The notes beneath the pieces are model-generated. The model had not been told where the DNA came from. It worked only from the letters and a program-made list of their open reading frames with translations, and made no database searches. A program made the position numbers and the translations under genes. DNA of 64,000 nucleotides from a virus: positions 38,446 to 102,445 of IMG/VR virus record IMGVR_UViG_3300049001_000080. One strand, given 5' to 3'. Shown here piece after piece: positions 1-64,000 of this stretch. Within the stretch, counting starts at the first letter, position 1. Each line of letters opens with the position of its first letter.

Positions 1-1989
1 GCCGGAGTACAGCGCCTCGGTGGCCGTGTGCCTCGTGGTGTCCGGCAGCCCGTGCAGCGCCCCGACGGCGTCCGCGTACCGGCTCACGTCGGCCAGCGCC
101 AGCGCGGTCGGCAGCCCGCCGACGTCCTGCGGGGTGGACGCGCCCGAGGTCATCTGGGAGAACCTGGCGACCGTGTCGGTGGTGAAGACGCTGACCTGCC
201 TGCGTACCGGCACCAGGCTCTCGTACGGCTCCATGGACAGGCCGGTGAACTCGAACTTCCAGAACCGGGCCCTGGTCGGCGGGAGGTGCAGGTACCCCCG
301 ACGCAGCACGTAGTCGCGCGCCACCGGGGTCCAGGCCATGTCGGCGTAGCAGTCGCACGGGCCGCCGAACAGCCCGACGGGCGACGTCTGCGGGTCCGAC
401 CGCCAGGGCTCCATCCGCAGCACCGAGTCGTCCGTGGTGCCGGAGTCGTCGGCGGCGAGCGGGGCCCGGCGCACGTACGCCTGCGGGTCCGCCATGAAGA
501 CGCCCAGGTCCGCCGCGGAGGCTGCCACCGCCTTGAGGACGAGCGCCCGCACCGAGATGCCGGAGACGCCGGGGTCGCCGTCGTCCGGGTAGCCGCCGAT
601 CCTGATGACGCCCGGCCGCGTCGTGTCCGGGCGGGCGGCCGTCGTGACCTGCACCGGCTGGAGGTCGCCGAGCTGGTAGGTCAGCGTCACGCCGGCCGGG
701 AAGTCGTCGGTGTCCCGCGGGGTGTACCCGACCATCACACGCCAGCGCGCGCCGCGCAGGTGCAGCGGGTCGAGCGGCACCTGCGTCACGACGCCGCCGG
801 CCGTGGTGAACTGGACGGCGCCGGGCACCAGCCTCAGCGTGGCGTCGCCCAGCGAGAGGATCGGGTGGTCGGTGTCGGCGCCCACGCCGACGTAGCCGTC
901 CGCGGAGTACCAGGGGGTCTCCAGGTCCAGCGCGACCCACCACGGCCCGGCGGTGTCGAGCTGGACGAAGGCGTTGTCGACGTCCACGTAGGACGGCGTC
1001 GTGTGCCCGAAGGCGACGGCCTCGGCGCTGGTGCGCTGCGGCGGCTGCTGCGGGCTCGGGCTCTCGCCGTGCTGCTGGACGATCGGGTACCCCAGCGGCT
1101 GGTCGCGGGCCGGGTAGGAGCCGGCCGGCTCGTCGTCGCTGTAGTAGAGGTTGCAGTGCACCCCGACGGTGGTCGGGTCGACGAACCAGCGGTCCACCAC
1201 CTGCCCCTGGCCGTCCGCGTCGCGCAGGTCCGCGTAGTAGCACACCACCGCGTACCCGACCGGCTGCGGGTCGCAGCGCCACGCCCGCCCCGGCGCCGGG
1301 TCGATCGCGTACCGCGGCGAGTCCTCCTGGATCGAGTAGACGACGCGCGACCCGAGCAGGTCGGTCGAGCTGGCGAAGTCGTCCTCGTAGGTGGTGACGT
1401 CCCCGTACCGCGGCGCGTCGGCGCGCGAGTTGATGCGGTACCCGACCTGGAGGGTGCGCGCCCCCAGCGAGTAGGCGGCCGGCGCGCCGAACGGGTCGAG
1501 GGGCGCCCCGGTGCTGCCGGCGCGCTGGAGCACGAGCCGGACGGTCCGGGCCACCACCGGCAGCACGCGCCAGGAGGTGGGCAGCCAGTGGCCCGGCCCG
1601 TGGTGCTGCGCGTGCTCGCCCGGTCGCGTGCTCGCCCGGTCGACGCGCTGCGGTGTGGAGTCGCCCACCGACCGGACGGCGTCGACGCCGCGCTCCACCT
1701 CGAAGGCGACCCACGCCCCCGTGCTCTCGTCCTGGTGCTCCACCCAGGCGTCGTGGGGGAAGTGCGCCAGCTCCAGCGAGAGGTAGTTGACCAGGCGGGC
1801 CTCGCCGAGCCGGACCTGGAGCACCTCCTGCACCTGGCTCGACTGCGGCCGGGCGGGGGTGGACCAGTACCGGTCGGTGCTGTCGCGGGACGTGCCCAGC
1901 GCGCTCGGCTCCCCGAGCCCGGCCGCCTGCGCCTGCGCGGCGACGACCGACGCGACGGGCAGCCGGTCCACGAACAGGGGCGAGGTCAC
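1..1989 (-). CDS. Baseplate/tail structural protein, truncated by window edge
   Basis: A frame of 663 codons runs off the left edge without a stop, so only the N-terminal part is seen. GTG at 1989 is chosen because it forms a GTGA overlap with the preceding gene's stop, the pattern used across this operon. The sequence is rich in Trp, Tyr, Asp and alternating hydrophobic residues, as in beta-structured virion proteins, and has no signal peptide or membrane segment. It is the last visible gene of the gp25, J, I-type baseplate block, so a baseplate-periphery or fibre-attachment role is inferred from position only. I recognise no family. Confidence 0.8.
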   Translation of the reverse strand, partial: MTSPLFVDRLPVASVVAAQAQAAGLGEPSALGTSRDSTDRYWSTPARPQSSQVQEVLQVRLGEARLVNYLSLELAHFPHDAWVEHQDESTGAWVAFEVERGVDAVRSVGDSTPQRVDRASTRPGEHAQHHGPGHWLPTSWRVLPVVARTVRLVLQRAGSTGAPLDPFGAPAAYSLGARTLQVGYRINSRADAPRYGDVTTYEDDFASSTDLLGSRVVYSIQEDSPRYAIDPAPGRAWRCDPQPVGYAVVCYYADLRDADGQGQVVDRWFVDPTTVGVHCNLYYSDDEPAGSYPARDQPLGYPIVQQHGESPSPQQPPQRTSAEAVAFGHTTPSYVDVDNAFVQLDTAGPWWVALDLETPWYSADGYVGVGADTDHPILSLGDATLRLVPGAVQFTTAGGVVTQVPLDPLHLRGARWRVMVGYTPRDTDDFPAGVTLTYQLGDLQPVQVTTAARPDTTRPGVIRIGGYPDDGDPGVSGISVRALVLKAVAASAADLGVFMADPQAYVRRAPLAADDSGTTDDSVLRMEPWRSDPQTSPVGLFGGPCDCYADMAWTPVARDYVLRRGYLHLPPTRARFWKFEFTGLSMEPYESLVPVRRQVSVFTTDTVARFSQMTSGASTPQDVGGLPTALALADVSRYADAVGALHGLPDTTRHTATEALYSG

Positions 1990-3257
1990 CGGTCCGCCCC
2001 CGGTCGCGCCCCGGCGTAGGGCGCGGACACCATCACGGCGTCGGAGACCGCGCGCCCGCGCATGATGGCCTCGGGGTCGGCGATGGCCCGGTCCGGGGTG
2101 AGGTCGACCGGGCGCCCGTCCGCCGCGGTGACCCGCTCGTAGTCGACGGCCGAGATGACCGCGCCCTGGGTGGACTGAGTGTACGCGGTGACCGACTGGA
2201 TGTCGGAGTTGTAGGACCACGCCTCGCCCTGGTAGGCCGTGAACGCCGGGCGCGCCCGGTCGACGGGCGTGGCGGAGGCCTGCGGGTAGTACGCCGCCAG
2301 CGACGGCCTCGGCACCACCCGGGTCCGGACCTCCCAGTACGTGGAGCTGGCCGACGCGTCGCGGATGTGGGCCGGCGAGTGGACCGCCACCCCCTGGGCG
2401 TCGACGGTGAGCAGCGCGCCGGCCGGCTTGAGCCGGTCCAGCACGCGGGTCAGCCGGTACGCCTCCTCCAGCGTCATCGACCGCAGCGGACGGACCACGA
2501 ACTCGGCCCGGTTGGACGTGGTGGTCCGACCGAATGACCCGGTGCCGCCCTCGACGTCGGCGTAGGTGCCGCCGTCCATCGCCCCGTAGGTGACGAAGTG
2601 GGTCTCCACCTCGCCGTAGGTCCGCCCCGCCACCGCCGGTGGGGCGCCGCCAGGGTTGCCGCCGCCGTTCTCGTCGACCAGCGCCCAGGTCTCGTAGACG
2701 CGGCAGTCGACGCTCAGCAGCGCGCGGGCCACCGCGGCCATGCCGGCCGGCGTGCCCGCCATCGGGATGGCGCGCGAGAACTCGCTCACCCGCGACCGGT
2801 AGGCGGCGTCCCTCGCGTCCAGCTCGGCCCACTGCTCGGAGGTCGCGGCCTCGGTGTAGGGCGACAGGTCGAGCCGCTCGCCGGACAGGCGGGGGAAGCC
2901 CAGCAGCGCGCCGTAAAGGCGGTCCAGGTCCAGGTACCTCGTCGTGCTGACGACCGACCCCATGTGCGCGACCAGGTAGCGGCGCCGGAGCTGGCCGGCG
3001 CCGGAGTCGCCGAGCACGGCCTTGAGCAGCCGCGAGAGGTGCGACTCCGGCCGCGTGTCGTAGAGGTCGGGGAACAGGTGCGCGAGCTGCTCGGCCGAGG
3101 GCCGCGCCGGCAGCAGCGGGTCGGTGGTCGTGTCCAGCCGGGTCGAGCGCGGCGCGCCGCTGGTGGGCGCCTGGAGGGCCAGCAGCACGGCGTCCTGGAG
3201 GTACCGCCCGCCCGCGCCCTGGTCGAGCGCGGCCGGGTCGCCGTCGAGGGAGGCCAT
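1986..3257 (-). CDS. Baseplate protein, gpI-like by position
   Basis: 423 residues. ATG at 3257 overlaps the stop of the J gene as ATGA; the longer upstream frame is rejected because it would lie inside J. The N-terminal third is helical (LFPDLYDTRPESHLSRLL region) and the rest is beta-rich. In contractile phages the gene after J usually encodes a wedge or tail protein that works with it (P2 gpI, Mu gp48). That assignment rests on gene order; I could not recognise the family from sequence. No hydrolase motif is seen. Cytoplasmic assembly into the baseplate is expected. Confidence 0.85.
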   Translation of the reverse strand: MASLDGDPAALDQGAGGRYLQDAVLLALQAPTSGAPRSTRLDTTTDPLLPARPSAEQLAHLFPDLYDTRPESHLSRLLKAVLGDSGAGQLRRRYLVAHMGSVVSTTRYLDLDRLYGALLGFPRLSGERLDLSPYTEAATSEQWAELDARDAAYRSRVSEFSRAIPMAGTPAGMAAVARALLSVDCRVYETWALVDENGGGNPGGAPPAVAGRTYGEVETHFVTYGAMDGGTYADVEGGTGSFGRTTTSNRAEFVVRPLRSMTLEEAYRLTRVLDRLKPAGALLTVDAQGVAVHSPAHIRDASASSTYWEVRTRVVPRPSLAAYYPQASATPVDRARPAFTAYQGEAWSYNSDIQSVTAYTQSTQGAVISAVDYERVTAADGRPVDLTPDRAIADPEAIMRGRAVSDAVMVSAPYAGARPGADR

Positions 3258-6034
3258 CAGGACACGCCGAACGAGTTGGCGGCCTTGGCCACGTAGTTGA
3301 TCGAGTAGAGCGCGGGCACCTCGTTGTCGCCGAGCTGCACGTCCGCGGCCCGGGCCGGCGAGGACCCGGCGGTGATGAAGGAGATGCGGGTCCCGGCCGC
3401 GTCCACCCGCTCGATGGCGTAGGCGCCGCCGGTGGTCGGCTCGGCGCTGGTGAGGAGCCGGATGTTGTCCACGCCCGTCACCTCGTGCGCGACCTGGATG
3501 ACGTCGGACACCTGCACGGGCGAGCCGAAGTCCTTCGCCGCGAGGAAGACGGCCAGGGAGGCCTGGAGCGCGGTGGCCACCTGGGCCGGGTCGTAGCCGG
3601 GGACGAACATGATCGCGAAGTTCAGCCGCAGTAGCACGCGCTTGGCGGCGTGGGCCCGCACGTCGGTCGCGACCAGTCGCCACCGCTCGACCCGCTCCTG
3701 GACGTCGCGTGGGATGGCGTTGTAGGAGTACTGGAGCGACGCGGCGGCGTTGTTCGCCGGGTGGTGGGCGGCCAGCCACTCCAGCCCGAACAGCGACCGC
3801 GGGCTGTACCCGTACGCCGTGTCGTCGTGGACGACCCAGTAGTCGGTGCCCTTGACGTAGGTGTTCCCGCCGATGATCAGCGGGGAGGGGAAGACGTCGA
3901 TCGGGCCGAACGCGAGCTGCATGAAGATGTTGGCCGCGGTCGGGTGCGTGGAGACGGTGCCCTGGCGGACGAACTTGCCGGTGAACAGCGCGTCGGTCGA
4001 GCCCGACGTGAACACCCGGGCGGTCCGCATGTACGTCGTCTCGCTGGCGTCGACCGGCCGGTCCCCGTCCACCCAGACGTCCACCCGGTTGGTGATCCCG
4101 GCGGCCGGGTCGTTCCTGCTGGCCGAGCTGTTGTACTCGAAGTCGAGGTCGTAGATCGCCCCGTCGGTCAGGCCCACGCCGATCGTGTGCACCTCGGGCG
4201 GGATCACGGTGGCGTCGAACGAGTTACCTGTGAAGTAGGTCCGACCGCCTCGGCGAGCCAGGAAGGTGCCGTTCCGAGTGGTGGGACACCAGATCGGTCC
4301 TGCGTAATGACGCAGGCTCTTCTTCATGGGGGCGACGCTTACGTGGCGTACCTTTTTAATGTTGACGTGATGCATCTGTACGCGGCCAAATGGAGTGTCA
4401 AGGACCTTACGGCCTTGGCGTGTCGGGAGGCCAACTAGTGCGCAAAGTGCCTGGAATACATCTGCCTGATCGGCACTCGCAGTGCAGAAATACCGAGTAC
4501 CCGTGCCTGCCCCTCTGACCCCTCCTCCTTGCATTCCCCCGTCACCCTTGATCAAGGTGTCGATCAACATCTCGCGCTGATGGACAGGTAGGACTGAGAT
4601 CAGCTCGTAGGTCAGCTTCTTGTCGGGCAAGGCTGATCGGACTTGCCGGGCTAGTTCACGTGAAAAGGCAAAGATCGTGATGTCGTCGTCGATGTAGGTC
4701 TGATACGGATGCCCCAGCCTCTTGAGGAGGAGTCGGATCTCCTCCACCTTCTCAGGATTGGCGAGGTGACTCTGTCCGATTTTGACTCGAAGCTTCCTTG
4801 GCTGCGAGTCGAAGGAGCCGTCGCTAGCGACCCACCCCAGTAGTCGTACAAAATCATCGGTATAAATAGATTCGATGGACTCTTCGAGGGGAGCCGTAAC
4901 CACGATGCCGTCCGACGGCCGCAAGTCATGAGTCTCTCGTAGTATGGCGGGCTGGCTCGTGCGAATCCGGTGAGCGTTTGTGACCGGCCAACGGTGGTTC
5001 GTCGTCACCAAGGCCGAGATGGACCTCCCCTCCATCGATACGAGGGGCTCGTCTACTTCCGCTCGGTAAAGATCTGTCACCGGCGTCCATTCAGCGACGC
5101 CGCGATCCAGATTCAAGGAGAGAATCTCATCGCCGATCTGGATCTGTCGATGGTCTACCCAGCCACTGTGTGACAGGGCCTGCGTGTTTTTGTCCACGCA
5201 GTAATGTACCCCCAGGGTTAGGATCTGGCCGGCATCGAGGTCGGCGCCCAGGGCCGGGTTGTCGGCGTAGATGTAGGTCGCGCTGGTGGCGGGGATGGAG
5301 CTGGTCGCGTCGCCGGACCCGTCGATCTGGACCTGCTCGCGCCAGTGCGAGGAGGAGCCGATCACCCTGGCCCGGGTGGCCACCCCGTCGTCGGTGGTGT
5401 CGGGGGTGCTGTCCTCCAGCGAGAGGCCCAGGAACATGTCCTCGGTGCCGGCCAGGCTGCGGAACACCGTCCGCTTGAACCGGTCGATGAGCGCGAGGTC
5501 GTCCTCGGAGCTGGTGCCGCCGGTCGTGGGCGAGGAGTTGGTCACGCTGGCGACCCCGCTGGCCGGCGAGGCGAGCCTGACCAGGGTGTTGGCCGCGAGG
5601 TTCCCGGACTGGCCCCCGACGATCGCCTGCACCGGGACGTCCACGCTCGACACCCCGCGCTGGAGGATCGCGGGAGAGACGGTCGCGAACACAGCGGGGA
5701 CCGAGGTGGCCGTGGTGACCTGGGTGCCGGCGGCGATCGGGTAGTCCTGGTCGGCCGGCGTCGGGCGGGCGAACGTGACGACCCCGGTGCCGCGCTGCGC
5801 GGCGAACCTGGTGAAGCCGAACACGGCCACGAAGTCGTCGAGGTCGGCGCCGCGCTTGGAGTCGATGTCGAGCTGGTAGTTCAGCAGGTGCTGGTCGACG
5901 TACGCGGCGGCCACCGACTCGGCCACCACGTCGAGGATCTTGCGCACCGGCGTGCCGACCGAGGTGTCCAGCTCGGGCTCGGAGACGGCCAGGGCCGCGA
6001 CCATCTGGGCGGCGACGTCGGCGGCGCTGGCCAT
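3257..6034 (-). CDS. Baseplate J-like wedge protein, interrupted by an intein
   Basis: 925-residue precursor starting MASAADVAAQM, in ATGA overlap with the gp25-like gene. Exteins (residues 1-278 and 605-925, about 599 residues after splicing) have the J-family layout: N-terminal helix, a VDQHLLNYQLDID segment, a beta-rich core with the ARPTPADQDYPIAAGTQV stretch (residues 90-107), and a C-terminal part with VQVSDVIQVAHEVTGVDNI. J proteins form wedges around the hub. Residues 279-604 are an intein with its own entry, and its lower GC stands out against the exteins. The spliced junction joins LGVHY to SFDAT. Loss of splicing would be expected to block baseplate assembly. Confidence 0.93.
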   Translation of the reverse strand: MASAADVAAQMVAALAVSEPELDTSVGTPVRKILDVVAESVAAAYVDQHLLNYQLDIDSKRGADLDDFVAVFGFTRFAAQRGTGVVTFARPTPADQDYPIAAGTQVTTATSVPAVFATVSPAILQRGVSSVDVPVQAIVGGQSGNLAANTLVRLASPASGVASVTNSSPTTGGTSSEDDLALIDRFKRTVFRSLAGTEDMFLGLSLEDSTPDTTDDGVATRARVIGSSSHWREQVQIDGSGDATSSIPATSATYIYADNPALGADLDAGQILTLGVHYCVDKNTQALSHSGWVDHRQIQIGDEILSLNLDRGVAEWTPVTDLYRAEVDEPLVSMEGRSISALVTTNHRWPVTNAHRIRTSQPAILRETHDLRPSDGIVVTAPLEESIESIYTDDFVRLLGWVASDGSFDSQPRKLRVKIGQSHLANPEKVEEIRLLLKRLGHPYQTYIDDDITIFAFSRELARQVRSALPDKKLTYELISVLPVHQREMLIDTLIKGDGGMQGGGVRGAGTGTRYFCTASADQADVFQALCALVGLPTRQGRKVLDTPFGRVQMHHVNIKKVRHVSVAPMKKSLRHYAGPIWCPTTRNGTFLARRGGRTYFTGNSFDATVIPPEVHTIGVGLTDGAIYDLDFEYNSSASRNDPAAGITNRVDVWVDGDRPVDASETTYMRTARVFTSGSTDALFTGKFVRQGTVSTHPTAANIFMQLAFGPIDVFPSPLIIGGNTYVKGTDYWVVHDDTAYGYSPRSLFGLEWLAAHHPANNAAASLQYSYNAIPRDVQERVERWRLVATDVRAHAAKRVLLRLNFAIMFVPGYDPAQVATALQASLAVFLAAKDFGSPVQVSDVIQVAHEVTGVDNIRLLTSAEPTTGGAYAIERVDAAGTRISFITAGSSPARAADVQLGDNEVPALYSINYVAKAANSFGVS
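4223..5200 (-). other. Intein with LAGLIDADG homing endonuclease in the J protein
   Basis: 326 codons in frame with the host gene, residues 279-604. Splicing signatures: Cys at position 1 (CVDKNTQALS), block B TTNHR at about position 67, a C-terminal WCPTTRNGTFLARR stretch, and terminal YFTGN followed by Ser as the +1 nucleophile. The penultimate residue is Gly instead of the usual His, a known but less common variant. Two LAGLIDADG-type helices are visible: LLGWVASDGSF (about 120-130) and LIDTLIKGDGG (about 213-223). Base composition is visibly more AT-rich than the flanks, consistent with recent gain. Homing into uninterrupted J alleles is inferred from the endonuclease motifs. Confidence 0.92.
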
Positions 6035-6462
6035 CAGCCGCCGGTCCGGGAGGTGAGGGCGACCTGCTGGCCGTCGACCGTGCGCAGCAGGATGGAGACC
6101 TGGACGGTGTCGAAGGTGGCGACCACCTGGACGTCCTGCACCTCGGCCACCACGTCGGCGGTCTGGTAGCGGCTGCGGGTGGCGGTGAGGGTGTCGCGCT
6201 GGATCTTGTCGCGCTGCACCGCGACGTAGTTGGTGATGACCCGCTGCGCCTCCTGCTCGACCGCGAACCGCGTCGCCTCGTCCAGCGGCACGCCCACCAT
6301 GTCGAGCAGCCGGGACCCCCAGCCGGGGTGGAACCGGTCGTTGCCCAGCGGCTCGCCCAGCGCCATCCGCAGGTCCTGGGCGACCTTGGGCGCGCCGTCC
6401 AGCATCGCGTACGAGGCGCCCGCCAGCGCCAGGTCACCGTCCACCACGGCCAGCGTCCGCAC
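6034..6462 (-). CDS. gp25/gpW-like baseplate lysozyme-family protein
   Basis: 142 residues when begun at GTG 6462, which is preceded by GGAGGT with 7-base spacing; GTGs at 6477 and 6471 are also in frame but lack that spacing. The middle contains APKVAQDLRMALGEPLGNDRFHPGWGSRLLD, the recognisable gp25-like signature (leading helix then G-N-x-x-FxPxxGS). Proteins of this family are part of the conserved baseplate core next to J; the T4 name lysozyme is historical and no active-site Glu/Asp pair is evident. It is coupled to J by ATGA overlap. Confidence 0.88.
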   Translation of the reverse strand: MRTLAVVDGDLALAGASYAMLDGAPKVAQDLRMALGEPLGNDRFHPGWGSRLLDMVGVPLDEATRFAVEQEAQRVITNYVAVQRDKIQRDTLTATRSRYQTADVVAEVQDVQVVATFDTVQVSILLRTVDGQQVALTSRTGG

Positions 6463-6511
6463 CCCGCCCACCTCCACCTCTTCCGGCGCCCGGCGCGGGG
6501 CCGGGACCGGG

Positions 6512-6847
6512 CTACGTCGTGCCGTCCTCGACCAGCCCGAGGGCCACCAGGGCGTCCAGCACGGACAGCGTGACGGCGTCCGCGCCCGCCCTGGCCCCCG
6601 ACACCACCGGCGGCCGTGGGGCGTCAATCATCGCTGACAGCACCCAGGTGTCGCCGGTCATCCTGGACACCACCCACAGCTCGTCGACGGCCGGCGGCGG
6701 GTTCCCCTTGGGGCGGGTCGAGTAGCGGACGACCCGCTCGCGCCCGAGCGTGTCCCGCACGATGCAGGTCCCGTCCTCCAACACCGAGGTGACCCGGGCA
6801 CGGGTCGTCTCCAGGCCGGCGGGCGGGCGTCGCGGGTCGAGCGTCAC
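6512..6847 (-). CDS. Small baseplate spike-like protein, OB-fold inferred
   Basis: 111 residues, GTG at 6847 in GTGA overlap with the hub gene stop. Residues 15-70 alternate short strands (TRARVTSVLEDGTCIVRD, ERVVRYSTRP, DELWVVSRMTGDTWVLSAMI), which looks like an OB-type barrel. In contractile systems a spike/OB protein (gpV, gp5 N-domain) lies between hub and gp25 genes, which is where this gene sits. The C-terminal 35 residues are a short helix (LSVLDALVALGLVE). The spike role is inference from fold guess plus order. Confidence 0.75.
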   Translation of the reverse strand: MTLDPRRPPAGLETTRARVTSVLEDGTCIVRDTLGRERVVRYSTRPKGNPPPAVDELWVVSRMTGDTWVLSAMIDAPRPPVVSGARAGADAVTLSVLDALVALGLVEDGTT

Positions 6848-9252
6848 AGCGCCGCCCCCCGGGGGAGGCCCTTGATGCCGTCGCGCGGGCCGATCGTGGA
6901 CCAGCCGATCACCCTGGCCGTGGTGGCGAAGCCGCCGCCGGTCCGGAGGTCGAAGGTGTGCTCGACCTCCTGGACGTACCCCTGGATGCCGTAGGTCGGC
7001 AGCACCACGAGCATGCCGGGGTACAGCTCGGGCATGAAGGTCAGCGGCAGCGACGCGCTGTACTGCGAGGCCCAGTTGAGCATGAACCGGCTCACGGCGA
7101 AGAAGAACTCCTGCCGCGGGCCGGTGATGTCGTCCATCGGCTCCCAGACCGGCCGCGCGCCGTATCGGCGCAGGAACGCCTTGCCGTTCTCGCGGAACTC
7201 GGCCCGGTCGACCTTGAACAACGCGCGCATCAGCGGCGCGAACTCCACGCTCGCGATGCCGGCGGTCGAGTACTGCTGGTAGATCGCGGTGGAGTCGCCC
7301 AGCCCCTCGACGCCGGTCGTCGAGGACGTCACGAACCAGTGCGTCTTGAGGTTGGCGTCGCCCTTGGCGACCGAGAAGCCCTGCTGGATCTCGATCGGCT
7401 GGATCACCATCTTGGCCGCGGTGCCCCACCAGCCGAAGTAGTCCGGGAACCAGGCGATGAAGTCGCCGTTGGGCGCCGAGCAGTAGCTACGCAACCCGGC
7501 GGCCATCAGCGCGGCGACCGTCTCCATGATCGGCTTGTCGTTCATCAGCGCGCGGATGCCGCCGAGCAGGTCGCCGCCGAAGTCGGCGCTGCCGATCCAC
7601 TGGAAGACGTTGAACAGCGACGCGCCCAGGCTCGGGCTCGACCCACCTGAGCCGGAGGCCGACGTCGGGTCGCCACCCGCACCCGTGCCCGCAGTGCCGG
7701 CGTAGTCGAGGTCCGGCACCAGCCCGGCGTGTGTCCAGTGGTTGGAGGCGAACGCGAAGATCCCGCACCCGTCCTGGGTGCCGCGCGCCTCCGCAGTGGT
7801 GCCGTTGCCCATCGAGACGCCGACGTGGTGGATGGCGCGCGGGTCGCCGTTGTCGGTGACGAAGACCAGGGCGCCCTTGGTGGTCTGCGCCTGCGAGACG
7901 GGGATGGGGCGGCACGCCGCGTACTGGTACTTCGCGCCGTCGACGAACGCGCCCGCCCCGATCCTGCTATGTGCCCATTTGACTAGCTCACTACAGTCCA
8001 AGGCGTCGGGGTCCGGGTCGGCGGCGGAGGCGGTGGCGCCGAAGAGGTACGGGTGCCCGAGCCGGCACCAGGCCGCCGCGACGTCGGCGAGAGAGGCCGC
8101 CGAGCGCTGGTTGGCCAGCGCGGCCCCCAGGCCGGTCGCCAGCGAGGCCCCGGAGGTGGAGCCACCAGAGGTGACCAGCGAGCCGGTGGCGGTGTCCACG
8201 GGCCCCACGGGCATGCCGGAGGGCGCGAAGGCGACGCTCACCTGCCCGCCGCCGGCCGGCAGCCCGAGCGCCTTGAGCGCGGCCGGGCTGGTGTCGGCGA
8301 TGTGCGCGGTCGAGGCGTCGTAGTCGACCGGCCCCCAGCCGAGGCCGGCGAGGCAGACCGCCTTGTTCGTCTTGGGGTTGACGATCAGCATCCGCCGGCC
8401 GGTCCACCACGCCCGCGCCCGGCCCTGGTCCACCCCCGGCACGGGGGAGAGCTGCTGGTCGCCCGGGAACCGGTGCTGGCGGCTCAGGTAGGGCCAGCGC
8501 ATGGCGACGTAGTACGGGCTCGCCCCGGGGTTGGCCGAGCGCGCGTCGAGGTGGTCGACCCGCGGGCTGTAGGCGCCGATGGTCCCCGAGATGTCCGGCA
8601 GCGCGCCGGTGCCCGGGCCGTCCCCGGCGATGAGCTGGGTGCCGCGCTCGACCGGCGAGATGCCGGACACGTAGCCGTGGCTGCCGACGTGCGCGACGAG
8701 CTGGAGCTTGGTGGCCTCGCCGATCAGGTCCCGCGCGACGCCGGCCACCACGGTGAACCAGTCGTCGGGGATCGCGCCGATGTGGACCTGGGCCCTCGGC
8801 CAGCCGGCGACCTCGGTCAGCAGCCGGAGCGCTCGCTTGGCCAGCCCGCCGTCGGTGATGTCCGCGCGGTTGGCGACGTCGCCGAGGTAGAGCATCTGGT
8901 AGGCGGCCTCGGTGCTCGGGTCCCACTGCCAGTACTGGAGCCGCTTGAGGGTGCAGCTCGCCGTGAGCACGACGGCGCCCGGCACCGAGGAGAACGCCGG
9001 CACCGAGTCCAGGTAGCCGGTGAGGCACAGCAGCCGCTTGATCCTGGTCAGGTAGATCACGATCCGGTCCATCGTGTCGAACAGGCCGTCGTACTTGCGG
9101 CCGGTGTTCTGGAGCGTCAGCGTGGCCGAGGAGACCCCGTCGACGACACGGGTCGCACCGCCCATCGTGATGTCGTCGCTGACGTCATAGATCTTGCCGT
9201 CGGACGCGGCGATGTGCGCCTCTACCCTCGGCGAGTAAACGAACGTTGACAC
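6844..9252 (-). CDS. Baseplate hub protein with embedded NlpC/P60 cell-wall peptidase
   Basis: 802 residues. Residues 1-250 and about 600-780 resemble the two halves of a gpD/gp27-like hub (N-terminal FVYSPRVEAHIA, C-terminal YPGMLVVLPTYGIQGYVQEVEHTFDL). Between them, after a Gly/Ser-rich linker, lies an NlpC/P60 domain at about 385-515: LGHPYLFG, DALDCSELVKWAH with catalytic Cys420, IHHVGVSMG with His475/476, then a polar third position. NlpC/P60 enzymes cleave peptidoglycan stem peptides. A tail-tip lysin acting during DNA entry is the natural reading. It is followed immediately by the spike-like gene. Confidence 0.88.
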   Translation of the reverse strand: MSTFVYSPRVEAHIAASDGKIYDVSDDITMGGATRVVDGVSSATLTLQNTGRKYDGLFDTMDRIVIYLTRIKRLLCLTGYLDSVPAFSSVPGAVVLTASCTLKRLQYWQWDPSTEAAYQMLYLGDVANRADITDGGLAKRALRLLTEVAGWPRAQVHIGAIPDDWFTVVAGVARDLIGEATKLQLVAHVGSHGYVSGISPVERGTQLIAGDGPGTGALPDISGTIGAYSPRVDHLDARSANPGASPYYVAMRWPYLSRQHRFPGDQQLSPVPGVDQGRARAWWTGRRMLIVNPKTNKAVCLAGLGWGPVDYDASTAHIADTSPAALKALGLPAGGGQVSVAFAPSGMPVGPVDTATGSLVTSGGSTSGASLATGLGAALANQRSAASLADVAAAWCRLGHPYLFGATASAADPDPDALDCSELVKWAHSRIGAGAFVDGAKYQYAACRPIPVSQAQTTKGALVFVTDNGDPRAIHHVGVSMGNGTTAEARGTQDGCGIFAFASNHWTHAGLVPDLDYAGTAGTGAGGDPTSASGSGGSSPSLGASLFNVFQWIGSADFGGDLLGGIRALMNDKPIMETVAALMAAGLRSYCSAPNGDFIAWFPDYFGWWGTAAKMVIQPIEIQQGFSVAKGDANLKTHWFVTSSTTGVEGLGDSTAIYQQYSTAGIASVEFAPLMRALFKVDRAEFRENGKAFLRRYGARPVWEPMDDITGPRQEFFFAVSRFMLNWASQYSASLPLTFMPELYPGMLVVLPTYGIQGYVQEVEHTFDLRTGGGFATTARVIGWSTIGPRDGIKGLPRGAAL

Positions 9253-9255
9253 CGG

Positions 9256-9885
9256 CTACCTCGGGACGTCGCGGCCCGGGCGGGCCGGCTGCTCGTAGGG
9301 CGGCACCTCGGTGACGTCCGGAACCGCGCCGGCCGGGGTCGGGTCGTAGAAGGTGCCCTCCAGGCTCTCCGCGCCGGCCCGCTGGGTGCCGGACGGGTAG
9401 AAGTACGGCGCGTCGGCCAGGTCCTTGCTCGCCGGCCGGTAGTACGAGACGCCGACCCCCGGCACCGGGTCCTGCGCGCCCTCGAAGCCGAGGTCGACGT
9501 GGTAGGCCAGGTCTCCCACCGAGGCGCCGTACACCAGCGGGCCGACGAGGACGCCGTAGCGGGCGAAGCGTCGGTCGGGCACCTCGACGTAGGCGTACCC
9601 GCTCGTGCCGCGCGCCGCCGTGGCCCGCGCCATGTACTCGGTCGCCCAGGCGTTGAACGCCTCGCGCAGCGACCAGGAGGCGAAGACCGCGGAGACGACG
9701 AAGCTGGGCGAGGCCCGGTACATCGGGTAGAGCGACCGGGAGCGGGCCGCCTCGTCGTCGCGGGCGCTGACCTCGACGCCGTACGACAGCCGGGTGCACA
9801 TGAGGACCCGGGACCCGTAGCCGCGGACGCTGAGCCGGCAGTTGTAGCCGACCGCCGCCCCCGGGAACGTCGCGGCCTCAGCCAT
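9256..9885 (-). CDS. Tail/baseplate protein of unknown family
   Basis: 209 residues, ATG at 9885, overlapping the next upstream gene's end by 8 bases and ending 3 bases before the hub start. N-terminal half (FPGAAVGYNCRLSVRGYGSRVL, MYRASPSFVVSAVFASW) is beta-rich; the C-terminal 60 residues are Pro/Tyr-rich and probably extended. No enzyme motif, signal peptide or membrane segment. Position between a transglycosylase-bearing tail protein and the hub makes a tail-tube-end or hub-accessory role likely, but I do not recognise the family. Confidence 0.85.
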   Translation of the reverse strand: MAEAATFPGAAVGYNCRLSVRGYGSRVLMCTRLSYGVEVSARDDEAARSRSLYPMYRASPSFVVSAVFASWSLREAFNAWATEYMARATAARGTSGYAYVEVPDRRFARYGVLVGPLVYGASVGDLAYHVDLGFEGAQDPVPGVGVSYYRPASKDLADAPYFYPSGTQRAGAESLEGTFYDPTPAGAVPDVTEVPPYEQPARPGRDVPR

Positions 9886-10087
9886 CGAGGCCCCCGGGCG
9901 GTCCGTAGCCGCGGCTGAGCAGCTCCTCGCGGTCGACCTCGGTCAGGTCGTGCACCAGCCCAGTCGCGATGAACGCCAGCCCGCCCAGGTCGGCCTTGGC
10001 CCCGGGGTCCGCGTCGATGGGCTGCGGCATGGAGATCGGCACGTCGGCGCCCCACTGGTCCTCGCTCGATCGCCCTGGCGCCGTCAT
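9878..10087 (-). CDS. Small virion-cluster protein, unknown
   Basis: 69 residues starting MTAPGRSSEDQWG at ATG 10087, ATGA-coupled to the preceding gene and overlapping the next start by 8 bases. The C-terminal half (LGGLAFIATGLVHDLTEVDREELLSRGYG) reads like a short helical adaptor, while the N-terminus is acidic and Pro-rich. Small proteins of this sort between baseplate genes are often LysM-like or assembly adaptors; nothing in the sequence proves either. Confidence 0.8.
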   Translation of the reverse strand: MTAPGRSSEDQWGADVPISMPQPIDADPGAKADLGGLAFIATGLVHDLTEVDREELLSRGYGPPGGLDG

Positions 10088-11085
10088 CAGTACCCCACGT
10101 AGCGCCGGCCGGCGCGCACCGCGACGACGCCCGGGACCTGGTCGTAGGAGTCGTACTTGCTGGTCACGTAGCCGTAGTCGGAGACCAGGTTGTCGACTGG
10201 GTCGAGGATGTTGCCGTGCCCGAGCAGCGCGTGCGCGGCGAAGGTGTCGTCGCGCATCTGCATCAGGCCCTTGGTCGGGTGGCCGGCCCGGGCGTTGCTG
10301 TCGCTGTTGTTGACGGCCTGCGGGTTGCCGCCGGACTCGTGGTCGATGATGATGCCGATCGCCTGGCGCTCGCTGGCGGTGAACGTGACGCCGAGGACCC
10401 GCTGCGCCTCGTCGACCCACCCCTCGACGCCGTTCGGCTGGCTCACGGTCGCCCCCGATCCCTGCGTCGTAGGCGGGGCGCTGGACACGCCGGCCGCCTG
10501 GTTGAACTGCTCGGCGAGGTAGCCGTGGAGGTCGCCGCCGAACGGCGCCAGGGTCCTGTCCACCTCGGCCTGCGTCATCGGGCCGTTGTAGGCCGACTGC
10601 TTCCAGCCGACCCCGCTCATCAGCCGTGAGATGTAGAGGTCCCGGATCCCCGAGACCACGCGGCGGGTCGAGTCCTGCACGACGAACAGGACGAGCGTCC
10701 AGCTCGGGTTGAACGTCGTGCTGTCGTGCGTGACGGCGGGGCCGTCCGGGCCGGTGTAGGCGCGCACCAGCACCTGGAGGTCCCACCGGCGGGGCGGGTA
10801 GAGGAACCGGATCGGCCGCCCGCCCGACGTCCGCACGGAGGCGTCCACCCAGGACTCCACCTGCCGCCGGAACCGCTCCTGGTCCTGCCAGCCGGCGACG
10901 TCGCCCCGGGCCCGGTCGCCGTACCCGAACACCCCTGTCACCGTCATGTCGCCGAGCTGGGTCCCGTACACCTGGACCACGTCCCCGCCGACGGTCCGCT
11001 GGTGCGACACCTTCATCTGGAACTGCCAGGAGACCGACCGCGGGTCGATGCGGAACAGCAGGTTGCCGAGGCTGGCGATCCCCAC
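10087..11085 (-). CDS. Tail protein with C-terminal SLT lytic transglycosylase domain
   Basis: 332 residues. Residues 1-170 form a beta-rich structural module (LLFRIDPRSVSWQFQMK, RFLYPPRRWDLQVLVRAYTG) typical of tail-hub or tail-completion proteins. Residues about 225-330 are a soluble lytic transglycosylase-like domain: helix GWVDEAQRVLGV, catalytic Glu within IIDHESGGNP, KGLMQMRDDTF, and a following Asp/Asn-rich helix (DNLVSDYGYV). SLT enzymes cleave the glycan backbone. With the NlpC/P60 hub, the particle carries two different wall-cutting activities. It lies directly after the tape measure gene, as hub-proximal proteins usually do. Confidence 0.87.
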   Translation of the reverse strand: MGIASLGNLLFRIDPRSVSWQFQMKVSHQRTVGGDVVQVYGTQLGDMTVTGVFGYGDRARGDVAGWQDQERFRRQVESWVDASVRTSGGRPIRFLYPPRRWDLQVLVRAYTGPDGPAVTHDSTTFNPSWTLVLFVVQDSTRRVVSGIRDLYISRLMSGVGWKQSAYNGPMTQAEVDRTLAPFGGDLHGYLAEQFNQAAGVSSAPPTTQGSGATVSQPNGVEGWVDEAQRVLGVTFTASERQAIGIIIDHESGGNPQAVNNSDSNARAGHPTKGLMQMRDDTFAAHALLGHGNILDPVDNLVSDYGYVTSKYDSYDQVPGVVAVRAGRRYVGY

Positions 11086-11086
11086 C

Positions 11087-13543
11087 TCAGTTGCCGGTCG
11101 CGTTCGGGTATTCGTAGGGCGTGGACGGGAACGGGGCCGCGGGCACGCCCTGGCGCCGCGCCTGGTCCACCGTGACGCCGCCGGAGGTGACGATGCCGAG
11201 GATGCGCCGCAGCTCGTCGGTGGCGTAGATCGTCACGGTGCCGGTGACGCCGGCCTGGCTCGGGTCCTTGGAGCCCTTCGGCGCCGCCCTGCCCGACGAC
11301 GTGACCGCGGCGCCACGGTCGCCCATCTGGCCGGTGGCCTGCGCGACCGTCTCGCCCGTCTGCTGGATCACCACGTCGCCGCGGCTGAGCTGGTCCTCGA
11401 AGCTCTTGAACGCCTCCTCGAAGCTGACGGCCTTCGAGCCATCCTTGGTCTGCACGACGAACGACTTGTCCCTGAGCCCCTTCTCGTCGCGCAGCAGCGC
11501 CTCCAGGATCGCGCTGCGCTGGCCGGTGCCCGGGTCGGTGACACGCATGTGCGCGTCCGTCGAGCCCTCCACCCGGCCGAGGTAGGCCTGCCCCGCCTTG
11601 GAGAGGTCGCCGACGCTCGACGCGCCCAGCTCCTTGGCGATCTGCCGCTGCTGCCCGCCGATGGCCCTGGCCGTCTCGCTGTCCCCGCCCTTGACCTGGC
11701 GCTGGTCGCGCACCGTCAGGATCTTCTGCCCACCGATGGTCGAGCCGCCCCCGGGGAGCTGCGGGGTGGACAGCGCCTTGTCGAACCGGAACCCGCCGAG
11801 CGCCACCTTGGCGGCGACCTCGTAGACGTTGGCCGGCGTGACGCCGCCGATGCCCATGGCCTGCGCGACCGCCATGAACTGGGTCGGGTTGAGCATCCCG
11901 CGCTCGGCCATCGTCCGCCCGATGCTGGCCGCGTCGCTCTCGGTGAGCTGGCCGCCGGTCTGCGCCATCGCGCGCTGGGCCTCGCCGTGCGCGAACTGGA
12001 GCGCCGACCCGCCGAACACCGAGTCGCGCACCCGGTCGACCTGGCTCTGGAGGCCGCGGCCCAGCAGCGACGGGTCGTCCTGCGCCTTGGCCGCGTAGGC
12101 CATGGGGCTCATCCCGAGCTGGGAGGCCTGCATCATCATGGCCGGCTGGCTGAGCATGCCGGTGAAGTCGAGCTGGCTGCCGAGCAGCCTGCCCTGCTTG
12201 CTGACCTCCTGCTGGATGCCGGCGGCGATGGCCGGCGCGGAGCTGCCGCCGGTCACCTGCGCCTGGACGGTGCCCAGGGTGTTGGCGAAGGCGCGCTGCA
12301 CGGTCTGCACGTTCTGGCCGGTCTCGCGGGCGGTCTTCGAGACCTTGTCCAGCGCGCCGGTCAGCGAGGAGAACTCGGTGACCCCGTTGCGGACGCTGGC
12401 CTCGATCAGGGCCAGCGAGTCGGCCACGTCCATGCCCGTCTTGCGGAACTGCTGGGTCGCGAAGTCCAGCGCCCCCTGGCGCTCACCGCCCTGGAGCCCG
12501 GCGGCCGTGGTGCCCAGGTAGAGCGACCGGGCCTCCTCGCCCTGCATGACGCCGAACTGGCTCAGCTCGAACCCCATCTGACCGACGCGCTGGCGGAAGC
12601 CGGAGGTCGGGTTGGTGAGCGAGAAGTTGTCGCCGCCGGTGATCTGCTGGTAGGTGCGGTTGGCGTCGCGCTGGCGCTCCAGGAAGCGCGCGCCCAGCAT
12701 CGCCCCGCCGGCCGCGAACCCGACCGGGCCGGCCACCCGCCCGAGGCCCGGCAGCGCCGCGCCCAGCGACTCGCCACGCGCCACCGCGCCGGCCGCCGCG
12801 AGAGCGTTGGCCCGCGCGTTGAGCACGCGCCCGCGCAGCGGCCCGGCCTGCTCCGCCGTCGCCTGCCGGCCCTTACCGGACCAGCGGACCCAGGTGTCCT
12901 CGCCCTCGACCTGCTCCCAGCCGGACTGGGCCTGCGCGTCCTGGAGCCCCTGCGCGAGGTGGCCGGCGGCGCGCTGGCCCATCTCCGCGAGGCTGAACGA
13001 GCGGAAGGCCTCGCGGGGCGACAGCGAGGACAGCGGGCGCGGGCCCTCCGGGACGCCGGGCGCCATCTGCTCCAGGGTCGGCGCGTGGCCGGCCGAGACC
13101 TGCGACGCTGTGATCGACTCGGGGGCGTCCAGCGGGTGCGGCATCCCCGGCCGGCCTGGCGCGGCGCCCCGCATCGCGGCGGTGATCTGGGCGGCGGCCT
13201 GCTGCACCGAGGCGGCCAGCTCGCGCATCCCGACCCTGATCTCGCGGAAGGACTGCTCGATGCCGCCGCCCATCATCTGTCCGTGCGTGGACAGGTCGTA
13301 GGCCTGGCGCATCTGCTGGCGGATGATCGCCTGCGCCACCGGGTCGCCGGTGATCTGCGGGGTGAGCCCCGGCACCGTGCCGGCGCCGTAGAGGCCGCTG
13401 TCCTGGGGCGAGGGCATCATCAGGCCCGGCGGGAGCAGCGGCAGCCCGCTGGGGGACAGTGGCTGCGAGGTCGAGGACTGCACGGTGTTCGGGACCATCG
13501 GCTGCCCGTCGGGGCCGGTGGCGTAGGGGCCGGTCACACCCAC
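11087..13543 (-). CDS. Tail tape measure protein
   Basis: 818 residues, GTG at 13543, overlapping the frameshifted chaperone end by 10 bases. N-terminal 90 residues are Pro/Gly/Ser-rich; then long Ala/Gln-rich helices (AAAQITAAMRGAA, EQVEGEDTWVRW), a Gly-rich hydrophobic stretch around 260-275 (RVAGPVGFAAGGAMLG) and further helices. Position directly behind the chaperone pair and size relative to all neighbours identify it. Using about 0.15 nm per residue for tape measures, the length would suit a tail of roughly 120 nm; this is an estimate. No lysozyme motif is seen inside it. Confidence 0.88.
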   Translation of the reverse strand: MGVTGPYATGPDGQPMVPNTVQSSTSQPLSPSGLPLLPPGLMMPSPQDSGLYGAGTVPGLTPQITGDPVAQAIIRQQMRQAYDLSTHGQMMGGGIEQSFREIRVGMRELAASVQQAAAQITAAMRGAAPGRPGMPHPLDAPESITASQVSAGHAPTLEQMAPGVPEGPRPLSSLSPREAFRSFSLAEMGQRAAGHLAQGLQDAQAQSGWEQVEGEDTWVRWSGKGRQATAEQAGPLRGRVLNARANALAAAGAVARGESLGAALPGLGRVAGPVGFAAGGAMLGARFLERQRDANRTYQQITGGDNFSLTNPTSGFRQRVGQMGFELSQFGVMQGEEARSLYLGTTAAGLQGGERQGALDFATQQFRKTGMDVADSLALIEASVRNGVTEFSSLTGALDKVSKTARETGQNVQTVQRAFANTLGTVQAQVTGGSSAPAIAAGIQQEVSKQGRLLGSQLDFTGMLSQPAMMMQASQLGMSPMAYAAKAQDDPSLLGRGLQSQVDRVRDSVFGGSALQFAHGEAQRAMAQTGGQLTESDAASIGRTMAERGMLNPTQFMAVAQAMGIGGVTPANVYEVAAKVALGGFRFDKALSTPQLPGGGSTIGGQKILTVRDQRQVKGGDSETARAIGGQQRQIAKELGASSVGDLSKAGQAYLGRVEGSTDAHMRVTDPGTGQRSAILEALLRDEKGLRDKSFVVQTKDGSKAVSFEEAFKSFEDQLSRGDVVIQQTGETVAQATGQMGDRGAAVTSSGRAAPKGSKDPSQAGVTGTVTIYATDELRRILGIVTSGGVTVDQARRQGVPAAPFPSTPYEYPNATGN

Positions 13544-14417
13544 TCACCTACCTCGGTCGCCATGACGTCCCCGGTGCTGTGCGTGGCGATCCACCGCTCC
13601 AGCTCGGCCCGCTCGGTCTCGGACGCCGGCACCCGCCACTCGACGTCGGGCTCCGCCCGCGGGTCGTCCTCCTCGCCGCCCGCGGGGAACCAGCGGGGGA
13701 ACAGCGCGCGGACCCGGTCGGGGTGGTTGGCGGCGATCCGCGACCGCAGCTCGTCGAGGAAGCCGCGGGCCTGGTCACGACGCTCGACCATCATCAGCAT
13801 CTGGAGCCCCAGCTCCTGCACGCGGGACAGGCTCGCTCCCCGTAGGACGCCGCGTCGGTCGGCTAGGCGGAGCTGGACCTCCAGCCACGGGTCCACCTCC
13901 CCTAGCCGGAAGCTTTTCCCATTGCCTCCAGCACCCTGCGCACGAGCAGCTCCAGCTCGATGTACTCCTGGTAGACCCGGTCCAGCACCGGCGGGAACCA
14001 CCGGTCCATCACGTACTGGAAGTTGGTCTCCAGCACGCCCTCCGCCCCGGCGTCGGAGAGCAGCGGGACACCGGGCAGCGGCCGGCCGTCGGCCGAGACC
14101 ACGCAGGCCGCGACGATGGCCCCCTGGCAGGCCTTGAGGTACCCATCGGTCTCCGCGTACCGCTTCGTGATCAGGGACGTGGCCACCAGCTCGCCGCTGC
14201 GCAGCGTGCGGATCTTGAACCGGTGCCCGAGCCAGGTGAACTCCTTGGCCAGCGCGCCCAGGTAGAGCAGCCCGGCGAACTCGTCGCGCCAGCGAGGGTC
14301 GAACTCCGGCAGCGGCGGCCCGGGCGTCGGGTCCTCGCTGGCCGGCTCGGTCGGGCGCGCGGCCTCGGGCGGCTCGTAGCCGGAGTAGAGGGCGTCCTCC
14401 AGCGGGTCGTCGCTCAA
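13534..14417 (-). CDS. Tail assembly chaperone, -1 frameshift fusion product
   Basis: Made by reading 14417 down to the slippery heptamer at 13914-13920 (168 codons) and then shifting to the -1 frame to stop at 13534, giving about 294 residues. The downstream frame (LGEVDPWLEVQLRLADRR to EVGEWV) has no convincing start of its own and strongly coding third positions. This is the gpG/gpGT arrangement of phage tails: a short and a long form bind the tape measure during tail assembly. It sits between the tail tube gene and the tape measure as expected. Confidence 0.82.
13902..14417 (-). CDS. Tail assembly chaperone, short form (gpG-like)
   Basis: 171 residues, MSDDPLEDALYSGY start at 14417 preceded by GGAGG. 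Acidic/Pro-rich N-terminus (1-40), then a globular domain (RWRDEFAGLLYLGALAKEF, LRSGELVATSLITKRYAETDGY) and a C-terminal helix ending MGKASG. The zero-frame stop comes 3 codons after the slippery site, so most ribosomes should make this form and a minority the fusion. It follows the tail tube gene with a 22-base gap. Confidence 0.88.
   Translation of the reverse strand: MSDDPLEDALYSGYEPPEAARPTEPASEDPTPGPPLPEFDPRWRDEFAGLLYLGALAKEFTWLGHRFKIRTLRSGELVATSLITKRYAETDGYLKACQGAIVAACVVSADGRPLPGVPLLSDAGAEGVLETNFQYVMDRWFPPVLDRVYQEYIELELLVRRVLEAMGKASG
13914..13920 (-). promoter_or_regulatory. Programmed -1 ribosomal frameshift site GGGAAAA
   Basis: On the minus strand the message reads ATG GGA AAA GCT TCC GGC TAG. 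The heptamer G-GGA-AAA has the X-XXY-YYZ form, allowing both tRNAs to re-pair after slipping back one base, and the -1 frame then continues AGC TTC CGG. It lies just upstream of the zero-frame stop, as in lambda G/GT and many other phages. Confidence 0.8.
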
Positions 14418-14439
14418 CCGGCCCTCCTAGGAGGATGCG

Positions 14440-14940
14440 TCATAGCTTCGTTGTGTGCGTGTATGCGACCTGGATCTGCTTCTGTACCGATAGAGCACCG
14501 ATTGATACGGTGTCGCCCGACTGGATGTTGACGACGGTGCAGCGGTGGAACACGGTCCCGTACCGGGCGCCGTTGGGCGGGTCGATGATCTTCGTGCAGG
14601 TGACGTACTGCGGGGTCTGCGCGAGGCGGTCGAAGATCTCGACGATGGTCTTCGTCCCGGTGAGGCCCTGGAGCTGCTCCCAGACCTGCTGGTTCCACAG
14701 CTCGCGGATGCCGAGGGTCAGCACGCCGCCGTCCAGCACGCGCGAGGTGACGATGTCGATCGGGTGCCGCGAGCCCAGCGGGGTGATGAACTCGAACCCC
14801 GGTCCGCCGTTGCTCACCGCGGCCTGGCCGGTGTCGTTGATGATCTCCAGGTAGGCGATGGCCTTGCCGGCGTAGGTGAAGGTCGTGTAGCCGCTGCCGA
14901 CGACCCTGACCTTGGCGGTGGTCTCGCTGGGGGACGTCAT
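14440..14940 (-). CDS. Tail tube protein
   Basis: 166 residues starting MTSPSETTAKVRVVGSG. The protein is all-beta in appearance (YTTFTYAGKAIAYLEIIND, GFEFITPLGSRHPIDIV, YGTVFHRCTVVNIQSGDTVSIG) and of the size usual for inner-tube subunits. It lies directly after the sheath gene and before the chaperones, the canonical order for contractile tails. Tube subunits stack as hexamers inside the sheath and guide DNA. Identification rests on order, size and fold character. Confidence 0.88.
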   Translation of the reverse strand: MTSPSETTAKVRVVGSGYTTFTYAGKAIAYLEIINDTGQAAVSNGGPGFEFITPLGSRHPIDIVTSRVLDGGVLTLGIRELWNQQVWEQLQGLTGTKTIVEIFDRLAQTPQYVTCTKIIDPPNGARYGTVFHRCTVVNIQSGDTVSIGALSVQKQIQVAYTHTTKL

Positions 14941-14965
14941 CGGCTCTGCGGTCCTCCTCTGGCCG

Positions 14966-16456
14966 TCACGCGGCCACCGTGGCGCTCAGGTCCTCGGTGG
15001 TCCCGGTCGCCACGTTGATCGAGAAGCTGACGACCAGGTAGTTCAGGGGGTACGCCGGCTGGTAGGCGAACTTGACCTCGACCACCGACGGGTCGATGCT
15101 GCGCTGTCGGACGGCCAGCCCGGTGTAGCCGACGATCGTGCCGACGATGACCGCGTGCTCCAGCAGGCCGGAGACCACCGACTTGACCGTCAGCGTGGTG
15201 GTCGTGTCGATCGGCTGACCGATCAGGCCGGAGTTGTTCAGGCCGGTCTCGCACAGCGCCACCAGGGCGTCGCGCGCCCGCACCACCGACAGCTCCTTGG
15301 TGTTGATCGAGGTCGTGTCGGTGGTCAGGCTGTGGCGCACCACGAGCTGCCCGGCCCGGTCGACCTCGACCAGGAGCACGCCCGCCGCGGCGTACTGGTT
15401 CTTCGCGCTGGTCGACGGAGCAGTGCCGGACAGGCCCGTGAAGGAGCGCACCAGCTCGCGCGTCAGCGCCTTCTGCACCGGCAGCGCGGCGGCCCGCCCG
15501 GCCAGCGCCGCAGCCAGGTACTGGTGGCCGAGCGAGAGGTACTGGAGCGAGCCGCCGTTGTAGTAGCTCATCCCCTGCGAGCCGGCGTAGACGAGCGCGA
15601 GCCGCTTGCTGCGGAACCCGCCGCCGGAGACCAGGGTGTCCGGGGTCGTGCCCACGCCCGCGTCGAACCCGAGCATGCCGGTGCGGAAGTAGCCGTCGGC
15701 GGAGGCGGCCGTCAGGTGCGTCGACAGGTCGACGCCGACCCCCGCCGCGTCGGCGGCGATGACGTCGTCGGTGAGGGGCACGACGACGCTCACCGAGTAG
15801 TCGGTCGCGACCTTCGCGTAGGCGGCGCTCAGGGCCGTCTTGCGTGCCGTCGAGATGGCCCCAGAGGTGGTCGCGCCGGACCCCGGCGGGGTGGTGGCGC
15901 ACAGGACCAGCTCGCCGGACCCGTTCTCGAACGCGATCTTCGCGGCCAGGCTGAGGGGGGAGGTGACGCCCTTGTACCCGACCTGCCCGAGCGACGGCGG
16001 CGTGAGGTTGAGCGGCTCGCCGTAGGCGTCCTTGACGTCCTCGTAGCTGCTGTACCTGGTCGGGTCGTAGTAGGTCGGCTCGGCGTAGTGGTAGGTCGCG
16101 AAGACCGGCGTGTCGCCGCTGAGCGTGCCGCCACCGGCGCGGGTGATGTCGGTGTAGTAGTCCTGGTTCGTCGACGGCGAGCTGGTCGTGGTGACCACGT
16201 AGTCGGACGAGACCACCACGGCGCCGGTGTCCACCCGCGTGATCACCAGCGTGGCGCCGTCGAGGCCCTTCTTGGCGAACCGCCAGGCCGGCGAGGTCGC
16301 CAGCGTGAACTGCTCGCTGCCGGACCGGTAGCCGACCGCGGGTCCGACGATGGCCACCAGGGTCGGCGGTAGCCCGGAGGTGGATGCCAGGGGCGTCACG
16401 ACCTCTTCGATGTACACACCGGGAGCCGTGTACCCATGCGCGAAGTCCTGGACCAC
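14966..16456 (-). CDS. Contractile tail sheath protein
   Basis: 496 residues. The N-terminus GYTAPGVYIEEVVTPLAS is the hallmark sheath motif (PGVYIEE), followed by LPPTLVAIVGPAVG. The middle has long beta/alpha segments (LSLAAKIAFENGSGELVLCATT) and the C-terminus contains YPLNYLVVSFSINVATGTTE, matching the conserved C-terminal sheath domain that bonds to the neighbouring subunit and tube. It defines the phage as a myovirus morphotype. It lies between connector genes and the tube gene. Confidence 0.96.
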   Translation of the reverse strand: MVQDFAHGYTAPGVYIEEVVTPLASTSGLPPTLVAIVGPAVGYRSGSEQFTLATSPAWRFAKKGLDGATLVITRVDTGAVVVSSDYVVTTTSSPSTNQDYYTDITRAGGGTLSGDTPVFATYHYAEPTYYDPTRYSSYEDVKDAYGEPLNLTPPSLGQVGYKGVTSPLSLAAKIAFENGSGELVLCATTPPGSGATTSGAISTARKTALSAAYAKVATDYSVSVVVPLTDDVIAADAAGVGVDLSTHLTAASADGYFRTGMLGFDAGVGTTPDTLVSGGGFRSKRLALVYAGSQGMSYYNGGSLQYLSLGHQYLAAALAGRAAALPVQKALTRELVRSFTGLSGTAPSTSAKNQYAAAGVLLVEVDRAGQLVVRHSLTTDTTSINTKELSVVRARDALVALCETGLNNSGLIGQPIDTTTTLTVKSVVSGLLEHAVIVGTIVGYTGLAVRQRSIDPSVVEVKFAYQPAYPLNYLVVSFSINVATGTTEDLSATVAA

Positions 16457-16523
16457 GTCGCCCCCTCCGCGCTCGGACAGCCCCTCTACCTCTTCACGAG
16501 GGGCCGCCCGCCGCGCGGACAGG

Positions 16524-17135
16524 TCAGACCCAGGGGTCCGGCTCGCCCGGCGCCTGGCTCTGCACGACCACGCTGGAGATCGGGATCAGCAGCCCGTGCG
16601 AGCCGCCGCTGACGAACTCCCCCTGGCAGTCGACCGAGACGGTCATCTCGTAGACGACCTCGTCGGTCCCCCACGGGGTCCCCGGCGTCTCGCCCTTCGC
16701 GCCCAGGGTGAACTTGTCCCACTGCGCCTGGCAGGGGATCAGGTCGTTCGTCTCGATGGTCGTCCGGAACACCGCGGTCTCCGGCAGCTCGCGGCCGAAC
16801 GCCATGACCCGGACCAGCTCGTCCACCAGCCGGTCGCGCTCCAGCGAGGTGAGCGCCACGCAGGTCATCTGGAGCACCCCGGCGTAGCGCCACCTGCCCA
16901 CCCGGTGGAGCTGGCCGGCGATCGTGGCGTCCTCGACGTACTCGGCGTGCCCGATCCCGGCCGTCTGGAGGTCGGCGGTGGGCAGGAAGTCGACCCAGAC
17001 GCCGGGGTAGTTGGCCTTGGCCAGCGGGTACTCCATCGACACCCAGATGCCGCGGAAGTCGACCTGGGGGTAGTCGGCGTCCAGGGTGGCGCGCCACGCC
17101 TCCACCACCAGCGTCTTGAGCGGGACGAGGAACAC
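16524..17135 (-). CDS. Head-tail connector or tail-completion protein
   Basis: 203 residues. GTG at 17135 is preceded by GGGGAG at 5-base spacing and lies 2 bases after the preceding stop. Sequence begins VFLVPLKTLVVEAWRATLDAD and continues with beta-rich segments (FRGIWVSMEYPLAKANYPGVWV, RWRYAGVLQMTCVALTSLERD). Size and place directly before the sheath suit a tail terminator or neck protein that caps the tube and sheath. The family is not recognised by motif. Confidence 0.82.
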   Translation of the reverse strand: MFLVPLKTLVVEAWRATLDADYPQVDFRGIWVSMEYPLAKANYPGVWVDFLPTADLQTAGIGHAEYVEDATIAGQLHRVGRWRYAGVLQMTCVALTSLERDRLVDELVRVMAFGRELPETAVFRTTIETNDLIPCQAQWDKFTLGAKGETPGTPWGTDEVVYEMTVSVDCQGEFVSGGSHGLLIPISSVVVQSQAPGEPDPWV

Positions 17136-17137
17136 GG

Positions 17138-17782
17138 CTACTCCCCGCCCAGCTTGATGAGCACCTGCGGGGTGCCGAGGCCGGCGCCCGAGGCGACCTC
17201 CAGCACGGCCCGGTTGATGAACCCCCGCGGCGCCAGGCCGGGGTGGCGCCACCGGACCCCGACGTGGCCGGACACCGGGTGCGCGGAGCTGATCCGGCCG
17301 CCGTCTCCGCGGGTGGCGATCCGGCCGGGTGCGCCGGGGTAGGAGGCCGGCACCGAGACCGACGTCTCCTGGCCGGCGACCCGGCGGCGCACGCTCTCGC
17401 GCTGCCCGATCCGGGCCGCGCGGCGGAAGATGAGGACCAGCACCCGCCCGTCCGCGGCCACCTTCGTCTCCGCCTTCGCGTCGTCCCTCCGCAGCTCGCC
17501 GGAGGGGTCCGGCACCCACATCGGGATCGTGCGGCCGGCCAGGGACGTCATGGTGCGCGGGCGCGTGCCGGCCTCCTGGTACCAGACCCTGGCGTCCGCC
17601 CAGCGCACGCCGAAGAAGCCGGCGCCCCAGTACGGCCTTATCCGGCGTGCGCTGTCCCCCGACAGCTTGGGCGCCCGCCGCGCGGCCAGCTTGGCGGCCT
17701 GGCGGGCCAGCAGGTGCGCGGACGCCTCGGGCAGGTCCTTGGCGAGCACGTAGGCGACGCCGGGGCCGGGCGCGCTAGACAA
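17138..17782 (-). CDS. Head-tail junction protein, HK97 gp10-like by character
   Basis: 214 residues, overlapping the preceding gene's end by 8 bases. Basic protein with helical N-terminus (DLPEASAHLLARQAAKLAARRAPKLSG) then small beta elements (RIRPYWGAGFFGVRW, ARVWYQEAGTRPRTM) and a basic central section. The pattern AAKLAARRAP-x-x-SG-x-x-R-R-x-x-P near the N-terminus resembles HK97 gp10/neck proteins, which act at the head-tail joint. It lies between two other connector candidates. Confidence 0.8.
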   Translation of the reverse strand: MSSAPGPGVAYVLAKDLPEASAHLLARQAAKLAARRAPKLSGDSARRIRPYWGAGFFGVRWADARVWYQEAGTRPRTMTSLAGRTIPMWVPDPSGELRRDDAKAETKVAADGRVLVLIFRRAARIGQRESVRRRVAGQETSVSVPASYPGAPGRIATRGDGGRISSAHPVSGHVGVRWRHPGLAPRGFINRAVLEVASGAGLGTPQVLIKLGGE

Positions 17783-18473
17783 GGAGCGGCCCCCTGACGC
17801 TCTCCCAGGCCGACGGCGTGTCCGACACCAGGTGCGTCCCCGGCGGGACCGTCAGCGCGACCTGGACGTTCGCGGGGGACGGCGGGATGAGGTACGCGAC
17901 GCTGGACGGGTCCTCCAGGGTCGCCTGGCTGACGACGCCGGAGATCGTCACCGCCGCACCAGGGGACTCGAACCCGGAGCGCACCGGCAGCACGTTCATC
18001 TCCGCGACCCGGTAGCGGGCGCCGCCGAGCCGGAAGGCGTAGTCGCCGGTGTGCAGGGTGAAGTCCGAGGTGGTCTCGATGCTCATCGTCGAGTTGACGA
18101 CCTCGCCCCGCGGCGAGTCGGCCGAGTCCTGCTCCAGGTCCGTCCAGAGCGCGGGCCGGACGATCCTGGCCCGGTAGCCGCCCTCGAACGTGGTGCCGTA
18201 GCAGTCCGGGCACCGGCGTCGGGTGGGCTGGTCGTAGGCGTCGAACGCGCGGCTGTCCTCGGCCGTGCAGGTCGCGCAGAGGGTGACCAGGCCGGCCAGC
18301 AGGTCGTCGGCTCGCCACATCAGCACGAAGATCGAGTACTCGCCGTAGGCGTAGATGACGTCGAGATGGGAGTTCAGCACCTGGGCAACCGCCCAGTCCT
18401 CGGTGCGGCGCACCCAGAGTGGCTGCTGCCGGCCCGGGTGCGGCTCCTGCGACGGCGTGAGCGGGGTGGACAC
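17775..18473 (-). CDS. Connector-cluster protein with four-Cys zinc motif
   Basis: 232 residues. Residues 45-95 contain CATC and CPDC pairs separated by about 20 residues (LVTLCATCTAEDSR, RRCPDCYGTTF), a likely zinc ribbon. The rest is beta-rich (YRARIVRPALWTDL, FTLHTGDYAFRLGGARYRV). Gene order (after an adaptor-like protein, before the gp10-like protein) places it in the portal-to-tail joint. A zinc ribbon in a connector is uncommon but occurs in actinophage virion proteins; the exact role is unknown. Confidence 0.82.
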   Translation of the reverse strand: MSTPLTPSQEPHPGRQQPLWVRRTEDWAVAQVLNSHLDVIYAYGEYSIFVLMWRADDLLAGLVTLCATCTAEDSRAFDAYDQPTRRRCPDCYGTTFEGGYRARIVRPALWTDLEQDSADSPRGEVVNSTMSIETTSDFTLHTGDYAFRLGGARYRVAEMNVLPVRSGFESPGAAVTISGVVSQATLEDPSSVAYLIPPSPANVQVALTVPPGTHLVSDTPSAWESVRGPLLV

Positions 18474-18479
18474 GCCGGC

Positions 18480-19352
18480 CTACCCCAGGATGGCGACGGG
18501 GAAGTAGCCCCGCGCCAGCGCCTGGCCGCCGCCGGGCGTGTAGTAGCCCAGGTACTGCCCGTACACGCCGCCGGAGACCAGCACCTTGGCCTGCCCCAGC
18601 CCCATCGACGCGATCTTGAAGCTGTCGAGCTGCGAGTCGAGGTCCCGCTGCTCGATCGCGAGCATCTCCTGCCAGCGCTGCATGTAGTCGCGCCGGTCCA
18701 GCCTGGACACCGCGGTGGCCAGGACCACGTCCGGCTGCTCGACGTAGGACCGGACCAGGTGCTTGATCACCTCGACGTAGAGCGCCTGCTCGACCAGCGG
18801 CCCCCACTGGTCGAACGGGAAGTCGGCGTTCACGGCGTAGCCCTGGTGCGGCTGGCTGATCGTGTTGAGCCGCCCGACGGCCTGGCGCAGGAGCTGGGCC
18901 ATCCGGTTCCGGCCGAACCGGGTCTGGGCGTAGACCTGGAGGTTCGGCCCGCCCAGCGGGCTGTCGAACAGGTCGGCGAAGCGCACCCAGGTCGCCTCCA
19001 CCACCGCGCGCCAGGACGGGTCCAGCGCGTCGTAGTCAGGCGCGGACGGGCCGACCTGTAGCTCGACCACGTAGATGCCGGCGACGCCGGCCACCGCGAA
19101 GTTGAACCGGAGGTCCAGCAGGCGTGGCGTCGCGGTGTCGGCGCTGCTCAGCGCGAGCCCGTACTGGCCGGTGGCGAGGTGCGCCGCGGCGGCGGTCCGG
19201 ATCGTGCTGGCGGTGGTCGCGTCCAGCAGTGACACGGCGACGCTGTTGCCGTCCACGTCGCCGGGGGCGCCCCCGATCATCGCGACGAACCCGACCGTCT
19301 CCGCCGCGTACCTGGACAGGTAGCGGCGGTCGAGCGGCAGCGGCGCGGTCAC
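18480..19352 (-). CDS. Head-tail adaptor-like virion protein
   Basis: 290 residues from GTG 19352, in GTGA overlap with the upstream gene. N-terminal part is beta-rich (FNFAVAGVAGIYVVELQVG); the second half is strongly helical (WGPLVEQALYVEVIKHLVRSY, RRDYMQRWQEMLAIEQRDLDSQLDSF), as expected of an adaptor ring packing on a portal. The last 40 residues are Gly/Tyr-rich. Position is the first of four connector genes. The long upstream in-frame extension overlaps the neighbouring gene and is rejected. Confidence 0.8.
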   Translation of the reverse strand: MTAPLPLDRRYLSRYAAETVGFVAMIGGAPGDVDGNSVAVSLLDATTASTIRTAAAAHLATGQYGLALSSADTATPRLLDLRFNFAVAGVAGIYVVELQVGPSAPDYDALDPSWRAVVEATWVRFADLFDSPLGGPNLQVYAQTRFGRNRMAQLLRQAVGRLNTISQPHQGYAVNADFPFDQWGPLVEQALYVEVIKHLVRSYVEQPDVVLATAVSRLDRRDYMQRWQEMLAIEQRDLDSQLDSFKIASMGLGQAKVLVSGGVYGQYLGYYTPGGGQALARGYFPVAILG

Positions 19353-20023
19353 AGCTCGATCGCGACTATCCGGCAGACGTTGGTGGCGTCGGCCCTGACG
19401 TAGCTGGTCCCGCCGTAGGTGGCCGAGGAGCGGAGCTGGAAGGAGTAGTTGTAGGTGCCGGGGCTGACGCCGGTGGGCTCCCAGCCGGCGTAGGAGGCGC
19501 CCGGGCCCTGCGCGCCGGCCGACGGGCTGGAGCTGTCGCCGACGATGCCGAAGTTGCCGACCTGCGGGCCGGTACTGGCGGTGGCCGAGCGGAAGATGCC
19601 GCCGACCGCCGCGCCGGAGGTGTTCTCGCCCTTGCCGAAGCTGACGACGATCATCAGGACCCGCAGCCCGTCGGGGACCACGACGTTGGTCAGGCTGAGG
19701 CACACCACGAAGGTGGTCGAGGCGGTGGAGAAGTCCGTCGTGCGCGTGGCCACGGCCGGGGTACCGTCGGAGCGCCTCAGCACCCCCGCCGGCCCCACCC
19801 TCTTAAAGTTCGTGCCGTCCCAGCGCCAGACGAGGCCCGTGTCCGTCTCGGAGATCAGCATGCCGGTCTGCGCGGCACCCCAGGCCGGCCGGGTCCCGGC
19901 GGTGCAGATCTTATAGCCCGGGTTGTCGTCGATCTTCTGCCAGTTCGACGCGATGTCAGCCGTCACGTAGGCGTCGCTGGTGCTCGGCTTGAGCAGCCCT
20001 AGGCGAGCTGAGGGGGTCGGAAT
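19349..20023 (-). CDS. Fibre-like or decoration protein, probable ATT start
   Basis: 224 residues if begun at ATT 20023; 205 if begun at GTG 19966. The ATT is preceded by AAGGAG with 7-base spacing, GTG 19966 has no Shine-Dalgarno, and no ATG, GTG or TTG lies between. The extra N-terminus (PTPSARLGLLKP then STSDAYVTADIASNWQKIDD) reads as the start typical of phage tail-fibre-type proteins (a LGLLKP motif leading into a helix with N-x-x-KIDD). The C-terminal 150 residues are beta-rich (LRVLMIVVSFGKGE, TYNYSFQLRSSATYG), resembling trimeric knob domains. It heads the connector operon, behind a terminator hairpin. A head fibre or adhesin is suggested. Confidence 0.8.
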   Translation of the reverse strand: MPTPSARLGLLKPSTSDAYVTADIASNWQKIDDNPGYKICTAGTRPAWGAAQTGMLISETDTGLVWRWDGTNFKRVGPAGVLRRSDGTPAVATRTTDFSTASTTFVVCLSLTNVVVPDGLRVLMIVVSFGKGENTSGAAVGGIFRSATASTGPQVGNFGIVGDSSSPSAGAQGPGASYAGWEPTGVSPGTYNYSFQLRSSATYGGTSYVRADATNVCRIVAIEL

Positions 20024-20103
20024 GGTGGGGCTCCTTCCCTGTCACCAGCTCGGCCTGGCGGTACTCACCTCTTCCGCCGGGGCCATCCGGAGGCCGGCAG
20101 GGC

Positions 20104-20148
20104 GGAGGGGCGGGTGCCCTCCCACCGCGCTGGGTGCCCCGCCCCTCC
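20104..20148 (-). terminator. Hairpin terminator candidate
   Basis: Inverted repeat GGAGGGGCGGG (20104-20114) and CCCGCCCCTCC (20138-20148), 11 perfect pairs, loop 23. It lies 18 bases past the stop of the 20166-20582 gene and before the fibre-like gene. No U-run follows, as is common in high-GC phages. Confidence 0.6.
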
Positions 20149-20165
20149 TGGATCGCCCGGTGGCG

Positions 20166-20582
20166 CTAGCTGCCCCTGCTGCCTGAGCGCCGACGTCGAG
20201 CGGTGGCCTGTGCCTCGTCATCCGGGTCGGCCGGCTGTGCTGTCCCGCCGGCAGGCCCCGCGCCGCGCCGCAGGGCGTCCTCCTGCACCTCGGTGGAGGT
20301 GGAGACGCCGCCGTCCCTCAGGTCGTCGGCGCGCCTGTGCAGCGCGGCCTCGGCGGCCTCCCGCTCGGCCGGGTCGTCGGGCAGGATCACCCGGCTCTGG
20401 TCGCCGTCCCGCAGCGCCTGCGACGCCTCCACGGCCTCCCGCTTGGCGGCCACGTCGAACACGTCGGAGACCTGCCGGGGGCTGCTCGGGCCACCCAGCC
20501 CCGTGGTGTCGATCTGCTCGACCATGTCGGTCGGGCTGGGCACGTGGTCGTCGGACTCGCGGTACCGCTTGTTGTCTCCCAC
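20166..20582 (-). CDS. Acidic/basic low-complexity protein, unknown
   Basis: 138 residues. GTG at 20582 is preceded by GAGGAG about 9 bases away; the longer frame overlaps the upstream gene. N-terminus (GDNKRYRESDDHVPSP) and middle (DPAEREAAEAALHRRADDL) are charged and helical; the C-terminus ends in a basic tail ARRRRSGSRGS. Such tails may bind nucleic acid or be disordered. No domain recognised. It follows another unknown gene and precedes a terminator. Confidence 0.78.
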   Translation of the reverse strand: MGDNKRYRESDDHVPSPTDMVEQIDTTGLGGPSSPRQVSDVFDVAAKREAVEASQALRDGDQSRVILPDDPAEREAAEAALHRRADDLRDGGVSTSTEVQEDALRRGAGPAGGTAQPADPDDEAQATARRRRSGSRGS

Positions 20583-20593
20583 GACTCTTCTCC

Positions 20594-21142
20594 TCAGCTC
20601 TGGACGACCTGGGCCTGCTGCGCCCAGATCTGCTTGGTCTGGCCGTCGCCGGACGGCACGCTCACCAGGACCAGGGAGGGCGCCAGGTGCTCGTGGGCCT
20701 TGCACAGCGGCGGCGCCTGCGGCGCGCCCCGCGGCGGTGCCGGCGAGATGACCTGGGTGCCGCACTCGCCGGCCCGGCCGCGCTGGCCCGGCCCGACGCA
20801 GGCGGCGGCGAGCAGGTCGCGCTCCTGGCGGCGGTCGATGGTCGACTCCACCGCCAGCAGCGCGGCGGCCCGCTGGGCGTCGCGGATCAGCGGCGGGGTG
20901 ACCTCGACGCGCAGCTTCGCCAGGTGCGCGGTGACCTCGTCGTCGGGGTCCTCGATGGCGATCGACCCGTGCTGGAGCGCCCGGATGAAGCGCAGGTCGT
21001 CCAGCACGGTCGAGGGCATGAGCTGGACGTCCTCGCCGTCCTTGGCGCCGGCCGGCTGCCAGATGAACAGCTCCCGGTCGCTGAGCTGGAGGATCGTCGG
21101 CCCCGCCTCGCGGTTCCGCACGCTCAGCATCTGTAGCTCCAC
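20594..21142 (-). CDS. Unknown protein with two Cys clusters
   Basis: 182 residues, GTG at 21142. The first 60 residues are beta-rich (GPTILQLSDRELFIWQPAG), followed by a long helical part (IRDAQRAAALLAVESTIDRRQERDLLAAACVG), then a Pro-rich segment with Cys (GECGTQV, PPLCKAHEH). The spaced Cys/His residues could bind a metal, but they do not form a classic CxxC pair. Unknown role; first gene after the terminator at 21214-21237. Confidence 0.78.
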   Translation of the reverse strand: MELQMLSVRNREAGPTILQLSDRELFIWQPAGAKDGEDVQLMPSTVLDDLRFIRALQHGSIAIEDPDDEVTAHLAKLRVEVTPPLIRDAQRAAALLAVESTIDRRQERDLLAAACVGPGQRGRAGECGTQVISPAPPRGAPQAPPLCKAHEHLAPSLVLVSVPSGDGQTKQIWAQQAQVVQS

Positions 21143-21213
21143 GCCATGCCCTCCTCCGGGGCACGCGGCGCCCCTCTACCCCTTGGGTGCGCGCGGTGGT
21201 CCTGGAGACAGGT

Positions 21214-21237
21214 CAGGGGCCGCCGTAGCGGCCCCTG
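21214..21237 (-). terminator. Strong 10-bp hairpin terminator
   Basis: CAGGGGCCGC (21214-21223) pairs perfectly with GCGGCCCCTG (21228-21237) around a CGTA loop. It lies downstream of the 21288-21671 gene and upstream of the next operon, the expected place for a terminator of the accessory transcript. Confidence 0.7.
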
Positions 21238-21287
21238 TCGCCCTCCGCCGGCCCGGGCTCAGGTGGAGCGCCGGGTGGGTCCGAGCC

Positions 21288-21671
21288 TCAGGCGAGGCGG
21301 CCCTCAGGACCGGGAGCGACCCGCGAGGTGTCCGCCGCCACGCCAGCGTACCGCCGACCTAGAGCGTTGCCCGGCGACGGCATACGCGACCAGCGGCTCG
21401 TCGGGTCGTTGTCGTACACCTCGCGCATCAGCGGGATGAGCGGCCGGTACCTGGCCAGGACACGTGGCGGGAGCGGCTCGCTCGACCTCGCGTTCGGGTG
21501 GCCCCAGTGCCAGAGGTCGCACAGCTCGCACCGGAAGCTCTGGCCTCCGGCATCGGCCGCCTCCAGCTCCAGGCGTGCCGTCTCAGCCAGCTCGCACGTG
21601 GGGTACTGCCTCTTCTTGACGCAGCCCCAGACGACGTGCTGCTTCCAGGACTTACGGGGCCTCCTGGTCAC
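21288..21671 (-). CDS. Small protein with Cys/His zinc-like motif
   Basis: 127 residues from GTG 21671, GTGA-coupled to the preceding gene. Basic N-terminus (TRRPRKSWKQHVVWGCVKKRQYP) then a compact metal-site candidate FRCELCDLWHWGH with CxxC followed by H and HxxxH spacing, and a helical PLIPLMREVYDNDP segment. The pattern is that of small single-zinc-finger phage proteins of unknown role. C-terminal 30 residues are Pro/Arg/Gly-rich. Confidence 0.78.
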   Translation of the reverse strand: MTRRPRKSWKQHVVWGCVKKRQYPTCELAETARLELEAADAGGQSFRCELCDLWHWGHPNARSSEPLPPRVLARYRPLIPLMREVYDNDPTSRWSRMPSPGNALGRRYAGVAADTSRVAPGPEGRLA

Positions 21672-22237
21672 AGCAGCTCCAGCGGGGCGTCGGGCTCCAG
21701 GCAGCGTCGCAGCACCGCGGAGGCGGCCCGGACGTTCAGCGGGTCGTTGTAGGCCCGGTTGAGGCCCGACGGGTGCGGGATCACGGCGTACTCGAACTCG
21801 GTGCCGAGCCGGAGCACGTACCCGTCGCCCTCCATCGGCAGGGTGTTCGCCGGGATACGACGCGGCGAGGTGCGCCACTCGAACATCGGCGCCGGCCACG
21901 GCAGGCTCAGCGCCGCGGGCAGCCTGGTGCCGAGCAGCACCACCCGGCGCCCGTCCAGCTCCGCCTCCAGCTCGGCGGCGGCCTCGCGGGCCGGGCCCAT
22001 CGGCAGCGCGGCGCCCTCGCCCTGCGGCCCGGGGTAGCGCTCCAGCAGGTTGCGGCACTCGAACGCGGCGACCAGAGGCCAGTACCACTGCCCGTAGCGG
22101 GTGCCACCCGGCTGGGGCTCCAGGCCGGCCCAGCGGGCCAGGCGCTCGCCTACGGCTCCTGAGAGCGGGCACATGAAGTACCTGTCGCCGCTCCTGCTGG
22201 GCGCCTCGCCGAGGATGAGGGGGCGTCGGTCAGACAC
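21668..22237 (-). CDS. Uracil-DNA glycosylase-like protein
   Basis: 189 residues. GTG at 22237 has GGAGG 8 bases upstream. The N-terminal LILGEAPSRSGD matches the UDG-superfamily motif 1 (G-E-x-P) and the C-terminal IPHPSGLNRAYN matches motif 3 (HPS, then Asn/Arg loop). Between them are a Leu-rich strand (RRVVLLGTRLPAAL) and helices, as in the family. These proteins flip and excise modified bases; some phage members are thought to be inactive or to act on unusual bases. Size is close to family 4/5-type domains. Substrate cannot be predicted. Confidence 0.75.
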   Translation of the reverse strand: MSDRRPLILGEAPSRSGDRYFMCPLSGAVGERLARWAGLEPQPGGTRYGQWYWPLVAAFECRNLLERYPGPQGEGAALPMGPAREAAAELEAELDGRRVVLLGTRLPAALSLPWPAPMFEWRTSPRRIPANTLPMEGDGYVLRLGTEFEYAVIPHPSGLNRAYNDPLNVRAASAVLRRCLEPDAPLELL

Positions 22238-22646
22238 CGTCCGTGCCCTCCAGCGGCGCGTCGAGCGGGAGGGCGTAGTCGGCGCGGCGGCGGTACTCGT
22301 CCAGCAGCCCGTCCAGCGCGCGGTGCACCTCTGAGCCCCGCGGGACCCACTCGTCCCGCCGCCGCTTGAGCCACGCCTCGACGTCGCTGCCACGGCGCGG
22401 CCGGTGCTGCTCGACCTGGTACATGCCCTCCGGCGCGACCGTGATGCGCGCGTACCGCATCTCTCTGTCTAGCGCCTGCCCCAGCGCCTCCGCCTCCGCG
22501 TCGGTGGGGGTGCGGAGTATCAGGAGTGGGTGAGCCTCCTGCTCCAGGCGTAGCGCCTCGACCTCGTCGGCGGAGACGACGCGAGCCGGCCTCTCGACCA
22601 GCGTGACCAGCTCGTCTCGCTCTGGCGGGATAGAAGTATCTTCCAC
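22230..22646 (-). CDS. Unknown acidic helical protein
   Basis: 138 residues, GTG at 22646 with AAGGAG at 5-base spacing. It begins MEDTSIPPERDELVTLVERP and is largely helical (ADEVEALRLEQEAHPLLIL, AEALGQALDREMRYARITV, VEAWLKRRRDEWV). No metal or membrane motif. It is the first gene after a probable promoter region and a 13-bp terminator hairpin, and overlaps the UDG-like gene by 8 bases, so the two are probably co-expressed. Confidence 0.78.
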   Translation of the reverse strand: MEDTSIPPERDELVTLVERPARVVSADEVEALRLEQEAHPLLILRTPTDAEAEALGQALDREMRYARITVAPEGMYQVEQHRPRRGSDVEAWLKRRRDEWVPRGSEVHRALDGLLDEYRRRADYALPLDAPLEGTDGV

Positions 22647-22648
22647 AG

Positions 22649-22700
22649 TGACTCCTTCTGGCAGGGTTCCTTGATAGAGGCTAGCACCGCGCCCGGGTAG
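22649..22700 (-). promoter_or_regulatory. Promoter/leader region with recurrent CCTGCCAGAAGGAG leader
   Basis: The minus strand reads TAGGGT, 17 bases, TAGCCT, then AAGGAACCCTGCCAGAAGGAG before GTG 22646. The -35 is weak; the -10 with GC before it (GCTAGCCT) resembles motifs at other unit starts here. The leader matches those at about 30.95 and 63.72 kb. Confidence 0.45.
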
Positions 22701-22714
22701 ACCCTAGACGCGAG

Positions 22715-22745
22715 GGCGCCCCCGGAGGCGTGCTCCGGGGGCGCC
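22715..22745 (-). terminator. 13-bp hairpin terminator
   Basis: GGCGCCCCCGGAG (22715-22727) pairs perfectly with CTCCGGGGGCGCC (22733-22745) around a 5-base loop. It lies 33 bases past the stop of the secreted-protein gene and is the strongest hairpin of this region. Confidence 0.8.
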
Positions 22746-22778
22746 GACGTGCCGCTGTGGTGTCTAGCTGAGTGGTGC

Positions 22779-24053
22779 CTAGCTGACGCGCGTCGTGGAG
22801 AGCCGGACGGACGGCGCGACCTTGACCGCCCCGAGCTTGCTCTGGTTGGTCGCCACCAGGTCCGCGCCCTTGGCCCACGACAGCGCGCCCGTGGACAACG
22901 TGGAGTGCGGCGCGACCGTCAGGGTGGCCAGGACGTGGCCGCCCGTCGTGAAGGTCAGGACGTGGGTGTAGCGGGTCGTGTTGACGTCCTCGTACCGGCC
23001 GGACAGCGTCCCGCGGCACGGGCAGTCGATCGTCATGGTCAGGTGCGGGATCGGCGGGCAGTTCAGGACGTAGTTGCCGCCGACGCCCTTGTCGACGCTC
23101 CAGTTGACGAACCCGACCCGGTAGACGAAGTGGTACTGCTGGCCATCATTGAGCCCGACGGTGATCGTGCCGCTCTTGCGCGGGCCGACGGTCAGCCCCG
23201 GCAGCTTGGTGGTACCGGCGACCAGCCAGCACTGGATGGTGGCGTACGGGTTGAGGTTGGAGCAGGTGTAGGTGACCGACCCGTGGCCGTCGCAGTCGCC
23301 CTTGCACTTCGCGACGACGTGGATGGCCGGCGGGGACAGGCACCCGTGGTTGTCGCCCACGTAGAAGGCGATCTCGTACGGCTGCGGCTGGCCGGGGCCG
23401 CCGAGCACGGCCGGCCAGGCGCCGTTCCAGCCGTTGGAGCGCAGGCCGACGTCGAACTGCGCGCAGGGGTTGGTGACGGCCGGGAACCGGAACCGGTGGT
23501 GACCGGCGGCTGCGGAGAGCCCCTGCCACGCCGTGGTGGAGACGCGGCGCTGCGGCCACAGCGGCACGCTCGGGTGGCCGGCGCCGTGCGGGGTGGCGCC
23601 GAGGTAGAAGGCGTACGCCGCGCCGGCCCCGGCGAGGCCGACGCCGCGGCACAGCGGCAGCCGGGTCACGAAGTCCGCGACCCCGTGCGCCCAGTCGACC
23701 GCCGTGCCGACGTAGGCCGGGTTCTTGAGGTCTGCCACGGCAAGGCAGGTCTTCGCCGCCGCGGCGTGCGCCGTGGCACGCCGGACGAGCGCGTGCGGCA
23801 TGAGGGTCGCGTGGCCGCCGCGCACCGGGCTGGTGGCGCGGTGCACCTGGATCAGGCGGCCGGCCCGCGTCGGGGTCACCGGGATCAGTGCGCCGATCGC
23901 CGTGATGGGCGACGACTTGCTGGTGTGGGCGCCCTGCGCCGCGGAGGCGGAGGAGTCGCTCGCGGTGGCCGCGATGGTCAGGGCCGCCACGGACGCGGCG
24001 ACCGCTGTAGTGAGGGCCACACGCAGCGCGCTGGCCAGCTTGATCTTCTTCAT
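22779..24053 (-). CDS. Secreted Cys-containing protein of unknown function
   Basis: 424 residues from ATG 24053, which has AGGAGAGG just upstream. The N-terminus is a clear Sec signal peptide: KK-x-K basic start, hydrophobic core VALTTAVAASVAALTIAA, and small residues before a probable cut near SASAAQG. The mature part has at least ten Cys (CLAVAD, LPLCRG, CKGDCDG, TYTCSN, CPPIPH, DCPCRG), likely disulphides, and a C-terminal Ig-like beta domain with THVLTFTTGG and VAPHSTLST. It has its own terminator and so forms its own unit. Export by a phage suggests a surface or envelope role in the infected cell. Confidence 0.82.
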   Translation of the reverse strand: MKKIKLASALRVALTTAVAASVAALTIAATASDSSASAAQGAHTSKSSPITAIGALIPVTPTRAGRLIQVHRATSPVRGGHATLMPHALVRRATAHAAAAKTCLAVADLKNPAYVGTAVDWAHGVADFVTRLPLCRGVGLAGAGAAYAFYLGATPHGAGHPSVPLWPQRRVSTTAWQGLSAAAGHHRFRFPAVTNPCAQFDVGLRSNGWNGAWPAVLGGPGQPQPYEIAFYVGDNHGCLSPPAIHVVAKCKGDCDGHGSVTYTCSNLNPYATIQCWLVAGTTKLPGLTVGPRKSGTITVGLNDGQQYHFVYRVGFVNWSVDKGVGGNYVLNCPPIPHLTMTIDCPCRGTLSGRYEDVNTTRYTHVLTFTTGGHVLATLTVAPHSTLSTGALSWAKGADLVATNQSKLGAVKVAPSVRLSTTRVS

Positions 24054-24277
24054 GCCTCTCCTATCGTTCGGGACTGAGTCGTGCCCGGAGCGCGTGGTAT
24101 CGCTGGACTTATCCAGGGGCGCGGCGGGGTCTGCCTCGTGATCGTAGTACGAGGGATGCTTGACGGCTACGCCGCTCTGGCACCTCTGCCCTCCCGGTGC
24201 GGGTTGACCTCCTCCAGCCCCCTCCCGCGCCCCCATCGGCTGACGCCCCTCCAGCTCGTGGCGGTCTGGCGGCGAGA

Positions 24278-24293
24278 CTTGTCCTAGGACAAG
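24278..24293. promoter_or_regulatory. 16-bp perfect palindrome, operator-like
   Basis: CTTGTCCTAGGACAAG reads the same on both strands. It sits in the long gap upstream of the secreted-protein gene and has no loop, so it fits a protein-binding dyad better than an RNA hairpin. No second copy was noticed. Confidence 0.35.
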
Positions 24294-24319
24294 GTGCGGC
24301 GGGCGATAGCTGACGACGA

Positions 24320-24353
24320 GGCCCCGACCCCCGTAGTAAGCGGGGCCGGGGCC
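24320..24353 (-). terminator. Two-part GC hairpin terminator
   Basis: GGCCCC plus CCCCG on the left pair with CGGGG plus GGGGCC on the right, with a small internal loop and TAGTAAG as apical loop. It lies 14 bases past the stop of the RyR-domain gene. Confidence 0.65.
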
Positions 24354-24366
24354 GGGTGGGCGAGGG

Positions 24367-24699
24367 CTAGCTCAGCGCGCCGACGATCGCGCCAAAGAGG
24401 TCGTCCTTGCGCCGCTGCGCCAGAGACAGCTCGGCGTACGGCACCAGGTTCGGGTGCGTCCGAGCGCCCTCGTCCTTGACGGGCCCCGGCACCCAGTCAG
24501 CGGCCTCGCGGCGACGGCGCCACGCCTCGTGCCTGTCGGCCGCAGTGGCGCCGCTCTGGGCGACCCGGACGCCCTCCAGCGCCGACTCGCGGTCCCACTC
24601 GGGGGCGTCGTCCCAGGCGGGGGAGACGGGGTCGCCGATCGACTGCTGGTAGGCCCGCATAGCTGCTCGCGCCACGCGGGCGATCTCCTCGTTCGTCAT
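24367..24699 (-). CDS. RyR-domain protein
   Basis: 110 residues from ATG 24699; GTG 24753 is an in-frame alternative with no better ribosome site. Residues 1-25 are a helix (TNEEIARVARAAMRAYQQSIG). The rest matches the ryanodine-receptor (RyR) repeat pattern: P-x-W-D at about 27-30, SALEGV helix, H-x-x-W near 60, DWVPGPVKD, then a HPNLVPYAELSLAQRRKDDLF ending. RyR domains occur alone in some phages and in bacterial signalling or defence proteins; ligand unknown. It is preceded by the M50-type protease gene and may be co-transcribed with it. Confidence 0.8.
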   Translation of the reverse strand: MTNEEIARVARAAMRAYQQSIGDPVSPAWDDAPEWDRESALEGVRVAQSGATAADRHEAWRRRREAADWVPGPVKDEGARTHPNLVPYAELSLAQRRKDDLFGAIVGALS

Positions 24700-24764
24700 G
24701 CCCTGAGCCTGCCCGCGCCCCCGGTCGAGCGGCAGGGGTTGACCGTTGACCACGTAGACCGGGC

Positions 24765-25412
24765 CTAGGTCGACATGACCCAGGCGCCACCCGCGGCTGC
24801 GCCCACCGAGACCACGAGGAACAGGCCGCGCCAGAACCACGCCTGAGCGACCGAGAGGCGGGCCAGGGAGTCGGCGTCCTGCTCGCCGCCGCGCTGGTAC
24901 TGCTCGATCGCCGCGCGCACCCCGCCCAGCAGCAGGAGCCACGCCAGCGACCAGAGCGCCAGCGGTCGCCAGCCGGCGGGCGCGTACCAGGTGAAGGCGC
25001 CCAGCGCGGCCACCACGCCGAACGCGAAGCCGAGGCCGAACCAGTTGCGCATCAGCAGCAGGACGGCGACAAGGCAGGCCACCGCGGCCCACAGCCCGGC
25101 GGTCGTCCAGCCGTGGTGCGCCGCCTCCACGGCGGCCAGGCCGAGCAGCGGCGGGGTGGGGTAGCCGGCGAGCAGGAACAGGACGCCCGTCTGGCCGTCC
25201 TCGTCGTCGCGGGCGTCGGTGGTCCCCCCGCCGTTGGCGTGCACGCGGATCGCGACCACCCGGCCCGGCGTGAGCCACGTGATCGCGGCGTGGCCGAACT
25301 CGTGCAGCGCGGTGACCAGCAGCCCGGCGCCGAGCCACAGGGGGGTGCCGACCAGTAGGGCGCCGATGGCGAGCCCCACCAAGCCGGTCCCGATGCCCCA
25401 GGTCGTACCCAC
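24765..25412 (-). CDS. M50-type multi-pass membrane metalloprotease
   Basis: 215 residues. Hydrophobic throughout: about five to six membrane segments (GLVGLAIGALLVGTPLWLG, VLFLLAGYPTPPLLGLAAV, LWAAVACLVAVLLLM, FAFGVVAALGAFTWY, WSLAWLLLLGGV, RGLFLVVSVGAAAGG). The zinc motif HEFGH lies in the first-second segment at about 37-41, and GYPTPPLLGL provides the usual partner loop, as in the M50B-like family. Such enzymes cut membrane proteins within or near the bilayer. A phage-borne copy is unusual. The start follows an untranslated stretch with a 17-bp hairpin farther upstream. Confidence 0.82.
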   Translation of the reverse strand: MGTTWGIGTGLVGLAIGALLVGTPLWLGAGLLVTALHEFGHAAITWLTPGRVVAIRVHANGGGTTDARDDEDGQTGVLFLLAGYPTPPLLGLAAVEAAHHGWTTAGLWAAVACLVAVLLLMRNWFGLGFAFGVVAALGAFTWYAPAGWRPLALWSLAWLLLLGGVRAAIEQYQRGGEQDADSLARLSVAQAWFWRGLFLVVSVGAAAGGAWVMST

Positions 25413-25474
25413 TCGTCCGCTCCTCTGCTCGGTTTCCTTGACAGATGGTAGCGGAGAGGTACGACAGAAAGACA

Positions 25475-25515
25475 GACCGAGCTGCCTCGCGTGGGGATCG
25501 CGAGGCAGCTCGGTC
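25475..25515 (-). terminator. 17-bp hairpin terminator with U-rich tail
   Basis: GACCGAGCTGCCTCGCG (25475-25491) pairs perfectly with CGCGAGGCAGCTCGGTC (25499-25515), loop 7. On the minus strand it is followed by TGTCTTTCTGTC, a U-rich tail. It ends the HNH gene transcript. Confidence 0.88.
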
Positions 25516-25559
25516 CTGGGGGAGGTGGGTCGACGGCTGGCGGGGGTGCTCAGGTGACG

Positions 25560-26609
25560 CTAGCTCGCGTTAGAGATGTCTGTCAACCCCGCGAGCTGGT
25601 CGCGCCACCACTCCGCCGACCGGTCGGCCTTGCCCGTGTTGCAGCGCCGGCAGGCCAGGACGAGGTTGTGGCGCTCACGCCTGCCGCCTCTGGACCGAGG
25701 CACGACGTGGTCCGCGGTCCCCATCCGTAGCCACTCGTCGCGGCCGGAGGGCACGAGGTCGACGCGCGCTAGGTACGGCTCGGGTGGGGCCGGTGTCCGG
25801 CCGGGTACCCAGGTGATGTCCGGGTAGTCGAGGATCGCCACCTCGCAGTAGTGGCAGGTCCAGTCGGACTCGTCGGCCAGCCTGTGCAGCTTCTGGTAGT
25901 GGTAGCCCGTCGTGGCGCCAGCGCACGAGACGGAGAACCTCGTCTCTCCCCTGCTCCTGGAGCTGGTGACCCAGGTCGGCGGGACGACGGACCCGCCGAC
26001 CATCCAGAAGATCTCGGTCGACTCGTCCGACCTCGGCCTCGCGAAGTACTGCCGGTACCACCGACGCGCCGTCTGAGCGGTCACCCCGAGGTCGGCGGCC
26101 ACGTCGGCCAGTGGCTCGCCAGCGGCGACCCGGGCCACCAGGAGGACGTGCCGGACGCGGGGCGGGCCCGCGACCGCGGTGAGGTCAGGAATCCGCGCCG
26201 GCTGCGGGTCGGCCGGCGGCTCCTGCGGCTGGTAGCGGCGCGTCTCGCCACAGCAGCGCCGGCAGGAGATCACGAAGTCGTCCGTGCCGCAGTCGGTGGG
26301 GACCCGGCGCGTGATGGCGATCAGGTGCTCGGGGGTCTTGAACGGGTAGAGCACGTCCTGCCCGCTCGCGCTCAGGCGCCAGTCGACGTCGGAGACGTCG
26401 AGGGTGGTCTCGCCGCAGGAGCGGCACGCCCACCCGTCCCGCTCGGCGACCCGGTGGATGCGCCGGTGGTTCTGGGTGTCGGGGCACTCGACCCGGTAGC
26501 GGGTCAGGAACGGGTACAGGGGGTGCGGCTCGCCGAGGCGGTAGGCCGGCGCTCGCTGTCCGGTGCAGGTCCAGGTGAGACCGATCGGTACCTCGGTGGA
26601 GTCTCCCAT
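25560..26609 (-). CDS. HNH endonuclease with two zinc-finger halves and a central HTH
   Basis: 349 residues from ATG 26609 (GAGGAGC upstream). N-terminal half: a degenerate HNH-like unit with CRSC (about 85-88) and CRRC. Middle (about 190-215): helix-turn-helix EPLADVAADLGVTAQTARRWYRQYF. C-terminal half: a second unit with CHYC, then the HNH core DHVVPRSRGGRRERHN, LACRRCNTGK. Only the C-terminal half keeps the catalytic H-N-H pattern. This layout suits a sequence-specific nicking or homing enzyme whose first half became a DNA-binding arm. It stands alone between promoter and terminator. Confidence 0.85.
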   Translation of the reverse strand: MGDSTEVPIGLTWTCTGQRAPAYRLGEPHPLYPFLTRYRVECPDTQNHRRIHRVAERDGWACRSCGETTLDVSDVDWRLSASGQDVLYPFKTPEHLIAITRRVPTDCGTDDFVISCRRCCGETRRYQPQEPPADPQPARIPDLTAVAGPPRVRHVLLVARVAAGEPLADVAADLGVTAQTARRWYRQYFARPRSDESTEIFWMVGGSVVPPTWVTSSRSRGETRFSVSCAGATTGYHYQKLHRLADESDWTCHYCEVAILDYPDITWVPGRTPAPPEPYLARVDLVPSGRDEWLRMGTADHVVPRSRGGRRERHNLVLACRRCNTGKADRSAEWWRDQLAGLTDISNAS

Positions 26610-26640
26610 ACGTGCTCCTCGTGCTGCTGGCGGAGACCAC

Positions 26641-26670
26641 ATCGTGTCACGACGAGGGGTCGGCTATCAA
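26641..26670 (-). promoter_or_regulatory. Probable sigma70-type promoter of the HNH gene
   Basis: On the minus strand TTGATA (26665-26670), 18 bases, CACGAT (26641-26646), followed by a leader with CCGCCAG and GAGGAGC before ATG 26609. Confidence 0.45.
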
Positions 26671-26680
26671 CTATCTTTGA

Positions 26681-26944
26681 CTATCGCCGGGTCCGATCGA
26701 GTGCGAGAGCGGCCAGCCTCACCCTGTGGCGCCGGACCTGCTGCCACCAGCCGGCCCGGCGAAGGCTCGCGCCGCCCCCGCCCGAGCCGCCCGCTCCACT
26801 GGATCCACGCTGCCCGCCCTCAGCGACCCAGACCTGGGTGCCGTCCGCGCGCTCGTAGGAGTACGCACGACCGCCGGCCCCGCCTCGTACAGCGTCACCA
26901 TCGGCACCCCGCGCACCATCCACACCAGCCCTCTTGATCCTCAC
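26681..26944 (-). CDS. Small protein, apparent one-base frameshift
   Basis: The annotated frame (87 residues, GTG at 26944 in GTGA overlap) has convincing coding sequence only in its second part (RAYSYERADGTQVWVAEGG). Upstream, the better third-position GC and sense lie in the next frame starting near 26925 (VRGVPMVTLYEAGP). One added G near the GGGGCCGGCGG run would fuse them into one protein of about 80 residues. So this is either a sequencing indel or a broken gene. Basic C-terminus (WWQQVRRHRVRLAALALDRTRR). No family. Confidence 0.45.
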   Translation of the reverse strand: MRIKRAGVDGARGADGDAVRGGAGGRAYSYERADGTQVWVAEGGQRGSSGAGGSGGGGASLRRAGWWQQVRRHRVRLAALALDRTRR

Positions 26945-27252
26945 GGCCCGACCTCCACCACGACCTCGGCGACGCCGTCGTCCAGGGTGCGCACGTCGAC
27001 GATCGTGGCGCGCAAGGCACGCAGGGCCGCAGCCACATCGTGGCTCAGCAGCGGGTACTCGCCGACCCTCGGCACCTTGACGGCGAGGCGCGTCGGCTGC
27101 GCCTCGTGCCACTCCATGAGCCGACGGTGGTCGTCCGGGTGCAGCGGGGGCATCACCTCGTACGCCTCGCCGTAGAGCGTGAGGTCCATGACCCGCCGGC
27201 TCGCCTCCTCCACCCCCAGCGGGTCGTACCAGACGGCACCGGGCTCGGCCAC
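26941..27252 (-). CDS. Unknown small protein
   Basis: 103 residues, GTG 27252 sharing a base with the preceding TAG stop. Begins AEPGAVWYDPLGVEEASRR; middle has EVMPPLHPDDHRRLMEWHEAQP; the C-terminus alternates strand and helix (LSHDVAAALRALRATIVDVRTL, VAEVVVEVG), suggesting a small alpha/beta fold. No motif recognised. Tightly packed in the accessory cluster. Confidence 0.7.
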   Translation of the reverse strand: MAEPGAVWYDPLGVEEASRRVMDLTLYGEAYEVMPPLHPDDHRRLMEWHEAQPTRLAVKVPRVGEYPLLSHDVAAALRALRATIVDVRTLDDGVAEVVVEVGP

Positions 27253-27524
27253 TACAGGCCTCCTGTCGGCTCGCACCAGCGCCGTGCGTCGCAGCGGCAG
27301 CGGACCACGAAGCCGACGGTGACCCGCTCGCCCTGGATCACCCAGTTGAACGGCAGGTCGGCGTAGGCACGGTGGCCGCGCAGTGCGCACCAGGTGCCCC
27401 AGGTAGCGCGCAGCCGGAGGTGGTCGAGCTGCGGGTACCAGCGAGAGTCGCGCACGGCGTCGGGCAGCCACGGCAGCGGGACCAGCCGCGCAGCGGCCTC
27501 CGCGAGGAAGCACTCGGCCATCAC
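27252..27524 (-). CDS. Unknown small protein with C-terminal Cys pair
   Basis: 90 residues, GTG at 27524 or ATG at 27521, neither with a clear ribosome site. Leu/Trp-rich N-terminus (CFLAEAAARLVPLPWLPDAV), then WGTWCALRGHRAYADLPF and a beta strand VTVGFVVRCRCDARRWC. The CRC...C cluster could bind metal. No family recognised. Confidence 0.65.
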   Translation of the reverse strand: MMAECFLAEAAARLVPLPWLPDAVRDSRWYPQLDHLRLRATWGTWCALRGHRAYADLPFNWVIQGERVTVGFVVRCRCDARRWCEPTGGL

Positions 27525-27545
27525 CGGGTCAGTGTGCCACGACGG

Positions 27546-27713
27546 CTAGCCGGCCATCTCCAGCTCAGGCGCCTGCGCGCGCAGGCGCCCGGCCCGCATC
27601 CGCACCGCGTGCCGCGTGCGCCCTAGCCGCCAGGCGACCTCGCCGACCGGCATCAGCTCGTAGTTGGCCGTCAGGAAGGAGAGCTGTACCGGCCCCCAGG
27701 GCGCGCCCTGCAC
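27546..27713 (-). CDS. Small HTH-like DNA-binding protein
   Basis: 55 residues if begun at GTG 27713; the frame stays open farther upstream but has no standard start there. The core (FLTANYELMPVGEVAWRLG then RTRHAVRMRAGRLR) is a homeodomain-like helix-turn-helix of the kind that follows a conserved L-x-x-x-Y-x-x-x-P start. Likely a small regulator or DNA-binding accessory. Start uncertain. Confidence 0.5.
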   Translation of the reverse strand: MQGAPWGPVQLSFLTANYELMPVGEVAWRLGRTRHAVRMRAGRLRAQAPELEMAG

Positions 27714-27750
27714 GCTGCCGGGGCCGCGCGACCTGAGCCGGAGCCGCAGG

Positions 27751-27963
27751 TCAGCCGGGTGGTCTGGAGCAGTAGATCTCCGCCAGCAGGAGCACCACGC
27801 GCCAGGATCGCTTGACCCCCGCGTTGCCGTCGAAGAACCGGCCGTGCAGCGGCGTCACCTCGTCCCAGCTCACGCCGGCCCGCAGCGCCAGCGCGGTCAG
27901 CTCGCCGAACGCCGCGATCATCGCTGTACGACCATCGTCGTGCTGGTCCCGTAGCTCGTCCAC
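27751..27963 (-). CDS. Unknown small protein
   Basis: 70 residues starting MDELRDQHDDGRTAM. Predicted mostly helical (MIAAFGELTALALRAGVSW, RSWRVVLLLAEIYCS). No domain recognised. It sits between the HTH-like gene and a cluster of small unknowns, with ordinary codon use. Confidence 0.6.
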   Translation of the reverse strand: MDELRDQHDDGRTAMIAAFGELTALALRAGVSWDEVTPLHGRFFDGNAGVKRSWRVVLLLAEIYCSRPPG

Positions 27964-28006
27964 GCCACCCGTAGACGCCGCACCGCGCGACGGCGTCCGG
28001 TCTGGA

Positions 28007-28342
28007 TCAGGAGTCCGGCGCCGGGTCCAGGCGCCGCTTAATCTCGACGACGACCCACTCCTCCGGGGCCTCGGGCCAGGGCCACGCCTCGACCGTCGCG
28101 CGGTACCGCATCGCGATCAGGTCCACCTGCGCCACCTCGGCCGGCCGGATCACGGCTCGATGGATCGCTTCTCCACCGCAGACTCCAGCCGAGATGAACA
28201 GGGTGCTCAGCTCGCGGTAGAGCGTGCCCAGCCTCCACCCGGCGACGAAGGCGTCGTCGTCGTAGGCGCCACCCTGGGACCGGCACGCCACGAAGGGCAT
28301 CTCCAGGCTGTAGGAGGCCTCGGCGTCCGCCGGCTCGCTCAC
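28007..28342 (-). CDS. Unknown protein, paired with its neighbour by a shared start
   Basis: 111 residues from GTG 28342, GTGA-coupled. N-terminus VSEPAD is shared with the next gene upstream, including about 15 identical bases; the rest differs. Middle FVAGWRLGTLYRELSTLFIS is helical and EAIHRAVIRPAEVAQVDLIAMRYRATVEAW is mixed. C-terminus has EEWVVVEIKRRL, which superficially resembles a nuclease E-I-K strand but lacks the rest of the motif. Confidence 0.7.
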   Translation of the reverse strand: MSEPADAEASYSLEMPFVACRSQGGAYDDDAFVAGWRLGTLYRELSTLFISAGVCGGEAIHRAVIRPAEVAQVDLIAMRYRATVEAWPWPEAPEEWVVVEIKRRLDPAPDS

Positions 28343-28611
28343 GCCACGCCCAGCATCGTCAAGCGCTGTGTGTAGGAGAGCTGGTTAAGGATGTCCGATA
28401 GCTCTGTTGCCCACGCCACTACGTCTGCCTCGTACTGGTCGTCTGATCCTAGGACAGGAGGGAACGGCGCGTAATCGTCCTCGACGTTGAGGTCGTCGAT
28501 CCAGACGTGCATCGGTCCTCCAGCCTCGTGCCTGGAGTAGATCATCCGGATCAGGAGTCGGCCTCGTTCGATATCCCGCGCTGCGGTCGTGCTGTCCGCT
28601 GGCTCGCTCAC
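28339..28611 (-). CDS. Unknown small protein
   Basis: 90 residues from GTG 28611, GTGA overlap with the methyltransferase-like gene. It begins VSEPADSTTAARDIERG, then LLIRMIYSRHEAGGPMHVWIDDLNVEDDY, an acidic mid-part and a helical end (VVAWATELSDILNQLSYTQRL). No family recognised. Confidence 0.7.
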   Translation of the reverse strand: MSEPADSTTAARDIERGRLLIRMIYSRHEAGGPMHVWIDDLNVEDDYAPFPPVLGSDDQYEADVVAWATELSDILNQLSYTQRLTMLGVA

Positions 28612-29279
28612 GCGGCCACCTCCAGCGTCGCCATGAGCCGGGAGCCGACCCACTCGGTGTAGGCGGGAGGGATCGCCTGGGCAAGCTCGATGTTGGTCAT
28701 CCAGTCGATGCCCATCGCCGCGACCCGCTCGGCCTTCGCCCCGTTGTACTCGCCCCTCGGGGCCGTACCCCCCCCGCCGTGCCCGTAGACGCCCACCGAG
28801 GCGTCGGTGTGATCGCACGGCCCCGGGGCGGCCAGGGTGAGGCTGGACTCGAACAGGCGGTGCCTGCGGAGCTGCCTGTGGACCCCGTCGGAGCAGGTGG
28901 TGCCCAGCCCGAACATCGACCCGCACAGCACCAGCGGGTCGCGCAGCGGGGCGCCCGGGACGTTCTCGATCACCCACGGCAGGCCCGAGCGCTCGAACAG
29001 GTGCCGGGTCGCCGCGACCAGCCAGCCGGTCCCGTGCTCGGGCCACATCGCGCGGAACCTGCCGTGGTCGTGGCAGGGCGGCGAGCCGACGACCACGTCG
29101 AACCGCCCGGAGGCGAGCAGCTCCGCGCCCACCTCCAGCGCGTCACCCCGCACGAACTCGAAGGGGTACCGGGGCTGCGGCGCGATGTCCACGCCCACCA
29201 CGTCGAAGCCGGCCCGGTGGTAGCCGGCGGACGCCCCGCCGGCCTTGCAGAACAGATCGAGGGCTCGACGGCGGGTCAT
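28608..29279 (-). CDS. Compact cytosine-C5 DNA methyltransferase-like protein
   Basis: 223 residues, ATGA overlap with the upstream methyltransferase. Motif I is ALDLFCKAGGASAGYHRAGF then VVGVDI; motif IV is VVGSPPCHDHGRF with the catalytic Pro-Cys but His where Gln is usual; motif VI is WVIENVPG; the C-terminus has IPPAYTEWVG as a motif X equivalent. It is shorter than typical Dcm enzymes and lacks an obvious target-recognition region, like several phage relatives. It presumably modifies cytosine in DNA using S-adenosylmethionine; specificity unknown. It is paralogous to the gene at 30247-30941. Confidence 0.82.
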   Translation of the reverse strand: MTRRRALDLFCKAGGASAGYHRAGFDVVGVDIAPQPRYPFEFVRGDALEVGAELLASGRFDVVVGSPPCHDHGRFRAMWPEHGTGWLVAATRHLFERSGLPWVIENVPGAPLRDPLVLCGSMFGLGTTCSDGVHRQLRRHRLFESSLTLAAPGPCDHTDASVGVYGHGGGGTAPRGEYNGAKAERVAAMGIDWMTNIELAQAIPPAYTEWVGSRLMATLEVAA

Positions 29280-30250
29280 GATGTCGCTCCGGTACACACC
29301 AAGACCGCCCCAGCCATCAGCGGGGGGATCGCGTTGCCGATCTGACGGAAGCGCGAGGCGACCGGACCACACCAAGGGTGGCCAGGAGGGAGGCTCTGGA
29401 GAGTGGCCGCCTCCTCGATGGTGAGTCGAACCTGGCTGTGCGCGGCCCGGTCGGTGGGCCGTGGCACCCAGGTCGACTCCGCGATCCGCTCTCGCCACCA
29501 GGCACGACGCCAGGACGAGCCGACCAGCACGTCCGCCCCCGCCTGCCGGCCACGGGCCGTCAACACCGTCGGGGCGGGCGCGTCGGACAGCCCCCACCCG
29601 ATCGCCTCGGCCATGCTGATCCACCTCGGAAACGCGGCGTCTACGGGTCCGCCTCGACCGTTGTACGCGGCGTGGGTGGCTGCGGGTAGCTCGGCTTCAC
29701 CGTGTAGCCGAGCTACTAGTACAGCTCGCTTGCGGGCCTGAGGCACGCCGAACTGCTCAGCGGATAGCACGCCCGTAGCGGTGGAGTAGCCTCGCCCCGT
29801 CAGCACGGCCGCGATGGCCTCCCAGATCGGCAGGACACTCGGCACCTGTTCCAGCGCGACCCACTCTGGCTGGGTGGTCAACGCCCAGCGGAGCGGCTCC
29901 AGCACCAGCGCGGTGCGCGGGTCATCGGTGGCCGCGACCTCCTCGGCCGGCCACTCCCCGGTGTCGAGCCGCTTGATCGCCTGCACCACCAGGTCGAGCT
30001 GTCGCTGCCCGCTACGTAGGCCACCCTCACTAAAGGTCTGGCACGGCGCGCTGGCGATCAGGCCTCGTGCCAGGATCGGCTCGACCTCACGCACGTCGGC
30101 CTGGAGGGTGTCTAGCCCGGCTGCAAGCCTAGTCGCCACACAGTCGGGGTCCGTCTCCACGCCCAGCACCCGCAGGCCGAGCCCTCGGGCAGCGAGAGAC
30201 CATCCACCTGCCCCGCCCGAGAACAGGTCTACAGCGTCGTACGCGCTCAC
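29276..30250 (-). CDS. Cytosine-C5 DNA methyltransferase (Dcm-type)
   Basis: 324 residues, start MSAYDAVDLFSGGAGG. All key motifs are visible: I (DLFSGGAGGWSLAARGLG), IV (SAPCQTFSEGG with catalytic Cys), VI (ALEQVPSV), VIII (QARKRAVLVAR), IX (RLTIEEAATLQSLP) and X (RQIGNAIPPLMAG). A short target-recognition region lies between VIII and IX (WISMAEAIGWG to TWVPRP). Such enzymes transfer methyl to C5 of cytosine and usually protect phage DNA from host restriction. It is the middle gene of three. Confidence 0.92.
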   Translation of the reverse strand: MSAYDAVDLFSGGAGGWSLAARGLGLRVLGVETDPDCVATRLAAGLDTLQADVREVEPILARGLIASAPCQTFSEGGLRSGQRQLDLVVQAIKRLDTGEWPAEEVAATDDPRTALVLEPLRWALTTQPEWVALEQVPSVLPIWEAIAAVLTGRGYSTATGVLSAEQFGVPQARKRAVLVARLHGEAELPAATHAAYNGRGGPVDAAFPRWISMAEAIGWGLSDAPAPTVLTARGRQAGADVLVGSSWRRAWWRERIAESTWVPRPTDRAAHSQVRLTIEEAATLQSLPPGHPWCGPVASRFRQIGNAIPPLMAGAVLVCTGATS

Positions 30251-30941
30251 GCTGCGGCCTCAAGAGCCCGCATGACCTGTCCCCCGACGTAGCGGGTGTA
30301 CTCGGGCGGGATCGCCTCGCACACCTCGCGGATGCCGACGCGGGTGCGCTCGAAGTCGGCGTCCTCCGGGATGGCCAGCCAGGGCAGGCCCATGACCTCG
30401 GCCGCTGCCCGCTGCCAGGCGCGAGAGTGCTTGCCGCCGTGGACCGACATGAACTGGCCGTCTCGCGGGAGGTAGCCGTTGCGCGCGCAGCGGGCGACGT
30501 GCGCGGGCAGGGCAGGCCGTGTGATCGGGACGGACGACTCGAACCCCCGGTGCCGGTAGACGCGGAGGTCAAACATGGACCCGCAGAGGACGACGGGGTC
30601 CAGCAGCGGGGCCTGCGTGACGTTCTCGATCACGTACGGCACGCCGCTCGCCCTGAGCAGCTCGCGTACCGGGGCCACGAGGTCGGGGTAGGTGTGCCGG
30701 TTGTAGGCGTTCAGCAGGCTGTACGACTGGCACGGAGGGCTGGCGTGGATGAGGTCGAACGTCCTGAGGAAGGGCAGGTCGGCCAGCACCGTCATCGCGT
30801 CGGCCTGGATGAACTCGTGTGGGTAGCGCGGCTGAGGGTCGATGTCGACGCCCACGACCTGGAGCCCGGCGAGCTGGTAGCCACGGGACGCACCCCCCCG
30901 CAGCAGAACAGGTCGAGCACCTTAGGGCGGGTCAGCGGCAT
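30247..30941 (-). CDS. Compact cytosine-C5 methyltransferase, frameshifted in a G tract
   Basis: The natural start is ATG 30941 (AAGGAG upstream): PLTRPKVLDLFCC, the beginning of motif I. A run of seven G then puts the continuation out of frame; eight would give GGGASRGYQLAGLQVVGVDI and join the rest. Downstream, motif IV (HASPPCQSYSLLN), VI (YVIENVTQA) and a C-terminal AIPPEYTRYVG are intact to the stop. As written, only a form starting at GTG 30855 could be made, which lacks motif I and should not bind AdoMet. Either a sequencing error, a dead gene, or a phase-variable switch. Confidence 0.75.
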
Positions 30942-31010
30942 GGGGTCTCCTTCTGGCGGGTTCCCAAGAGCGTAGCGCCTGCGCGCTGTCTAGTGGCAGG
31001 GAAGTCTAAC
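30942..31010 (-). promoter_or_regulatory. Leader and probable promoter of the methyltransferase operon
   Basis: The minus strand has GCTACGCT (TACGCT at 30969-30974) as a -10 candidate and GGGAACCCGCCAGAAGGAG as leader before ATG 30941. The -35 is unclear (TAGACA lies at a spacing of only 12). The leader matches those at 22.65 and 63.72 kb. Confidence 0.4.
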
Positions 31011-31035
31011 TCACGAGGCCGCCTTCGCCTCGTCC

Positions 31036-31311
31036 TCATCGACCTTCCTCTGCCTGACGGATGGCGATCCTGCCGCCCGTCCATGCCTCCGGGTCGATCG
31101 GCTTCACCCACAGGATGCCGCCCTCGACCTCGACGGCCCAGACCTCGACCGCGATGCCGGTGCTGGCGAGGCGCGTGACGTAGTAGTAGGACCGCCCCAG
31201 GTCGGTCACGCTGGTCGAGGCGCTCTCGATCGAGGCGACGTCGGGGTGGTCCTCCCGGATGGTCGCGACGACGCCGAGGTCTGGTCGGTAGGGGCTGCCG
31301 TACCACCCCAT
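31036..31311 (-). CDS. Small protein after the multi-HTH nuclease
   Basis: 91 residues, ATG 31311 in ATGA overlap with the nuclease gene. Begins GWYGSPYRPDLGVVATIRED; rest is a beta-rich small domain (SYYYVTRLASTGIAVEVWAVEVEGGILWVKPID). Coupled translation suggests it is co-produced with the nuclease, possibly as an accessory subunit or inhibitor; nothing in the sequence proves this. Confidence 0.75.
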   Translation of the reverse strand: MGWYGSPYRPDLGVVATIREDHPDVASIESASTSVTDLGRSYYYVTRLASTGIAVEVWAVEVEGGILWVKPIDPEAWTGGRIAIRQAEEGR

Positions 31312-32858
31312 CACAGACCCCGGGGGTCGTCGGCGTAGGACCGCAACAACGCGACGAAGGCGGCGCGGGTCGGGGTCGCTGACACCTCCAGCAGGCGACC
31401 GCGATCTGCTACGGCGAGCGCTCCCCGCTCCTGGCGGAATGCCGCCCACTGCTGGAGGTTGTGCGCCTTGACCTCACCTTTGATCTCTACTGGGAGGTCG
31501 CCCTCGGGGGTGGATACGACGAAGTCGGGGCCGTACAGGTGTCCGTCGTAGGCCACCTCTCCGTCCGCTTGACGGTCGTACCTGCGCACGACCGCCTTGC
31601 GGAGGGTGCACGCCGAGACGAACGCGGCCTCGTAGGAGGACTCGTGGTAGACCCCGTTGATGTAGCCGGTGCTCTCACTGGCAGGGAGGCTCTTGAGGTG
31701 CGTCCGAGCGCACTCCTCGTGGTACTTGCGCGGCTGACTCTTCCGGTGCCGGATGTCGCCGTCACCCGCCGCGCAGGGGGTGGTCGTCCAGTTGGCCGGG
31801 TCCTCCTCGCGCTTCTTCCCGTACCGATCCCGGCACTCGGGGTGGTAGCTGCGGCTCTTGCTCCCCGTCCATCCGCCGCACGGGCAGAGCTGGCCGCGTA
31901 GGTCGTCCAGCACCTCACCGAAGCGGCCCTCTGCCGTCACCCCGCCCTGAGCCAGCAGGCGCCGGACGGTGTAGAAGTCGGCGTGCGCCCGCTTGGCGAT
32001 CTCGCTGATCCCGACCCCCTCGCCGTACATCTTGACGACCTCGGCGACGCGCTCAGGAGAGTCGGGGGAGGATCGCGCCGGGGAGCCAGCCTCCCGCAGC
32101 CACCGGTACAGGCTGCTCGGCGTGACCCCGACGTCCTGGGCGACCGCCACCGGCTCCTCCCCTCGGGCGATGCGTTCGACGGCCTCTTTGGTGCGGGGGT
32201 GAGGCGGGCGCCCCGGCTGCGACCGGTGATCTTCTGTCGAGTGGCTCGCGAACGATGTCGGGTACAGCGGCCTCACGCCGCTGTCGCGCAGCCACTTCTC
32301 GATGGTGCCGCGGTTCACCAGCTCGTCGAGTGCCTGGCGGATCTGCTCGGTGTCCTTGCCCTGCCCGTGCAGCTCCAGCACCCGGGCGAGGTTTCGGTCT
32401 CGCTTCGCCGGAGGCTTCCCTCCCGGCGGCTTGCGCTGGACCCCCTGCTCGCCGGCCCAGCGCTGGACGGTGCGCTCGGAGACGTGGTAGCGGGCGGCGA
32501 TCTCTCCGACGGGGTGGCCGTCGCGGTAGAGAGCCACCGCCTCGTCTGCGACTCGATCTACCGGGTTCGCGGTGGCCAGGCCCATCTCGCGCATCCAGCG
32601 GTGGACCGTATGGATCGGCTCGCCGATCGTGCCGGCGATCTTGGAGGGGCCGTCCCCCCGGGAGTTCAGCTCGCGGATCTGGTCCTCGAAGCCTGATCGA
32701 CGGCTCTTGACCCCCGCCCTCTGCCCCCGGCCGTTAGCCCTGACGATCTCCCGGACGAGGTAGCCGGGGACCCCGACCTTGAGCGCGATGGCGTTCGCTG
32801 GCTCCCCCAGGTCGTGCAGGCGCAGGACCTCGGGGGTGCGATCTGAGGTATCATGCAT
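31311..32858 (-). CDS. Multi-HTH, double zinc-ribbon, PD-(D/E)XK nuclease
   Basis: 515 residues from ATG 32858. Residues 1-340 hold about five to six tandem helix-turn-helix units (for example EVLRLHDLGEPANAIALKVG, ALYRDGHPVGEIAARYHVSE, VARGEEPVAVAQDVGVTPSSLYRWL-type repeats, VVKMYGEGVGISEIAKRA). Residues 345-425 have two Cys/His zinc modules (LCPCGGW to HPEC; TPCAAGDG to HEEC). The C-terminal 90 residues carry a PD-(D/E)XK core: GPDFVVSTPEGD, PVEIKGEV, then Q in LQQWAAFRQE. The layout (many DNA readers plus one nuclease) suits a homing or rare-cutting endonuclease. It lies beside a duplicated piece of the capsid gene. Confidence 0.85.
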   Translation of the reverse strand: MHDTSDRTPEVLRLHDLGEPANAIALKVGVPGYLVREIVRANGRGQRAGVKSRRSGFEDQIRELNSRGDGPSKIAGTIGEPIHTVHRWMREMGLATANPVDRVADEAVALYRDGHPVGEIAARYHVSERTVQRWAGEQGVQRKPPGGKPPAKRDRNLARVLELHGQGKDTEQIRQALDELVNRGTIEKWLRDSGVRPLYPTSFASHSTEDHRSQPGRPPHPRTKEAVERIARGEEPVAVAQDVGVTPSSLYRWLREAGSPARSSPDSPERVAEVVKMYGEGVGISEIAKRAHADFYTVRRLLAQGGVTAEGRFGEVLDDLRGQLCPCGGWTGSKSRSYHPECRDRYGKKREEDPANWTTTPCAAGDGDIRHRKSQPRKYHEECARTHLKSLPASESTGYINGVYHESSYEAAFVSACTLRKAVVRRYDRQADGEVAYDGHLYGPDFVVSTPEGDLPVEIKGEVKAHNLQQWAAFRQERGALAVADRGRLLEVSATPTRAAFVALLRSYADDPRGL

Positions 32859-32915
32859 GGTAGGGAGCCCTTCATCATGGTGGTCCGACAACCTCCATGG
32901 TACGGGCTCCCTACC
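32859..32915. promoter_or_regulatory. 12-bp inverted repeat abutting the nuclease start codon
   Basis: GGTAGGGAGCCC (32859-32870) and GGGCTCCCTACC (32904-32915) are perfect mates, loop 33. On the plus strand TTTTT follows, so it may end antisense transcription. On the minus strand the 3' arm touches ATG 32858, so the hairpin could hide the nuclease start and limit its translation. The loop contains GGAGG and a 7-codon ORF. Confidence 0.6.
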
Positions 32916-32955
32916 TTTTTGGCAAAAACACGCTGTAACTAAGTGCCACGAAGAC

Positions 32956-32997
32956 CATCTCGTCGAACACCCAGCCCTTCCAGAAGCTCTCCAGGCC
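32956..32997. repeat. Copy of the major capsid gene 3' region
   Basis: 31 identical bases (32956-32986 versus 33135-33165), then two mismatches and CTCCAGG again. On the minus strand it encodes LESFWKGWVFDEM, the same residues as the capsid C-terminal segment, then diverges (VFVALSYSV) and stops. It is a remnant of a second capsid end next to the nuclease gene. Confidence 0.85.
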
Positions 32998-33007
32998 CTC
33001 CACGCAG

Positions 33008-33059
33008 CACTAAGCCCACATCTCAACCCCGTTCAGGAGGGTGAGCTGCGGGCTTAGTG
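33008..33059 (-). terminator. Hairpin after the capsid gene
   Basis: CACTAAGCCC (33008-33017) and GGGCTTAGTG (33050-33059) pair perfectly, loop 32, 9 bases past the capsid stop. Likely a terminator or processing hairpin that limits read-through into the nuclease gene. Confidence 0.6.
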
Positions 33060-33068
33060 AGAGGTATG

Positions 33069-34079
33069 TCAGCCCGTGTAGGTTGATTTCGTCACAGTGG
33101 CGATTCCACGTGGGTTCAAGATCGCCATCGAGATCATCTCGTCGAACACCCAGCCCTTCCAGAAGGACTCCAGGCGGTTGTTCTCCTCGACGTCCAGGCT
33201 GTAGAGGACGGGGAAGACGCCCAGGAACTGGGGGTCCGGCAGCAGGAACGCCTTGCCCTGCGGCACCATCACCGACCGCTGGACCTGGAACTCGCCGAAC
33301 GTGGTGATCTTCTGGCCGGCCACCACGCGGTCCTTGAACGCCCAGCCCGTGGTGTTCTGGTCGAACAGGTAGAAGTCCCGGTAGTCGGCCGGGCTCAGCA
33401 GCAGCCTGGCCGCCTCGATCTCGCGCAGGTCCGTCATGGTCACGGCGGCGTAGAGCGCGGCCGGCGTGATGCCGCCCGAGGCGATGGTGACGTTCTGCGC
33501 GCCCGGCGTGGGGTTGTCCGCCCGGGTCGCGTAGTCGGTGACCGCGGCCTGGAGCAGGACCATCAGCCGCGCGTCCTCCTGCTTGAGGATCGACTGCTTG
33601 GTCTCGTCCTGGGCCTGCTCGACCATGTTGACGCGGAAGGAGTAGAGGTCCTCCTTGCGCATCGCCGGGAAGCTCGCGAGGCGGAAGAAGTCCACCCGCA
33701 CGCGCTTGCCCTCGAAGGGCGTGACGCGGACCTCGCCGTCGTGCCCGGACAGGACGTACGACTGGCCGAGGTCGTCGAACACCTCGTAGGTGACCTCGGT
33801 GCCGGGCACGACCGGGTCCTCGATCAGGACGTTGCGGATCATGCCCTGGTACCGGAGCTTGAGCTGGATCGGGCCGATCATGCCGACGCCCAGGCGCTGG
33901 ATGCCGTTGACCGAGTCGCTCAGGATCAGGGCGAGCTTCTGCTGCTTCTCGGCGCTGCTGAGCCGGGTGACGACCAGGTCGTCGCCCTCGCGCCGGGCGT
34001 GCTTGAGGTACGCGTCGACGTAGTCGTCGGACCGCCGCGCGGGCTTCCGGAGTCCACCCGCCAGGACGGGGAGTGTCAT
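33069..34079 (-). CDS. Major capsid protein
   Basis: 336 residues, MTLPVLAGGLRKPARR. The order (after a protease/scaffold gene and a decoration-like gene) and the sequence fit an HK97-fold coat: helical N-arm (VDAYLKHARREGDD), a long spine helix region (DLYSFRVNMVEQAQDETKQSILKQEDARLMVLLQAAV), P-domain strands (FQVQRSVMVPQGKAFLLPDPQFLGVFPVLYSLDV) and a conserved tail (FWKGWVFDEMISMAILNPRGIATV). It assembles into the icosahedral shell. Part of its 3' end is duplicated at 32956-32997. Confidence 0.9.
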   Translation of the reverse strand: MTLPVLAGGLRKPARRSDDYVDAYLKHARREGDDLVVTRLSSAEKQQKLALILSDSVNGIQRLGVGMIGPIQLKLRYQGMIRNVLIEDPVVPGTEVTYEVFDDLGQSYVLSGHDGEVRVTPFEGKRVRVDFFRLASFPAMRKEDLYSFRVNMVEQAQDETKQSILKQEDARLMVLLQAAVTDYATRADNPTPGAQNVTIASGGITPAALYAAVTMTDLREIEAARLLLSPADYRDFYLFDQNTTGWAFKDRVVAGQKITTFGEFQVQRSVMVPQGKAFLLPDPQFLGVFPVLYSLDVEENNRLESFWKGWVFDEMISMAILNPRGIATVTKSTYTG

Positions 34080-34119
34080 CGGTCTCTTCCTCTCGGGTGC
34101 TCGGCCGGCCCGCGGACGG

Positions 34120-34629
34120 TCAGGCGTCGATGGCGGCGAGGCCGCCGATGGTGAGCTTGGTGGCGGACACCTTGAGCACCTTGGCCACCGGGTCGGTGCT
34201 GGCGTTGGCCGCGCCGTGCGGGATGAGCTGGCCGCGCTTGGACCCCGTGGTGCAGGCGTGCGCGAGCAGGAACGTGCCGTTGCCCGGGTCGGTCCAGGTC
34301 GCCGACGTGTCGAACGAGGGGGCCAGCACGTCGGCCTCGGCGTCGGGGCCCATGACCCAGACGGCGCAGGCGTTGACGCCAGCGTCGAGCAGCTCGTCGA
34401 TCGAGTCGCCGCCGATGTAGTTGCCGAAGAACCCGTACGGCACGCCGGTCCCGTTGATCAGCGTGACGTTGTCACCGGTGGTCTTCATGGCCACCATGCC
34501 GGGCCAGATGTTGACGCTGCGGTCCCAGGCCGGGTCCAGCAGCATCGACTTCGGCGTCTGCTGCGTCCACCCGTAGGTGGCTCGGTAGGGCCGCTTGATG
34601 TACGACCGAGAGATGCTGGTCTTGATCAA
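34120..34629 (-). CDS. Capsid decoration or minor head protein
   Basis: 169 residues, TTG start at 34629 (GAGAGGACG lies 5' of it). Beta-rich (VNIWPGMVAMKTTGDNVTLINGTGVPYGFFGNYIGG) with an ending AKVLKVSATKLTIGGLAAIDA, a pattern frequent in head decoration proteins, which sit between scaffold and coat genes. The plus-strand HNH gene starts 17 bases upstream, so this gene's original leader was probably replaced by that insertion; the TTG start and weak ribosome site may reflect it. Confidence 0.8.
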   Translation of the reverse strand: MIKTSISRSYIKRPYRATYGWTQQTPKSMLLDPAWDRSVNIWPGMVAMKTTGDNVTLINGTGVPYGFFGNYIGGDSIDELLDAGVNACAVWVMGPDAEADVLAPSFDTSATWTDPGNGTFLLAHACTTGSKRGQLIPHGAANASTDPVAKVLKVSATKLTIGGLAAIDA

Positions 34630-34646
34630 GGGGTATCGTCCTCTCT

Positions 34647-35435
34647 ATGACTCAGAACCAGTCCTGTGGATGTACTCCCGAGTGCCCGATCACGTGGGGT
34701 ACCTGCCACTGCGGATGTAGCACTCCGACTCGGATCGCACCCCAGAACAGCGCCGAACGAGGCTGGGTACGCGGCCAGCCGGTCCGCTACCGGAGAGGGC
34801 ATGCGCCACGGAATATCAACCACACACTCAGCGATCTCGACGAGACGAGACGGACCGCCACCTGCTCGCTCTGCGGCTCGGTCAGCATCAAGCGAAACGG
34901 GGCGAGCGGCTGGCGATGCCATCGCGGGATCATCGCTAAGCATCGGATCGTCGAGGTCGACGAGGAGGCCCGGACCGGCTACTGCCGGGCCTGCTCCAGT
35001 CGCGTCGACCTGCTGCGGCACACCCGGGACGGCTGGGTCTGTAAGCCGAACAAGGTCAAGACTGCCCAGGCCTGGCGCGATGCCAACATCGAGCGTCACC
35101 GTGAGATGAACCGCGCCTGGCGTGACGCCAACCGTGACCGCATTCGGAGCACCCATCTCGCGAAGAAATACGGCCTCACCGTCGAGCAGTACGAGGCGAT
35201 GATCGCCGGCCAGGGCGGCGTCTGTGCGGTCTGTCGTCAGCCACCGAGACCCGAGCACCGAGGCGGCATGCTGCACGTCGACCATGACCACGAGACCGGC
35301 GTCGTGCGTGGCGCGCTGTGCGCGAGCTGTAACCTGCTGCTCGGCCTGGCGGGTGACGCCGTCGAGGTCCTGAGGGGCGCGATCGAGTACCTGCTCCAGC
35401 ATCAGGACCTCCTCCCCGTTGCCCCGGCGGGGTGA
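34647..35435 (+). CDS. Endonuclease VII-like HNH protein, only plus-strand gene
   Basis: 262 residues, reading against every neighbour. Residues 1-130 hold several Cys pairs (CGCTPEC, CHCGC, CSLCG, YCRACSS), zinc-finger-like. Residues about 165-240 are an endonuclease VII domain: KKYGLTVEQYEAMIAGQGG, CAVCRQ, HVDHDHETG, GALCASCNLLLG, with the His-Asp-His core between two CxxC pairs. T4 endonuclease VII resolves branched DNA, while many phage relatives are free-standing homing enzymes. Lower GC and reverse orientation inside the head operon favour a mobile insertion. It ends before the strong hairpin at 35500-35543. Confidence 0.9.
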   Translation: MTQNQSCGCTPECPITWGTCHCGCSTPTRIAPQNSAERGWVRGQPVRYRRGHAPRNINHTLSDLDETRRTATCSLCGSVSIKRNGASGWRCHRGIIAKHRIVEVDEEARTGYCRACSSRVDLLRHTRDGWVCKPNKVKTAQAWRDANIERHREMNRAWRDANRDRIRSTHLAKKYGLTVEQYEAMIAGQGGVCAVCRQPPRPEHRGGMLHVDHDHETGVVRGALCASCNLLLGLAGDAVEVLRGAIEYLLQHQDLLPVAPAG

Positions 35436-35499
35436 CCCTTCCCGCTCACCCCTTGCGGTGCTGCCGGGTCGAGGACGGCAGGGTGCCTGGTGCAGAGGG

Positions 35500-35543
35500 C
35501 GCGCCGGGGCCGCCGTGTAGCCCGGCTGGGCGGCCCCGGCGCG
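35500..35543. terminator. 15-bp bidirectional hairpin terminator
   Basis: CGCGCCGGGGCCGCC (35500-35514) and GGCGGCCCCGGCGCG (35529-35543), perfect, loop 14. It lies between the convergent ends of the plus-strand HNH gene and the minus-strand protease/scaffold gene and could stop both. Confidence 0.8.
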
Positions 35544-35553
35544 TGACACCGCG

Positions 35554-36636
35554 CTACGCCAGGTCGAGGAACTCGGCCTGGACGACGGCGCCCGGTGACG
35601 CCGCCGCGACCTGCACGCCTGGCGTGCCGGCGACGCTCGGCATCGACCGCCCGCCACCTGCGGGCGTCGGCACGAGGTCGCGCCGCGCCGTCGAGGCCGC
35701 CGTGCGCCTGCCGGCGCCGAGCACGTCCTGGAGCGTCTGGGTGGCCGCCGCGACCACCTGCGGCGTGGCCGTCGCGTCGGCGACGATGGCCTGCGCCTCC
35801 TCCAGCTCGTCGCGCCGGGTGATGCCGGCCGCTCGACGAAGGCGGGCCAGGCCCAGCGCGGCGAAGAAGCGCGAGTCGGCCGAGCCGGTGGTCCAGCCCG
35901 TGTCGGTCATCGCCGGCTGGAGGTCGGGCGTCGTCAGCGTCTCGTTCTGCTGCGGCACGTGCGAGTCCTGCACCGGCGGCGGAGCCGAGATGTCCGCGGG
36001 CGTCGGGGCGGTGACGTCGGTGAGCTGGTTGAACGGCACCGCCGGCAGCGCCACGTCGGTGCTCTGGACGTCCGTGGTCGCGGCCGGGGTGACGCCCTGG
36101 TTGGCCGGTGCCGGCGCGGCACCGTAGGCCTGGGGGTCGTCGGTGGCCGCGGGCGCGAGCGCCTGCTCGTTGGTCGTCGGCACCGGGTCGCCCCGCTGGT
36201 CGCCGGCCGCGGTACGCCTGCTGGCCTCGTAGCCGGCGGTCCAGCCGTCCTTCCACGCGTCGTCGGCGCGGCCCCACTCGTCGGCCTTCGCCGCGGTGTC
36301 GAGCGCCGCGTGCTGCTGGTGGTCGAGGGCGCCCTGGCGCCGGCCGGCGTGGAAGCTGGCCGTGCGGGCGTCCTGGGGCGGGGCCAGGGCCGCGGCCTTT
36401 GGGTGCCCCGAGAGGCCGGCCAGATCGACGATGACGCCCAGCAGCCCCACCGCCCGGTCGAGCTGCGCGACCACCTGCTGCCCGACGCGCTCCTGCGCCG
36501 TCAGCCGCGCGCCCTGGGCCTCGATGAGGTTCTGCTGCGCCCGCATCGCCGCGAGGAGCCGCACCCGCTGCTCCCCCGCCGGGTTCTTGCCCTCACCCGC
36601 GCCGACCGCCTGGGTCCTACCCGTGCTCGTGCTCAT
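35554..36636 (-). CDS. Nested scaffold protein from internal in-frame start
   Basis: ATG 36636 is in frame with the protease gene (codon 653) and is preceded by GTAGGAG with 5-base spacing, one of the best ribosome sites in the window. It would give 360 residues: a helical scaffold core (VRLLAAMRAQQNLIEAQGARL, ERVGQQVVAQLDRAVGLLGVIVDLAG) and a long flexible tail. Lambda makes its scaffold Nu3 in this way from within protease gene C. Expression is inferred, not shown. Confidence 0.65.
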   Translation of the reverse strand: MSTSTGRTQAVGAGEGKNPAGEQRVRLLAAMRAQQNLIEAQGARLTAQERVGQQVVAQLDRAVGLLGVIVDLAGLSGHPKAAALAPPQDARTASFHAGRRQGALDHQQHAALDTAAKADEWGRADDAWKDGWTAGYEASRRTAAGDQRGDPVPTTNEQALAPAATDDPQAYGAAPAPANQGVTPAATTDVQSTDVALPAVPFNQLTDVTAPTPADISAPPPVQDSHVPQQNETLTTPDLQPAMTDTGWTTGSADSRFFAALGLARLRRAAGITRRDELEEAQAIVADATATPQVVAAATQTLQDVLGAGRRTAASTARRDLVPTPAGGGRSMPSVAGTPGVQVAAASPGAVVQAEFLDLA

Positions 36637-38592
36637 CCGTACTCCTACCCCTTCGGGATGCGCCGCCCCTGACGTGGCCAGGGGTGGCCGGTCGTCGTCC
36701 TCGTCCTGGTCGTCGTCGGGCTCGTCGTCCTCTTCCTCGTCGTCGCCCTCGTCGTCCAGGTCGTCTGGGTCCTCCTCGGCGTCGGCGGCCGGGTCCTCCG
36801 CGCCGTCGTCGCCCTCCTGGTCGAGGCCTCGGGCCATCTCCAGGTCGGGGTCGGTGAACTGGTCGGGCGGCGCGACGTACCCGCACACCTGGCACTGGTC
36901 GCCGTCGAACGTCTCGGTGTCCCCGCAGATGGGGCAGTCCTCGGGGCGCAGGGTGTCGACCTTGGCGGGGGCGACCTGCTCGCCGTACCCGAGGCGCGCC
37001 GAGCCGGAGTGGTAGCCGGGCCCGTGCAGCTCGGGGTAGTGCTCGTGCGACCACTGGTCCCACCTCTCGCGGTCGTGCCCGCGGTTGGTGCGGCGGCCCT
37101 TGTCGAGCTGGTCGCTGTCGGCGTTGGCGTCGTCCTCCTGGACGTTCTCGCGCTGGCGCACCAGCCAGGTCGTCGCCTGCACCTGGTGCGGCTCCACCGG
37201 GTGGCCCTCGGTCTCGGAGATCCGGCGGGCGGCCTCGTGGTAGGCCGCCACGACGTGGCCGTAGTAGTGCCGGTTGTCGAGCGGCGCCTTGTCCAGGTCG
37301 TGCGCGCCGAACCTCTTGCCGGCGGCCACCGACATGGCGTGCCGGTCGATGACGGCGCGGGGGTGCGCGGGGTCGGCGTCGCCGCCGTGCTCGATGAGGT
37401 GGGCGAAGTCCTGGATCTTCGGGCCCTTGAGCACGTCCTGGTGGTGCTCGCCGTCGATGATCCGCTGCGCCTGGCCCTTCATCGAGCCGGTGGCGAAGAC
37501 GCCGGAGCCCGGCCCGCCCAGGGCGGTGCCGGTGTGCAGCGACCGGGCGGCGTTGAACATGTTGACCGGCCACGCGGTCTGCGGGGAGTAGGCGGCCAGC
37601 ACCCCGGCGCCCTTGTGCGCGTCGCCGTGCGCGATGGCCTTGGCCACGATGTGCGCGTCGCCGTACCAGCGCTTGCCCTGCTCGCGCTCGTCGGGCGTCG
37701 CCCGGCCCCAGTGCGCCACGATGTGGTCGGCGTGCACGGGGTTGGCCTGGAAGAAGGGGTGGTCGCCCGGGTCGGCGTGGCGCGGAGCGGCCTCGGCCTG
37801 GAGGGCGGCTGCCTCGTCTAGGCGCTCGCCCGGCTGTGTGGCTTCCCGCCGGCTCGCGGTCGCTACCAGACGAGTGGAGGCGTGGGGCTCACGCTCCAAC
37901 GAGCTGGTCGTCCTCGTGGGGGCGTCGAGCCCGCGGGCGTCCACGCCGACGACGTGCGCCGTCGGATCGGCGGGCTGCTCGACCAGCAGGCTGTTCTCGA
38001 AGAAGCCGAGGCCGTAGCAGACCTCGCTGACGAGCACGGCCTCGCGCCGGCCGGAGGCGGCCCGGCGGGTTACGCGCTGGCCCTTCATCGTCTTGACGTG
38101 CGCGCAGTACTCCAGCGGGGTCTCGGCGCGGTTGCCGCAGAACGAGCACAGCGAGTACTCGACGTTCGCGCCCATGCTGGTCCGGTCGACCTCCTCCTTG
38201 AGGATCGCGGCGGCCAGCTTCGGGAATCGGACGGCGTCGACCTCCATGAGGGCCTCGACCCACACGTCCGGCGACCCGTCGGGGTTGACGTCCTCGTGCA
38301 GGGCGGCGTCCACCACCACGCCGCGGGCGCGACGCGGGTTGGCGTTCGCGTGGTTGACGAATACCGGCTTGCCGATGAAGGTGCGCCAGGCCTTCTTGAT
38401 CTCCGCAGCCGGGAACGTGTCGTAGTTGTCGTTCGTCCGGCTACTTATCGCCCTGGAGCGGACATACAGGAATCCGGGGCGCGGCTCGTAGGCGAAGGCG
38501 TGCCTGTGCCCGGTGACCAGCAGGCGGGGGTGGTCGGGGCGGCTCACCAGCGTGCTGGACAGCACGCGCATCCGGGCGTAGCGCTGGATCAC
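35554..38592 (-). CDS. Prohead protease-scaffold fusion with an inserted enzyme-like domain
   Basis: 1012 residues, GTG 38592. Domains: 1-230 capsid maturation protease (FVNHANANP with His81, DRTSMGANVE with Ser139, then CSFC and CAH); about 277-480 an inserted domain (HPFFQANPVHADH, RWYGDAHIVAKAIAHGD, VLAAYSPQTAWPVNMFNAAR) that looks like a stand-alone enzyme or DNA-binding fold; a CPIC/CQVC zinc ribbon (about 555-567); an Asp/Glu tract (590-640); a helical scaffold-like region from 653 on, with its own internal start; and a Pro/Thr-rich tail. The protease would trim coat and scaffold; the acidic linker and helices would drive shell assembly. The job of the inserted domain is unknown. Confidence 0.9.
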   Translation of the reverse strand: MIQRYARMRVLSSTLVSRPDHPRLLVTGHRHAFAYEPRPGFLYVRSRAISSRTNDNYDTFPAAEIKKAWRTFIGKPVFVNHANANPRRARGVVVDAALHEDVNPDGSPDVWVEALMEVDAVRFPKLAAAILKEEVDRTSMGANVEYSLCSFCGNRAETPLEYCAHVKTMKGQRVTRRAASGRREAVLVSEVCYGLGFFENSLLVEQPADPTAHVVGVDARGLDAPTRTTSSLEREPHASTRLVATASRREATQPGERLDEAAALQAEAAPRHADPGDHPFFQANPVHADHIVAHWGRATPDEREQGKRWYGDAHIVAKAIAHGDAHKGAGVLAAYSPQTAWPVNMFNAARSLHTGTALGGPGSGVFATGSMKGQAQRIIDGEHHQDVLKGPKIQDFAHLIEHGGDADPAHPRAVIDRHAMSVAAGKRFGAHDLDKAPLDNRHYYGHVVAAYHEAARRISETEGHPVEPHQVQATTWLVRQRENVQEDDANADSDQLDKGRRTNRGHDRERWDQWSHEHYPELHGPGYHSGSARLGYGEQVAPAKVDTLRPEDCPICGDTETFDGDQCQVCGYVAPPDQFTDPDLEMARGLDQEGDDGAEDPAADAEEDPDDLDDEGDDEEEDDEPDDDQDEDDDRPPLATSGAAHPEGVGVRMSTSTGRTQAVGAGEGKNPAGEQRVRLLAAMRAQQNLIEAQGARLTAQERVGQQVVAQLDRAVGLLGVIVDLAGLSGHPKAAALAPPQDARTASFHAGRRQGALDHQQHAALDTAAKADEWGRADDAWKDGWTAGYEASRRTAAGDQRGDPVPTTNEQALAPAATDDPQAYGAAPAPANQGVTPAATTDVQSTDVALPAVPFNQLTDVTAPTPADISAPPPVQDSHVPQQNETLTTPDLQPAMTDTGWTTGSADSRFFAALGLARLRRAAGITRRDELEEAQAIVADATATPQVVAAATQTLQDVLGAGRRTAASTARRDLVPTPAGGGRSMPSVAGTPGVQVAAASPGAVVQAEFLDLA

Positions 38593-38595
38593 GAC

Positions 38596-38651
38596 CCGCC
38601 CCTCCTGCCGCCGGCTCCCTCAACACTTCGGGAGCGCGGTCGGAGGGGCGG
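38596..38651 (-). terminator. Nested hairpin upstream of protease gene
   Basis: CCGCCCCTCC (38596-38605) and GGAGGGGCGG (38642-38651) pair; inside, GCTCCC and GGGAGC form a second stem. It lies 6 bases past the stop of the 38658 gene and just before GTG 38592. Confidence 0.6.
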
Positions 38652-38657
38652 ACAGGT

Positions 38658-38891
38658 CTAGCGGAGCACCTCGCGGTAGCCGGTCAGGTCGACGTGGACG
38701 ACCGGCTCCTCGGGCCTGTAGTCGCGGCTGCGCAGCACGTAGGCGATGGCCTCGGCGAGCCCGTCGCGGTCGCGCACGGCCGCCCGGCCTGCGTGGCGGA
38801 CGTCGTAGGTGCCGTTCGGCTGCTGCTCCAGCTCCCAGCCGACGCCCGGGCGGACCCGGCCGGGGCGCCTCGGCGCCCGGCTAGACGGCAT
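38658..38891 (-). CDS. Unknown small protein
   Basis: 77 residues, starting in the last codons of the upstream gene. Basic N-terminus (RAPRRPGRVRPGVGW), then a small alpha/beta domain (WELEQQPNGTYDVRHAGRAAV, GLAEAIAYVLRSRDYRPEE, VVHVDLTGYREVL). No family recognised. Last gene before the head operon. Confidence 0.7.
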   Translation of the reverse strand: MPSSRAPRRPGRVRPGVGWELEQQPNGTYDVRHAGRAAVRDRDGLAEAIAYVLRSRDYRPEEPVVHVDLTGYREVLR

Positions 38892-39123
38892 GGGGGTCGG
38901 CGGCCACCTGCCACCAGCGACCGTCCGGCGTCTGGGTGATCCTGGCCTCGGGGTACGGCGCGCCCTCGGGGTACAGGGCCAGGCCGGTCCAGCCGCCCTC
39001 CTGCTTGCGAGTCCTGATCTCGGAGCGGCAGTGCGCGAGTGTGCCGCCGGTCAGCCTGATCGGGTCGGAGACGTACTTGACCCCCCAGGCCACCCACTCC
39101 TTGGTCTTAGCCACAGTAGACAC
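38881..39123 (-). CDS. Unknown small protein
   Basis: 80 residues, GTG 39123, overlapping both neighbours. Begins STVAKTKEWVAWGVKYVSDP; has RLTGGTLAHCRSEIRTRKQ and an Arg/Trp-rich end (YPEARITQTPDGRWWQVAAD). The compact beta pattern occurs in small actinophage proteins of unknown role. Confidence 0.7.
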   Translation of the reverse strand: MSTVAKTKEWVAWGVKYVSDPIRLTGGTLAHCRSEIRTRKQEGGWTGLALYPEGAPYPEARITQTPDGRWWQVAADPHAV

Positions 39124-39391
39124 CTTCCCCTCCGAACGAGATCCCAGGCCTCCGGGTGGTCCCGGCGACCCTCCAGCTCGCGCCGCCCGACCAGAGGTCG
39201 GGCTCGATCAGGCGCCCCTCGTCGAGGCCGCACATGACGGCGACGTCGTGGCGGAGCTGCTCCATGTCCACCGGCTCGCCCACCTGGTCGTCGTCAGGCA
39301 GCAGCGCGCCGATCGTCACCACGGCGAGCGCGGCGACCACCCCCAGCGCCGCGGTGGCCACCAGCGCGGTCACGGCCCGCATCGGCCTCAC
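39107..39391 (-). CDS. Single-pass membrane protein
   Basis: 94 residues from GTG 39391 in GTGA overlap (ATG 39382 also possible). Residues 5-28 (AVTALVATAALGVVAALAVVTIGALL) form one membrane segment or uncleaved signal anchor. The outer part is acidic (DDDQVGEPVDMEQLRHDVAV) with two Cys (VMCGLDEG, GVYCG) that may pair. Function unknown; possibly envelope-related. Confidence 0.7.
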   Translation of the reverse strand: MRPMRAVTALVATAALGVVAALAVVTIGALLPDDDQVGEPVDMEQLRHDVAVMCGLDEGRLIEPDLWSGGASWRVAGTTRRPGISFGGEGVYCG

Positions 39392-39561
39392 AGCGCCTCC
39401 CGCGACCGACGCGCTGCCGGTGGCTCGTGCGACCAGGGCTCCTTGAGCGAGGACGGCACGTGGCAGGTGCAGGCGCACGATCCGGAGCCCTCGCACGAGT
39501 TGTGGTCCCAGCACACCGCGCGCAGCTCGCCGGGCGCGGGCGGCTGGGAGAACTCCAGCAT
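39388..39561 (-). CDS. Small Cys-rich zinc-binding protein
   Basis: 57 residues, ATGA-coupled to the upstream gene. It has C-x6-C-x5-C-x-C-x-CH (VCWDHNSCEGSGSCACTCH), a dense metal-site candidate. Too short for its own function assignment; similar Cys-rich mini-proteins are frequent in actinophages. Confidence 0.65.
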   Translation of the reverse strand: MLEFSQPPAPGELRAVCWDHNSCEGSGSCACTCHVPSSLKEPWSHEPPAARRSREAL

Positions 39562-40211
39562 CACGCCGCGCCCGCCTTGCGCCGGAACTCCTTGGCGCAG
39601 TCCGGCCCCATCTTGCGGGCCAGCGAGTCGGGGTGGGTGAGGCCGGTCCCGCACTGGCTGCACTCCTCCTTCTCCTCGGCGTACAGCTCGGCGGCGGCCA
39701 GCGGTTCGGCGGCGATCCGGGCGAGGATGGGCGTCTGTGCCGGCTTCGGGATCTCGTGGCGCTGCGGGCCGGCCAGCACCTCGACCGAGGTCCAGCCACT
39801 GTCGCTGCGCGAGACCAGGTAGAACTTCACCACGCCGTCGTCCCCTCGCAGGGCGTAGCGACCCTTGTCGTGCTTGCCGACCGGGATGCGCCGGATGGCG
39901 GCCCAGTCGACGCGCTGGCGCGGGGTGTCGTCCTCGCGCGCACGCTCGGCGGCCCGCAGCGCCTCGTCGAACGGGATGACGCCCCGACGGGCCTCCATCT
40001 CGTCCTGGAGCCGGGCCTCGTCGTCGCCCGCGCTCTCCAGCTTCCGCTCGTACGCCAGCTCGGCCTGCCGCGCGCCGTCGTCCTCGGTGTCCTGAGCGGC
40101 CTGCTCGGCCTTGGCGTCGTAGTACCGGCGCGAGCACAGCGCGACCTGAGCGGACGTGTCGTGGTGCGTCTGGCCGGGGTGCATCTGGGCTGCGAAGCCG
40201 CACGCGGGCAT
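39561..40211 (-). CDS. DUF6011-like zinc protein
   Basis: 216 residues, ATG 40211 after the leader CCGCCAGGAGGACCAG. N-terminal Cys/His cluster (CGFAAQMHPGQTHHD, LCSRRYYD), a charged coiled region (60-115), a beta-rich middle (GRYALRGDDGVVKFYLVSRS, SVEVLAGPQRHEI) and a C-terminal zinc motif CSQCGTGLTHPDSLARKMGPDC, the pattern seen in DUF6011 domains. DNA-binding or handling is a guess. First gene of the unit driven by the promoter at 40243-40272. Confidence 0.78.
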   Translation of the reverse strand: MPACGFAAQMHPGQTHHDTSAQVALCSRRYYDAKAEQAAQDTEDDGARQAELAYERKLESAGDDEARLQDEMEARRGVIPFDEALRAAERAREDDTPRQRVDWAAIRRIPVGKHDKGRYALRGDDGVVKFYLVSRSDSGWTSVEVLAGPQRHEIPKPAQTPILARIAAEPLAAAELYAEEKEECSQCGTGLTHPDSLARKMGPDCAKEFRRKAGAA

Positions 40212-40242
40212 CTGGTCCTCCTGGCGGTGTGCTGGAGGTGCC

Positions 40243-40272
40243 AGCCTAGCTGTCAGAGATAGCTGACGTCAA
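40243..40272 (-). promoter_or_regulatory. Sigma70-type promoter
   Basis: Minus strand TTGACG (40267-40272), 18 bases, TAGGCT (40243-40248), preceded by GC in the -10 (GCTAGGCT). It lies 32 bases upstream of ATG 40211 and its -35 overlaps the end of the previous gene. Confidence 0.65.
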
Positions 40273-40592
40273 CCCGTGAACTCCATGCCGGCGAGCATCA
40301 TCTGACGGCGCATCCGCGCGACGGTGTCCTCCAGGTCGCTGATCCTCGTCCGCAGCCGACCGGACACCTCGCGCTCCTCGTCGAGCTGGGTCCGGAGGTG
40401 GGTGAGCTGTCCCTCTAGCTGCTTGATGCCGCTCTCCCAGATGAGGCGGGCGCGCTCGTACGCCCCGGCGTCCACCTTCTGGATCTCGACGCGACTGGTG
40501 GCGGCCGAGACCTTGGTCGCCTGCTTGTACGCCAGGTACGCGCAGATGACCGCGGCGAATCCAGCCAGCACGGGGCCGATGACGCCGTTCAC
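40269..40592 (-). CDS. Membrane-anchored coiled-coil protein
   Basis: 107 residues from GTG 40592, GTGA-coupled. Residues 3-22 (GVIGPVLAGFAAVICAYLAYK) are a membrane segment; residues 50-100 form a coiled coil (LEGQLTHLRTQLDEEREVSGRLRTRISDLEDTVARM). Anchor plus coiled coil is typical of small phage membrane proteins near lysis genes. A holin accessory or spanin-like role is possible but unproved. Confidence 0.75.
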   Translation of the reverse strand: MNGVIGPVLAGFAAVICAYLAYKQATKVSAATSRVEIQKVDAGAYERARLIWESGIKQLEGQLTHLRTQLDEEREVSGRLRTRISDLEDTVARMRRQMMLAGMEFTG

Positions 40593-41062
40593 GGCGCGCC
40601 GACCGGCGGGGGAGGTGGGCGGTACTGGGTGCGTCTCCGGGGCTCTGGCCACCCTGAGATGAGGTAGACCAGGGCCGCGAGGATACCCCAGGTGGCAGCG
40701 GCCACCCACGCTCGGTACGCGCCGTACAGGACCCATGCCGCGAGGAACCCGCCCGCCCAGACCACCTTGATGGCCACCGCGCAGGCGAACCCGCCCCAGT
40801 CCTCCCGGGCGAACGCCTGCACCGCGCAGACTACACCTGCGCTAATCCAGACAAACGCCCATACTTGGTATGGGGCCAGGTACTCCAGCGCCCGGTACGT
40901 GGGGGAGCCGGTCGGCTGGGAGTGGGGGTCGAGGAGGCTGTAGCCCACCACCTCGTCGATGAAGCCGAAGATCAGCAGCGCGGCACCCCGCCTCCCCACG
41001 CGGAGGCCGACTCGGTGCGCCAGCAGGAGCGCTGCCACCCTCATACGCCAGACAGCCCTCAC
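40589..41062 (-). CDS. Four-pass membrane protein, holin candidate
   Basis: 157 residues from GTG 41062 (AGAAGG upstream; GTG 41101 and ATG 41044 are alternatives). Four predicted membrane segments: AALLIFGFIDEVVGYSLL, VWAFVWISAGVVCAVQAF, ACAVAIKVVWAGGFLAAWVLY and WVAAATWGILAALVYLI. C-terminus is cytoplasmic-like and Pro/Arg-rich (RRRTQYRPPPPP). With the membrane coiled-coil neighbour it could form the lysis gate, though the endolysin gene is 5 kb away. Confidence 0.7.
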   Translation of the reverse strand: MRAVWRMRVAALLLAHRVGLRVGRRGAALLIFGFIDEVVGYSLLDPHSQPTGSPTYRALEYLAPYQVWAFVWISAGVVCAVQAFAREDWGGFACAVAIKVVWAGGFLAAWVLYGAYRAWVAAATWGILAALVYLISGWPEPRRRTQYRPPPPPVGAP

Positions 41063-41127
41063 ACGCCTTCTGTGGCCATGCGGGTAGATACGCAGGGTCA
41101 CGACGAACGAGCGGCCTACCGCGTGCG

Positions 41128-41496
41128 TCAGCCTAGGAGGTGACGCACGGCTACCTGTAGCTCGTCCGCCGTGAGCATCTCGCGCCGGGCCGCTTTGGCC
41201 CTGATCACGTCGATCGAGAGGTGTGCCGGCATCGACCGGCGTGACGTCCACCCGGGGTCGGGCTCGTGGGCCCTGACGGCCTCCAGGACGCCGGATACCT
41301 GCGCGGTGACGCCGTCGACCCAGAGGAGGGCCGGCGTCTCCTCCGTGGCCACCAGGGGGTCGCCGTGGCAGGAGAGCGACGAGTCGGGGCCGATGACGCC
41401 GGCCAGCTCCTCGGCGAGCTGGTGCAGGACCAGCGGGCCCTCGACCTGCACGACCCAGCGCGTGCCGTCCCAGAGCCAGCCGGCCGAGCTAGTCAA
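41128..41496 (-). CDS. Unknown protein, TTG start
   Basis: 122 residues, TTG at 41496 overlapping the preceding stop; no better start. Begins TSSAGWLWDGTRWVVQVEG, then helices (LVLHQLAEELAGVIG, TAQVSGVLEAVRAHE) and a C-terminal helix pair (LSIDVIRAKAARREMLTADELQVAVRHLL). No domain recognised. Confidence 0.7.
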   Translation of the reverse strand: MTSSAGWLWDGTRWVVQVEGPLVLHQLAEELAGVIGPDSSLSCHGDPLVATEETPALLWVDGVTAQVSGVLEAVRAHEPDPGWTSRRSMPAHLSIDVIRAKAARREMLTADELQVAVRHLLG

Positions 41497-42889
41497 CGGA
41501 CCACCACCCGTCGTCCTGCTCGGGCATGTGCTGGTAGTGCGTCCCCTCCAGGTCGAGCGCGGCGAGGTTGCGCGCCGCGACGCCCTCGCCCTCGTCGATC
41601 ATCGCCCGCTGCTCGGCGGGGGTGAAGGACCTCATGGCCACCCGCGCCGAGGCCGTCGTGCTCAGGCCGCCCCGGCGGCCCACCTCAGCTCGCACCAGCG
41701 AGGCGACGTGCCCCTCGTCGCCGTAGGTGGTCGGCAGCGCGTGGTCAGGGTCCGCGTCCACCGTCTCGTCCTGCGGCAGGTCGCCGAACTCCTGGCGGTC
41801 CGGGCCGCGGTGCCACAGCAGCGGGTCCGCGGCGGCCAGCGTGGGTCGGGCTCCGTCGAGCGAGGCCATCTTGATCTCCCTCCAGGGCGACGCCTTGCAC
41901 TCGTCCCGCAGCGCGGGGTTCTTCCGCGCGTGCTCCGGCTCCCACCACGCGGCCTGCTCCGAGTGGTCGCCGTCCGGGTCGTCGGGGTTGACGGCCACCC
42001 GGCCGTCGTGCAGCGTCAGGGATGCCTCGCTCGGGATGACCAGGACGTGGCCCTGGTACGGCCCGGACCGCCAGGTGTGCGTGACGACCCCGCCGTGCGG
42101 CACGGCCTGGCCGACCTCCTCGGCGAACTCGCGCATCGCGCCGTGCAGCGAGTTGTGGTCGCCCGGCTCGATCCCTCCTCCTGGGAACTCCCAACGGCCG
42201 GCGGCCGGGTCACCCTCGTCGTGGATGCCGCGCTGGAGCATCAGCACCCGGCCGGTGTCACGGGCCTTGAGCGCCAGGCCGGCGTGCGTCGGGGGCTCGA
42301 CGGCCTCCGGGGTGCTGGCGAGCACGAGGCCTGCGTCGGGGTGGTAGCCGGGGTAGGTGACCGCCGCCGGCTCCACCGGTCCCTGGGGGCCGACCAGCCC
42401 GTGCTCCGGGTCGAGGTGGAGCGGGGTGAGCTGGCCGTCGAGCACCCCGTCGAACGTCCCTGCCGATGCCATCGAGTGCCTCCCGGTGCCGCGGTCGTAG
42501 CTGCCTGGCTGGAGCACCGGGCTGCCCGGGCCGATCCAGTGTGGCTCGTCCTTGTCGATGGTGACGTCCCTGCCGAACATGCCGCGCGCCTGCGCCTCGT
42601 ACTGCGTCGCGAGGGCGTGGGCGCAGAGTCTGCCCTCGTAGCGGCGCCAGGGGCCGGTGCGACCCCAGCTATAGGAGGCCCAGGCGCACGCGCAGGCCCA
42701 GCTCGCGACCTGCTGCCGGCCGGGCACCCGGGACAGCTCGGTCTCGTAGACCGCGGTGTCGCCCCGGACGTGCGCCACGACGCGCCCGGGGTTGGCCACG
42801 ATGACCCGGACGCCGCCCTCCGACCTGATGCGTCGGGCCTTCGCCCGGACGTCGGCCCACGTCGCGGTACGCGCCAGGTCGAGGGCCAC
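41489..42889 (-). CDS. SWIM zinc finger-Nudix hydrolase fusion
   Basis: 466 residues. N-terminal 100: a SWIM-like module with CAC (Cys66, Cys68) and CAH (Cys89, His91) after a strand-rich segment, normally DNA- or protein-binding. Residues about 205-330: a Nudix domain, with box GGGIEPGDHNSLHGAMREFAEEVG split here as GGGIEPGD and AMREFAEEVG, giving the G, E, RE and EE metal ligands. The C-terminal 130 residues are low-complexity and end HMPEQDDGWWSVD. Nudix enzymes hydrolyse nucleoside-diphosphate-linked compounds. The fusion sits within the structural half, so it might be packaged; not shown. Confidence 0.85.
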   Translation of the reverse strand: MALDLARTATWADVRAKARRIRSEGGVRVIVANPGRVVAHVRGDTAVYETELSRVPGRQQVASWACACAWASYSWGRTGPWRRYEGRLCAHALATQYEAQARGMFGRDVTIDKDEPHWIGPGSPVLQPGSYDRGTGRHSMASAGTFDGVLDGQLTPLHLDPEHGLVGPQGPVEPAAVTYPGYHPDAGLVLASTPEAVEPPTHAGLALKARDTGRVLMLQRGIHDEGDPAAGRWEFPGGGIEPGDHNSLHGAMREFAEEVGQAVPHGGVVTHTWRSGPYQGHVLVIPSEASLTLHDGRVAVNPDDPDGDHSEQAAWWEPEHARKNPALRDECKASPWREIKMASLDGARPTLAAADPLLWHRGPDRQEFGDLPQDETVDADPDHALPTTYGDEGHVASLVRAEVGRRGGLSTTASARVAMRSFTPAEQRAMIDEGEGVAARNLAALDLEGTHYQHMPEQDDGWWSVD

Positions 42890-42892
42890 GGC

Positions 42893-43834
42893 TCAGCGCA
42901 GGTGGTAGTGGTGGTGGAGGATCTCCATCACGCGCTCCGCCCGCGTCTGGCCGCCCGCAGCAGCCTCGTGATCCACGCGCGCAGCCACGCGAGGGTCCTC
43001 GTCCAGAAAGGAGGCACCATCGCCCGGCGTCGGCGCGGGCGGCGTGACCTCGGGGAACGGGCGGCCGGTGATGGCCGTGAAGGCCTGCGCGTACTTCGCC
43101 AGGTCGAACCCGGCCCGGAACTCGGGGTGCTCGGCGTGCGCGCGGAAGATAGCCACCCAGACCTCGGACCGCTGGTGCCGGAGGAATGAGGCGGTCATCT
43201 CGACCCGCTGCGCCCAGGTGATGTTCGCCTCGGCCGATCGGTCCGACGGCGAGTACGCGCCGCTGACGGTGCAGTGGCCGCCCCATCGAGGGGAGCCGGC
43301 GACGTAGTCCCACTGGCCGGCGCGGGTCTGCGACTGCTGCGCGACGTGCAGGTCCAGCCCGTTGAGCACGCCGAGGAAGAGGTAGAGGGCGGCCCGGACC
43401 TCCTCCTCGTCGGTCGGGTCCACCTTGGCGAAGCCGAGGATCACGCCCTCGCGGGTGAGGTACTCCAGGAAGTCCTGGATCACCATCCCGCCGTCCTCCT
43501 GGCGGGGGTCGCCCTCGGGCAGCGTCGGGTCGAAGCCGGGGTTCTGGCTCCGGTACCAGGCGCAGACCTCGTCCCAGGTCGCCTCGACCCGGCTGCCGGT
43601 CAGGACCTGCGTGACAAGCCGCCGCAGGTTGTCGGCGCCGGTCGGGACGCAGATGCCGTACGCGTCGTTGTGGTCGAGCGCGAACAGGACGCCGGCCAGG
43701 TCGTCGACGCCGATGGGGTGCTCGGGGACCTGGCGGACGAAGTCGCGCAGCCTGAGCGCGGGGCGCTCGGGGTCGCCCGGCCGTAGCCCGAGCTTGAGCT
43801 GCGGGTGGTCCTGCACGCCGACTGCGTCGCTCAC
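42893..43834 (-). CDS. Unknown 313-residue protein of the structural half
   Basis: GTG 43834 in GTGA overlap. Mostly helical with conserved-looking stretches: IGVDDLAGVLFALDHNDAYG, DFLEYLTREGVILGFAKV, VRAALYLFLGVLNGLDLHVAQQSQ, GSPRWGGHCTVSGAYSP, WAQRVEMTASFLRHQRSEVWVAIF. The His/Asp/Cys content of the middle would allow an enzyme but no known triad is clear. C-terminal 70 residues are Pro-rich and disordered. No family recognised. Confidence 0.8.
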   Translation of the reverse strand: MSDAVGVQDHPQLKLGLRPGDPERPALRLRDFVRQVPEHPIGVDDLAGVLFALDHNDAYGICVPTGADNLRRLVTQVLTGSRVEATWDEVCAWYRSQNPGFDPTLPEGDPRQEDGGMVIQDFLEYLTREGVILGFAKVDPTDEEEVRAALYLFLGVLNGLDLHVAQQSQTRAGQWDYVAGSPRWGGHCTVSGAYSPSDRSAEANITWAQRVEMTASFLRHQRSEVWVAIFRAHAEHPEFRAGFDLAKYAQAFTAITGRPFPEVTPPAPTPGDGASFLDEDPRVAARVDHEAAAGGQTRAERVMEILHHHYHLR

Positions 43835-45591
43835 GCGGGTGTCCCCTCGTCGTCCGGGTGGGTGTACCCGGGCTGGACGGACTCGGCGTACGAGCGCCAG
43901 TGCCCCGGGCCGCTCCACCGTACCGGCTGGCCCAGCTCGCTCACCGCGCCCCGCTTGTCGTCGCCCTTGACGTGCGGCGGGAAGTAGCCGTCGCCGGTGC
44001 GGAAGTGGTACGCGCCGCCGATGGCGTGGGTGTGGGCGCCGATCGCCTCGACCTCGTCGGGGGTGTCCACTACGACCACCGGGTCGATGTCGATGCGCTT
44101 CTGGTCGTCGTCATGGAAGACCCCTAGGTGGTGCCGGCCGTTCTCCAGCAGGGGGCGGAACCTCGCGAGCGCGGAGTCCATCGCCCGGTGGAAGGTGTGG
44201 CGGTCTGCTCCCTCGTGCACCGATACGGACTGCATGCCCGGCGGCTTCACCGAGAGCGCGTACTTGTCCGCGTCCGACTCCAGGGCGACCCCGGTGTGCG
44301 CGTCGATGGTGGCGCCGCCCCAGGGCTTGCGCGCCTCGCCGTAGGCGTGCTCCTTGACCTGGCCCCACTGCTGGTCGAGCCCGGTCAGCGGGGCTCGGTC
44401 GTGGCGCATCTGGTCGACCATCCCCCTGCCTCGCATCGCGATGTCGTCGAACTCCTCCCGCGACACCGGGCGGCTGTTCCCGCGCGCCTCCGCCGGGGTG
44501 ATGTACCTCGTGCCGGCGTCCGGAGTCCTCGTCAGGGCCGGCGCCGAGGCCGTGGCGTGGGAGGCGTGGTGCTCGGAGTCCAGGTGTCGCCTGGCGCTCG
44601 ACAGCGCGTCGCCCCAGTCGCGGTGCCAGAGCTGGCCGGGGCCGTGCTGAGGGCAGTTGACGCGGTACCGGACGTCGTCCTCCCAGCCGGCGGGGTCTGC
44701 CTCGGACTCGACGATGTCCTCCGGCCTCGTCGCCCCGGCGGCCGTCGCGTAGGGCATCCCGCCCGGCACGTGATCCCCCGGCTTTCCGAGGGGACAGGAC
44801 TCCTGGAGCGCCCAGGAGCCGCGGGGGCACCGGCCGCGGTCGACGGACGTCCACACCGCGTAGCCGGCGCGCTGGGTCGCCTGCGCGTCGAGGCCCCGCG
44901 GGTACCAGCAGTGCGAGTCGCGCCTGAAACGGCACCAGTCGTATGAGGAGTCCGGATCGGCCGGCGGCTTGAGTAGGTCGGAGACCCAGCCGGCCTCGCG
45001 CATGAGGTCGGAGACGCTGCGGCCCCGGAACGCGCCGTCGTGGCTGTAGGACGTGTCGGAGTGCTGCCACCCGTTGTCCGGGTCGTAGCGGGCCGGCGTG
45101 CCGCAGGGGCACGTAGCCGCGGTGCGCGCCAGCAGGCCGTCGGTGACGGCGTACGGGGCCGGCTCCCCCTCGTAGTCCGGGCGCCAGCGGTCGGCGTTGG
45201 CCTCGGTCAGCAGCTCGGCGGCCAGCCGGTCCAGACGCTCGGACCGGTCGGTGTCCACCCAGTGCCCGGCCGTCTTGGCCAGCACGCGCCCGCCGTGGTA
45301 GTCGCTGGCCGGCACCGACGGCGCCATGGGCGGCCGGTCCACCAGTACGCCAGCCAGCCCCGGGTAGTGCTCGGCTGCCGTGCCCCCGGACGCGGTCGCC
45401 TGCTCGCCTAGGGGCGCCAGCTCGGAGCTGGCGTACTCGCCGCCACCCAGGCCCCCGTCGAGGCGGACCAGGTAGGTCTCGTCGCCGGCCCGTGAGCCGT
45501 CCTCGACGGCCGTCACCGTCCCGGCCACGCGCTCGCGGGTCATCACCCGCTGGCCCGGCCGGTACTCGTACCACAGCCTAGGGTCGACCAT
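43831..45591 (-). CDS. Multidomain 586-residue protein, unknown
   Basis: Start MVDPRLWYEYRPGQRV with an SH3-like beta module (RVAGTVTAVEDGSR, TYLVRLDGG). The middle has scattered Cys/His/Trp (CPCGTPARYD, WCRFRRDSHCWYPRG, NCPQHGPGQLWHRDW), possibly metal sites. C-terminal 190 residues (PVSREEFDDIAMRGRGMVDQM, WGGATIDAHTG, GVFHDDDQKRIDIDPVVVVD, AIGGAYHFRTGDGYFPPHV) look like one conserved alpha/beta domain with acidic motifs, of the type found at the ends of phage polyvalent and toxin-like proteins. Role unknown; possibly an injected protein. Confidence 0.8.
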   Translation of the reverse strand: MVDPRLWYEYRPGQRVMTRERVAGTVTAVEDGSRAGDETYLVRLDGGLGGGEYASSELAPLGEQATASGGTAAEHYPGLAGVLVDRPPMAPSVPASDYHGGRVLAKTAGHWVDTDRSERLDRLAAELLTEANADRWRPDYEGEPAPYAVTDGLLARTAATCPCGTPARYDPDNGWQHSDTSYSHDGAFRGRSVSDLMREAGWVSDLLKPPADPDSSYDWCRFRRDSHCWYPRGLDAQATQRAGYAVWTSVDRGRCPRGSWALQESCPLGKPGDHVPGGMPYATAAGATRPEDIVESEADPAGWEDDVRYRVNCPQHGPGQLWHRDWGDALSSARRHLDSEHHASHATASAPALTRTPDAGTRYITPAEARGNSRPVSREEFDDIAMRGRGMVDQMRHDRAPLTGLDQQWGQVKEHAYGEARKPWGGATIDAHTGVALESDADKYALSVKPPGMQSVSVHEGADRHTFHRAMDSALARFRPLLENGRHHLGVFHDDDQKRIDIDPVVVVDTPDEVEAIGAHTHAIGGAYHFRTGDGYFPPHVKGDDKRGAVSELGQPVRWSGPGHWRSYAESVQPGYTHPDDEGTPA

Positions 45592-45618
45592 CCCCGGCCC
45601 CTCCTGGCGCCTAGGGCG

Positions 45619-46587
45619 TCAGCCGCCCGTGCGCGTGATGACGATGACCACTCCCGCAGCACCCGCGCCACCGGCGCCCGACGCGTTGGTGTTCAGGCTG
45701 CCCGCGCCCCCACCGCCGCCACCGCCGTAGATGCCGCCCGCACCCCCGGCACCGCTCGCGGCCGAGATCGACGACGCGCCCCCGCCACCCCCGACGCCCG
45801 GCTGCCCGGAGGTGGAGGCCCCCGCCGCGCCCGCCGCGCCAGCGCCACCGGCCGTGCCGCCGGCACCGACGGCCAGCGTCGAGATGGCCGACCCACCGCC
45901 CGCGCCACCGACCGACGCCGCGTCGCCCGTGGTGATGCCACCGCCGGAGCCGCCACCGCCCGTGCCGGCCCCCGTCGACCCCGCGACCCCCGCGGCTCCG
46001 GTGGTGGAGGCCGAGCCTCCCGCGCCGGAGGCGAGCAGGCCGGAGACGGACGCGCCGCCCGCGCCTGCCGTCGCCGTCCCCGCGGCGCCGGCCAGGCCGC
46101 CCAGGGCCCGCAGGACGCTGCCGAAGGCCGACGCGCCACCGGCGCCACCCGCGTTGCCGTCCGTGGTGTCCGCGGTGACCGCCGCCCCGGCCGTACCCGC
46201 CGCCCCGACGGTCACCGCGACGGTGGCGCCCAGCGAGGCCGCCGGCACCGTGATCGAAGAGTACGCACCCCCGCCTCCGCCACCCCCGCCGCAGCGGACG
46301 GCACCAGCGGCACCGCGCCGGCCTGAGCCGCCGCCGCCGCCAGCGCCGACGGCGATCACCGTGACGGAGGTAGCGCCGGCCGGCTTGGTCCAGGTCCCGT
46401 TGGCCGTGAAGACCTGGGTGCCCGCCGTGGTCGGGCCGAGGTCGGTGATCGTCGTGCCCACGAGGCCGCTCGGGATGCTGGCGAACTGGTCGTCCGTCAG
46501 GCTGGCCGACTGGCCCTCGTTGTAGCTGTTCCCGTCGGGGAGGAGCACGCTCCGGTAGCCTGTGGCGATCTGTACCAGGCGGCCCAT
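45619..46587 (-). CDS. Glycine-rich adhesin with shared N-terminal module
   Basis: 322 residues. The first 55 (MGRLVQIATGYRSVLLPDG to TTITDLGPT) match the starts of the two fibre genes at 47940-52487 and 52514-53683, so they should anchor to the same site. Then a beta module (QVFTANGTWTKPAGATSVTVIAVGAGG) opens into over 200 residues of Gly/Ala/Ser repeats (many GGGGG runs, as in T4 gp38-type receptor tips). A receptor-recognition tip is likely. Ends VVIVITRTGG. Confidence 0.85.
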   Translation of the reverse strand: MGRLVQIATGYRSVLLPDGNSYNEGQSASLTDDQFASIPSGLVGTTITDLGPTTAGTQVFTANGTWTKPAGATSVTVIAVGAGGGGGSGRRGAAGAVRCGGGGGGGGAYSSITVPAASLGATVAVTVGAAGTAGAAVTADTTDGNAGGAGGASAFGSVLRALGGLAGAAGTATAGAGGASVSGLLASGAGGSASTTGAAGVAGSTGAGTGGGGSGGGITTGDAASVGGAGGGSAISTLAVGAGGTAGGAGAAGAAGASTSGQPGVGGGGGASSISAASGAGGAGGIYGGGGGGGAGSLNTNASGAGGAGAAGVVIVITRTGG

Positions 46588-46639
46588 GGGTCCTCCTCGG
46601 GGGTCGGGCTCGGCGTCGTCACCCCTTCACCCGGCTCCC

Positions 46640-46666
46640 GCCGCGCGTGCACAGGGCACGCGCGGC
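46640..46666 (-). terminator. 11-bp hairpin terminator
   Basis: GCCGCGCGTGC (46640-46650) and GCACGCGCGGC (46656-46666), loop 5, 15 bases past the endolysin stop. Confidence 0.7.
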
Positions 46667-46680
46667 ACCCCGCCCCCGGC

Positions 46681-47727
46681 CTAGGTGACGGGCCCCTCGT
46701 GGACCGTGACGGTGAGGCCGTCGACGGCCTCCCGAGCCGCGTCCACCGCGATCTGGTGGAGCTGCGCGGCGTCCACGCCTCCGGGGTGCTGGAGGACCGA
46801 GGCCAGCGCGGCGAACTTCGCGGCGAGCGCCTGCTGGCCGCTGGCCAGGGAGGCAACCTGCTCCGCCAGCGTCTTGACGGCGTCGCCGAGGCCGGCGGCC
46901 GGGTCGTCCCCCAGCGTGGCGCGCATGGCGCTCAACTGGGCGTCACTGAACCCAGCGACGCTGGGCAGGCCCGCCTTGGCGAACCCCGTCAGGGCGGCGG
47001 AGGACACGCCGGAGATGCCGTGCTCTCGGAGCAGCCAGGCCGTGCCGTCGTCGTCGCGGCGCAGGATGATCATGTCGGTGTCCTCCCGTGGTGGGGGTGG
47101 GGGCGCGACCGGCGGCGCGGTGGCGAGCCAGTCGAGGAGCACCCGGCTGTAGTCAGCCGGCCCGGGCACGCCCGGCACGCGGGCGGTCGAGGTGAACTGC
47201 CGCGCGGCGACCTGCCTGCGGTCCCAGCCGTTGGGCAGCCGCATGGTCGCGTCGAGGTGGGCGGAGTTGTAGTCGGACAGCCACAGCCGCCGCCAGCCGG
47301 GGTGCAGGATGCTGGCGGTGATCTTGTACGGGTTGGCGAACCAGACGCCGGTGTAGAGGCTCCCCGGGTAGCCGAGGCCGCCGCCGCGGTAGGTGAACCG
47401 GGCCGCGGATGCGTCGGCGTCAGCCGGGTTGTTGGTGTCCTCGCTGTCCAGGCACAGCAGGTCCAGCGGGAACGGGCGTGGGCCGCCAGCGTCGCGGATC
47501 GCGTCGAGGTAGTAGTCGAACTGCTCGGCGCCGTCGAACCTGGCCCGGTCGAAGTGGTAGAGGTCCAGCGGCTTGTGCCGGGCGACGGCGTACCGGTAGC
47601 GGTCGGGGAAGGCCGGGTCGCGGAACCCGATGCCCTCGCTGACCTTGAGCGCGAGGCGGTCGTGCGCGGCCCAGTAGACGGCCTGGTCGAGCGCCTGGTG
47701 GTGGGAGGCGTCGAGGAAGGTGGTCAT
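46681..47727 (-). CDS. GH25-like endolysin (lysozyme)
   Basis: 348 residues from ATG 47727, ATGA-coupled. Residues 1-205 have the GH25 pattern: FLDASHHQALD with a catalytic Asp, ALKVSEG, KPLDLYHFDRARFDG, PLDLLCLDSEDTNN with the acidic pair, WLSDYNSAHL. They lack a signal peptide, so a holin is needed. Residues 215-348 are a Pro linker and helical tail (LLREHGISGVSSAALTGFAKAG, LGDAVKTLAEQVASLASGQQALAAKFAAL), perhaps wall-binding or oligomerising. It cuts the peptidoglycan glycan chain at lysis. Confidence 0.85.
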   Translation of the reverse strand: MTTFLDASHHQALDQAVYWAAHDRLALKVSEGIGFRDPAFPDRYRYAVARHKPLDLYHFDRARFDGAEQFDYYLDAIRDAGGPRPFPLDLLCLDSEDTNNPADADASAARFTYRGGGLGYPGSLYTGVWFANPYKITASILHPGWRRLWLSDYNSAHLDATMRLPNGWDRRQVAARQFTSTARVPGVPGPADYSRVLLDWLATAPPVAPPPPPREDTDMIILRRDDDGTAWLLREHGISGVSSAALTGFAKAGLPSVAGFSDAQLSAMRATLGDDPAAGLGDAVKTLAEQVASLASGQQALAAKFAALASVLQHPGGVDAAQLHQIAVDAAREAVDGLTVTVHEGPVT

Positions 47728-47903
47728 CGCAGTCGCGCCCGCGCCTGCGCCAGGTCGCGGTGCCCGGCCAGCTCCGCGCACTCGTCACACGGCGGTCCGT
47801 CACCTGGGCCCGTCGGCTCGCGACCGCAGAACGTCAGCTTGCCCAGCGGCGGCACGAGGTGCGTCGACCCGTCCGCGACGACTACTTTCTGGTCCTCAGG
47901 CAT
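47724..47903 (-). CDS. 59-residue Cys-motif protein upstream of endolysin
   Basis: ATG 47903 preceded by GAGGAGGGCGTGC; stop overlaps the endolysin start as ATGA. MPEDQKVVVADGSTHLVP, then LTFCGREP, CDECAELAGH and a helical basic end (DLAQARARLR). Cys/Cys/Cys/His spacing suggests one small zinc knuckle. High third-position GC supports coding. Tight coupling suggests it is made with the endolysin. Confidence 0.78.
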   Translation of the reverse strand: MPEDQKVVVADGSTHLVPPLGKLTFCGREPTGPGDGPPCDECAELAGHRDLAQARARLR

Positions 47904-47939
47904 GCACGCCCTCCTCGGCGTCGATGGCGCGGCTCGCGG

Positions 47940-50900
47940 TCACGAGACTAGGAACGCGACGCGCGGGGCGATGGAGATCGAGGTGGGCGTGCCGGCGGGC
48001 GACGGCAGCGCCCCGGTGGCGGAGGGGGTCGAGTAGCCGCACCCCTGGCTCGACAGCGAAGTGGGCGTGGTGGTGTTCAGGGCCATCAGCAGGGGTGTGC
48101 TGGTGGCCGTCCTCATCGTCGGCTGCGTGGTCACCACGTTCTGCACCGCGCCGCCGAACCAGTAGAGCCCGCGGGTCAGCCCGACGGTCAGGCCGGTGAC
48201 GGTCCGCATGCCGGTTGCCCCGTCTCCGGCCACCGTGCCGGCGTCCACCACCAGCACGCCCGGGAGCCCCGTCCCGTCGTCGGCGTAGACGCCGATCCGG
48301 AAGAGGGAGCCGGCCTCGCCGGCCGTCGTCACCTCGACGGCTATCGAGGTCAGGGTCACTGGCCGGTCGATGTAGTAGGGCACGAGGCGGAGCGTCCCGA
48401 CGCCGAGGGTGGCGAGGGTGGAGAAGACGCTGCCGGTCACGTGCCACCGGCCCGGCTGCGTGAAGAAGGGCGAGCGCGACGACGCCTCGTGCCAGGTGGT
48501 CCCGTCGTTCCACTCCAGCCCCCGGTCGGCCCGGAACCCGGCCTGGCCCGGCAGCACGAGGGCGGGGCGCCCGGCGGCGTTGTCCCAGGACGGGATCACG
48601 AGCTGGCCCGCGGAGCCGGGGAGGGAGAGCGCCGGCCGGTAGATCGACGCGCCGTTCCACCCCGCGGCGCCGCCGTAGTAGGGGACGGCGTGCCCCTCGG
48701 AGATGCTGCCGCCCTGGAAGGTGAGGTAGGTGACCTTCTCCACCCACAGCCCGTACTTGGGGTGCAGGTAGGAGGGGTTGCCGCCCCCGTCGTCGGCCTT
48801 GCCCTCGGTGGTGGTGCACCCGACGAAGGAGACCCGGTCCACGAGGTTCCCCGTGATCCCTCGCACGCGGATCGCGGCGAACTCCCCGATCGTGGTCATG
48901 TCGCCGAACCCGTCGCGGTTGAGCCTGCACCCGACGAACTGGATGTGGTGCAGGCTGCGGCCGGACGCCACGTCGACGTCGACCCCGTGCCCGGAGTTCG
49001 CGTCGGTCGAGCAGCCCACGAACGAGGCGTTGAGCAGGTTCCCGCGCAGGTGGATGCCCGGCGCCGAGGTGGTCACGGGCGCCGTCGGGTTGGCGGGGTC
49101 CCAGCCGGACCGCTCGAACCGGCACTCGGAGAAGTGCACCTCGCCGGAGGAGCCGGTGCTGTCGATGTTCAGCGCGCCGGACAGGCACCCGGTGATGATC
49201 AGGCCGATGAACCACACGTCGGTCCAGCTCGTGGAGCCGGTGCAGTTCGCCCCCCACCCGTGGCAGCCGCCGATGAAGACGTTCTTGAGCCGGGAGGCGA
49301 ACAGGCGCCCGCGGATGCCGTCGCCGCCGAAGCCGATGATCGCGACGTTGTCGACGACCATGTTGTTCTCGACGCCGCTGGGGTTGGCCAGCACGACGCC
49401 GTGGATGCTACCGACGTTGTTGCCGAGCAGGCTGATGTCCCGGATGCTGCCCGCCGTGTAGGAGCTGCCCGGCGCGAGCATGGCCGTCTGCGCGCTACCG
49501 GTCCTCATCTTGAGCGCGCAGGAGGTGGGCGGCGTCGTGGTGCTGTTGTAGCCCCAGTACCGGGAGGAGGGCTCGCACCCGAGGATGTGCGAGTACGCCG
49601 GCAGGGCGTGGCCGCCGTCGGTCATGTAGGTGCCGGCCGGGAAGAAGAGGACCCCGCCGCCGGCCGAGGTGATGGCGGCCAGCGCGGTGTTGATCGCCGC
49701 GGTGTCGTTGGTCGACCCGTCCCCCACGGCGCCGTAGTCCTTGGCGTTGAGGAAGAGGCTGCCCTTCGTCACCTTCGTCGCCAGGCCGGTGTCCACGTAG
49801 GACGTCGAGGCCCCGCTGCCGGCCCTCAGGGCGGGTGTGTAGGTCTTGCTGGTCCGGTCCCCGATGACGGTCAGCTCGGGCAGCAGCGGCGTCGTCTGGT
49901 GGCTGCCTAGGTCGTCCACCGCCGTCACCACGGCGCCGACGACCCCGCGGATGTCGACCATCGAGGTCCAGTGCAGCCTGATCCCGACGTCGGGAGCCTT
50001 GGAGCCGGCCGAGCCGTCGGTGTCCGAGACGGAGATCGACAGGCCGTCGATCGAGACGGGCGACGTGGGCAGGCTGGAGGAGCTCCCGATGATCTCCAGC
50101 GCGGCGTAGGTGGAGTCGCGGACGGTGGACGCCCCGCTCTGCCTCCCGTTGATGCCGTCCCTGTGCAGGCGGATGTTCGTGTAGACGTTGTTGCCGAACC
50201 CCCTGCGCAGGATGCGCATGCCGCACTTCTGGTTGCGGTCGGTGGAGAAGTTCGTGATCTGCACGCCGCCGGTCTGACCGAGGCCCTGGATGACGAGGCC
50301 GTTCCCGTTCCTGAACACGGCGCGGCAGGAGATCATGTGCGACTCGGCGCCGTCAGAGATGTTGAACCCGTCGCCGGTGGACGAGGTGCGGGTGGTGGCG
50401 CCGCGGGCCAGGCAGTCGAACATGACGCAGTCGGTGAAGCCAGACTCGAACCAGAAGGCGTGCGCGTCGCCGTCGCCGCGGACGGTGTAGTACTCGTGGC
50501 CGCGCCCGGCGTTGCCGCTGGCGTCGTCGAGCGTGTGCAGGGTCGAGCCGGTGATGTGGTAGACGTCCAGGCGCTCCAGCCTGACGTTCTGGACGTCGCC
50601 CTCGATCCGGAAGGCGTCCACCACCTGCCCGGTGGTCGCCAGGTTGTTGCCGTCCACGCTGAGCCCGACCACGGCGCCCGCGTAGTTGTCGACGCCCGAG
50701 CCGAGGTTGACCCCGAACTCGCTCAGTAGCTTGGAGGCGGTGAGGAACAGGAACACGGCCCGGCCGCTGAACGAGGACGCCGGCTGGATCATCACCCGCG
50801 CCGGGGCGGCGTAGGGCCAGCGCGGGGAGAAGTAGCCCTCGACCGTGACGGCGGGCTTCATCAGCAGCGGCGCGGTGACCTTGTAGGTGCCGGGCGGCAG

Positions 50901-52487
50901 GATGACCTTGCCGCCCTTGGGGCACGCGTCGATCAGCGCTTGCAGCGCGGCCGTGTCGTCGGTGGTGCCGTTGCCCGTGACCCCGTTGGCCTGGCTGTTG
51001 GCCATCGCCGTGTAGGGGCTGAGCGCGAGCGTGCCCGCAGCCGCCTGGGTGGCGCCCGTCCCCAGCGTGCGCAGGCTCGCCGTGCCTGCGGCGGCGTCCT
51101 TGATCGCGGACGAGACCTCCGCACCCCCGACCGCGCCCGCCGCGATGGTGGGCGCCGGGTAGCTCCCGGCGAGCGAGCCCGAGGCGCTGCCGCCCGGTGT
51201 GCGCGAGTCCGACAGGCGCGAGTCGTTGCCGGCCGCCGCCTGAGCGGCGCCCGTCCCGAGCGTCCTGAGCCCCGCGGTGCCGGCTGAGGGGTCCTTGATC
51301 GCGGACGCCACCTCTGTCCCGCCCACGGAGCCGGCCGCGAGCGTGGGGCTGGGGTACGTGCCCGCCAGGGAGCCGCCAGCGGTACCGCTCGGCGCCCGGG
51401 AGTCGGCCAGCCTGGCGTCGTTCCCCGCGGCGGCCTGCTGGGCTCCGGTGCCGAGGGTGCGCAGACCCGCTGTGCCGGCGACGGGGTCCTTGATGCCCGA
51501 GGCGACCTCGGTGCCGCCTACCGACCCAGCGGCCAGTGTGGGCGACGGGTAGGTGCCGGTCAGCGACCCACCGGCCGACCCACCGGGCGCCCGGGAGTCG
51601 GAGAGCCTCGCGTCGTTGCCGGCGGCGGCCTGGACGGACGAGGTACCCAGCGTGCGCAGGGAGGCCGTGCCTGCGGGGCCGTCTGTCGGCACGGCAGCGA
51701 CAGCAGCAGCGGCGGCCCCCGCCGCATCGGCGCCGATGCTGGCGGCCGTGATGGGGTCGGTGCCAGCGGCGGCGTGGGTCGACGCGTGCGAGAGGGGGGT
51801 GCGCGCGTCGGACAGCCGAGCGTCGTTGCCGGCCGTGGCCTGCGTCGATCCGGTGCCCAACGTGCGCAGGCCCGCCGTGCCGGCTGAGGGGTCGGCGGGC
51901 GGCGTGAGGTGGACGTGGTCGTCCCGCGCCGCGCTGGTGGCCACGCCGGGCGCGGCCACGCCCAGGGGCTGCGGCGTGGCGGAGCTGAGTGGCGGGTTGG
52001 CGGAGTGCGCGTGGCTTCCTACCGCAGCCTGCTGTGCTCCGGTACCGAGCGTGCGGAGGCCGGCCGTGCCGGCGACCGGGTCGGCTGGGGACGGCGGGTG
52101 CACGTGGTCCTCGTGGCCCGCGGAGGTCGAGGTGCCGGCCGCCGCTGTGCCGGGGCCGAGCGGCGTCGCCGAGCCGAGCGCGGGGCCGCCACCGCCAGCG
52201 TGGGAGTGGTCGCCGGGCGACGCCTGGCGGGAGCCCGCGCCCAGGGTCCGTAGCGACGGCGTGGTGGCGACGGCGTCGCTCGTGATCTCGGCGCCGCTGG
52301 ACTCGATCGGCGGGTCATCCGCAGACCCTAGGTCGACGATCCGGACCCCGACCCACCCGGCGGGCAGCTCCGCCCACTGCAACTCGGACAGCGTCACCAG
52401 GTCGCCTGGGCGGTGCACCTGGCCGTCGGGGAGCGTGATGCCGCGGTACTCCCCCGGTCGCGAGATGACCTGCACGAGCCTGCCCAT
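47940..52487 (-). CDS. Large tail fibre/tailspike with two beta-helix domains
   Basis: 1515 residues. 1-60: shared anchor module (MGRLVQVISRPGEYRG). About 60-480: seven LRTLG-type repeats with GNDARLSDSR and YPSPTLAAG motifs, a stretched stalk. About 490-850 and 905-1300: two pectate-lyase-3-like right-handed beta-helices, each opening NGTTDDTAALQALID / DGSTNDTAAINTALA and GGKVILPPGTYKV / GGVLFFPAGTYM, with many N-x-x-V-x-x-V rungs. The C-terminus is a beta-sandwich-like knob. Such tailspikes bind and often cut capsule or wall glycans. Catalytic residues cannot be assigned here. Confidence 0.9.
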   Translation of the reverse strand: MGRLVQVISRPGEYRGITLPDGQVHRPGDLVTLSELQWAELPAGWVGVRIVDLGSADDPPIESSGAEITSDAVATTPSLRTLGAGSRQASPGDHSHAGGGGPALGSATPLGPGTAAAGTSTSAGHEDHVHPPSPADPVAGTAGLRTLGTGAQQAAVGSHAHSANPPLSSATPQPLGVAAPGVATSAARDDHVHLTPPADPSAGTAGLRTLGTGSTQATAGNDARLSDARTPLSHASTHAAAGTDPITAASIGADAAGAAAAAVAAVPTDGPAGTASLRTLGTSSVQAAAGNDARLSDSRAPGGSAGGSLTGTYPSPTLAAGSVGGTEVASGIKDPVAGTAGLRTLGTGAQQAAAGNDARLADSRAPSGTAGGSLAGTYPSPTLAAGSVGGTEVASAIKDPSAGTAGLRTLGTGAAQAAAGNDSRLSDSRTPGGSASGSLAGSYPAPTIAAGAVGGAEVSSAIKDAAAGTASLRTLGTGATQAAAGTLALSPYTAMANSQANGVTGNGTTDDTAALQALIDACPKGGKVILPPGTYKVTAPLLMKPAVTVEGYFSPRWPYAAPARVMIQPASSFSGRAVFLFLTASKLLSEFGVNLGSGVDNYAGAVVGLSVDGNNLATTGQVVDAFRIEGDVQNVRLERLDVYHITGSTLHTLDDASGNAGRGHEYYTVRGDGDAHAFWFESGFTDCVMFDCLARGATTRTSSTGDGFNISDGAESHMISCRAVFRNGNGLVIQGLGQTGGVQITNFSTDRNQKCGMRILRRGFGNNVYTNIRLHRDGINGRQSGASTVRDSTYAALEIIGSSSSLPTSPVSIDGLSISVSDTDGSAGSKAPDVGIRLHWTSMVDIRGVVGAVVTAVDDLGSHQTTPLLPELTVIGDRTSKTYTPALRAGSGASTSYVDTGLATKVTKGSLFLNAKDYGAVGDGSTNDTAAINTALAAITSAGGGVLFFPAGTYMTDGGHALPAYSHILGCEPSSRYWGYNSTTTPPTSCALKMRTGSAQTAMLAPGSSYTAGSIRDISLLGNNVGSIHGVVLANPSGVENNMVVDNVAIIGFGGDGIRGRLFASRLKNVFIGGCHGWGANCTGSTSWTDVWFIGLIITGCLSGALNIDSTGSSGEVHFSECRFERSGWDPANPTAPVTTSAPGIHLRGNLLNASFVGCSTDANSGHGVDVDVASGRSLHHIQFVGCRLNRDGFGDMTTIGEFAAIRVRGITGNLVDRVSFVGCTTTEGKADDGGGNPSYLHPKYGLWVEKVTYLTFQGGSISEGHAVPYYGGAAGWNGASIYRPALSLPGSAGQLVIPSWDNAAGRPALVLPGQAGFRADRGLEWNDGTTWHEASSRSPFFTQPGRWHVTGSVFSTLATLGVGTLRLVPYYIDRPVTLTSIAVEVTTAGEAGSLFRIGVYADDGTGLPGVLVVDAGTVAGDGATGMRTVTGLTVGLTRGLYWFGGAVQNVVTTQPTMRTATSTPLLMALNTTTPTSLSSQGCGYSTPSATGALPSPAGTPTSISIAPRVAFLVS
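51020..52270. repeat. Repeated LRTLG-coding modules in the tailspike stalk
   Basis: Seven copies of a segment encoding G-T-A-G/S-LRTLG-T-G, three of which continue into GTYPSPTLAAG-type and GGTEVASAIKDP-type units. Copies are similar but not identical in DNA. Three more copies of the LRTLG/LRALG unit occur in the neighbouring fibre gene, so the arrays could recombine. Confidence 0.75.
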
Positions 52488-52513
52488 CGATCCTCCCCGT
52501 CAGCGGTCGAGCG

Positions 52514-53683
52514 TCACGGCGTCGGCGCGCCGTAGTTCAGCGCGCGCCAGCGCATCGGGTAGTCGGTGCTGTAGTACAACTTGCCGCTCGCCGCGCTCTT
52601 GTGGCCCAGCCCGAACGTCACCTGGCCGCTGGACAGGTGGCCGGAGGCGACGACCAGGCCGCCGTACCAGCCGCGCGGGCTCAGGGTCGGGTACAGCGCC
52701 GGGTCGCCCTCGGTGGCCGGCGTCGCGGTCTCCGTGCTCGCGTACCAGACCGCGGAGCCGCCGACGTACACCGCCACGTCGAACAGCAGCGCGGTGTCGC
52801 TCCTGTTGGTCAGCAGAGACAGGAGCACCTCGACGTAGTCGCCCACGACGGCGTCGATGGCCAGCGTCCCGACGGGCGTGTAGCGGGCCCACGCGCCGCT
52901 GGTGCTCGTGGGCGTGTCGCCGCCTGCCGACCCGGAGGTGACCAGCGCGCGGACCAGCCGGGGGCCGGCGGGGGTGTGCGTGTGGCCGGTGGCCGAGGCC
53001 CCGATCGCTGCGGGCGTCACCGGGTCGGCGCCGGCCGACGCGTGGCTGGCGGCGTGCGCGATCGGCGTGCGCGAGTCCGAGAGGCGGCCGTCGTTGCCGG
53101 CGGCGGCCGTGGTGCCCGACGTGCCCAGCGCCCGCAGCGCCGGTGTGCCCGCCGAGCCGCCGGAGGGGATGGCTGCCACCGCCGTGGCGGCCGTGCCGGC
53201 GGGGTCGTAGGTGCCGGAGTGCGTGTGGTTGCCGGCCGCCGCGGTAGTCGAGGTCGCCCCCAGCGTCCGCAGCCCCGCCGTCCCGGCAGCCGGGTCGGTC
53301 GCTGGTGCGGCGTGCACGTGGTCCTCGTGGCTGGCGGCGTCCGCCGTACCTGCGGCAGCCACGCCTAGCGGCTGCGGCGTCGCCGTGCCCACCGAGGCGC
53401 CGGAGCCACCTCCGCCGCCAGCGTGCGTGTGGTTCCCCGCAGCGGCCTGGGTAGCTCCTGAGCCCAGCGTGCGCAGGGATCCGGTGCCTGCGGCGGCGTC
53501 GGTCGGCGGCTCGGTGGGGTAGGAGGTCGGCCCCAGGTCGGTGACCATCGTGCCGATCCAGCCGGAGGGCACCAGGGCGTACTGGGGGTCGGACAGCACC
53601 ACCTGCTCGCCGGGGCGGTGCACGACCCCGTCCGGCAGCATCACGGCCCGCCGGTCGGCCATCACCTGCACCAGGCGCCCCAC
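52514..53683 (-). CDS. Tail fibre protein, paralogue of the tailspike N-terminus
   Basis: 389 residues, GTG 53683. Same anchor (MGRLVQVMADRRAVMLPDG) and stalk repeats (SLRTLGSGATQAAAGNHTH, GLRTLGATSTTAAAG, ALRALGTSG) as the next gene, then SASAGADPVTPAAIGA-type repeats and a C-terminal beta-sandwich knob of about 150 residues (LAIDAVVGDYVEVLLSLL, TALLFDVAVYVGGSAVWYAS). No enzyme motif. A second adhesin on the same tail position is likely. Confidence 0.87.
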   Translation of the reverse strand: MGRLVQVMADRRAVMLPDGVVHRPGEQVVLSDPQYALVPSGWIGTMVTDLGPTSYPTEPPTDAAAGTGSLRTLGSGATQAAAGNHTHAGGGGGSGASVGTATPQPLGVAAAGTADAASHEDHVHAAPATDPAAGTAGLRTLGATSTTAAAGNHTHSGTYDPAGTAATAVAAIPSGGSAGTPALRALGTSGTTAAAGNDGRLSDSRTPIAHAASHASAGADPVTPAAIGASATGHTHTPAGPRLVRALVTSGSAGGDTPTSTSGAWARYTPVGTLAIDAVVGDYVEVLLSLLTNRSDTALLFDVAVYVGGSAVWYASTETATPATEGDPALYPTLSPRGWYGGLVVASGHLSSGQVTFGLGHKSAASGKLYYSTDYPMRWRALNYGAPTP

Positions 53684-53684
53684 C

Positions 53685-55829
53685 TCAGACCGCCTCCTCG
53701 TCGTCGACCGCGGCGGGCCGGCGCCCGACGTGCCACGGGCCGTCGATCAGTGTGCCGCTCACCCTCACCCGCCGGCCGTCGCCGTCGAGCACCACGCGGG
53801 GGTCGTCCACGTCGTCCCCGGGCTCGACGGGCGTCGCCGAGCCGGCCACCGGCATGCCGGCCCGCATCTCGTCGCTCTCGGGTGGGCGGGCCTGGTTGCG
53901 GGGCAGCCGTACGAGCCCGCCGGGGTCGGGCTCTCCCGCGACCCCGGCGGGCAGCTCCGTGGGCACGCCCGCGGGCATCATCAGGGCGTCCGGCGTGGGC
54001 GCCAGCGTCACGGGCGGCACGCTGTCCACGCCGAGCTGAGGGACCCGCGCGCCCATCCCGCCCTGCTGGAGCGCGGCCTGCTGGGCCGCCGCGTCGGAGA
54101 TCTCGGCGGCGTTGATCGGCTTGGGGTCGAAGTCCTCGCGCAGGTCCGGCGGGATGGGCAGCCCCTTGGCCTTGAGCGCCCGGTAGGTCTCGCGCCTGGT
54201 CTCCTGCGCCTCGACCGCGAGGCGGACCTGCTCGTCGCGGGTGGTCTCCACCTCGTCGTCGAGGTCCACGGGCACGTTGAGCAGGCGGGTGCGCATCGAG
54301 ATCGGCACGCCAGCGGCCCTCAGGGCCTCGTAGAACTGCCGTGTCACCTCGTCATCACGCATGTTCATCGAGGCGAACTCGGCGGTAGGTATCAGCAGCT
54401 TCGGACGCTCCTCGACCCTCTTGGAGCCGTCCTCGTCGACGACTAGGACCTCCTCGTTGACCACGTAGCGCTTGCCCCCGCGCTCCTCGTAGTCGTAGTG
54501 GCCCTGGGCCTCGGCGACCACGAGCATCCGCTGGCGCATCAGCCGCTTGTGCTGCCGCTGGAAGGTCGTCAGCAGTTGCGTCACTAGATCCCTATTGAGC
54601 GCATCTGCCGCGTATGTCTCTCCTGTCCCGGCGCCCGTCAGCGCCGTCTTGGACAGGCCGAACGCCTGGAGCTTCTTGTCCTCCAGCCGCTCGAAGTCGG
54701 CGTCGAGGTTGGGCATCGTCTCGCGCCCGAACACTGTGTCCATCTGGGTGGCGAAGTGGGTGACCATCACGCGGAAGTCGGCCGCCAGCGCCGCGTCGAG
54801 GCCCTCCTCGAACGCGGTCAGGTCGTCCGGCGTCGGCACCCAGGGCTTGTCGGTGCCGAGGTCCTGCGCGCTGGCGCCGAGCCGGGCCAGCACCAACGGG
54901 GTGTAGAGGCGGTCGCTGATCGCGTCCTGGGCGGCGTTGAGCATCTCCTCCTGGATCGCCGGCCGCAGCGCGCGGGTCAGGATCGGGATGCCCCGCGGGC
55001 TGAACGTGTCGCCCTTGAACCGATACTGGTGCAGCAGGGTCGAGCTGACCGGCATCCGGGCGTCCTCGCCGGTGTAGTACCGCAGCTCGGGGTAGGACTG
55101 CATCAGCTTCGTGTACTCCCACGCCGGCTGACCCGAGCGCAGCACGTTGCGGAGCGTCTCCGGCAGCCGGATCGAGTAGCGCGGGTCGCGCAGGAACGGC
55201 GACCGCTCCACGAACACGTCGTCCGGGTCGATCAGCTCGTCGGCCTCCCAGACCCCCAGCATCTCGTTGAACGACCCCAGGGGCCACGCCTCGCCCACAC
55301 ACCAGTACTCGCGGCCTATGTCGACCAGGAAGTCCTCGTAGTCGAGCTGGTCCAGCAGCAACGATGAGTAGAAATCTACCAACTTGCCGTCTTTGCACCG
55401 AAGCTCAAGGCCGAGCACCGGGTACCGCGAGTAGATGTCGATCACGGAGCTGAGCGTGCTGTCGGAGCGGTAGATGAACCGGCACCACTCGCGCAGCCGG
55501 ACCAGCTCCTCGGGCGACCTGATGTCGTAGGGCAGCATCGAGTCGCGCCAGTACCACATCGGGTCGCGCGGTCGCTGGGTGGCGAAGCTGACGTCGCCCC
55601 CGCCCCCGCCGACGGCCGCGGTGCGACGCCGGGACGAGATCCGGCTCAGCCGCATCTTGGTCGCCTCGGACCAGTCGGTCGGCGACGGGCCCTGACGACC
55701 TCGGCTCAGGGCGTCGGCCACGTCCTGGCCGGTGACCGCCCGGCGCACGTCGGCCGCGCCGCGGGCGACGATGACCCCCGAGTCACGCGTAGAGAGGCCG
55801 CGCCGGTCCTTGACCTCGAAGCCCGCCAC
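53685..55829 (-). CDS. Portal protein
   Basis: 714 residues, GTG 55829. The protein has the portal layout: basic/disordered N-term (1-95), then RDPMWYWRDSMLPYDIRSPEEL, clip/stem region (SYPELRYYTGEDARMPVSSTLLH, FKGDTFSPRGIPILTRALRP), helical crown (TYAADALNRDLVTQLLTTFQRQHKRLMRQRMLV) and a long Pro/Ala-rich C-terminus. Portals form a dodecameric ring at one vertex through which DNA enters. It follows zinc-finger proteins and precedes the fibre genes; no terminase is seen nearby. Confidence 0.85.
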   Translation of the reverse strand: MAGFEVKDRRGLSTRDSGVIVARGAADVRRAVTGQDVADALSRGRQGPSPTDWSEATKMRLSRISSRRRTAAVGGGGGDVSFATQRPRDPMWYWRDSMLPYDIRSPEELVRLREWCRFIYRSDSTLSSVIDIYSRYPVLGLELRCKDGKLVDFYSSLLLDQLDYEDFLVDIGREYWCVGEAWPLGSFNEMLGVWEADELIDPDDVFVERSPFLRDPRYSIRLPETLRNVLRSGQPAWEYTKLMQSYPELRYYTGEDARMPVSSTLLHQYRFKGDTFSPRGIPILTRALRPAIQEEMLNAAQDAISDRLYTPLVLARLGASAQDLGTDKPWVPTPDDLTAFEEGLDAALAADFRVMVTHFATQMDTVFGRETMPNLDADFERLEDKKLQAFGLSKTALTGAGTGETYAADALNRDLVTQLLTTFQRQHKRLMRQRMLVVAEAQGHYDYEERGGKRYVVNEEVLVVDEDGSKRVEERPKLLIPTAEFASMNMRDDEVTRQFYEALRAAGVPISMRTRLLNVPVDLDDEVETTRDEQVRLAVEAQETRRETYRALKAKGLPIPPDLREDFDPKPINAAEISDAAAQQAALQQGGMGARVPQLGVDSVPPVTLAPTPDALMMPAGVPTELPAGVAGEPDPGGLVRLPRNQARPPESDEMRAGMPVAGSATPVEPGDDVDDPRVVLDGDGRRVRVSGTLIDGPWHVGRRPAAVDDEEAV

Positions 55830-55835
55830 TCGGCA

Positions 55836-55860
55836 CCCTCCCAGCCCTTAGGGCGGAGGG
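55836..55860 (-). terminator. Hairpin before the portal gene
   Basis: CCCTCC/GGAGGG and GCCC/GGGC stems stacked with a TTA loop. On the minus strand it overlaps the portal leader (GGGAGGG before GTG 55829), so it may tune translation as well as end transcription. Confidence 0.45.
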
Positions 55861-55878
55861 CGGGGTCAGGCGGCAGGT

Positions 55879-56673
55879 CTAGGAGGCGGCGTCGGCCCGG
55901 ACCTGCTCCAGCACCGGCTCGGCGTACCCGCTCTCGACCAGCGCGAGGTGCCGGAGGTACTGCGCCACGCTCAGCTCGCCGCCGGTCGAGGTGCGCAGCG
56001 TCGAGCCCTTGCCCCTGAGGAACGCCGGCACGTCGCCGTCGTCGTCCTGGTCGTCCGGTGGCGCGCCGTCCTGCTCCTGGTCGGGCGGCTGCGACGGGTC
56101 GACCTCGCCGGCCGGTAGCTGCCCGGGCACCTCGTCTCCAGGTGCGCCGGGGTCCGCGCCGGGCTGGCCGGGCGGGTAGGGCTGACCGTCGACCGTCTGG
56201 GGCATGGCCGGGAACTTGGGTTGGAGGCGGACGGTGTAGGTCCGGTCGCAGTACCCGCAGTTGATCGAGCCGTCCGAGGTCGCCACCGTCTGGCCGCTGC
56301 CGCACCACGCACAGTGCGCCGGTGCCATGTCGTCGTCCGACTCGTGCGCGACCGTGAGGAGGCCGGAGGTGTGCTCGTGGCCGGAGTGCGGTGCCCAGGC
56401 GAACATCTTGCCCACCTCGTGCAGGCCGACGTGCAGGCCGCGCAGGTCGTCGGGGTGCGCCGAGTCCATCTCCTCCGCCGACCAGCCGTGCTCATCGGCG
56501 AGGTGGCGGCGCGCCTCGTCAGGCGTCATCTGGTACCCCGCGGTGCGCGCGGCCCACGCTGGCTGTACGCCGGCCTGGTGGCAGTGCGGGCACACCAGCA
56601 GCCCGTCCGGCGAGCGCTCGCGCGCCAGCCGGCGGGGGATGGACCCGCCGCACCGCTCGCACCGCCTGTCCAC
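55879..56673 (-). CDS. Zinc-ribbon protein of the head cluster
   Basis: 264 residues. Two metal modules: CERC/CPHC (Cys5, 8, 28, 31) and CAWC/CGYC (about 120-145), each a classic zinc ribbon, separated by a helical domain (MTPDEARRHLADEHGWSAEEM, LRGLHVGLHEVGKMFAW). C-terminal 100 residues: Pro/Asp-rich linker then VAQYLRHLALVESGYAEPVLEQV helix. A nucleic-acid or protein-binding role near the portal is inferred. Confidence 0.8.
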   Translation of the reverse strand: MDRRCERCGGSIPRRLARERSPDGLLVCPHCHQAGVQPAWAARTAGYQMTPDEARRHLADEHGWSAEEMDSAHPDDLRGLHVGLHEVGKMFAWAPHSGHEHTSGLLTVAHESDDDMAPAHCAWCGSGQTVATSDGSINCGYCDRTYTVRLQPKFPAMPQTVDGQPYPPGQPGADPGAPGDEVPGQLPAGEVDPSQPPDQEQDGAPPDDQDDDGDVPAFLRGKGSTLRTSTGGELSVAQYLRHLALVESGYAEPVLEQVRADAAS

Positions 56674-56679
56674 GAGCGC

Positions 56680-58191
56680 CTACCGCTCGGCCTGGACCGC
56701 GGGGAACCTGCGCAGCGTGGCCAGCGCGACCCGCCGGGCGCCCTCGTGGCCCACCTCCGGGTTGGCGGCCAGCACCCGGGCCGCGAGCCTCGACACGACG
56801 TCCGGCGGGCGGGTGAAGGCCTCCTCGGGCCGCTGGACGGCCACCAGGGGGTCGGCGTCGCCCAGCATCGTGTCGGCCGGCGCCACCACCTCGGACGGCA
56901 CGTCGCCCGCGTGCTGCGGGTACGTCGCGGCCCCTGGAGACTCGGCGGACCCCGGCACGCCCGGCCCCGTCGTCTTGAACTCGTTGTCCTCGGGACCCGC
57001 GGCCACCCGCGGCGGCGCCGGCTCGCGGCTGGGGACGGGGGGCGTCATCATGCCCGGCGCCGGCACGGGAGGGTGGGGCGTGCCCCACTCGTCGACGATC
57101 CAGGGCGGCGTCGGCACGGGGGCGAGCTTCTGCCAGCGCTCCGACCCGAACGCGTCGGGGTCGAACTGCACGGCGCCCGTCGCCGTGAGGCGCACCAGCC
57201 CCTGGTCCCATCCGTCGGCGGCCTGGATCGCCGCGGTGACGACGTCCAGCGAGCCCCGGCCGAGGCAGTACCCGCACGCCTGCTGGTCCGGCGTCTGGCC
57301 GCCCACGCACTTGCGGCATGCCATCCGAGCCGCAGACTCGCGGGCGCCGGGCACGTTCGCGTAGAGGGCGCGCTGGAGGTCGAGCGCCTCGCCGCGGCTC
57401 TTGGGCTCGTCGTTCTTCCGCTCGCCCTTGGCGTTGACGACGTACCAGCCTCCGTCGCCCTCCTCCAGCTTGTACGGGGCGTGGGAGCCTCCACCCGGGG
57501 CGGTGTGGCGCACCGAGGACGTGTGCCAGGCGTGCGCCTCGCTGGCCGGTACCGCGCCCTCGCCGTGGCAGACCGGGCAGTCCTCGTGACCGCCAGTCCC
57601 CGGGGCGTGGCCGGTGCCGCGACAGGCGGGGCAGTCGACCTGGTCGGTGCCGGACCTGTAGCCGAGCCGCGGCGCGCCCATGGCGAGTGGCTCCGGCGTC
57701 GGCTCCACGGGCTCGGCTGGCGGCTGCTCGACCTGCTCCTGCTGCTGTGGCTCCTCGGCCGCGCGGCGACGGATCGCGTGGGCGTCGGCCAGCCGGTCCC
57801 GCAGCGCGCGGGCGTGCGAGGCTGACTGCCCGGGTGGCGCGGGCTTCGGGGTGGGAGCGGGCGCTCGGCGGGCCAGCTCGGCGGCCACCCGGCGCTCCAG
57901 CTCACGCCGGCCCTCGCGCTCGCGGTGCAGCAGGCCGAAGTCGGCGTCGAGCCCGGCCACGAGCTGCTCAGCCAGCGCGCGGTCGCCGGGGGCCACCTCG
58001 TCGCACGCGGCCTCCAGGCGCTCGGCCGTGAGGGCTAGGCGCTGCCGGTACTCCTCGACGCTGCCGGCCGCGCTCAGGAACGGCCACAGCCCCGAGCACT
58101 TGACCCGGGCCAGGGCCAGCGCTCGGTCACGAGCCTCGGCGGCGGCGTCCCTCGTCGCCTCCACCCACATCGAGTCGGCCAGCCCGGTCAT
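56680..58191 (-). CDS. DnaJ-type zinc-finger protein
   Basis: 503 residues. N-terminal 150: helical, charged (EEYRQRLALTAERLEAACDEV, GLLHREREGRRELERRVAAEL). Two CxxCxGxG-type units like DnaJ zinc fingers: CPACRGTGH to CPVCHGEG (about 187-208) and CRKCVGG to CGYCLGRG (about 292-314). Between them is a small beta domain (DGGWYVVNAKGERKN). No J-domain HPD is present, so a chaperone-like or scaffolding role in head assembly is only a guess. C-terminus is Pro-rich then helical. Confidence 0.8.
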   Translation of the reverse strand: MTGLADSMWVEATRDAAAEARDRALALARVKCSGLWPFLSAAGSVEEYRQRLALTAERLEAACDEVAPGDRALAEQLVAGLDADFGLLHREREGRRELERRVAAELARRAPAPTPKPAPPGQSASHARALRDRLADAHAIRRRAAEEPQQQEQVEQPPAEPVEPTPEPLAMGAPRLGYRSGTDQVDCPACRGTGHAPGTGGHEDCPVCHGEGAVPASEAHAWHTSSVRHTAPGGGSHAPYKLEEGDGGWYVVNAKGERKNDEPKSRGEALDLQRALYANVPGARESAARMACRKCVGGQTPDQQACGYCLGRGSLDVVTAAIQAADGWDQGLVRLTATGAVQFDPDAFGSERWQKLAPVPTPPWIVDEWGTPHPPVPAPGMMTPPVPSREPAPPRVAAGPEDNEFKTTGPGVPGSAESPGAATYPQHAGDVPSEVVAPADTMLGDADPLVAVQRPEEAFTRPPDVVSRLAARVLAANPEVGHEGARRVALATLRRFPAVQAER

Positions 58192-60089
58192 CGGGACTGC
58201 GCCTGGAGGGAGGCCTGCACGCGGGCACGGAAGGCGGCCGTCTGCGCGGTCATCGGCCAGCCGGTGCCGGTCGCGGCCCGGTCGGCGGAGCCGTGCTCGT
58301 ACCCCTCGTGGTAGTCCGCCCGCTTGAGGTTGAACGAGTGGAACTTCCTCGACTTGATGTTGGTGGACGGGCGCGGCTGGTAGTAGACCTTCGCGTTCCC
58401 GTTCAGACCGTCGTAGTACCCGTGGGTGTAGTGGAGCGGGTTCCCCGTCTCGAAGGCGCCCTCGCTCCGGTAGCTCGGTCCGGCGGTGAACTGGAGCTTC
58501 TCCGTGGGGTACCAGGTGCTGGCGTGGACGCCCCGTGGTGGACGGAACTCGTACTTGTCACCTGCGGCGGCTGTCAACGCCATGATCGAGACCTTCTTCG
58601 GCATCGCGTCATCGTCATCATCGTCATCATCTTCATCGTCATCATCGTCATCATCTTCATCGTCGTCCGAGTCGTCGTCGCAGCCAGACCCGTCCTTGCC
58701 CTTGTCGTCATCATCGTCTTTATCGTCGCTGTCGTCGGCTTTGTCCGAGTCGTCTTTCTTGTCGTCGGAGTCGCCGTCGTCCTTCTTCTTGAGCCAGGGC
58801 GGCAGGTCGCCGGCCACGCGGGGGGCGAGGTGCGCGCTCAGCTCGGCGACCAGAGCCTCGCCGAGGTGCGGGGCGGCGTGGTCCAGGAACGACGACACGA
58901 CCGCGTGGCCGGAGACCGAGCCGAACGGCTCGTCGCCGGACCGCATCATCGCCAGGGCGTCCAGGAAGACGCGGGCCGGCACGGGCACGCGGTCGCCCAC
59001 CTCCCGCCGGATCTGCGCCGCCACGGCGCTCAGCGGGCGCCTGGCGGCCTGCCCGGGCCACGGGAAGACCTGCCCGTCCAGGCCGTCGACGGCCGGCCCG
59101 TTCCCCGGTCCCGCGTCGTGCGGGGCCAGCTCGACCGGCAGCGCGCCGGTGGCCGGCACCGGCGCGGCCGGCGGCGGGCCCATCTGCTGCGAGGGGGTCA
59201 GCGAGTCGTCATGGGTCGAGGGCATGGGGGCGACGCCGGACGGCGGGGTCAGGGCCATGTCGGCGACCACCCGCTGTGCCCGCCGGCTGATCAGCGAGCC
59301 GAGGGCCGGGTGCAGCGCGTTCAGCGTGGTCATGCCCGTGCCGGCCGCGGGGGGCGTCGGGGTGCCGTCCAGGTAGTCGAACGACGGCTGAGTGCCCGGC
59401 CCGGGCCCGGCGTCGTGCGGCTGGTCGGCAGCCGGGTTCTCGATGCCCTCGGCGACGTCGCCGTCGATCGGGCCGCCCTCGGCCAGGGATGGGGTCTCGC
59501 CCTGCTGCGTCTGCGAGTCCGGCGCCCCCGCAGGGCCCCACATCGAGTCGTCGAAGGTCTGCTCGTCGTCCACGCCCACCGGCAGGCCGGAGCCCGGCGG
59601 GGTCTGCGAGGTGGCGTCGGCCAGGACCAGCCCGCCAAGGTGGGAGGCCTGGTCGAGGAACGCCCGGCACGCCTCCGGCGCCTGCTCGCCCCAGGCGGAG
59701 GCCTCGCGCCGGGCCATCCCGTCGGCCTGCGCCGCGAACTCCTGCCGGTCGGCGCGGACCGCGGGCGGCAGCCGGTCGTACCAGAGGCTGGCCGCCGCGA
59801 CCATCCGCTGCGCGACGTCGGTCGGGTCGTACCGGGTGGGCTGCACGTAGGCCAGCCAGTCGGAGGCCGCGGTGGTCCGGACGCCGGGCAGCACGCCGCC
59901 CCCGTACTGAGGCGGTGCCGGCGGCAGCGCGGCTGCCGCCAGGTCGAGGGAGCGCCGGTCGCGCTCGTCAGCGACCCGGGCGGCGCGCAGCGCGGCGAGC
60001 TGGGCGCCGAGGGTCTCCTGGACCTCCAGGGTGGGCGCGGCGGCCATGGCCTGGAGCAGGTCGACCTCGCGCGTTGTGTCAGCGGGCAT
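58188..60089 (-). CDS. Large acidic low-complexity head-cluster protein
   Basis: 633 residues, ATG 60089 with GGAG 8 bases upstream. Helical N-terminus (LLQAMAAAPTLEVQETLGAQLAALRAARV), long Pro/Ala/Gly middle, a helical module (AAQIRREVGDRVPVPARVFLDALAMM), then an Asp/Lys tract of more than 60 residues, almost all Asp at its end. After the tract comes a Tyr-rich domain (YEFRPPRGVHASTWYPTEKLQF, HEGYEHGSADRAA) that could also start internally at MALTAAAGD. The acidic tract is encoded by a short tandem DNA repeat. Function unknown; possibly an internal head protein. Confidence 0.8.
   Translation of the reverse strand: MPADTTREVDLLQAMAAAPTLEVQETLGAQLAALRAARVADERDRRSLDLAAAALPPAPPQYGGGVLPGVRTTAASDWLAYVQPTRYDPTDVAQRMVAAASLWYDRLPPAVRADRQEFAAQADGMARREASAWGEQAPEACRAFLDQASHLGGLVLADATSQTPPGSGLPVGVDDEQTFDDSMWGPAGAPDSQTQQGETPSLAEGGPIDGDVAEGIENPAADQPHDAGPGPGTQPSFDYLDGTPTPPAAGTGMTTLNALHPALGSLISRRAQRVVADMALTPPSGVAPMPSTHDDSLTPSQQMGPPPAAPVPATGALPVELAPHDAGPGNGPAVDGLDGQVFPWPGQAARRPLSAVAAQIRREVGDRVPVPARVFLDALAMMRSGDEPFGSVSGHAVVSSFLDHAAPHLGEALVAELSAHLAPRVAGDLPPWLKKKDDGDSDDKKDDSDKADDSDDKDDDDDKGKDGSGCDDDSDDDEDDDDDDDEDDDDDDDDAMPKKVSIMALTAAAGDKYEFRPPRGVHASTWYPTEKLQFTAGPSYRSEGAFETGNPLHYTHGYYDGLNGNAKVYYQPRPSTNIKSRKFHSFNLKRADYHEGYEHGSADRAATGTGWPMTAQTAAFRARVQASLQAQSR
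58611..58658. repeat. 24-base tandem repeat encoding poly-Asp
   Basis: Two perfect copies of a 24-base unit (58611-58634 and 58635-58658) built from ATCGTC and ATC triplets, with partial copies around them. It encodes Asp runs with Glu in frame, so length changes by whole units keep the frame. Confidence 0.85.
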
Positions 60090-60168
60090 AGAAGTATCTC
60101 CACTCCACGACGGCAGGGCGCTCGCCCCTCCACCCCTTCCCTCGGGGTCGGCCGGGCGGGCGGCAGGG

Positions 60169-60615
60169 TCAGGCTCTGAGCCGGTACTCCCAGACGTCGG
60201 GGCGCCCGCGACGCTGCCGGCGACCGATCGGCCAGCCCGCGGCGACCATCAGCCGGAGCGCCTCCACGGCCTCGCGACGGCCGCCCTCGGCGGCCACCAG
60301 GTCGCCCGCCGGCACCCAGCGGTCCGACCTGCCCTCCAGGTACCCCAGCAGCCGGGCCTCCATGGTGCCGGCGGCGGGCCGTACGAGCGGCTGGCGGACC
60401 TGGGGCGCCCCGATGGCACTGGAGGGCGGGGTGGCGCTGGCGGCGACCCTGCGGACGATCTGGCGGCCGGGCGTCGTGGCCCGCTCGTACTCGGCCTGCG
60501 CCGCCTCGTCGGGCCAGCGGTGCCCCTCGTCGTCCTCGTGGTCTAGGTGCCGGGACGCCTCGGGCAACGTGCAGACCCAGGGCTCGGATGGGTGAGGAGA
60601 GCCGCAGCGCCTCAT
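60169..60615 (-). CDS. Winged-helix protein
   Basis: 148 residues from ATG 60615, ATGA overlap. N-terminal half has Cys/His (RRCGSPHPSEPWVC, RHLDHEDDEGHRW), possibly metal-binding. The C-terminal 70 residues form a winged helix: ARLLGYLEGRSDRWVPAGDLV, RREAVEALRLMVAAGWPIGRR and a wing RGRPDVWEYRL. Likely a DNA-binding regulator or adaptor. Confidence 0.75.
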   Translation of the reverse strand: MRRCGSPHPSEPWVCTLPEASRHLDHEDDEGHRWPDEAAQAEYERATTPGRQIVRRVAASATPPSSAIGAPQVRQPLVRPAAGTMEARLLGYLEGRSDRWVPAGDLVAAEGGRREAVEALRLMVAAGWPIGRRQRRGRPDVWEYRLRA

Positions 60616-61202
60616 GCGAGCAGGTGCCGGGCCACCCGGTCGGTCACCAGGTCGTCGTACAGCGGGTGGTGCACCGCCGCCGGCAGCCCCAGCCGCTCGG
60701 CGTCCGCCGCCACGTCGAGCCCGTGGTCGGTCGCGTAGCTGCCGGCCGAGATGGTGTTGTAGTAGCGGGCCTGGGTGAGCAGCGAGGACAGGTCGAGCAG
60801 CGGGAGCGGCCCGCTCGTCAGGATGGCGTCGTCGTCCGGGAAGACGTCCAGGAGCAGGCGGGCCTCGACCGGCCAGGTGACGTGCCCCAGCACGAGCGGT
60901 GGCGATGCGGAGGTGAGGCGCGCGACCGCCGGGCCGGCCTCCCACCACTCCCGCAGGGCCGCGCACATCGACTCGTAGTCGTCGTGCGTCTCCTCCTGGT
61001 CGGCGAGCGCCGGCAGCACGTTCTCCACGACCCAGGGGTTGATGCCCTCGGTGTGGGGGTGCTGCCGGTAGTCCCGCAGGATCGGGCAGCGCAGCACCAG
61101 CGTGTCGAGCACGGAGGCGTCGTCGCGGGTCCACAGTGCGGCCACGGCGAACGCCTGGCCGCTGAGCCCGTTGCTCTCGGCGTCTAGGGTCAAGATCTGC
61201 AC
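60612..61202 (-). CDS. DnaQ-like 3'-5' exonuclease-family protein
   Basis: 196 residues from GTG 61202 (GAGG 5 bases upstream). Motif ExoI is LTLDAESNGLSG (Asp, Glu), a strand-helix VLDTLVLRCPILRD follows, ExoII candidate is NPWVVENVLPALAD to DDYESM, and ExoIII is VHHPLYDDLVTDRVA with the H-x(4)-D. This is the DEDDh pattern of an RNase H-fold exonuclease. It could trim DNA or RNA ends; partners are not visible. Confidence 0.72.
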   Translation of the reverse strand: MQILTLDAESNGLSGQAFAVAALWTRDDASVLDTLVLRCPILRDYRQHPHTEGINPWVVENVLPALADQEETHDDYESMCAALREWWEAGPAVARLTSASPPLVLGHVTWPVEARLLLDVFPDDDAILTSGPLPLLDLSSLLTQARYYNTISAGSYATDHGLDVAADAERLGLPAAVHHPLYDDLVTDRVARHLLA

Positions 61203-61209
61203 GGTTACC

Positions 61210-61791
61210 TCACTTCTTGAACGGGCTCGGGCAGGCGCCCCAGGCACCGGCGCGCTCTAGCTGCGCCTCGCCCTGGGCGATCGTGTAGGTGGCGCTGCGG
61301 GACTCGCGGTGGCCGTAGTCGTTGTGCTCGGCGTACCCGGCCCGGATGGCGTCGGCGCCGTAGTCGCGCCCGCCCACCTCGACGAAGAAGAGGCGCCGGC
61401 CGTACTTGTCCACGCGGCCCGCCCTGGCGTCGGCGACCAGCACCACGTCGTGGCCGGCGAGCTGGCTGGTGGCGTAGGCCGAGGCCTGCGCGCCGTAGCA
61501 CTGCACGGGGCTGCGGGGCTTCTTGGTCTCGGGCGTGTTGATCCCGATGATCCGGTCTGTGGTGGTCGCGCCCGCCTCGGGGCCGCAGAGGAGCTGCGTG
61601 TGGATGGTGTCGCCGTCCGTCACCTTCGTCACCCTCGCCGCGACACCGTCGGCCGCGCAGGCCGCCGCGGTCGCCCGCGGTGCCGGCGAGGTACGGAGGG
61701 CGTGCTGCATGGCGGTGGTCAGGGTCGCCGCGACGACCGCGAGGGCCAGGGTGATCTTGATGTTGCGCCAGCTCCAGATCCCGCGCCTCAC
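61210..61791 (-). CDS. Membrane-anchored thermonuclease (SNase family)
   Basis: 193 residues from GTG 61791, GTGA-coupled. Residues 9-30 (IKITLALAVVAATLTTAMQ) are a signal anchor or signal peptide. The SNase domain follows: RVTKVTDGDTIHTQL, IIGINTPETKKP, GQ-type loop, RVDKYGRRLFFVEVGG, DAIRAGYAEHN. Asp, Glu and Arg of the active site (GDT, TPE, YGRR) are kept. It hydrolyses DNA or RNA with calcium; export suggests it works outside the membrane, for example against free DNA or superinfecting phage DNA. That use is inference. Confidence 0.85.
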   Translation of the reverse strand: MRRGIWSWRNIKITLALAVVAATLTTAMQHALRTSPAPRATAAACAADGVAARVTKVTDGDTIHTQLLCGPEAGATTTDRIIGINTPETKKPRSPVQCYGAQASAYATSQLAGHDVVLVADARAGRVDKYGRRLFFVEVGGRDYGADAIRAGYAEHNDYGHRESRSATYTIAQGEAQLERAGAWGACPSPFKK

Positions 61792-62213
61792 CCCTCCACC
61801 GCCCCGGTGGGTGCGGGCTCGTCGTCGAGCTGGAGCCCGGCCGCGGCCAGCGTGTCCCTGATCTCCTGCATCGCCTGCCGGTACCTGTCCAGCTCCGCGG
61901 TGAGGCGCCGCCTCTCGGCGAGGAGGTGCACCTCCTCCAGGGTGGTCGGCTGCCCGTGGTGCTCCTCGACGGGGGTCGCCTCCAGGTGCAGCTCGTACCC
62001 CATCGCCGAGTAGGCGGCGGTGAGCTTGTCGAGCGGGACGCTTCGGCTGGCGCGCCGCCAGGCGTTCACCGCGCCCGCCGAGGAGCCGACCAGCCGGCCC
62101 AGCTCGGGGGCCGAGACCCCCTGCGTCCGCATCAGGCTCCGGAGCATCCCGGCGGCGCCCTGACGGGTGGCCGGCCCTCGCACTAGGGGCCTGGTGGGCC
62201 CGGGCCGCCTCAC
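61788..62213 (-). CDS. HTH (Cro/C1-like) protein with coiled coil
   Basis: 141 residues from GTG 62213 in GTGA overlap. Residues about 25-75 (MRTQGVSAPELGRLVGSSAGAVNAWRRASRSVPLDKLTAAYSAMGY) form a lambda-repressor-like helix-turn-helix. Residues 85-120 are a coiled coil (LEEVHLLAERRRLTAELDRYRQAMQEI). Probably a dimeric phage regulator. Confidence 0.78.
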   Translation of the reverse strand: MRRPGPTRPLVRGPATRQGAAGMLRSLMRTQGVSAPELGRLVGSSAGAVNAWRRASRSVPLDKLTAAYSAMGYELHLEATPVEEHHGQPTTLEEVHLLAERRRLTAELDRYRQAMQEIRDTLAAAGLQLDDEPAPTGAVEG

Positions 62214-62572
62214 CCGTCGTCCCGCGACGACCGCGCGTCCCGGCGCACGTCGTCGACGAGGCTGCGGCACACCTGGCCGTCCAGGTCGTTGAGCCCCACC
62301 CCGGACAGGAGACTGGTGAGCACCGCCTCACGCCGCGGGATGCTCACCCGCCAGCCGTTGATCAGGTACAGCGCACGCCTGAGGTCGTCGCGCTCCTTCT
62401 GCACCTGCATGAAGTCCTCGGCGTCCACGTAGATGGCCGGCCGCGCGCTGCCGCTCGACCTGCCGATCGTGACGTGCACGCCGGTGCCGTCGTTGATGTA
62501 GAGGCCGTCGTCCCGGCGCTCCACCGCGTCCAGGGCGGCCCGGACGGGGTCGGGGTGCTCAGACGAGGGCAT
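62210..62572 (-). CDS. Unknown small protein
   Basis: 120 residues starting MPSSEHPDPVRAAL. A small beta part (GLYINDGTGVHVTIGRSS, PAIYVDAEDFMQVQKERDDL) then helix-rich C-terminus (RREAVLTSLLSGVGLNDLDGQV). The ordered start and overlap with neighbours support a real gene; no family recognised. Confidence 0.72.
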   Translation of the reverse strand: MPSSEHPDPVRAALDAVERRDDGLYINDGTGVHVTIGRSSGSARPAIYVDAEDFMQVQKERDDLRRALYLINGWRVSIPRREAVLTSLLSGVGLNDLDGQVCRSLVDDVRRDARSSRDDG

Positions 62573-62891
62573 GGGCCAGCTTGCCGATCAGAGAGGCCGC
62601 CTGCTCGCGGGTCATCGGGGGCAGGTCCCACACGGTGACAATCGCAGTGGTGGGGCCGCCGATGACCTCGACGGAGTGGTCCTTCTCCAGGGCGTCGACC
62701 AGCTCGGTGACCAGGTTGTAGACCTTGGTCTTGTCGACTGCGAGCAGCGCCTTGGAGGCGACGAGCTGCCGGTTGCGCGCCCCGCGCCCGGTCACCTCGT
62801 ACGTGTTCTTCTGGACGCTGACGCCTTGCAGGTCACCCGAGTTGTCGGCGTGGGCGACGACGTCCAGCTCGGTGAAGCGAAATGCGTGCAT
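62559..62891 (-). CDS. Unknown small protein
   Basis: 110 residues from ATG 62891 (GAGGAG at 6 bases). MHAFRFTELDVVAHADN; beta-rich N-terminus (GVSVQKNTYEVTGRGARNRQ) and helical rest (VYNLVTELVDALEKDHSVEVI, MTREQAASLIGKLAHALV). The upstream in-frame extension is rejected because the ribosome site is at 62891. Unknown role. Confidence 0.75.
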   Translation of the reverse strand: MHAFRFTELDVVAHADNSGDLQGVSVQKNTYEVTGRGARNRQLVASKALLAVDKTKVYNLVTELVDALEKDHSVEVIGGPTTAIVTVWDLPPMTREQAASLIGKLAHALV

Positions 62892-62923
62892 ACGGGTCTC
62901 CTCGGTTCGGCGGTGAGTGCTGC

Positions 62924-63098
62924 TCAGGAGGGGTCGGTGCGCTTCTTGGTGCGGACCGAGTTGTTCGAGGGCCGGCGCAGGTGCGCGGGGATCGCGGCGC
63001 GGGCGAGAGAGTGCGGCCCGTCGTCGTGAAAGCCGCCAGGCGCGCCGCAGGTAGGGCAGGGGGGTGACCGTCGGCCGGCTCTCCTGCGGGCCCGTCAC
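62924..63098 (-). pseudogene. Small zinc-motif gene with an apparent frameshift
   Basis: From GTG 63098 the frame reads TGPQESRPTVTP and, if one base were missing from the six-C run at 63059-63064, would continue CPTCGAPGGFHDDGPHSL to a stop at 62924, about 57 residues with a CPTCG zinc knuckle. As given, the two parts are in different frames and the second has no start codon. Coding character of both parts is good. Either an assembly error or a broken gene. Confidence 0.55.
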
Positions 63099-63099
63099 G

Positions 63100-63417
63100 T
63101 TAGCGCCCGAAGCGGGTGGGTTGGGTGTCGAGGAGGGACGCCGTCCCGAAGGAGGCGAAGCCGAAGGAGGAGTTCGGGTAGGCCTCCTGGGCGAGGCGCC
63201 GGGCGCGGGGCACGCGCTCCAGAGCTGTCATGTGCGACACGAACGGCCCGAGCAGCAGCGCGGTCCTGCGACCCTGCCGGAGTGTGACGTAGAACCGGGC
63301 GCCGGGGCGGACCTGGACAGGCTCGGGCTGACCCTGGCCCCACTTGTGGCGGAGGTACCGCTTGGCGGCGTCGAGGTCAGCGATGCCGGTGCCGAGGTGG
63401 GTCTCGCGGTCAGACAT
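63100..63417 (-). CDS. Unknown small protein
   Basis: 105 residues, ATGA-coupled. SDRETHLGTGIADLDAAKRYL, then WGQGQPEPVQVRPGARFYVTL, RRTALLLGPFVSHMTALERVP and a C-terminal NSSFGFASFGTASL. Alternating strand/helix looks like a small globular alpha/beta protein. No family recognised. Confidence 0.75.
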   Translation of the reverse strand: MSDRETHLGTGIADLDAAKRYLRHKWGQGQPEPVQVRPGARFYVTLRQGRRTALLLGPFVSHMTALERVPRARRLAQEAYPNSSFGFASFGTASLLDTQPTRFGR

Positions 63418-63714
63418 CAGATCACACTCCCGCCGAGCAGCGGCTGGCGGGCGATGCGGCGCTGGTGGCTCAGGACCTCGTCGATGGTGAAGTCGGCCAG
63501 CCGGGCGCCGGAGCGCAGGCCCACGGCGGTGACGCCCTCGGCGCGCAGCTTGCACAGCCAGGAGGCCGAGACCCGCTTGCGGTAGCTGGTGGTCTTCCAG
63601 CCGCGTCCAGGCACGAAGGTCTGCGCGACGATCGGGTGCTCGGACGGAGTCGGGGCGGCGAAGTACTCGCGGACGAGCGCCGGGACCTTGGGCCTGGAGG
63701 GAGGAGATCGGCAT
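63417..63714 (-). CDS. Small HTH-like protein, apparent frameshift near start
   Basis: The ribosome site AGAAGGAG and ATG 63714 lie in one frame (PISSL), but the coding continuation (RPKVPALVREYFAAPTPSE to LLGGSVI) is in another; deletion of one base in CTCCAGG joins them into about 98 residues. The alternative in-frame ATG at 63770 is within the promoter and unlikely. The body has YRKRVSASWLCKLRAEGVTAVGL and TIDEVLSHQRRIARQ, a possible DNA-binding fold. First gene of its unit. Confidence 0.55.
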
Positions 63715-63751
63715 CGCTGGCTCCTTCTGGCGGGGTGCTCTAGCTGGTACA

Positions 63752-63780
63752 ACGCTACCCATCCCGCCATCGACTGTCAA
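63752..63780 (-). promoter_or_regulatory. Strong sigma70-type promoter
   Basis: Minus strand TTGACA (63775-63780), exactly 17 bases, TAGCGT (63752-63757). The -35 includes the TGA stop of the upstream gene. The leader then has CCCCGCCAGAAGGAG before ATG 63714. It is the best consensus promoter in the window. Confidence 0.8.
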
Positions 63781-64000
63781 GGATCTCTAGCAGCGTCGCG
63801 CTGTAGTTCCTCGGTCCGGCAAGCCTGCCACGACGAGAAGTGACCGGCCGCGCAGGCGTACACCGACAGGCCCACTAGGTACGGGATGGAGTCGCGCCAC
63901 CACAGCATCGAGGGCGGGGCCAGGAGGGCCCACAGCACCGTCGCCCACCCGTGCAGCCGGCGCATCACGGTGGGGTCGTGCAGGACACGGGAGAGGCTCG
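63777..64000 (-). CDS. Small membrane protein, possibly truncated by window edge
   Basis: At least 63 codons from GTG 63968 or ATG 63965 to TGA 63777; the frame stays open to the right edge (SRVLHDPTVMRRL), so the true start may be outside. Two hydrophobic stretches (GWATVLWALLAPPSMLWW and IPYLVGLSVYACAAG) look like membrane segments, then a polar end. No family recognised. Confidence 0.6.
   Translation of the reverse strand, partial: SLSRVLHDPTVMRRLHGWATVLWALLAPPSMLWWRDSIPYLVGLSVYACAAGHFSSWQACRTEELQRDAARDP

Follow-up and report, generated by a model that had tools for sequence, protein, structure and literature searches.

The window analysed here, a 64,000-nt portion of a 102-kb uncultured virus record, contains on its minus strand a gene for a homing-type endonuclease (31311..32858), identified from its ORF, Pfam and helix-turn-helix (HTH) profile matches, an AlphaFold model and sequence alignment. 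We think it probable that we have here a homing endonuclease gene (HEG) of the free-standing kind, located at the 3' end of the major capsid protein (MCP) gene, whose product would bind a target in the capsid gene with an array of HTH units and control itself through a copy of that target in its own leader, i.e. a layout like that of I-TevI, made from unrelated domains. The ORF runs from an ATG at 32858 to 31311 and encodes a protein of 515 aa, termed here P0001; the plus strand shows no open frame at 31311-32858. Read along the minus strand from 34079 to 31311, the region comprises the MCP gene, a stem-loop, a 52-nt copy of MCP sequence, a promoter-like site, a hairpin and the P0001 gene. The MCP gene, the proposed target (33069..34079, minus strand), was recognised by matches to phrog_2522 (E=6e-96) and NF042927 (E=1.8e-89), and it is ~56% identical to the capsid genes of Mycobacterium phages Myrna and HyRo and up to 72% identical to uncultured viral contigs. 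The stem-loop past its stop codon (33008..33059, minus strand) is an inverted repeat with a z of -5.0; a search for a T-run terminator at this stem-loop revealed none.

P0001 combines a nuclease domain with a predicted sequence-reading domain, as expected of an HEG. Residues ~5-304 (31947..32846, minus strand) form six tandem HTH units, detected by Pfam families (HTH_23, E=3.8e-20; HTH_7, 6.5e-18), by a local HTH profile, which counts 6 units, and in the AlphaFold model as six three-helix units (residues ~5-43, 52-91, 99-137, 152-192, 221-256 and 268-304). They are followed by two degenerate Cys/His (zinc-finger-like) modules (residues ~320-390; 31689..31901, minus strand), which line up with the intact C-x(1-2)-C...YCSxxC fingers of relatives; in P0001 they read YHPEC/YHEEC, with one Cys gone, and the model confidence is moderate there and low at 388-399. 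The C-terminal 120 residues (396-515; 31314..31673, minus strand) adopt in the model a PD-(D/E)XK fold with an alpha-beta core and an acidic residue in the first helix; pLDDT is 80 for the whole protein and 94 for this domain. Among 20 aligned family members E410, D445 and K460 are invariant and E458 is kept in at least 90%, and the catalytic residues persist in relatives at only 23-33% identity. The top sequence-profile match to P0001 in the PDB is T7 endonuclease I (E=1.7e-4), and the top structural matches of the nuclease domain are the archaeal Hjc and Bax1 nucleases. The domain is thus a member of the PD-(D/E)XK superfamily. The Pfam family of T7 endonuclease I (PF05367) does not match P0001 and matches two of eight relatives, with a best E of 0.0045. 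We found no Pfam HNH match in P0001, and the alignment and the model both indicate PD-(D/E)XK, so that the RefSeq name of relatives, HNH endonuclease, does not apply; a GIY-YIG catalytic domain is likewise not among the families listed for P0001. A role in defence was also dismissed, PADLOC having given only a weak, HTH-level match to mad1. An earlier note on this DNA had proposed five to six HTH units in tandem, two Cys/His modules and a PD-(D/E)XK core. All three are borne out, with the HTH count settled at six and the Cys/His modules present but degenerate, and the separate HTH units and C-terminal nuclease fold, without which that note had said its reading would fall, are both seen in the AlphaFold model.

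A scan of MCP neighbourhoods revealed relatives of P0001 just 3' of MCP in several contigs. In the reverse test, the more stringent of the two, in which loci were collected by nuclease similarity alone, 37 of the 38 recovered have MCP directly upstream on the same strand, 10-190 bp away (666 in one); the survey of other phages suggested in the earlier note has thereby turned up both relatives and a fixed site. In all, the family is present within 3 kb in 44 of 130 distinct MCP loci. Shorter relatives occur in at least 139 cultured phage records, mainly of Bixzunavirus and nearly all from Mycobacterium phages, where they are deposited as "HNH endonuclease", "Holliday junction resolvase" or hypothetical protein; the relative in the NuevoMundo record even bears the name major capsid protein. 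P0001 stands at the HTH-rich end of a family in which short members are numerous; their sequences exist already from mycobacteriophages, under wrong annotations. The earlier suggestion that no known family has this exact domain order stands insofar as we have not found the HTH-array form described in open-access papers, but the protein is no orphan, with many short relatives in existence. Among cultured phages there was no match to the window phage DNA, nor to full-length P0001 by tblastn, and the HTH-array relative at locus L033 has no full-length match in INPHARED. Searches of bacterial and archaeal genome contigs with the patterns tried, and of plasmids with one member as query, revealed no relatives either, and with these limited queries we set aside a cellular origin of the family. 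In phages related to nuclease carriers (L208, L082, L212) we also found convergent HNH-like ORFs just 3' of MCP, and the post-capsid site therefore seems to be a hotspot that nucleases of several types share.

Comparison of occupied and empty sites reveals the traces of mobility. The occupied locus L130 and the empty L076 are 92% identical as far as 7 nt ahead of the MCP stop codon, and 94% identical over 1508 nt from the nuclease stop on. In the pair L068 and L179 (empty), the last MCP codons and terminator of L179 (-25..+80, 95%) now form the end of the nuclease ORF, and the L068 MCP bears a replacement 3' end. These junctions imply that the element enters the MCP 3' end and rebuilds it. Inserts lie at -25 to +15 in uncultured phages with sharp junctions and up to ~+80 past the MCP stop in Bixzunavirus, where SmallFry is empty and ET08, QBert, Yucca and HyRo carry different inserts in the same place between flanks 95-99% identical. 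MCPs 99.7% identical stand beside nucleases only 34% identical, which indicates that alleles replace each other. Some alleles have decayed, e.g. that of L131, with an internal stop, and that of Tonenili, of which only a fragment is left. In L122/L123 the nuclease-family match does not end at an in-frame stop but continues into a long open frame, which is probably a decayed copy and possibly joined to the next gene; a 1317-aa fusion in L122 was not confirmed, and a shorter 289-aa ORF stops inside the matched stretch. Among the empty alleles found, none is close to the window phage. Judged by sequence comparison, the empty sites, replaced alleles and MCP 3'-end insertions indicate a free-standing HEG, and the homing element suspected in the earlier note thus finds support in empty and occupied alleles at one site and in allele turnover. 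The same data bear on the reading of P0001 as a nuclease with which the phage resolves Holliday junctions or packages its DNA, and which lies beside MCP by chance. Its fold and sequence, like those of T7 endonuclease I and Hjc, would suit such a role, and the deposited annotations agree, yet the family is missing from most MCP loci, including those of viable cultured phages such as SmallFry, same-site alleles are down to only 20-35% identity under near-identical capsids, and decayed copies are tolerated; we regard this reading as highly improbable.

For an HEG at this site the leader offers a candidate target. A copy of the MCP 3'-end site, the proposed operator, was detected as a repeat and from the leaders of relatives at 32945..32996 (minus strand; core 32959-32982). 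It is a 52-nt duplication, 88% identical to 33124-33175, so the duplicated capsid piece reported in the earlier note is real, and the window contains its 24-nt core just twice, which none of 100 shuffles reproduced. The core of the proposed recognition site within MCP (33138..33161, minus strand; codons WKGWVFDE) is the part to which the leader copies at other loci correspond; these copies sit between MCP and the nuclease and come from the same MCP spot throughout (codons F-W-K-G-W-V-F-D-E-M). When each locus's own MCP tail was aligned with its leader, a score of at least 28 was reached in 8 of 44 nuclease loci, as against 0 of 86 nuclease-free loci and 0 of 42 controls with other MCP segments. 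Scoring against the MCP consensus (score of at least 19) gave a copy for 9 of 10 distinct proteins with at least three HTH units versus 0 of 33 others, the nine top loci having z values from 5.4 to 12.7 in a shuffle control and the best of the 33 others 3.8. With a looser z cut-off the figures are 9/10 versus 3/33 (Fisher p=4e-6). The association is strong, but the HTH-array proteins represent roughly five lineages and do not count as ten independent events. Locus L149 has six HTH units without a clear leader copy. Two further candidates were dropped, in L111 (by eye, the end of a convergent HNH-like ORF) and in L041 (weak, on a short contig without a family nuclease). In L205/L206, whose MCP is ~98% identical to that of L100 and which have no nuclease, a degenerate inverted MCP copy lies in the gap, as loss of the element would leave it.

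The leader copy might also be a mere scar, i.e. an old insertion or foldback repair might have duplicated the MCP 3' end without any regulatory role. The window copy is direct, and true duplications of MCP 3' codons do occur at right junctions of several inserts (5 of 39 versus 0.25 expected; see also L068). In L039 a very long near-perfect hairpin (5361-5563) is followed by a 72-nt inverted copy spanning MCP -74..-2, which looks like foldback synthesis at a terminator. On the other side, seven of the nine leader copies are inverted and two direct, yet the same ~30-bp core is kept in all and the rest is lost in most. Four copies, in both orientations, share the bases GTCTTNRTG, which occur in 0 of 130 MCP genes, so these are not fresh local duplications, and the copies track HTH arrays rather than insertion as such. 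We therefore consider a scar unlikely, if still a serious competitor. The earlier note had taken the position beside the duplicated piece as a hint of a homing element. The piece is there, but as a mere mark of insertion it fits poorly with relatives' copies that are mostly inverted and found nearly only with an HTH array, a pattern that suggests a site bound by the protein. A copy usable in either orientation argues for a double-stranded binding site, and most simply the HTH array would bind the MCP-site sequence in both places, with its target in MCP and its operator in the leader.

The second feature of the leader is an RNA hairpin predicted by folding directly 5' of the start codon (32859..32915, minus strand), with a 12-bp outer stem that would hide the ribosome-binding region. 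At -39.5 kcal/mol (z -7.2, 0 of 200 shuffles) it is the strongest among 41 minus-strand ORF leaders in the window. Many relatives have similar hairpins ahead of the gene; this count includes some MCP terminators, where the gap is short, and some cases in which the gene start is uncertain. Another highly stable hairpin (z -6.4) lies ahead of a start codon at 38592 (minus strand), in the leader of a 1012-aa ORF, and may be the terminator of the preceding gene. The promoter-like site TTGCCA-N17-TACCAT (32897..32925, minus strand) is the only one of its kind in 31000-34100, with 0.1 expected, and comparable promoters occur in 13 of 42 family leaders versus 1.5 expected. The MCP-site copy ends 19 nt upstream of its -35 box, and its -10 box begins 2 nt past the hairpin 5' arm; a -10 box within ~2 bases of the end of this arm is found in the window and about eight relatives. 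With this placement transcripts from the predicted promoter would not have the 5' arm, and read-through transcripts of the capsid operon would be locked. In L033, L039 and L021 the -10 box lies instead 6-8 nt ahead of the start codon, as in leaderless transcripts. An Rfam search around the P0001 gene gave no match, neither to an intron nor to another known RNA, and with the upstream MCP ORF complete we rejected a group I intron-encoded endonuclease.

These observations lead us to the following scheme for the HEG. The six-HTH array would bind ~30 bp at the MCP codons WKGWVFDEM, a site that the capsid protein could alter only at wobble positions. In co-infecting phages without the element the PD-(D/E)XK domain would cut nearby, probably downstream and round the MCP stop, where we place the cut because the inserts sit there, and repair from the carrier genome would copy the nuclease gene across. 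The carrier's own MCP keeps an intact site, and self-protection therefore requires that the cut be elsewhere or blocked; by analogy with I-TevI, the insert would split the cut site and spare the site of binding, and binding to the leader copy would not be followed by cleavage. Through this copy, just upstream of its own promoter, the protein might control its own synthesis, while the hairpin would block translation on read-through capsid-operon transcripts and leave those from the internal promoter translatable. Alternatively, the array could chiefly regulate capsid expression or block competing phages or satellites, with cutting secondary: DNA-binding domains derived from HEGs are capsid repressors in ICP1 satellites (CapR, PMC10448857), and the array's proposed site is inside the capsid gene. 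Conservation of the catalytic residues even among distant relatives, a predicted promoter and translational lock of its own and the optional nature of the gene make this, in our opinion, improbable.

The genes around the proposed HEG include several of related interest. A small ORF at 31036-31311 overlaps the P0001 gene as TGATG, in agreement with the translational coupling claimed in the earlier note. Its membership of the element, which that note thought possible, is doubtful: searches gave no relatives of this ORF, it adjoins no known relative of P0001, and going by sequence it is probably unrelated to the nuclease element. An Endonuclease VII-type gene at 34647-35435 (Pfam PF02945, E=1e-23) is inserted on the opposite (plus) strand, adjoins a cement-protein gene and probably encodes another homing endonuclease, one of the F-CphI type. 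The HNH endonuclease encoded at 25560-26642 (minus strand) contains an HTH unit that shares ~35-40% identity with HTH 5 of P0001, a likeness that suggests domain exchange among the homing enzymes of one phage. Three neighbouring cytosine-methyltransferase-like genes occupy 28608-30855 (minus strand), two of them diverged paralogues with blocks 53-67% identical.

Homing endonucleases are already known, those of the PD-(D/E)XK class included, as are HEGs that neighbour capsid genes and the control circuit of I-TevI (PMC6083498, PMC10448857, PMC2988022). New, as far as our searches show, are this family with the capsid site that it occupies, its form with an HTH array, the association between array and target copy and the convergent control layout; we did not find the family described in the open-access literature that we searched, subscription papers being mostly outside the search. 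An apparently orphan protein thus becomes a testable system: the sequence itself points to its probable target as well as to a candidate operator, promoter and translational switch, and there are mycobacteriophages in culture with and without a relative of the nuclease gene. Our findings suggest that ~140 phage genes now under other names (HNH endonuclease, Holliday junction resolvase, hypothetical protein) encode homing nucleases of the capsid site. They also suggest that selfish nucleases displace one another at the capsid 3' end, which would make it a hotspot. Tandem HTH arrays that may read ~30 bp could also interest DNA-targeting work.

The closest parallel to the proposed layout is I-TevI of T4, which, like P0001, has separate DNA-binding and nuclease domains and a Zn element (PMC2988022). 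I-TevI, I-TevII, I-TevIII, SegB and MobE have hairpins that hide the ribosome-binding site and promoters placed so that the enzyme's own transcript escapes, and the I-TevI operator resembles its homing site in 15 of 20 nt (PMC2988022). P0001 likewise has a leader site resembling its putative MCP target and a predicted hairpin with the promoter inside, from which its own transcript would start without the 5' arm. In contrast, I-TevI is of the GIY-YIG type and belongs to a group I intron, whereas P0001 is a free-standing PD-(D/E)XK enzyme of a family with up to six HTH units; the T4 operator overlaps the promoter and has no cleavage motif, whereas the window copy lies upstream of the promoter. 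We give about even chances to the broader view that a PD-(D/E)XK family independently evolved the whole I-TevI circuit, with a decoy-target operator usable either way, a promoter nested in a hairpin and an expandable HTH array reading a constrained capsid sequence, a circuit that would reveal its target from sequence. If true, homing enzymes would have arrived convergently at the layered control of I-TevI in T4 as a general solution. The Bixzunavirus nucleases 3' of MCP (ET08 gp89, QBert gp94, HyRo gp92) share family, place and empty and occupied alleles with P0001, but they are shorter, have neither an HTH array nor a leader MCP copy, and insert up to ~80 nt past the MCP stop. I-Ssp6803I is a characterised PD-(D/E)XK homing endonuclease, intron-encoded and with a cyanobacterial tRNA gene as target; it is not known to have an HTH array or zinc modules, and it shares with P0001 the PD-(D/E)XK catalytic class. 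This class is counted among homing endonuclease families (PMC6083498). F-CphI, of the Endo VII type (DHHRN), is, like P0001 in our reading, a free-standing phage homing enzyme with a Holliday-junction-resolvase fold and a C-terminal nuclease (PMC6083498), although its nuclease fold is unrelated to that of P0001. Finally, the T5orf172/GIY-YIG HEGs of ICP1 and its relatives resemble P0001 in their beads-on-a-string DNA-binding repeats, terminal nuclease and position beside essential phage genes (PMC10448857), and differ from it in both nuclease and repeat domains.

Follow-up and report, generated by a model that had tools for sequence, protein, structure and literature searches.

A copied capsid gene segment is a candidate operator of a predicted homing endonuclease gene in a phage genome

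A diverged copy of a capsid gene segment lies upstream of a nuclease gene

In a stretch of 64,000 nucleotides of viral DNA (hereafter the window; positions 38,446 to 102,445 of the IMG/VR record IMGVR_UViG_3300049001_000080), we found that the spacer between the major capsid gene and a nuclease gene contains a 52-nt copy of the part of the capsid gene that encodes FWKGWVFDEM. On balance, we favour the reading that the nuclease is a capsid-gene homing endonuclease and that its recognition sequence has been captured as an operator of its own predicted promoter. In relatives, copies of the same segment recur in both orientations, are associated with the nuclease and are mostly placed at predicted promoters, and the insertion point of the element is visible in one pair of phages.

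All of these features are on the minus strand. The capsid gene (34079 to 33069) is followed by a stem-loop (33059 to 33008), the copy (32996 to 32945), a promoter-like site (32925 to 32897), a predicted hairpin (32915 to 32859) and the nuclease gene (32858 to 31311). The capsid gene is intact and encodes 336 aa that match PHROG 2522, major head protein (E = 6e-96). We found 215 phage records with a match over at least 80% of this query, and the family is the head protein of Ceeclamvirinae and their relatives. The stem-loop directly after the capsid stop, seen as inverted repeat I8 and by folding, is terminator-like and has no T-run; a consensus scan found no terminator-like site at 33008 to 33059. 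We found no match to group I or II introns or any other intron family up to an E value of 5 in 30800–35600, and the reading frame of the capsid gene is uninterrupted, which together argue against a group I or II intron; a known RNA family was likewise rejected for want of a match.

The initial annotation had reported that 32956–32986 is identical to 33135–33165 and encodes the same FWKGWVFDEM residues. We found that this 31-base identity is exact, that the copy does cover these codons and that the full similarity is longer, with 46 of 52 positions identical (88%) between 32945–32996 and 33124–33175. The match of the copy to its own capsid gene beats each of 200 first-order (Markov) shuffles of the spacer, and against a capsid profile the copy scores 66.7 bits, compared to a maximum of 21.9 bits in shuffles (530 shuffles, 106 spacers). 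Translated on the minus strand in the capsid frame, the copy reads VEGLESFWKGWVFDEMVFVAL and then SYSVFLPKR followed by a stop; the description of the sequence beyond the match as nonsense is therefore incorrect for the first approximately four further residues, which are capsid-like, and correct after them. The segment had also been called a second capsid 3′ end, which is wrong. It contains the FWKGWVFDEM codons and a few neighbours, the last 16 capsid codons are absent, and no part of the capsid tail LNPRGIATVTKSTYTG and its stop is present in the translation. A tandem duplication of the whole capsid 3′ end is ruled out because the copy is without the tail. A 30-mer of the repeat is the capsid haplotype in 22 of the 93 capsid genes that encode the motif exactly (including that of the window), and because this haplotype is common, the 31-base identity gives no date for the copy. 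Recent copying from the window's own capsid gene, as could be argued from the 31 identical bases, is thus not supported.

Chance or an assembly artefact is a very improbable source of the copy. The sequence comes from a metagenomic virus record (102445 bases) and the exact arrangement is found in one record only; however, the 46/52 identity is beyond all shuffles, the copy is diverged as a misassembled repeat would not be, and the same architecture recurs in independent records.

The nuclease combines an HTH array with a putative PD-(D/E)XK domain

The nuclease gene (minus strand, 31311 to 32858) encodes 515 aa. Based on Pfam, profiles and an AF2 model, the predicted protein has six HTH units, a zinc-finger-like linker and a C-terminal PD-(D/E)XK-like domain. 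In Pfam, the matches are mostly to HTH domains. In the AF2 model (mean pLDDT 73), there are three-helix units at residues 8–41, 48–91, 99–137, 152–192, 221–256 and 268–304 and a C-terminal alpha/beta domain, which has a mean pLDDT of 82 when modelled alone. Structures that match this domain include VRR_NUC (Z 7.5), TnsA (6.9), Bax1 (6.2) and I-Bth0305I (5.9), with Hjc within the range of 5.8–7.5. All Z scores are below 8 and an unrelated mitoribosome protein reaches 7.0, so that the modelled fold taken alone is only suggestive of a nuclease. Profile matches were to T7 endonuclease I (E = 1.5e-4) and Bax1 (E = 6e-3). Across 12 sequences, E86, PDF at 120–122 and K136 are invariant and position 134 is E or D; we take the domain as PD-(D/E)XK with its putative catalytic residues kept. 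The family is named 'HNH endonuclease' or 'Holliday junction resolvase' in PHROG 1271 and in Bixzunavirus annotations; of these names, HNH appears to be a mislabel because the conserved residues are PD-(D/E)XK-like.

Relatives of the nuclease are found behind capsid genes

A direct search of viral contigs and phage records with the window nuclease found no relative, and relatives were obtained by whole-record search and by searches with nuclease alignments. Among capsid loci from virus contigs, 17 of 80 have a nuclease-profile match downstream of the capsid gene; the match is restricted to the N-terminal HTH part in L014, L073 and L080, and the nuclease gene is more than 500 nt from the capsid gene in L073, L078 and L080. 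In L078 and L073, several hundred bases with an apparent reverse-strand gene lie between the capsid stop and the nuclease-family member. When the searches used nuclease alignments and not the capsid, 38 of 41 loci (a list in which duplicates from one contig are marked) were behind a same-strand capsid gene; the exceptions were L214, which is without a nuclease-profile match, and L215 and L216, which are without a capsid. By contig name, 27 of these 41 loci were absent from the capsid searches, and 24 of the 27 are behind a capsid gene. Because the query nucleases were themselves found beside capsids, this dedication to the capsid is seen only within the reachable part of the family.

A tblastn search of named phages with the L057 nuclease matched 141 records, 137 of which are Mycobacterium phages. 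In 8 of 14 named phage regions there is a nuclease gene, always directly after the capsid gene. The named phages also form a decay series after the capsid gene: in Rabinovish (L218) the nuclease gene is frameshifted (2866–3802), in Tonenili (L223) it appears by eye to be reduced to its 3′ end (3553–3732), and in the spacer of Breeniome (L227; 3503–3666) a few codons of the nuclease 3′ end are left, again by eye. We looked for an empty-site twin of the window locus and found none. In the literature that we searched there was no printed account of the gene, and the cited part of PMC3029335 does not mention it.

Copies of the capsid segment are associated with the nuclease in both orientations

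To quantify how often such copies occur, we scanned the 220 nt after the capsid stop with a profile of the capsid region, using the best of 530 shuffles as the threshold. The sample went from 185 loci with a capsid C-terminus to 110 once identical flanks were merged, then to 108 and to 106 with an adequate spacer; L002 and L116, which have no motif, were omitted from the profile, and near-copies remain among the 106 loci. We found a match in 11 of 36 nuclease-bearing loci (L177, a near-copy of L057, included) and in 1 of 70 nuclease-free loci (Fisher 2e-5). Lowering the threshold to the 99% level leaves the nuclease-bearing count at 11 of 36 and gives 4 of 70 for nuclease-free loci. The single nuclease-free match, in L040, falls within the ORF of an unrelated HTH gene and was kept in the count.

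We also compared spacers with their own capsid genes. In this test, nuclease spacers of 50–250 nt (150 nt after the stop in nuclease-free loci) and capsid genes of at least 850 nt were compared with 60 shuffles, and the near-identical L177, L210 and L213 were omitted. The target segment beat the shuffles in 10 of 23 nuclease-bearing loci and in 2 of 70 nuclease-free loci (L066 and L152), and six other segments of the same capsid genes did so in 1 of 138 tests. The loci share kinship, and the copy counts from both scans are therefore counts of non-independent events. Presence of the segment in relatives that never carried the nuclease had been named in the initial annotation as evidence against its reading; by either test the segment is rare in nuclease-free relatives, which may include former carriers, and the outcome favours that reading. 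Its suggestion that the matched segment is the nuclease target is plausible from the resemblance of nuclease-bearing spacers to this capsid region, and we treat 33135–33165 (minus strand) as the likely recognition region. Because 13 of the 23 tested nuclease-bearing loci are without a copy, only part of the family would have such an operator.

The copies extend from about the FWKG codons to the DEMV codons, some slightly beyond. They are direct in the window, L020, L026 and L185 and inverted in seven loci (L057, L031, L032, L038, L199, L197 and L182). The weakest copy is that of L182, where the profile scan and the own-capsid comparison pick different stretches of the spacer. The L185 copy is below the profile threshold, yet beyond all shuffles in both comparisons with its own capsid, and L020 passes the profile scan and fails the own-capsid test with 60 shuffles (p = 0.015 in the other own-capsid comparison). 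In Alice and L211 there are inverted near-matches that are not significant (p = 0.07 and 0.06) and are suggestive only.

In a nuclease tree (L177, L078, L073, L014 and the fragment L143 omitted), the two orientations are mixed, and well-supported (starred) branches force at least two changes of orientation. The direct L020, on a long branch, is inside a clade with three inverted loci (99/96). The window nuclease is on a very long branch and its position is unsure. L026 and L185 have short nucleases with no HTH array shown; of the proteins on the tree list, six are 385 aa or longer (L057, L031, the window, L020, L199 and L197), and all six are from loci with a target copy.

Copies are mostly placed at predicted promoters

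In the window, the sole promoter-like site found in 32800–33120 is TTGCCA-17-TACCAT (minus strand, 32897 to 32925), compared to a mean of 0.0 sites (sd 0.2) in shuffles. The copy is upstream of this site and ends 19 nt before the predicted –35. In a survey of 30 spacers, with copy positions entered by hand from both copy scans, we found that the copy ends 1–19 nt before a predicted –35 in 7 of 12 copy-bearing loci (16 nt in L031, 4 in L032, 5 in L038, 10 in L199, 11 in L182 and 1 in Alice, in addition to the window). In L185 the copy covers the predicted promoter and in L020 it overlaps the promoter partially. No predicted site was found in copy-bearing L026, L057 and L197, with the start codon set too early in the L197 scan. 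A predicted site is present in 17 of the 30 spacers and absent from 13, three of which are copy-bearing.

The predicted –10 is either 6–8 nt (leaderless, 5 loci) or 32–38 nt (7 loci) from the start codon in 12 of the 17 spacers with a site; L014, L172, L206 and L207 do not fit this spacing, and in Alice the –10 is 5 nt before the annotated start, the start used in the scan being 30 nt inside the annotated gene. Promoter p values are 0.02–0.03 in the window and L038 and 0.08–0.28 in the remaining copy-bearing loci where a site is predicted. Because promoter scores at single loci are mostly not significant, the regular –10 spacing is the better argument.

Folding predicts a hairpin with a 12-bp outer stem (minus strand, 32859 to 32915) that would hide the ribosome-binding site of the nuclease gene in RNA that reads through from the capsid gene. 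The predicted folding energy of the read-through RNA is –39.5 kcal/mol (z –5.3). In the promoter transcript, with an assumed start, the 5′ arm of the hairpin is missing and the energy is –7.1 kcal/mol (z +0.8). When we folded five loci of the 32–38 nt class (the window, L031, L199, L067 and L051), all five had a strong ribosome-site hairpin in the read-through RNA only, the transcript start again being assumed for the promoter RNA.

The element inserts near the end of the capsid gene in relatives

The Gordonia phages RedWattleHog and Stormageddon are alleles with and without the nuclease at a fixed site in the capsid gene, with 99.9% identity over 939 nt. The RedWattleHog capsid end is recoded from CTCAACGC for its last 36 nt (28 of 36 identical), and the nuclease gene follows. 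The final 21 nt of the capsid gene of Stormageddon are found exactly at the 3′ end of that nuclease gene, followed by 82 of 82 identical bases. A scan for tail remnants (31 loci scored; five nuclease genes that run off their contigs omitted) found two further cases, L067 and L143, with capsid-tail remnants at the nuclease 3′ end (29.8 and 28.5 bits; shuffle maximum 21.5). Behind the window nuclease, the displaced-tail match is not significant (DPRGL and a stop, p = 0.035 for one of the 31 loci scored). From these sequence comparisons, the element is seen to insert in the capsid gene of relatives at the NPRG codons, 20–30 bp beyond the putative recognition stretch. We read the nuclease family as one of capsid-gene homing endonucleases.

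The window capsid gene is atypical at the same place as the recoded tail of RedWattleHog. From LNPRG on, 16 codons and the stop (minus strand, 33069 to 33119) use unusual codons; third-base GC (GC3) is 0.99 in the body of the gene and 0.65 in the 17 tail codons counted from an isoleucine (33122; binomial 9e-10). Across relatives, the change in GC3 from body to tail has a mean of –0.17 in carriers (36 loci) and –0.10 in others (72 loci; p = 0.005), the two distributions overlap, and low-GC3 tails are present in nuclease-free loci too. Among high-GC capsids we found no sharp border of recoding: third-base GC is lower in carriers at all seven codons from +60 to +78, and it is also lower at several upstream codons, such as –12 to –3, +9, +30, +39 and +48. 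At codon +9 (GGC of FWKG), third-base GC is 0.61 in 28 nuclease-bearing and 0.92 in 66 nuclease-free high-GC capsids, a difference that may reflect kinship or altered binding. We also considered whether silent changes in the FWKGWVFDEM codons make carriers resistant and rejected this, since nuclease-bearing (24) and nuclease-free (69) capsids differ from the consensus to a similar extent.

An insertion of this kind offers another origin for the copy, as the left flank of an earlier insertion in the capsid gene that has no function now, the intact recoded end having come from a later exchange. We regard this as the less likely reading, at somewhat better than one chance in four. The element does insert in the capsid gene in RedWattleHog, and direct copies are found in the window, L020 and L026. 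The L185 copy continues to CTCAACCC, up to the nuclease start codon, which are the LNP codons where the RedWattleHog element starts; either an insertion flank or an operator would account for this copy equally well. However, seven copies are inverted, and a flank cannot invert without a further inversion. RedWattleHog and L067, which have the clearest insertion scars, have no copy upstream of the nuclease. In addition, a comparison by eye of L031, L199 and L197 shows continued alignment through portions of the copy and onward to the –35, with greater divergence in the spacer before it. All copies other than that of L185 end before the NPRG insertion point, as would be expected for an operator that must not be cut. 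The part of the initial annotation that treated the segment as debris is thus probably wrong. Its proposal of homing or imprecise insertion at the capsid end holds in that a homing-type nuclease is there and relatives carry scars; it is not supported for the copy as a mere remainder of insertion, given the inverted copies, the placement mostly at predicted promoters and the copy-free RedWattleHog and L067. L185 suggests that a copy could originate as an insertion flank and be used later as an operator, although inverted copies need a further step.

A model for self-control of the nuclease and its relation to known systems

Taken together, these data are explained most simply if the copy is the nuclease recognition sequence kept at the nuclease's own promoter, and the segment resembles a switch for self-control more than it resembles debris. 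In the model that we propose, the nuclease gene would be that of a free-standing homing endonuclease specialised for the major capsid gene at its 3′ end. The HTH array would most likely bind the conserved capsid FWKGWVFDEM codons, and the nuclease domain would most likely cut at the LNPRG codons, some 20–30 bp beyond the bound stretch. The element would insert at the cut and bring a recoded tail, leaving the capsid protein intact and the gene immune to further cutting. The copy would provide the recognition region without the cleavage position directly upstream of the nuclease promoter, where accumulating nuclease may bind and repress its own promoter, and the ribosome-site hairpin would block translation from capsid read-through RNA. 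A more general claim, which we hold tentatively and with a little less than even confidence, is that PD-(D/E)XK homing endonucleases with an HTH array or a zinc finger make up a large phage family, which is specialised on one capsid site, reconstructs the capsid tail whenever it inserts and has on repeated occasions taken up its recognition sequence, in either orientation, as the operator of its own promoter.

The copy might instead act outside transcription control, by titrating the nuclease off the phage's own capsid gene or by serving as a homology arm in repair. The window capsid gene retains the complete recognition stretch, and a carrier would therefore gain from diverting the enzyme; but one short site would sequester little enzyme, inverted copies could not work as homology arms, and the location beside the promoter is left unexplained. 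We consider such roles improbable.

The operator that we propose is like that of T4 I-TevI; according to the part of PMC2988022 that we cite, the I-TevI operator shares 15 of 20 positions with the homing site and overlaps the promoter. As described in that part, I-TevI shares with the window a site at the nuclease promoter that looks like the target (in the window, both the homing site and the promoter are predictions), a ribosome-site hairpin in read-through RNA only (again predicted in the window) and a DNA-binding part separate from the nuclease part. In contrast, I-TevI is intron-borne and GIY-YIG, and the window nuclease is free-standing after the capsid gene, PD-(D/E)XK-like and equipped with an HTH array. 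Here, copies are found in both orientations, most of them upstream of the promoter, and repression is a prediction of our model. If the model is correct, this control circuit arose in an unrelated family of free-standing nucleases, in both orientations, and copied segments of this kind could allow the DNA sites bound by homing endonucleases to be read from sequence data alone.

The insertions resemble fungal mitochondrial mobile ORFs (Allomyces atp6, Glomus), for which the cited part of PMC3630166 describes a replacement 3′ end with an endonuclease gene and the native 3′ end displaced downstream. RedWattleHog shows the same arrangement, as do L067 and L143 by the tail remnants at the nuclease 3′ end. 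Unlike the fungal elements, those here are in a bacteriophage capsid gene, have a PD-(D/E)XK fold match as compared to the LAGLIDADG of Glomus atp6 (PMC3630166, same part), and have the displaced capsid end fused in frame to the nuclease 3′ end.

Nuclease genes beside capsid genes are described elsewhere. Like the window nuclease gene, T4 segD is free-standing and adjoins the major capsid gene; it is GIY-YIG and antisense, with no promoter found according to the cited part of PMC2988022, whereas the window nuclease is on the same strand as the capsid gene and has a promoter-like site and a target copy. Of T5orf172 gene neighbourhoods, 31% include a capsid gene, according to the parts of PMC2988022 and PMC10448857 that we cite. 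In Bixzunavirus, the gene annotated 'Holliday junction resolvase' or 'HNH endonuclease' belongs by sequence to the same family and has the same place after the capsid gene, and capsid tails differ between alleles. Unlike the window nuclease, it has a zinc-finger-like N-terminus (by eye), and the Bixzunavirus spacers that we examined contain no significant target copy.

With the major capsid gene as its target, the nuclease could also act against co-infecting phages, an activity reported for the PhiPA3 endonuclease gp210 in the cited part of PMC11620839. The presence of the family in many Mycobacterium smegmatis phages and the Gordonia pair with and without the nuclease make these predictions testable in the laboratory.

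Other genes are found on both sides of this region of the window. A second nuclease gene of the Endonuclease VII family (PF02945; plus strand, 34647–35435) is just upstream of the decoration protein gene, so that the capsid and decoration pair is bracketed by two nuclease genes. Behind the nuclease gene (minus strand, 28608–30855) there are DNA methyltransferase-like frames in a row, two of which have no Pfam match and one of which is a C-5 cytosine methylase (PF00145).
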